Positions 1 through 17,169 of a stretch of DNA of 17,169 nt are shown here, in pieces. Position numbers and translations under genes: made by a program. The stretch's first letter is position 1. Each line of letters begins with the position of its first letter. The stretch is from the NCBI GenBank assembly GCA_017515945.1, contig JAFWDX010000464.1:1-17169 (forward strand), in the 5' to 3' direction. The notes under the pieces are model-generated. The model did no database searches. It worked only from the letters and a program-made list of their open reading frames with translations, and was not told where the DNA came from. The stretch is from Blautia sp. (lineage in GTDB: Bacteria; Bacillota; Clostridia; Lachnospirales; Lachnospiraceae).

Positions 1-961
1 CTCCGAACAGGTTAAATGACAGAATGATGACGGAGATCAGGAGAGCCGGAAAAATGACCTTGTACGGATAGGACCTGACTCCGTTGAGCGCTTCACTGGT
101 CAAAGAACCCAGGGAGGCCATCGGAGCAGAGACCCCGATGCCCAGATAACTCAGAAAAGCCTCTGTAAAGATCGCAGACGGAATCTGCAGCATGGCGGTG
201 GCAACAAGCTGGCCCACACAGTTGGGGAGCAGGTGCTCCCGGATCATTCTGGTCGGGCGGCATCCCATTGCCCTGGCCGCAGTGACAAATTCCTGGTTCT
301 TCAGCTGCAGGATCTGACCGCGCACGATCCGGGCCATGGTGACCCAATAAAGGACACCATAGACGATAAAAATGGCGATCAGGCCGGAACCGATCCTCTG
401 CAGGCCCTTAAGTGAAGGGACCGAAGCGATCAGTGCGTCCAGCGGTTCCGTAATGACCATTTTGATGACCACGATCAGCAGGATCTCCGGAATGGAATAG
501 ATCACATCCACGATCCTCATCATAATAATGTCTGCTTTCCCTCCTGCCAGTCCCGCTATGGAGCCATATATACTGCCGATGATCAGTACGATCACAGCTG
601 AGACAATGCCGACCACCAGAGAGATCCGCGTCCCGATCATGCAGCGCACCATGATATCCCGACCCAGGCGGTCTGTACCGAATGGATGGCGCAGGCAGGG
701 CCACATGGCTTCATCGCCCCGCACCTGCTGATCATAGGTATAGGGAGAAAGTACAGGACCCAAAAAGGCAAAAACGAGCATGATCAGGATCAGGACCAGC
801 GCGGTCATGGCGATCCTGTTCGTCCTGAGCCTTTGCCAGCTGGCCTTCCAGTAGCCGATATCCTCGGCATGGGCGGCCTCCTCCCTGAAGTAATCCTCCC
901 CAAGCGGGGTAAAATCCTCCGGAGACAGCCTGTTTTGAATGGATAATAGATTTGTCTTCAT
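1..961 (-). CDS. oppC: Opp/Dpp-type peptide ABC transporter permease, OppC family (3' end missing)
   Basis: Reading the minus strand from ATG at 961 gives 320 codons open to the window edge, so the C-terminus is missing. A GGGGAG ribosome site lies 4 nt before the ATG, which starts 12 nt after the oppB stop. An N-terminal cytoplasmic extension of about 48 residues is followed by a membrane segment at 51-70. The OppC hallmark GTDRLGRDIMVRCMIG is at 95-110. The EAA loop that docks on the ATPase is at about 223-250 (FVTAARAMGCRPTRMI). SYLGIGVSAPMASLGSL at 271-287 is also typical of the family. The protein would pair with OppB to form the membrane channel for oligopeptides or dipeptides; substrate cannot be read from sequence. 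It is the fourth gene of the D-F-B-C operon. No periplasmic-type binding protein gene is visible upstream, so it may lie beyond position 1. Confidence 0.93.
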   Translation of the reverse strand, partial: MKTNLLSIQNRLSPEDFTPLGEDYFREEAAHAEDIGYWKASWQRLRTNRIAMTALVLILIMLVFAFLGPVLSPYTYDQQVRGDEAMWPCLRHPFGTDRLGRDIMVRCMIGTRISLVVGIVSAVIVLIIGSIYGSIAGLAGGKADIIMMRIVDVIYSIPEILLIVVIKMVITEPLDALIASVPSLKGLQRIGSGLIAIFIVYGVLYWVTMARIVRGQILQLKNQEFVTAARAMGCRPTRMIREHLLPNCVGQLVATAMLQIPSAIFTEAFLSYLGIGVSAPMASLGSLTSEALNGVRSYPYKVIFPALLISVIILSFNLFG

Positions 962-973
962 TATTCTCCCCTT

Positions 974-1894
974 TTATTCCAGGGTGATCCGTGTATCCAC
1001 CACCTTATAGAGGATGTCACAGACCAGATTCATCAGAATGATCAGCGCAGAGTAAAAGATCGTGACGCCCATGATCATTGTATAATCACGCATGCTGATA
1101 CTGCTCACCATGTACCGTCCCAGTCCGGGCACGTTAAAAACACTCTCCGCCACAAAGCCGCCGGTGAGAATCGTAGCCGTCAGCGGCGCCAGATAAGTGA
1201 TCACAGGGATCAGGGAATTTTTGAGTGCATGGACAAAGACCACCACAAACTCGGACATGCCCTTGGCCCGCTCCGTCAGCAGGTAATCCTGGTTCATGAC
1301 CTCCAGGATACTTGCCCTGGTCAGCCTGGCCATATAGCTGGTGGGATACATGGCCAGTGTGATCACCGGCATGATGGAGCCGCCTGGTTTGTTGTATGTC
1401 ACAGGCAGCCAGTCGAGACAAACCGCAAAAACGATCATAATCAGCGACGCGATGACATATCCAGGCATCGATATCCCGACAGAAGTGATCACGCGGATGA
1501 CATTGTCCAAAAGGCTGTCCTTGTGCAGGCCTGCCACGCATCCGAAAGTAACCCCTATGATGAGGGCTGCCGCCAGGGCTTTCAGGCCCAGACGCATGGA
1601 CACCTTAAATGAATCACTGATGATCGTGGTGACCTGGCGGCCTTTCTGCAGGACATAGCTGGTACCCATATCCCCGTGAAGCAGGCTCTTAAGATAGCGG
1701 CCATACTGGATATATACCGGCTGATCCAGCCCGTATTTTGCGATCAGGATGGCTCTGTTCTCCTCGGAGGCTTTTTCCGACATGAATGGGTCTCCGGGCA
1801 TGAGATTCATAAGGAAAAAGGTGAGCGTGATGATGATAAAAAGGCTCACCGCAGCCAGTATGATTCTCTTGATGATATAATGTAAGGTCTGCAT
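974..1894 (-). CDS. oppB: Opp/Dpp-type peptide ABC transporter permease, OppB family
   Basis: The product is 306 residues, the usual OppB/DppB length. The frame is open upstream to 2131, but that stretch overlaps oppF. I chose ATG at 1894 because the protein then begins MQTLHYIIKRIILAAV, the classical start of this family, with AAGGGG about 10 nt upstream. A first membrane helix at about 9-29 is followed by the family motif MPGDPF at 32-37, and several further membrane helices. The EAA loop is at about 203-232 (LLTERAKGMSEFVVVFVHAL). SVFNVPGLGRYMV at 251-263 is also diagnostic. It forms the channel with OppC, energised by OppD and OppF. A 61-nt gap separates it from oppF, and oppC follows after 12 nt. 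Confidence 0.95.
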   Translation of the reverse strand: MQTLHYIIKRIILAAVSLFIIITLTFFLMNLMPGDPFMSEKASEENRAILIAKYGLDQPVYIQYGRYLKSLLHGDMGTSYVLQKGRQVTTIISDSFKVSMRLGLKALAAALIIGVTFGCVAGLHKDSLLDNVIRVITSVGISMPGYVIASLIMIVFAVCLDWLPVTYNKPGGSIMPVITLAMYPTSYMARLTRASILEVMNQDYLLTERAKGMSEFVVVFVHALKNSLIPVITYLAPLTATILTGGFVAESVFNVPGLGRYMVSSISMRDYTMIMGVTIFYSALIILMNLVCDILYKVVDTRITLE

Positions 1895-1955
1895 GATTGC
1901 TCTGCCCCTTATCCTTTCTGTATATCCCGCAGATATAACAGAGTGTATAATTGTT

Positions 1956-2945
1956 TCAGCCTGCAAGATGGCATGCCACGAAGTGTCCGGGAGTGATCTC
2001 CCGAAATGCCTGATCCTCGTGGGCGCATTCCTCCCTGGCCCTGGGGCAGCGGGTACGGAATGGGCATCCGGACGGAGGGTTAAGAGGACTCGGGATTTCT
2101 CCCTCGAGACGGATCGGCCTGCGGGCTGCACTCAGATCCGGATTGGCCAGCGGGATAGCCGAGAGCAGCATCTGCGTATAGGGATGCAGCGGGTCGCTGT
2201 AAAGCTCCTGAGCGGACGCAATTTCCACCACATGACCCAGGTACATGACGCCGATCCGGGTGCTGATATGCCTGACCACGGCCAGGTCATGACCGATAAA
2301 GAGATATGTCAGCCCCTGATCATTCTGCAGATCCTGGAGCATGTTTATGATCTGCGCCTGGATCGACACGTCCAGCGCGGACACGGGTTCATCACAGACG
2401 ATGAAATGCGGCTTGACCGCCAGTGCCCTGGCGATCCCGATCCTTTGCCGCTGTCCTCCGGAAAACTCATGAGGAAACCGGTTATAAAACTCACGGTTGA
2501 GGCCGACCAGATCCAGCAGCTCCAGGATCCTGTCCCTGCGCTCCTGCCTTGAGGCACACATGCGGCGTATGTCCAGGCCTTCCCCGATGATATCCGACAC
2601 TGTTTTGCGTGGATCCAACGACGCATAGGGATCCTGAAAAACGATCTGCATCCGGTCACGATATTTGTTCATGTCTTTACCGATGATGGACTCTCCCTCA
2701 TAGAGGATGTCGCCTCCAGTAGGCTCCTCCAGCCGCAGGATCGTCCTGCCCAGGGTCGTCTTGCCGCAGCCGCTCTCTCCGACGATACCCAGCGTCTCTC
2801 CTTTGTTCAGGCAAAAGGAAACATCATCCACCGCCTTCAGATCCGTTCTGTGAAAAAAGCCTGTGCGGACCGGAAAGTATTTTTTCAGGTGTTTTACCTC
2901 CAGGAGGGGAGCACCTGAATCTGTCTTTGTCACGTCTGATGTCAT
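1956..2945 (-). CDS. oppF: Opp/Dpp-type ABC transporter ATP-binding protein, OppF family
   Basis: This 329-residue ATPase has Walker A GESGCGKT at 56-63, Q-loop in [11 protein letters not shown] near 104, signature FSGGQRQR at 161-168, Walker B FIVCDEP at 181-187 and the H-loop His219. The C-terminal oligopeptide-transporter domain holds Cys294, Cys300, Cys307 and Cys325. In related DppD structures an equivalent Cys cluster binds an Fe-S centre; whether it does so here is inference. The ATG overlaps the oppD stop by 4 nt (ATGA), with a G-rich ribosome site inside the oppD end, so the two are translationally coupled. OppD/OppF heterodimers hydrolyse ATP at the cytoplasmic face of the OppBC channel. 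Confidence 0.95.
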
Positions 2946-3946
2946 ATCGATCCCCCTCCCCCTGCGGGTTCAGCCAGTTTCCAGCAGGCAGCCGAGTGGC
3001 CTTCTCCCAGGTCGATCAGCGGAGCGTCCTCCCTCACGCAGATCGCCATGGCATATGGGCAGCGCGAGGCAAAGGCGCAGCCTTTGGGCACACAGCTCAT
3101 ATCGGGAGGATTCCCCGGTATGGCCTTCAGCCGCTGATCTGCTGTCTCTCCTATATCCGGTACTGACTCGATCAGCCCCTGCGTGTAGGGATGCTTATGG
3201 CGGTAAAAGATCTGACGGCTTGTCCCCTCCTCCACGATCCGGCCGGCGTACATGACGATGATCCGATCGCAGATATCTGATACCACCCCCAGATCATGGG
3301 TGATGAAAATGATGGCCATGCCCAGCTTTTCCTTGAGCTCCTTGAGCAGGTATATGATCTGTGCCTGTATCGTCACATCCAGGGCTGTGGTCGGCTCATC
3401 CGCGATCAGCAGATCCGGATCGCAGGATAACGCCATGGCGATCATGATCCTCTGGCGCATGCCGCCTGAGAGCTGATGCGGGTACTGCTTCAGTCTCCGC
3501 TCCGGCTGATTGATCCCCACCAGGTCGAGCAGCTCGAGCATACGGTCATATCTGCTGTTTTTGTCAAGTGCCGTATGCTTTCGCAGGGCCTCGTCCAGCT
3601 GATACCTAATCGTAAGCAGAGGATCCAGTGCAGTCATGGGATCCTGAAAGATCATGGAGATCCGATTGCCGCGCAGTTTTTGCAGGTCTTTCCGGTCAAG
3701 TCCCAGGATGTCCTGTCCCTCAAATATGATCTCCCCGGCTTTTACCCGGCCGCTTGGCGGTGTCAGCCGCAGGATCGCATGGCTTGACACGGATTTGCCG
3801 CTCCCGGACTCCCCGACAATCCCCAGGACCTCCCCTTCATTCAGTTCATAGCTGATCCCGCGTACAGCCTGAATCTCTCCTGTTTGTGTAAAAAAAGAGA
3901 TCGAAAGATCCCTTACCTGCAGCATCGCGCCGGTATATCCCTTCAT
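2942..3946 (-). CDS. oppD: Opp/Dpp-type ABC transporter ATP-binding protein, OppD family
   Basis: With ATG at 3946 the protein is 334 residues. GAGGAA lies 8 nt upstream, and the next residues lead into [12 protein letters not shown], the usual start of the fold. The frame stays open to 4018, but that would need a TTG start inside the leader hairpin with no ribosome site. Motifs are Walker A GESGSGKS at 45-52, Q101, signature LSGGMRQR at 159-166, Walker B LLIADEP at 179-185 and His217. The C-terminal Cys residues at 285, 290, 296, 303 and 321 match the cluster seen in OppD/DppD proteins. It is the first gene of the peptide importer operon, behind the promoter at 4131-4159 and the hairpin at 3964-4012. 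Confidence 0.95.
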
Positions 3947-3963
3947 GTTGTTCTTCCTCAAAC

Positions 3964-4012
3964 GAAAAGCAGGTGAAGATGACAGTAAAAACGCCATCTT
4001 CACCTGCTTTTC
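3964..4012 (-). terminator. 18-bp perfect hairpin in the opp leader: terminator or attenuator candidate
   Basis: Positions 3964-3981 and 3995-4012 are perfect 18-bp inverted repeats (gaaaagcaggtgaagatg and its complement) around a 13-nt loop. The foot of the stem is an A4/T4 pair outside GCAGG/CCTGC, the layout of a bidirectional intrinsic terminator. The T-tract is only four residues and is paired. It ends 17 nt before the oppD ATG and lies downstream of the likely opp promoter, so it would form in the opp leader RNA. It could attenuate opp, terminate read-through from rhaD, or protect the mRNA 5' end. Confidence 0.6.
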
Positions 4013-4130
4013 AGGCAAATCTTAACGATCAATAATATAATCTGGTATCTGTGAAGTCACATACCCGAAATCCGTGCTTTTTGAATGACTTTACAGGTAC
4101 ATAACATAATTTGTAATACTGTCCTTAATA

Positions 4131-4159
4131 ACTATAATCCATTCAAAGATTTTTGTCAA
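4131..4159 (-). promoter_or_regulatory. Sigma-A promoter for the opp operon
   Basis: On the minus strand TTGACA (4154-4159) is separated by exactly 17 nt from TATAGT (4131-4136). The -35 box is consensus and the -10 box has one mismatch. Predicted initiation is near 4124, giving a leader of about 178 nt before the oppD ATG at 3946. That leader holds a smaller hairpin at 4044-4065 (GGTAT/ATACC arms) and the 18-bp hairpin at 3964-4012. I recognise no known riboswitch or T-box motif in it. The surrounding 4020-4190 region is AT-rich. Confidence 0.8.
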
Positions 4160-4193
4160 TTACGCACAGTTTAATTATTTAAATAGATTATTT

Positions 4194-4359
4194 GTAACTG
4201 TTCAGTCACAAGCTCCTTCACAGTTACGAGGCCAGGCGCAGGCTCCTTTCGTCGCATTGGAAGTGCGCCTCCCAAGGGACGCCTTCGGTGTGGCCTTGGC
4301 TGTTCAACTTTTGTCTCACGCACCTCGCAGTAAATGCGAGGTGCTGACTGAACAGTTAC
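4194..4359. repeat. Interspersed repeat copy A (full length, 166 bp)
   Basis: It starts with gtaactgttcagtca and ends with tgactgaacagttac, a perfect 15-bp terminal inverted repeat. The first 34 bp also form an imperfect palindrome of their own (gtaactgt ... acagttac). Near the right end is a 10-bp hairpin with arms gcacctcgca and tgcgaggtgc around a 5-nt loop (gtaaa). A 21-bp insert absent from copy F is at 4271-4291. It begins 2 nt after the rhaD stop and ends before the opp promoter. I see no protein-coding capacity; short frames inside it recur in every copy because the sequence recurs. Confidence 0.9.
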
Positions 4360-4361
4360 GA

Positions 4362-5192
4362 TTATTTCTTTTCATAGAGGAAGCGCTCCGGAAGGGTCAC
4401 ATGGAACCCATCCGCGACCTGACGCAGATTCTCTGCGGTGATCGTCTGGAGCTTGTCCGGGCGGACAGAGAGAACCTTGATCAGGATCTCGGCGGACTTC
4501 TCGATCGTGTGCATGAGACCGAAGGTCAGATCAAAATCCGGACCGGAGCAGAACATGCCGTGATGCGCCCAGATCGCCGCATCGTACTGTTCCATCAGAC
4601 GGCTGGTCGCGACCGCGATATCCCTGCCGCCGGGAACCATCCACGGCACGACGCCGACACCGCCGGGGAATACGACCGGACACTCTGTGGCGGACTCCCA
4701 CAGCTCACGGGTAAAGATCTCATCCTTGAGGGGAAGGATAAATGTGAGCGCGATGATATTGGTAGTATGGGCATGATAGATCACGCGGTGTTCCCCGTTC
4801 GTGACTCTCTTTTTGACCTCATGGTTCATCAGATGAGCAGGAAGCTCGCTGGTGGGCTTTCCTCCCTCAACCAGGCCCCAGCGGATCCTGTAGTTTTCAC
4901 CCTTTTCATCCAGCTCGATGATGGCGATGCAGGCCTCAGGGTCCACGATGACATTACGGAAATACTTGCCGCTCCCGGTCACCAGGAAAAACTCTCCGGC
5001 AAGTCCGGGCACGCTGGTGCCGATCGGTTCCCAGTTCGCGTGGTCATTCAGACGGGGCAGGATGTGCTGCACCTCTTCCGGTTTGAGACGATAGGACAGA
5101 TTGCCGCCGTTTCTCTCATGCCAGCCCTGCTGAAAGCCGTCATCCGCCATTTTTACAAAGCCGCGGACAAATTTAGTGTCAAGTATTTTCAT
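4362..5192 (-). CDS. rhaD: Rhamnulose-1-phosphate aldolase
   Basis: This is a zinc-dependent class II aldolase that splits L-rhamnulose 1-phosphate into DHAP and L-lactaldehyde in the cytoplasm. The 276 residues match the length of E. coli RhaD (274) and keep its blocks: WHERNGGNLSYRL (24-36), FLVTGSGKYFRNV (69-81), PTSELPAH (113-120) with catalytic Glu116, YHAHTTN with zinc ligands His140 and His142, and WAHHGMF with third ligand His211. AGAGGAG lies 7 nt before the ATG. The gene starts 24 nt after the transglutaminase-like gene at 5217-6218 and is probably co-transcribed with it. No rhamnose kinase, isomerase or regulator is nearby, so it stands apart from a usual rha operon. Repeat copy A follows 2 nt after the stop. 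Confidence 0.95.
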   Translation of the reverse strand: MKILDTKFVRGFVKMADDGFQQGWHERNGGNLSYRLKPEEVQHILPRLNDHANWEPIGTSVPGLAGEFFLVTGSGKYFRNVIVDPEACIAIIELDEKGENYRIRWGLVEGGKPTSELPAHLMNHEVKKRVTNGEHRVIYHAHTTNIIALTFILPLKDEIFTRELWESATECPVVFPGGVGVVPWMVPGGRDIAVATSRLMEQYDAAIWAHHGMFCSGPDFDLTFGLMHTIEKSAEILIKVLSVRPDKLQTITAENLRQVADGFHVTLPERFLYEKK

Positions 5193-5216
5193 AATTCTGC
5201 TCCTCTCTGAATAGCT

Positions 5217-6218
5217 TTAAAGCGTTTTTCCTGTAGCAAAATCTACGTACCGTGTCACCTGATAAGCGAACGGATAACTTGAAAGTCCGAACACACCCTG
5301 ATTCCATCCGGCAAACTGCCCCTCAGGATCATAAAACTGCCCGTTTATCAGCACCCAGCAGTGTGTGGTAAATCCGTCTGCCGCCCCGTCCACCGAACCG
5401 GGCACACGGCCGTAAATCAGGGTCGGTTTATACCCCAGCTCGGAAGCCATGGCCGCAAAGGCGCAGGAAAAGCTTATGCAGTCTCCCATATGCGTATTGA
5501 GCATATTCAGGGCACTGATCTTTGGCCACAGAGGATCATTGAGATCCAGGTCCCGCACGATATAGGAAAAGTTCGACTTGGATGTCAGCCATGTCCAGCA
5601 GGCATACAGTTTGTCCCTCTTTGACATGGAGTCATTCGTCAGGGAACGGACAACCTGCATCTGACGGAGCTTGAGCTGTCCCACCGTATTATTGACCATC
5701 TGGGAACCCTTGAAGGTTACGCCTGAAACCGTCCTGTCTTTTACGATCCTGCCCAGGGAATTGGCAAAATACAGCTTGCCGCCGACGATCAGCCAGCCGG
5801 TCTGACAGCGGCCGTATTTATCCGGGCAATACTGATAGTTCCCGACTGTGAACAGCTTGTTGACCGAAGACTTCCGGAGCATGCCGACTGTATTAAATAC
5901 ATATGTATATCCGTCAAGGCGGATCCAGTGCGTGACAGCTGCACCGTTGCTTTTAAAATAATAACGACGGACCAGATCTCCGGTGGACCGTTTGATGATC
6001 ACGTCTTTCCACTGGTTTTTCAGCTTTTTTCCATTCTCGTAGTAATAATACTTCCCGTTGATCTTATGCAGACCGTCTTTCTTTTGGGAAGCAGCCTTTG
6101 ATACGGCCGATGATGCCTGAGCGGAAATCTCCCCTGCCATAACAGGCGTATGCAGATACAGCGCCATGGTCAGCAGGCCCAGAAAGGCCATAATCAGAAT
6201 TTTGCGGGTCCTGTTCAT
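5217..6218 (-). CDS. Secreted transglutaminase-like protein with wall-binding-type repeats (TGase1)
   Basis: ATG at 6218 gives 333 residues with GAGGAG 6 nt upstream. The frame is open to 6392, but that extension is translated repeat copy B and is rejected. A signal peptide covers about 1-28 (RTRKILIM then a hydrophobic core, VMAG). Residues 50-160 contain aromatic repeats such as INGKYYYYENGKKLKNQW and TGWLIVGGKLYFANSLG, which resemble glucan/choline-binding repeats. The C-terminal transglutaminase-like fold has a Cys-His-Asp triad: Cys247 in MGDCISFSCAF, His286 in FTTHCWVL and Asp298 in FYDPEG. Such domains may cross-link, hydrolyse amides or act as proteases; the reaction cannot be told from sequence. 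A paralogue lies at 7328-8131, with an acidic secreted protein between them. Confidence 0.85.
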   Translation of the reverse strand: MNRTRKILIMAFLGLLTMALYLHTPVMAGEISAQASSAVSKAASQKKDGLHKINGKYYYYENGKKLKNQWKDVIIKRSTGDLVRRYYFKSNGAAVTHWIRLDGYTYVFNTVGMLRKSSVNKLFTVGNYQYCPDKYGRCQTGWLIVGGKLYFANSLGRIVKDRTVSGVTFKGSQMVNNTVGQLKLRQMQVVRSLTNDSMSKRDKLYACWTWLTSKSNFSYIVRDLDLNDPLWPKISALNMLNTHMGDCISFSCAFAAMASELGYKPTLIYGRVPGSVDGAADGFTTHCWVLINGQFYDPEGQFAGWNQGVFGLSSYPFAYQVTRYVDFATGKTL

Positions 6219-6250
6219 TTCTATCTCCTCAGTCTTACAGCGTTCAGTTT

Positions 6251-6437
6251 GTAACTGTTCAGTCGCAAGCTCCTTCACAGTTACGAGGCCAGGCGCAGGC
6301 TCCTTTCGTCGCATCGGAAGCCCGCCTCCCAAGGGACGCCTTCTGTGTGGCCCTGACTGTTCAGCTTTTGTCTCACGCACCTGCCAGGGCACGCCTGCGG
6401 CGTCGCAGTAAATGCGAGGTGCTGACTGTACATTTAC
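6251..6437. repeat. Interspersed repeat copy B (187 bp, two 21-bp inserts)
   Basis: It follows copy A closely, from gtaactgttcagtcgc to tgactgtacatttac; the right terminal repeat is degraded at two bases. It carries the same 21-bp insert as copy A (6328-6348) and a second related insert at 6383-6403, placed inside the left arm of the internal hairpin. It lies 1 nt after the stop codon of the acidic secreted protein and reaches to 32 nt before the TGase1 ATG. Confidence 0.88.
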
Positions 6438-6438
6438 T

Positions 6439-7236
6439 TCAGTTCAGAATAAGCCCATCATCCAGGCAGCCGTCATCACCGGAGCCGTCGCCGCCGTCCG
6501 TGCTGCCACTGTCATCTGAACCGGACTGTTCTTCATAATATCCGGTATCATAGTCCGAATTGCCATAATCATAGTCATAGTCATAATCATAACTGTAATC
6601 ATCGGACCCGCTTTCCTCGACATAGGCAGACGACTGATCAGAGGCTGCGGCAGTGTCATAGGAGCCCTCGGAACCGGCATCAGCAGCTGCATCCGTTGTT
6701 GCTGCGGCAGCCGCAAGGTTTTTCTCATGCTCCAGCGTATTCTGCTCTGCTTTCAGGCTCAGGCTCTCAAATACAAGATACCCGACACCGTCCTCCAGAC
6801 GGATCTCGGCCTTCTCCACATCACCGAAGGGGAATGTGTGCAGCAGTGCTTTCGTATCGTCCTCGAATGTCAGCTCGATATCATAAACCGGAGGCTTGTA
6901 ACCCTCTTTTGAAGGATCTGCTTCCTTTGGTGTGAAGTAAAGGATCCTCTCCTCATCTGCCGCAAAGACATCATCCTTTTCAAGCAGGTTGTCGCCCTTG
7001 CCCTCGCCGTCGATCTCAACCACAAATTCTTTGATACCCTTGCCGGTGGCGTTTTTGATGTCTACCTCGTAGTCGCCCTCTTCTTTTTTACCGATCGCGG
7101 CAGGCTCCTTTTTCTCCTCTCCTGCCTGTGTAAAGACAGCCGTATCCTCCGCGGCATCCTCGGCACAGAAAGCCGGGACAGTCAGGGCCAAAGCCAGTGC
7201 AGCTGCAAGTACAGATGATGTAATCTTTTTCTTCAT
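6439..7236 (-). CDS. Acidic secreted protein of unknown function with Asp/Tyr-rich C-terminus
   Basis: I do not recognise a characterised family. The 265-residue product begins MKKKITSSVLAAALALALTV, a clear signal peptide with cleavage near residues 24-25 (PAFC-AE). The Cys there lacks a good lipobox. A mature domain at about 55-160 looks beta-rich, with YEVDIKNATGKGIKEFVVEI, then YDIELTFEDD and a GDVEKAEIRLEDGVGYLVF-like block. An Ala-rich stretch (173-188) leads to an Asp/Ser/Tyr tail with alternating DYDYDYDYDY at 216-224. It ends GCLDDGLILN, placing Cys257 nine residues from the end. GGAGAG lies 5 nt before the ATG. It sits between two transglutaminase-like genes, which suggests but does not show that it is a surface partner or substrate. 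Confidence 0.8.
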   Translation of the reverse strand: MKKKITSSVLAAALALALTVPAFCAEDAAEDTAVFTQAGEEKKEPAAIGKKEEGDYEVDIKNATGKGIKEFVVEIDGEGKGDNLLEKDDVFAADEERILYFTPKEADPSKEGYKPPVYDIELTFEDDTKALLHTFPFGDVEKAEIRLEDGVGYLVFESLSLKAEQNTLEHEKNLAAAAATTDAAADAGSEGSYDTAAASDQSSAYVEESGSDDYSYDYDYDYDYGNSDYDTGYYEEQSGSDDSGSTDGGDGSGDDGCLDDGLILN

Positions 7237-7268
7237 AATATCTCTCCTGAATTTCTATAATCACAGAT

Positions 7269-7328
7269 GTAACTGTCCAGTCACAAGCTCCTTCGTAACT
7301 GTCCAGTCACAGGCTCCTTTACAGTTAT
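7269..7328. repeat. Interspersed repeat copy C (short, tandem 26-bp units)
   Basis: Two 26-bp direct repeats (7269-7294 and 7295-7320, 24 of 26 identical) both match the left end of the long copies, with a shared tt-to-tc change (gtaactgtccagtca). They are followed by acagttat at 7321-7328. The last base is shared with the TGA stop codon of the TGase2 gene, so the element abuts the gene exactly. The internal hairpin and 21-bp inserts are absent. Confidence 0.82.
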
Positions 7329-8131
7329 CATAAATCAATATTCTTTTTATCTCTTCCGTTATTTGCCCAGTCCGGCCGTCCATCCACGCCGCTTAAAGCC
7401 CTTGGAACAGCGTAGCATGCAGCAGATCCGATCTCCGTCGCCCAGTTGGGATCATAATACAGTCCCTTCTGTTCCACCCAGGCATGGCCGCCTGAACCGG
7501 CCATAACGGGATTTGCATATCCGATCGCATTGACAAAATACGCAAACGCACCTGCAAAGGCATAGCAGTCACCATACCCTCTGTTCAGCATCCACTCCGC
7601 ATAAGCCACATCCCAGTCGCTCACGCCTGTGAAGAGATCCGGGATCGCGCTTACGGTATAGTGCGTCTTGGTGTACTCAAACATGATCTTGCGCTTTGTG
7701 CACATTTTCTGATCCGGGTTGGTCAGAGAGTTGACGATCTGTGCCGCCTTGACCATCACGTTCAGCTTTCGCTGCACGGCTGTACTGCTGATGACAGCCT
7801 TGCCGTCTGCGCCAAGTGAAACCCCGTCAATTTTCGTATTTTTAAGCATATATCCGCCGGCTTTTCTTTTCTGGCGGAAAAAATAATAGTCATTTTTGTA
7901 TTTTACCCATCCGGTCTGCTGATTACGGCTGTTGTTAAAGTAATACTTCTGGCCGTTGATCGTGTGGATCCCCCACATGGCTTTTTCATATTTATTGTAA
8001 AATTTGTATTGGTTTCCTACATGCACCCATTTGTTTTTAAGGCTCTTAGCCTGTGCTGAAGCGGTGCACAAGAACAACGAAAATAAGATCAGCGCCGCGA
8101 TCGTCAATACCCTTCTTTGCTTTTTTTCCAT
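7328..8131 (-). CDS. Secreted transglutaminase-like protein with wall-binding-type repeats (TGase2)
   Basis: The 267-residue protein has a signal peptide ending at AQA-K (about 28). Aromatic repeats follow at 33-90 (INGQKYYFNNSRNQQTGWV, YKNDYYFFRQ). A transglutaminase-like catalytic domain carries Cys189 in GYGDCYAFAGAF, His216 in GGHAWVEQ and Asp228 in YYDPNW. AGGAGG lies 4 nt before the ATG, which starts 11 nt after the SGNH-like gene stop, so it is in the MBOAT operon. It shares its layout with TGase1 at 5217-6218 but the two are clearly diverged. The likely site of action is outside the membrane or at the wall. The family includes hydrolases as well as cross-linkers, so enzymatic function is open. 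Confidence 0.86.
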   Translation of the reverse strand: MEKKQRRVLTIAALILFSLFLCTASAQAKSLKNKWVHVGNQYKFYNKYEKAMWGIHTINGQKYYFNNSRNQQTGWVKYKNDYYFFRQKRKAGGYMLKNTKIDGVSLGADGKAVISSTAVQRKLNVMVKAAQIVNSLTNPDQKMCTKRKIMFEYTKTHYTVSAIPDLFTGVSDWDVAYAEWMLNRGYGDCYAFAGAFAYFVNAIGYANPVMAGSGGHAWVEQKGLYYDPNWATEIGSAACYAVPRALSGVDGRPDWANNGRDKKNIDL

Positions 8132-8142
8132 ACGTCCTCCTG

Positions 8143-9120
8143 TTAATCCTCCCCGTCCAGAACACGGGCAAGAACCTTTGAAAAGTCCCTTGCCGCATCG
8201 CCATGCATGTGTCCGTCCAGATCAGTATATGCATTCACTTTGTGCGTAAACAAATCATAATACTCTTCTGAATTAAAATCAATATATTTTACACCTTGTT
8301 CCTGATAAAAGTCACTGAAAAACGCGCCTGCCTGCGTATAGCTGTCCGCGTATTTTTCGAGCGTCGGAGCGGCTGTCGGTGTGGCGATCGAGACAAATTC
8401 AATGTCTTCATCCCTGCACAGGCGGATCAGTCGCCGGATCCATTCAAGATTTTCCTCTATAAGGTTTTCCCTGGAAAAAGACTCATATGAAGGGAATTTA
8501 AAGGTCGAGGGATCCACCGGATAACGCTCAATATACCCGTCCTCATGATACTCCTGAGCATCTGAACGGAGGATATCCAGGTCATAAGACCCGGTCAGCT
8601 TCTGTCCCAGATTGGTCTTTATCATACCCAGCTCCGTGGAAAGCGGATACTCATACCATGGGAAGAGCACCGTGCGGATATTGCAGTCGGCCACACATGA
8701 GAAAAAGTACTCAAGCTTTGTGCGGGAAAACGGAAATTCATGGTAAAACAGCAGGTAATTGTTTCCTTCTTCTTTCTGAAGCGTAAAATATTCACCTGTC
8801 GTCACATAAACCACCCGTTTCGGCTTTGTCCCCTTTTCCACCATCAACTTCACCAGATAGTAGGCATCGATGGGGTATTCACCGCCGTTGGCCATGTTAT
8901 GGCCGGTACGTCCGGACACCTCCTGCATCGCGGACGGATTGATGTTGATCTTGCCATGAGATGTACCCAGATAAATGTCATCCACTCTTTCCGACATGAT
9001 CGCATGGACGTCATTGCGGATATAAGTGCAGGGATACAGCGCCAGATCCACGAACCGATAAAACACACAGATCACGCAAACTGCAAGCAAGACCTTAATC
9101 CATTTACTAGAACTGCGCAT
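8143..9120 (-). CDS. Membrane-anchored SGNH/DltD-like protein partner of the MBOAT acyltransferase
   Basis: I chose ATG at 9120, giving 325 residues (MRSSSKWIKVLLAV), with AAAGGA 7 nt upstream. It overlaps the MBOAT stop by 14 nt, indicating translational coupling. A single N-terminal membrane segment lies at about 7-25, with the rest expected outside. DDIYLGTSHGKININ at 47-61 matches the first SGNH block with Ser54 as nucleophile. DLDGHMHGDAARDFSKVL near 300-317 matches the last block, with His304 and Asp300 or Asp302. The family includes DltD and AlgJ/AlgX-like proteins that work with an MBOAT to move or finish acyl groups on envelope polymers. Without a close characterised relative I leave the symbol blank. 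Confidence 0.82.
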   Translation of the reverse strand: MRSSSKWIKVLLAVCVICVFYRFVDLALYPCTYIRNDVHAIMSERVDDIYLGTSHGKININPSAMQEVSGRTGHNMANGGEYPIDAYYLVKLMVEKGTKPKRVVYVTTGEYFTLQKEEGNNYLLFYHEFPFSRTKLEYFFSCVADCNIRTVLFPWYEYPLSTELGMIKTNLGQKLTGSYDLDILRSDAQEYHEDGYIERYPVDPSTFKFPSYESFSRENLIEENLEWIRRLIRLCRDEDIEFVSIATPTAAPTLEKYADSYTQAGAFFSDFYQEQGVKYIDFNSEEYYDLFTHKVNAYTDLDGHMHGDAARDFSKVLARVLDGED

Positions 9121-10624
9121 AGATAAATCCTTTCGCGGCCGCAGTGCAGCCGAACAGACCGATACAAAGCAGCAGGACGGCATAGACCGCACAGACTGCG
9201 GGGAACGGCAGCTTTGCTGCCAGGCTTTCACGGATCTTCACACCTTTTTCCTGTATGCATCCGACCGTGATGACGACGATCGTACCGACCGCAATGATCA
9301 GCAGCGCCCACGGTGCAAAGCTGACGCCCTGACTGCCCGCAGGAACCTGCAGCAGCTGAGAGGGATTGAAGCGGGTGAAAGCCAGCATGAGCAGATATCC
9401 GGCCTGAGGTACCGACCGTGCCATATCAAGAACAGACTCCAGGCAGAAGATCAGCTGGGTCCGCAGGATCATAAAGAGGACATACCACTTTTCGGTGCCT
9501 TTGATATGCAGTTTTTTCTTCCATACGGCATAGCTGTCCGTTAATACCTCGCTGACCGCGATGATAATGCCGTTGGAAAAACCATATGCGACAGAGATCC
9601 AGCTGGCTCCATGCCAGATACCGACCAGGAGGAACACCACCAGCTCTGCCTGGGCCACCTGTATATTGCGGGCAGCTTTTCTGCCGAATTTTTTCTTCGT
9701 GGCTTTGGTGATCTTCTGTACCGGTGTTGTGAGTGAAACCGGATAAAATACATAACGCATCATCCATTCACCCAATGTAATATGCCATCTCTTCCACAGA
9801 TTGGCCAGGGATGTGGCCAGATAAGGATTGCGGAAATTTTCCTGCATCTCGATGCCGAACAGGCTCCCGATCCCGATCACGATGTCCATCGCGCCGGAGA
9901 AATCCATGTACAGATTAATATAATAAAGCAGCAGACCCAGGCCTACTACGCCATTATATTTACCGGGATCCTGGCTGATCGCGTCGGCAAAGACCCCAGC
10001 CCAGTCGGCAATGATCATTTTTTTGCAAAGACCCCAGATGATCCTCTCCACACCCCTGCAGATCCGCTGCAGGTCAAAGCTGTGAGAATCATAAAGCTGA
10101 TGAGCCAGGTGGTCATACTTTGAGATCGGTCCCTGCATGATCTGCGGAAAGAAAGACACAAACAGTGCATATTTAAAAAAGTTTTTTTCCGCATGAAATT
10201 TCTTCCAGAATACATCCAGCAGATAGCCGGAGGACTGGAACGTATAGAATGAAATTCCCAGGGGGAACAGAACTTTCAAAACGGGAATCTGTATGTGAAA
10301 CAGACTGTTCGCGTTTTCAATAAAGAAATTGGCATACTTTACATAGCCAAGCATGCCGAAATTGAGGATAAGACCGACAGCGACGACCCGCTTTACCGTC
10401 TGCTGATCAGTCTCCTTCTCCCAGAGCCGGTCGATCAGCCTGGCACAGGTATACGTAACCGCCGTGGAAAAAAGAATATAGACGACGAACCGGACTCCGC
10501 CTGTGACATAATAAATATAGCTGAACAACAGCAGGACAACCCATTGTGCCTTTCGCGGGGCAAGGTAATATACCAGGACTGCAAGGGCTGTAAACAGAAA
10601 AAACAAATTTGATACCAGGGGCAT
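9107..10624 (-). CDS. MBOAT-family O-acyltransferase (DltB/AlgI-like)
   Basis: ATG at 10624 with AGGAGG 6 nt upstream gives 505 residues (MPLVSNLFFLFTALA); the frame is open to 10669 but without a ribosome site. About ten hydrophobic segments are visible. The MBOAT hallmarks are FPLGISFYTFQSSGYLLDVF (120-139), SFFPQIMQGPISKYDHL (157-173), the cytosolic active-site loop LWKRWHITLGEWMMRYVFYP (276-295) with His281, and LVGIWHGASW with His338. The family takes an acyl group from a carrier-bound thioester in the cytoplasm and passes it through the membrane to an envelope polymer. The adenylation gene upstream and the SGNH-like gene overlapping downstream support a Dlt-like pathway. The acyl group and the acceptor polymer are unknown. 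Confidence 0.92.
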   Translation of the reverse strand: MPLVSNLFFLFTALAVLVYYLAPRKAQWVVLLLFSYIYYVTGGVRFVVYILFSTAVTYTCARLIDRLWEKETDQQTVKRVVAVGLILNFGMLGYVKYANFFIENANSLFHIQIPVLKVLFPLGISFYTFQSSGYLLDVFWKKFHAEKNFFKYALFVSFFPQIMQGPISKYDHLAHQLYDSHSFDLQRICRGVERIIWGLCKKMIIADWAGVFADAISQDPGKYNGVVGLGLLLYYINLYMDFSGAMDIVIGIGSLFGIEMQENFRNPYLATSLANLWKRWHITLGEWMMRYVFYPVSLTTPVQKITKATKKKFGRKAARNIQVAQAELVVFLLVGIWHGASWISVAYGFSNGIIIAVSEVLTDSYAVWKKKLHIKGTEKWYVLFMILRTQLIFCLESVLDMARSVPQAGYLLMLAFTRFNPSQLLQVPAGSQGVSFAPWALLIIAVGTIVVITVGCIQEKGVKIRESLAAKLPFPAVCAVYAVLLLCIGLFGCTAAAKGFIYAQF

Positions 10625-10636
10625 GAGCAACCTCCT

Positions 10637-10656
10637 GCTCTGCATCATGGCAGAGC
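10637..10656 (-). promoter_or_regulatory. 7-bp hairpin directly upstream of the MBOAT ribosome site
   Basis: Arms gctctgc (10637-10643) and gcagagc (10650-10656) flank a 6-nt loop. It ends within a few bases of the AGGAGG site. The identical arms occur in the hairpin upstream of the adenylation gene (12305-12323). Confidence 0.5.
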
Positions 10657-10660
10657 CTGA

Positions 10661-10700
10661 AAAAGCCAAAGAAGCAGGCAGAGGAAAAGTTCTGCCTGCT
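10661..10700 (-). terminator. Hairpin with T-rich tail between the adenylation and MBOAT genes
   Basis: On the minus strand the arms at 10691-10700 and 10673-10682 form a perfect 10-bp stem (AGCAGGCAGA/TCTGCCTGCT) with an 8-nt loop, followed by TCTTTGGCTTTTT. The interrupted U-tract makes a partial terminator likely, which would reduce MBOAT operon expression relative to the adenylation gene. Parts of both arms can also pair with the next hairpin at 10637-10656. Confidence 0.5.
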
Positions 10701-10705
10701 GATTC

Positions 10706-10763
10706 GTAACTGTTCAGTCACAAGCTCCTTCCTGACTGAACAGTTACCCTCCTTCACAGTTAC
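10706..10763. repeat. Interspersed repeat copy D (short; ends only)
   Basis: The left end gtaactgttcagtcacaag (unit 10706-10731) is joined directly to the right terminal repeat tgactgaacagttac (ends 10747), forming a perfect 15-bp hairpin with a 12-nt loop. An extra cctccttcacagttac follows at 10748-10763. It starts 6 nt after the adenylation gene stop. It looks like an internal-deletion form of the long element. Confidence 0.82.
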
Positions 10764-10769
10764 CACATA

Positions 10770-12287
10770 TCAATTATGCCTGAGTTCCTTGCGCAGCATA
10801 ACTCTGTCGATCTTGCCGTTCAGGTTGTGAGGCATTTCTTCGAGATGGACTCTTCTGCGGGGAAGCATATATGTCGGAAGTTTCTCCGTCAGGATGCTGC
10901 CCAGATCCTTTGCATCAATGGTTCCCGTGTAAAAGACCACAATATGCTTTGACTCTGCGTCATACAGACAGGCGTTTTCCGCGACACCGGGAACCGTGGA
11001 GATATTCGCCTCAATCTCACCCAGCTCGATCCGGTATCCCAGATATTTGATCTGGAAATCCTTGCGGCCGATGTAAAGATAATTGCCGTCTTCTCTCATC
11101 GTGCCCAGATCACCGGTGCGGTAGATTTTTTCCTCATAACTGTGATTGAGCGGATTCTGCACAAAGACCTCAGCTGTTCTCTCCGGATCGTTATAATATC
11201 CATAGCTCAGTGAAGGGCCACGGGCACAGATCTCTCCGATCTCGCCTGGCTCTGTGACCAGCTGGTCATTTTCATCCAGCAGAAGGATCTCCATGTTTGG
11301 ATTTGGCTTTCCGATCGGCAGGCTGTCACCGCCTTCGTATGTGCCTTCAAACACAAATGACATACACCCGTCCGTGAGTTCTGTGGATCCATAACCATTT
11401 ACAAATCTGAGGCCGGGTGCATGCTCAGCCCAGGCCCGGATGACATTGACCGGCATCACCTCGCCGCCGAACAGGACTCTGCGAATGCTGCTGATATCAC
11501 CGACTTCAAATGCGTCCATGTTCACAATACTCTGAAGGATGGACGGTACCCAGTTGATCGCGGTGACCTGGTGTTCTTCAATGTACTTTACCAGCATGGC
11601 CGGGAATGAAAAGTACACAGGCGGAACCATATGGGTAGTTGCGCCAAGCAGAACAGGGCCAAACATCTCTATCACAGCCATGACAAAATAAAACGGAGCC
11701 TGGCTCAGCATAACATCAGACTCTTCAAGGCCATAGACCTGGTGGAACACTGTCATTGCATAAATATACAAAGCCTGGTGTGAGGTTACCACGCCTTTCG
11801 GAATGCCGGTAGAACCGGATGTGAACAGCACAAAAAGCACATCCGAGGAAAGGACTCTGGACGTAGCAGCAGAAACATACGCGTCCTGCAGCTCCTGTTT
11901 CATCAGATCTTCATAGATCAGCACAGGCAGGTCCCGGGCTATGGCAGCCACACTGCCGGCAGACTGTTCCACCGTCACAAAAGCAGCAGGCTGCAGAGTC
12001 GTCAGAATCTTCTGAATGCGTTCCTGCGGCATGCTCGTATCTATGATCGTATAGAAATTGCCGCTGTAGGCAATTCCGAATACAGCAGCGATACATTCGA
12101 CAGATTTGTCAATATAAATAACAACCGGTTTTTTAAACAAGCCCTCCCGGATCAGTCCCTGCGCGACCAGCCGTGATTCTGTACGGATCTGGGAAAACGT
12201 AAGCGAGCGGTTCTGGTCGACATAGGCCGCTTTATCAGGCAGGCGGGAAGCGGTCTCATCCAAAAGGTCTGTTATGATATAGGCCAT
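10770..12287 (-). CDS. Stand-alone adenylation enzyme (DltA/NRPS-like, AMP-binding)
   Basis: ATG at 12287 with AAAGGAG 6 nt upstream gives 505 residues, the usual DltA length; the frame is open to 12341 without a ribosome site. Motifs are the P-loop LFTSGSTGIPKG (154-165), NGYGSTE (297-303), YRTGDLG (389-395), GRKDFQIKYLGYRIELGEIE (407-426) and the C-terminal catalytic lysine in NGKIDR (Lys492). The enzyme would activate a carboxylic acid as an adenylate and load it on a carrier thiol. DltA has an Asp in its FDLS block that binds the D-Ala amine; here the aligned residue is Val202 (APFYFVMAV). DltA has FCGE; here it is FGGE (272-275). Substrate is therefore probably not D-alanine. No carrier protein gene is adjacent. 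It likely feeds the MBOAT gene downstream. Confidence 0.9.
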   Translation of the reverse strand: MAYIITDLLDETASRLPDKAAYVDQNRSLTFSQIRTESRLVAQGLIREGLFKKPVVIYIDKSVECIAAVFGIAYSGNFYTIIDTSMPQERIQKILTTLQPAAFVTVEQSAGSVAAIARDLPVLIYEDLMKQELQDAYVSAATSRVLSSDVLFVLFTSGSTGIPKGVVTSHQALYIYAMTVFHQVYGLEESDVMLSQAPFYFVMAVIEMFGPVLLGATTHMVPPVYFSFPAMLVKYIEEHQVTAINWVPSILQSIVNMDAFEVGDISSIRRVLFGGEVMPVNVIRAWAEHAPGLRFVNGYGSTELTDGCMSFVFEGTYEGGDSLPIGKPNPNMEILLLDENDQLVTEPGEIGEICARGPSLSYGYYNDPERTAEVFVQNPLNHSYEEKIYRTGDLGTMREDGNYLYIGRKDFQIKYLGYRIELGEIEANISTVPGVAENACLYDAESKHIVVFYTGTIDAKDLGSILTEKLPTYMLPRRRVHLEEMPHNLNGKIDRVMLRKELRHN

Positions 12288-12304
12288 TTGTTTCTCCTTT
12301 CTGT

Positions 12305-12323
12305 GCTCTGCTGACCGCAGAGC
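12305..12323 (-). promoter_or_regulatory. 5'-end hairpin of the adenylation gene transcript
   Basis: Arms gctctgc (12305-12311) and gcagagc (12317-12323) surround a 5-nt loop. The predicted start site from the promoter at 12330-12357 is about 12323, so this hairpin would be the first structure of the mRNA. It ends four bases before the AAAGGAG ribosome site. Its arms equal those of the hairpin before the MBOAT gene. Confidence 0.5.
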
Positions 12324-12329
12324 GTATTT

Positions 12330-12357
12330 ATGATACCACATTTTCAGAGAATCGCAA
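12330..12357 (-). promoter_or_regulatory. Proximal promoter of the adenylation gene
   Basis: On the minus strand TTGCGA (12352-12357) and TATCAT (12330-12335) are 16 nt apart. Both are moderate matches to sigma-A boxes. Start near 12323 gives a 35-nt leader. Confidence 0.6.
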
Positions 12358-12546
12358 AAGAAAAAAACTCACCTGTTACGTTGACAGTATTATGCATTTT
12401 TCACCATATCGGGCTCACAATCTCCTGATGCCCGTAAAGTCAAACGGAGTCAGTATAACATATGCCTCAGACCCTGCAAAGGATTTCGGCACATTTCACC
12501 GTCTGTATTGTCTGACACAGCAATTGACACAGGGAGCGCATTGCGG
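12358..12546. other. Gene-free stretch upstream of the adenylation gene
   Basis: Between the lgt terminator and the proximal promoter I see no convincing gene on either strand. It contains the distal promoter at 12452-12480 and a T-rich run on the minus strand at about 12360-12369. The plus-strand frame at 12392-12622 crosses the terminator palindrome and has no ribosome site, so I do not call it. Confidence 0.5.
12452..12480 (-). promoter_or_regulatory. Distal extended -10 promoter of the adenylation gene
   Basis: On the minus strand TTTGCA (12475-12480) and TATACT (12452-12457) are 17 nt apart, with TG one base before the -10 box. Start would be near 12445, giving a leader of about 160 nt. 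Confidence 0.6.
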
Positions 12547-12593
12547 AAAAAAGGGGACGATCTGTGTGTTGGACAACACACAAAACCGTCCCC
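12547..12593 (-). terminator. Intrinsic terminator after lgt, built on a GGGGACGG-type palindrome
   Basis: On the minus strand GGGGACG (12587-12593) pairs with CGTCCCC (12553-12559). An inner stem GTGTGTT/AACACAC (12575-12581, 12564-12570) has a 4-nt loop, and a small internal loop separates the two stems. Six T residues follow (12547-12552). It would end the symporter-ychF-lgt transcript. The GGGGACGG...CGTCCCC outer arms resemble REP-like palindromes that are frequent in Clostridia; that link is from memory. Confidence 0.85.
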
Positions 12594-12618
12594 TGTATTC
12601 CTTAATCATAGTTCATCC

Positions 12619-12652
12619 GTAACTGTGAAAGAGCTTGTGACTGAACAGTTAC
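12619..12652. repeat. Interspersed repeat copy E (minimal 34 bp, inverted)
   Basis: This is the reverse complement of the first 34 bp of copy A with one mismatch, bounded by gtaactgt and acagttac. Its terminal gttac contains the TAA stop codon of lgt (12649-12651), so the element overlaps the coding end. It is followed 25 nt later by the lgt terminator. Confidence 0.82.
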
Positions 12653-14352
12653 AGGTCCTCTTCAATTGAATCGGGCGCGAGCAGATCCGAAAATGTAAAT
12701 GACACAGCATTATCCGGCACAGCCTGTTTCTGTTCCTGATCCTGATCCTGTCCGGCAGGATCCTCCGGCCCGGGGACGTCATCGACCACATAATCCGGCA
12801 CTGTCCGGATCCGGCCGCCTTCCCTGCGTACACGGTCTTCCTTTACCGTCACAGCCGCAGTCTCTTCTTCAGGCTCATCCGATTTGGCTGTAACCTCATC
12901 CTCCTTTGCCTGCTCCCGTCTGCGGGAGAACTTCCCGCTGTCCGCCTCAACCATGGCCCAGTCTTCGGCGGTCAGGCCTCCCAGGTTTTCGTCCGTTATT
13001 TCCGTCTCGGCAGTATTTTCGGTCTCTGTTGCCATACCATCATTCAGACCGGCATCTTTGCCTGTGTTTTCATCCGGAATTCCGTCAGCCTCTGTATCCG
13101 GACCTTTATCTGTTTCAGTGCCTTTCCCTGCCGGAATATCCGTATCATCCTCTGCTGCAGTGTCTGCGTGTCTGCGCTTACTCCGCTTTTTCTTCTTTTG
13201 CTTTTCAGCCTTTTCGGGCTTTACGTCCTGTTTCTTCTTTTTACGTACCTCACGCCGGCTTTCTTCGATCTCATCCACCACTGCTTCCAGCTCTGCCATC
13301 AGCTCTTCGTGGCTGTGAGCGGCTTCGGGATCCTCCTCCCTGATCTGGCGGAACTCTTCGGGAACCGCTGCCTCGGCATACTCACCGTCCACAGCCTCTT
13401 CCGCCTTTTGTTCGCGCCTGATTTCCCGCTCCTCCTCGTCCCTGGCGATCCGTTCCTCAAATTCATACTTGAGCTCTCTGCGCTGGCGGCGGTAACGGGA
13501 TCTCTTTTTCTCCATGCCTCTGCGCAGGATCCGTACAATGATGCCTGCTGCAGCCAGCACAATACTGACGATCATGTTGACCGGCAGATCCGTCCCCGGG
13601 ACCAGCATCTTATCTGTGCGCAGATATTCGATGCAGGCCCGGCCAAAGCCGTACCCGGCCAGATATCTGAAAAAGATCTCACCGTCAAAAAGCCTGTACC
13701 TGCGACGTACGAGCAGGATGAAGAGCAGGAGCAGACACCAGACACTCTCATACAGGAAGGTGGGATGAACCTGAATAAAGGATGATCCGTCAATCTGGAT
13801 CAGATTTTCCCTCATCAGTCCCGTCACCTCCGAGGAGTGGACGGCGTTCAGCGGAAGCTGCATGGCCACAGGCCAGTCCGTATACTCACCAAACGAACTC
13901 CTGTTAAAAAAGTCTCCCCAGCGTCCGATAAACTGCCCGGCCAGAAGTCCCAGGCTGAGATTATCCGCCATTTTCCAGAAGGAAGCGCCTTTACACACAT
14001 TGCTCACGATCAGCAGCGCGAGCACGCCGCCCAGCAGGCCGCCGTAAAAGCCCAGCCCTCCGCTCCGGATATCCAGGATTTTTTTCAGATCCGCCTTATA
14101 CAGGTTCCAGTAAAAAGCGACGTAATAGATACGCGCGCCAAGTACGCCGAAAATCAGTCCGAGGATCATGGTATCCAGATAATGATTGGGATTTTCATGG
14201 CTGCGTTTCGCCTCGAGGATCACAAAGGCCATGGCCAGGATCATGCCCATGGCGATCAGGATCCCGTAGCAGGAAATATCCATGCCAAAGAGGCGGACGG
14301 TCTTTACGATATAGGGTAAAACCAGCCCCGCTCCCGGGAAACGAATTGACAT
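12649..14352 (-). CDS. lgt: Prolipoprotein diacylglyceryl transferase with long charged C-terminal tail
   Basis: Lgt moves diacylglycerol from phosphatidylglycerol to the lipobox Cys of prelipoproteins at the membrane. I prefer ATG at 14352 (567 residues, MSIRFPGAG); the GTG at 14367 has its AAAGGGG abutting the codon. Residues 1-278 are a complete multi-helix Lgt core with SGGLGFYGGLLGG (97-109), Tyr29, the signature GRWGDFFNRSSFG (143-155), VHPTFLYES (195-203) and R238/E242 in the last conserved block. Compared with E. coli, Asn146 corresponds to Asp147 and Glu151 to Ser152. Residues 279-567 form a 289-residue Glu/Lys/Arg/Asp-rich, probably disordered cytoplasmic tail with a KKKKRSKRR cluster near 386-394; the usual protein is about 260-290 residues in total. 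The gene starts 32 nt after ychF. Confidence 0.92.
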   Translation of the reverse strand: MSIRFPGAGLVLPYIVKTVRLFGMDISCYGILIAMGMILAMAFVILEAKRSHENPNHYLDTMILGLIFGVLGARIYYVAFYWNLYKADLKKILDIRSGGLGFYGGLLGGVLALLIVSNVCKGASFWKMADNLSLGLLAGQFIGRWGDFFNRSSFGEYTDWPVAMQLPLNAVHSSEVTGLMRENLIQIDGSSFIQVHPTFLYESVWCLLLLFILLVRRRYRLFDGEIFFRYLAGYGFGRACIEYLRTDKMLVPGTDLPVNMIVSIVLAAAGIIVRILRRGMEKKRSRYRRQRRELKYEFEERIARDEEEREIRREQKAEEAVDGEYAEAAVPEEFRQIREEDPEAAHSHEELMAELEAVVDEIEESRREVRKKKKQDVKPEKAEKQKKKKRSKRRHADTAAEDDTDIPAGKGTETDKGPDTEADGIPDENTGKDAGLNDGMATETENTAETEITDENLGGLTAEDWAMVEADSGKFSRRREQAKEDEVTAKSDEPEEETAAVTVKEDRVRREGGRIRTVPDYVVDDVPGPEDPAGQDQDQEQKQAVPDNAVSFTFSDLLAPDSIEEDL

Positions 14353-14384
14353 ATCCACTCTCTTCACCCCTTTCAGTCGGGTCT

Positions 14385-15482
14385 TCAGACATTAAATCTG
14401 AAGAGGATCACGTCGCCGTCCTGTACAACATATTCCTTGCCCTCCATACGGACAAGCCCTTTTTCACGGGCTCCGGCATATGAACCGCAGTCCAGCAGAT
14501 CCTTGTAGTTGACGACCTCCGCCTTGATAAAGCCCCGCTCAAAATCCGTATGGATCTTGCCGGCAGCCTGCGGCGCTTTGGTACCGATCCGGATCGTCCA
14601 GGCCCGGGTCTCGTCCTCTCCGCTGGTCAGAAAGCTCATCAGACCCAGCAGGCGGTAGCTGGCGGCGATCAGCTTGTCAAGCCCGGATTCCCTGATCCCC
14701 AGATCCTCCAGGAACAGCTGCTTTTCATCATCATCCAGCTCCGCGATCTCCTCCTCGATCCTGGCACAGATGACAAACACCTCACTGCCGGAAGAAGCGG
14801 CATACTCGCGCACCGTTTTCACGTAGGCATTTTCCGCGCCGTCGTCGGCCAGGTCATCCTCGGAGACGTTGGCGGCAAAGATGACCGGCTTGGCCGTCAG
14901 CAGATTGTAGGAGGCGAAAAACGCCTGTTCATCCTCATTCTCCGTTTCAAGCGTGATCGCAGGCTTTCCCTCCTCCAGATGAGCCTTGACCTTTTGCAGG
15001 AAATCAAATTCCTTGCCGGCGGTCTTGTCCATCTTTGCGCTGCGCCCGACTTTTGAGATCCGGCGCTCCAGGATCTCCAGATCCGAAAAGATCAGCTCCA
15101 GATTGATCGTCTCGATGTCCCTGAGCGGATCGATGCTGCCGTCCACATGGATGACATTGGAGTCCTCAAAACAGCGCACCACATGCACGATGGCGTCCAC
15201 CTCGCGGATATTTGCCAGGAACTGATTGCCCAGCCCTTCACCCTTGGACGCGCCTTTGACCAGTCCGGCAATATCCACAAACTCGATCACGGCAGGTGTT
15301 ACTTTTTTGGATTTGTAAAAATCTCCCAGCAGCTTCAGTCTGGGATCCGGAACCGGTACGATACCGATATTTGGGTCGATCGTGCAGAATGGATAATTGG
15401 CGGACTCGGCGCCTGCTTTGGTCAGTGAATTGAAAAGTGTACTCTTCCCGACATTCGGGAGGCCTACGATACCCAGTTTCAT
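14385..15482 (-). CDS. ychF: Redox-regulated ATPase YchF (Obg-family, ATP-specific)
   Basis: This universal P-loop ATPase binds ribosomes and is tied to stress and translation control. Its 365 residues match the family (363 in E. coli). Walker A GLPNVGKS is at 7-14, the switch region ANYPFCTIDPN at 28-38, DIAGLVKGASKGEGLGNQFL at 70-89 is the G3 and YchF signature, and the G4 position reads NVSE at 205-208, the NxxE form that favours ATP over GTP. The C-terminal TGS domain covers roughly 280-364. AAAGGAG is 5 nt before the ATG, 11 nt after the symporter stop. Confidence 0.97.
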   Translation of the reverse strand: MKLGIVGLPNVGKSTLFNSLTKAGAESANYPFCTIDPNIGIVPVPDPRLKLLGDFYKSKKVTPAVIEFVDIAGLVKGASKGEGLGNQFLANIREVDAIVHVVRCFEDSNVIHVDGSIDPLRDIETINLELIFSDLEILERRISKVGRSAKMDKTAGKEFDFLQKVKAHLEEGKPAITLETENEDEQAFFASYNLLTAKPVIFAANVSEDDLADDGAENAYVKTVREYAASSGSEVFVICARIEEEIAELDDDEKQLFLEDLGIRESGLDKLIAASYRLLGLMSFLTSGEDETRAWTIRIGTKAPQAAGKIHTDFERGFIKAEVVNYKDLLDCGSYAGAREKGLVRMEGKEYVVQDGDVILFRFNV

Positions 15483-15493
15483 GTAAGCTCCTT

Positions 15494-16891
15494 TCAGGCG
15501 ATCACGCCCTTTTTTGTATTCTTCAGGACAGGCAGCGGGGTTTCATCTTTGTCGTCTATATGGCTGCCGGCATATTTTTTGGTCTCCCGCGCGATCACGC
15601 CGGACAGCAGCAGGACTGCAATGATGTTCGGCACCGCCATCAGGCCGTTCAGCAGATCGGCCAGATCCCAGACCGTATTGAGCTTGATCACACAGCCTGT
15701 GAACACGCCGATCACCCAGAGTACCTTGTATATGAAAATAGCCTTTTCACCGAACAGGTACACCGCGCACCGCTCACCATAGTAATACCAGCCCAGGATC
15801 GTGGAAAAGGCAAAGGTGATCAGGCCTACGATCAGGATCGGGAGCCCCACCTTGGGGATCATGGAAAAAGCCATACTGGTCAGTTCGCTGCCGTTGCCGG
15901 AAAGTCCGTCGATAGACGGATGCTTGATAATGGAGGATACCAGCACCAGACCGGTCAGCAGGCAGATCACAACGGTGTCCCAGAAGGTTCCTGTCATGGA
16001 GACCAGCGCCTGCCTCTTGGCATTGCGGGTCTGCGCCGCGGATGCCACCAGCGGAGCGGAGCCCATGCCGGATTCATTGGAGAAGAGTCCCCGCGCAAAG
16101 CCATAACGGCAGGCTGTGGTGATCGTACTGCCGATAAAGCCACCTCCGACAGCCTGTGCAGAAAACGCTGCCCGGCAGATGGTCACAACGGCCTGACCGA
16201 GCGCGTCCGCGTTGATGATCAGGATAACGATACAGCCGAGCACATAAAACAACGCCATAAAGGGCACCAGCTTCTCGGAAACCTTTGTGATGGATTTGAT
16301 CCCGCCGATGATGGTCAGGCCTACGATGATACTCAGGACCAGTGCAACGACCCATGGAGAAATCCCGAGGTTTTCCTGAAAATTGGAGGCCACGGCATTT
16401 GCCTGCACCATACAGCCGATGCCAAGGCCGCAGACGGATGCCAGCAGTGCGAAAACAATACCGAGCCATTTCATGTGAAGTCCTCTGTCAAGCGCATACA
16501 TGGCACCGCCGATCATGGTCCCGTTTTCACTCTTGACGCGGTACTTGACAGCGATCACCGTCTCCGCGTATTTCGTGGCCATGCCGAACACGCCGGTCAG
16601 CCACATCCACAGTACGGATCCGGGGCCGCCCAGTGCGATGGCAGTCCCGACACCGATGATATTGCCGGTCCCGATGGTCGAGGAAAGCGCGGTCGTAAGC
16701 GCGCCGAACTGCGATACGTCGCCCTCCGCGTCCGCATCCTTTGACACGGACAGTTTTATCGCCTTAAATATGTCTTTCTGAATAAAGCCGGTCCGGATCG
16801 TCATGAAAATATGCGTGCCGAACAAAAGCAGGATCAGGGGCCATCCCCACAAAATGCTGTCAAGTTTTCCAATCAGTTGTGCAAAAGTCAT
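15494..16891 (-). CDS. Sodium:alanine/glycine symporter, AGCS family
   Basis: ATG at 16891 gives 465 residues (MTFAQLIGKLDSILWG), the usual AGCS length; the open frame to 16981 runs through a terminator and is rejected. The family signature is at about 70-97: SSTIGTGNIIGVGTAIALGG followed by PGSVLWMW. Other typical blocks are KYAETVIAVKYR (107-118), GGAMYAL, SNESGMGSAPLVASAA and WYYYGERC. About ten membrane helices are visible. It imports alanine or glycine with sodium. The ribosome site is a purine-rich AAGGGAAG. No promoter stands out in the 60 nt between the terminator at 16952-16979 and the start. It is followed by ychF after 11 nt. Confidence 0.94.
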   Translation of the reverse strand: MTFAQLIGKLDSILWGWPLILLLFGTHIFMTIRTGFIQKDIFKAIKLSVSKDADAEGDVSQFGALTTALSSTIGTGNIIGVGTAIALGGPGSVLWMWLTGVFGMATKYAETVIAVKYRVKSENGTMIGGAMYALDRGLHMKWLGIVFALLASVCGLGIGCMVQANAVASNFQENLGISPWVVALVLSIIVGLTIIGGIKSITKVSEKLVPFMALFYVLGCIVILIINADALGQAVVTICRAAFSAQAVGGGFIGSTITTACRYGFARGLFSNESGMGSAPLVASAAQTRNAKRQALVSMTGTFWDTVVICLLTGLVLVSSIIKHPSIDGLSGNGSELTSMAFSMIPKVGLPILIVGLITFAFSTILGWYYYGERCAVYLFGEKAIFIYKVLWVIGVFTGCVIKLNTVWDLADLLNGLMAVPNIIAVLLLSGVIARETKKYAGSHIDDKDETPLPVLKNTKKGVIA

Positions 16892-16951
16892 TGTGTATTC
16901 TTCCCTTCTAAATTGGATTGAATGAATAAAGCTCTTAAATGAATAAACCAG

Positions 16952-16979
16952 AAAAAAGCAGGCAGCCCGAGCCGCCTGC
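16952..16979 (-). terminator. Intrinsic terminator upstream of the symporter gene
   Basis: On the minus strand GCAGGCGGC pairs with GCTGCCTGC (one G-U) around a UCGG loop, and TTTTTT follows at once. The stem spans 16958-16979 and the T-tract 16952-16957. It most likely ends the gene lying beyond the right edge; it could instead attenuate the symporter gene. Confidence 0.85.
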
Positions 16980-16994
16980 ATGTATACTCGCGGG

Positions 16995-17139
16995 GTAACT
17001 GTTCAGTCACAAGTTTCTTCACAGTTACGAGGCCAGGCGCAGGCTCCTGTCGCCGCATTGGAAGTGCGCCTGGCCTTGACTGTTCGACTCTTTTCTCACG
17101 CACCTCGCAGTAAATGCGAGGTGCTGACTGAGCAGTTAC
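16995..17139. repeat. Interspersed repeat copy F (145 bp, without the 21-bp insert)
   Basis: It matches copies A and B from gtaactgttcagtcac to tgactgagcagttac, with one mismatch in the right terminal repeat and the same gcacctcgca/tgcgaggtgc hairpin. It lacks the 21-bp insert: gtgcgcct runs straight into ggccttgac at 17071/17072, giving an empty site. The gene upstream on the minus strand lies outside the window, so its distance to a stop codon cannot be judged. Confidence 0.88.
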
Positions 17140-17169
17140 TAATTATATCTGATAATCAGAGAATCAGAG

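Follow-up and report, generated by a model that had tools for sequence, protein, structure and literature searches.

The window, by which we mean the whole 17,169-nucleotide stretch of Blautia DNA analyzed, holds six copies of a short repeat, A to F (Table 1), set among genes that include an aldolase-family gene, lgt (12649-14367) and a symporter gene. A, B and F are full elements, and C, D and E are short forms from a 34-bp right-end unit. The 15-mer that marks the ends gives 14 matches in the window at up to 3 mismatches, compared with 0.23 expected, a few of which (e.g. 4045/4086 and 15747) are weak three-mismatch matches outside the six copies. The initial annotation had described six places that share the same 15-bp ends. 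The places stand, but the statement about the ends was too strong, given 1-2 mismatches in the ends of B and F, one mismatch in C, and the 15-mer at a single end of E.

The distances to minus-strand stop codons given there are correct. Copy A lies 2 bp, B 1 bp and D 6 bp from the stop; C overlaps it by one base, its last base completing the TGA of the gene at 7328-8131, and E overlaps the stop of lgt, which is the TAA inside GTAAC of this copy, so that the element itself supplies the stop. Copy F sits upstream of the symporter gene, and the neighbor on its opposite side falls outside the window; no target duplication was seen in its flanks (8/8 mismatches). The terminator-like hairpins described after D, E and F are likewise present. 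Genes were called by a custom script, which misplaced the start of the gene at 5217. Apart from the six copies, a perfect 18-bp inverted repeat with a 13-base loop occupies 3964-4012, at the start of an ABC-transporter ATPase gene.

Table 1. Repeat copies, target duplications, cassettes and adjoining hairpins in the window.
Feature	Coordinates	Strand	Remarks
Copy A, full element, 166 bp	4194..4359	-	transcribed with surrounding minus-strand genes
Target duplication GATTATTT, left of copy A	4186..4193	.	perfect 8-bp match (0 mismatches)
Target duplication GATTATTT, right of copy A	4360..4367	.	contains stop codon 4362-4364 of the aldolase-family gene 4362-5192
21-bp cassette within copy A	4271..4291	-	
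Copy B, full element, 187 bp, two cassettes	6251..6437	-	
Target duplication TTCAGTTT, left of copy B	6243..6250	.	7/8 match
Target duplication TTCAGTTC, right of copy B	6438..6445	.	contains stop 6439-6441 of gene 6439-7236
21-bp cassette in copy B	6328..6348	-	position as in copy A
Second 21-bp cassette of copy B	6383..6403	-	within end-1 hairpin
Copy C, 34-bp end unit and partial second unit in tandem	7269..7328	-	1 mismatch
Copy D, rearranged short form	10706..10763	-	42 bp between two exact ends, plus remnant
Terminator-like hairpin after copy D	10673..10700	-	hairpin scan
Copy E, single 34-bp end unit	12619..12652	-	15-mer at single end
Terminator-like hairpin after copy E	12553..12593	-	by eye; absent from scan list
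Copy F, full element, 145 bp, without cassette	16995..17139	-	
Terminator-like hairpin after copy F	16958..16979	-	hairpin scan

Genome-wide distribution and architecture of the family

A search of the whole genome for the ends, as the initial annotation had suggested, confirmed that the repeats in the window are real and belong to a large family. At up to one mismatch there are 565 end sites (274 forward and 291 reverse), against none in the control, in an assembly of 2.6 Mb in 518 contigs that is 79% complete. Exact matches number 363 here and at most 7 elsewhere, with a site in 8 of 116 genomes, this one included. Across 397 genomes from the bacterial family, 98 have a site at up to one mismatch, the next highest count being 9, a figure that holds for this end sequence only, since the exact or near-exact 15-mer search misses variant families in relatives such as Clostridium sp. 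MCC353. An uncultured Blautia record (L106) carries a site pair also found for a congener (G003), and no match to the element was found in plasmids and phages (distant blastn).

Two samples were analyzed, a first one consisting of the window and 80 contigs, partly picked for element presence, and a validation sample of 40 further contigs. Density was therefore taken only from 39 contigs at steps of ten, which hold 38 clusters in 118,211 non-N bases, or 2.7% of bases, and extrapolate to about 840 clusters in the genome; full elements, short units and some single ends are all counted as clusters here, 42 of 160 clusters having a single match. The 34-bp end unit is the commonest form of the family and by itself makes up 21 of the 38 clusters. 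Counting both strands, the first sample also contains 54 occurrences of another repeat family, GGGACAGGTTCC, and the hairpin adjoining copy E, which begins GGGGACGGTTTT, resembles it.

When 38 hand-picked copies are aligned, the main difference between them is a 21-bp cassette found at four positions, one inverted, the number of cassettes giving element sizes of 145, 166 and 187 bp. The cassette is followed by AGG in 85 of the 92 matches inside clusters, and 25 more matches lie beyond the set cluster limits, most of them with the same flanks. Each of the three sizes, together with an 8-bp duplication, comes to a multiple of three, an observation to which we attach no function.

Transposition and its probable IS66-type source

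The first sample contains 75 paired elements with terminal inverted repeats. Among the 73 that are testable, 38 are flanked by an 8-bp duplication with at most one mismatch, compared with 0.7 expected from random pairing of flanks, and in the validation contigs the same holds for 16 of 22 (0.84 expected); the remaining 35 and 6 elements lack one. Duplications of 2-7 and 9-12 bp show a slight excess at most, and 8 bp alone stands out. One element (L166:2990) interrupts another copy, and its joined flanks resemble that copy's interior. Because the paired elements carry these 8-bp target duplications in both samples, the repeats, which are short, lack a transposase gene and occur in many copies, are MITEs, and the MITE-like character first proposed for them is upheld. 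No autonomous relative sharing these ends turned up in this genome, an absence that is no proof at 79% completeness, and the term MITE is also applied to non-autonomous families that lack a resident partner.

As to what moves the family, the sequence comparisons make it very probable that this is an IS66-type (ISBst12-like) MITE mobilized by the transposase of a donor element. The proposal builds on direct observation of the anatomy, the target duplications, the copy number, the similar IS66 ends in relatives and the one nested insertion. Of 64 genomes of the genus, 31 encode an IS66 transposase (PF03050), and we looked for the ends in 74 IS66-type loci. Five of these combine a perfect 8-bp duplication with two ends that each depart from the MITE end at no more than 5 of 15 bases; three are in the genus (L238, L244 and L246) and two in the family (L356 and L364). 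Over the first 12 bases the ends of L238 and L244 differ from the MITE end by one, and over the full 15 the best IS66 ends are still 3-5 mismatches away. Both loci score above the Pfam cut-off, and the NCBIfam IS66 model matched below its cut-off. The remaining loci have different ends (e.g. GTAAGCGTC in L227) or no clean pair. Loci of other species yielded 20 elements that have similar ends and are flanked by 8-bp duplications, including one in a Treponema and one in an Acidobacteria record (L074, L075).

The GTAACTGTTCAG ends would, we suggest, be the binding sites of such a transposase, which would place the element mostly between genes and duplicate 8 bp of the target. We infer a donor because no element with these exact ends was found in the incomplete genome. 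The sole IS66 transposase found in this genome lacks such ends, and a search with the L244 protein gave no match here and matches in 35 of the 397 genomes. No transposase-sized element with such ends and an 8-bp duplication appeared in the loci with end matches, where the longest were 451 and 566 bp.

The 34-bp unit either was left behind by deletion or is a mobile element of unusually small size. Solo units carry 8-bp duplications in 23 of 56 cases, compared with 0.66 expected, and their target logo differs from that of full elements: the duplication begins with A in 15 of 23 solo units and with G in 32 of 52 full elements (p 0.0001), and its eighth base is C or G in 19 of 23 versus 24 of 52 (p 0.005), all tests on this unit having been made after the data were seen. 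Age was considered as the cause of the different logo, and splitting by divergence, in small groups, leaves the difference in place. In Clostridium sp. MCC353 a 30-bp unit has 97 forward and 95 reverse matches, largely at the same palindromic places. The unit is palindromic and terminates elements of about 136 bp on one side, and 8-bp duplications are visible around some of these elements (L420-L436). A reading of 29 units in 17 loci gave 4 with their own 8-bp duplication (0.4 expected), and many others are ends of longer elements. Two further genomes, those of L067 (G127) and L101 (G118), contain 31-bp palindromes of the same end type at 18 and 12 places per strand; several of those in the former are found no more than about 125 bp from the start of a contig, which looks as though the assembly broke there.

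It is possible, though we regard it as doubtful, that the 34-bp unit (30 bp in MCC353) is mobile in its own right, as two head-to-head fused IS66-type transposase-binding ends with 8-bp duplications and a target preference of its own, the longer elements being modular composites that also carry 21-bp cassettes of about two helical turns. The evidence for self-movement is the different target logo. It is the minority reading because deletion between repeats inside a long element would leave solo units in both species, much as solo LTRs arise, and because 34 bp leaves a transposase little length in which to pair the two ends. Either way the unit is a minimal one, close to two bare transposase sites.

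Placement and orientation relative to genes

The placement of five of the six copies at stop codons had suggested an element that targets gene ends. Of 113 stop-facing cases in the first sample, 43 are no more than 10 bp away from the stop, where 18.7 would be expected, and 7 of 131 lie within 10 bp of starts (16.3 expected); without the window, 38 of 108 are near stops against 17.1. The validation contigs give 8 of 34 (5.9 expected, p 0.17). Many of these stops are supplied or overlapped by the element itself (16 of 43 in the first sample and 5 of 8 in validation), and dropping element-supplied stops leaves 3 of 29 in validation, against 2.7. With both samples pooled and the window left out, 46 of 142 are near stops, compared with 23.0 expected, including 19 of the 46 element-supplied or overlapped; the count without element-supplied stops is 27 of 123 (15.2 expected, p 0.001). 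When 20 bp before starts are protected as well, the excess shrinks to 26 of 111 against 19.0 (p 0.023), and for the validation contigs alone it is gone (3 of 24, 2.9 expected). Loci of other species give 5 of 19 stop-facing cases within 10 bp, as a raw count with no null. The stop-codon rule is therefore at most weak, a slight bias in the pooled samples with no excess in validation, and the window's five of six is exceptional.

Near-stop placement may arise mainly from three sources. Insertions into coding sequence or immediately ahead of starts would be lost, the TAA in GTAAC would end translation at once in one of three frames when an insertion strikes the last codons, and some stops would be preserved inside the duplication. 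Part of the first-sample excess is not fully explained in this way. That the transposase recognizes stop-codon regions or transcript ends, so that the element specifically targets gene ends, nonetheless seems unlikely to us: the first-sample excess, the excess that persists in the pooled samples without the window and without element-supplied stops, and a target logo similar to W-GA, which includes TGA, speak for such targeting, but the validation counts, before and after element-supplied stops are removed, and the reduced excess once starts are protected argue against it, and weighting by the motif lifts the near-stop share only from 0.061 to 0.077.

The orientation bias is stronger than the stop bias. 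Between tandem genes, 62 elements are co-directional and 14 opposed in the first sample, and 17 and 6 in validation (p 0.035), or 79 versus 20 overall; the ratio is 49:9 for elements nearer the stop and 30:11 for those nearer the start. At 14 of 21 divergent sites, the right end is turned toward the closer start. The target logo is itself oriented, with G first in 20 and A second in 27 of 38 duplications. This motif predicts a co-directional share of 0.71 near stops and about even elsewhere, and accounts for little of the proximity. Thus co-directional orientation is only partly explained by the oriented target motif, which gives some of the effect near stops; the rest probably reflects selection against the opposite strand in transcripts. 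Replication strand was rejected as the cause: GC skew agrees at just 9 of 20 convergent and divergent sites, and among the few tandem sites against GC skew, orientation tracked the genes in 4 of 5.

Co-directional orientation in 79 of 99 tandem gaps is also what would favor the other idea of the initial annotation, a 3'-UTR RNA module that has spread and is kept for protecting or processing mRNA ends. The element folds far better than shuffles (z -6.4 and -7.1 for the two strands), and hairpins follow D, E and F. Equal folding on both strands, however, is expected of palindromic DNA, covariation is almost nil (2 of 32 predicted pairs changed on both sides; covariation term -0.12), the three Rfam matches in the window all fall far below gathering scores with none above chance, and 41 of the 99 tandem cases lie nearer starts. 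The orientation and folding fit such a module, to which we nonetheless give a low probability. REP/REPIN elements spread by a RAYT (Y1) transposase are highly improbable, since high copy number, palindromic form, mostly extragenic location and the sole Y1 match in this incomplete genome, a transposase fragment in an 86-aa open frame at the edge of a contig (C444, L217), fit the REP-like label first given, but fixed 8-bp target duplications, which Y1 transposition is not known to leave, and IS66-like ends speak against it.

Comparison with known systems

The family is a tiny transposon without its own transposase gene, present in hundreds of places, mostly between genes and mostly co-directional with them. 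Hundreds of insertions of one family make it possible to read how a small transposon shapes gene ends, with element-supplied stops, co-directional orientation and a minimal unit. The case also shows that six copies in one window can hint at a targeting rule that is barely borne out genome-wide.

No title or abstract in the limited literature searched names a MITE derived from IS66 or ISBst12. One of the closest counterparts is QMITE2 of Coxiella, described in PMC5896051 and PMC10969869 as a MITE of 150-190 bp found mainly in 3' untranslated regions. Its repeats are variable, at 7-11 nt, in contrast to the 8 bp and IS66-type ends seen here, and the text examined reports no fixed orientation, whereas an orientation bias was measured for the present family. 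ERIC, RUP and other bacterial MITEs resemble it in being small, intergenic and present in many copies with terminal inverted repeats, according to PMC2229807; there, the ends of RUP match an IS that supplies the transposase, and RUP and most of the MITEs covered have TA ends, unlike the GTAAC ends and 8-bp duplications of this family. REP and REPIN sequences are likewise palindromic and extragenic with hundreds of copies (PMC2817692 and PMC3116915), and this family differs from them in its target duplications and IS66-type ends. An 8-bp repeat is recorded for two Paracoccus IS66 elements (PMC3281130). Ends beginning GTAAC..TTCAG are common to the MITE, the five IS66 loci and ISDge4, a member of the ISBst12 group that has been seen to transpose. 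According to PMC12898284, the end of ISDge4 is GTAACTGCTCAGCA, compared with GTAACTGTTCAGTCA here, and both show an 8-bp direct repeat; unlike the elements described here, of 34 to about 190 bp, ISDge4 contains a transposase gene.
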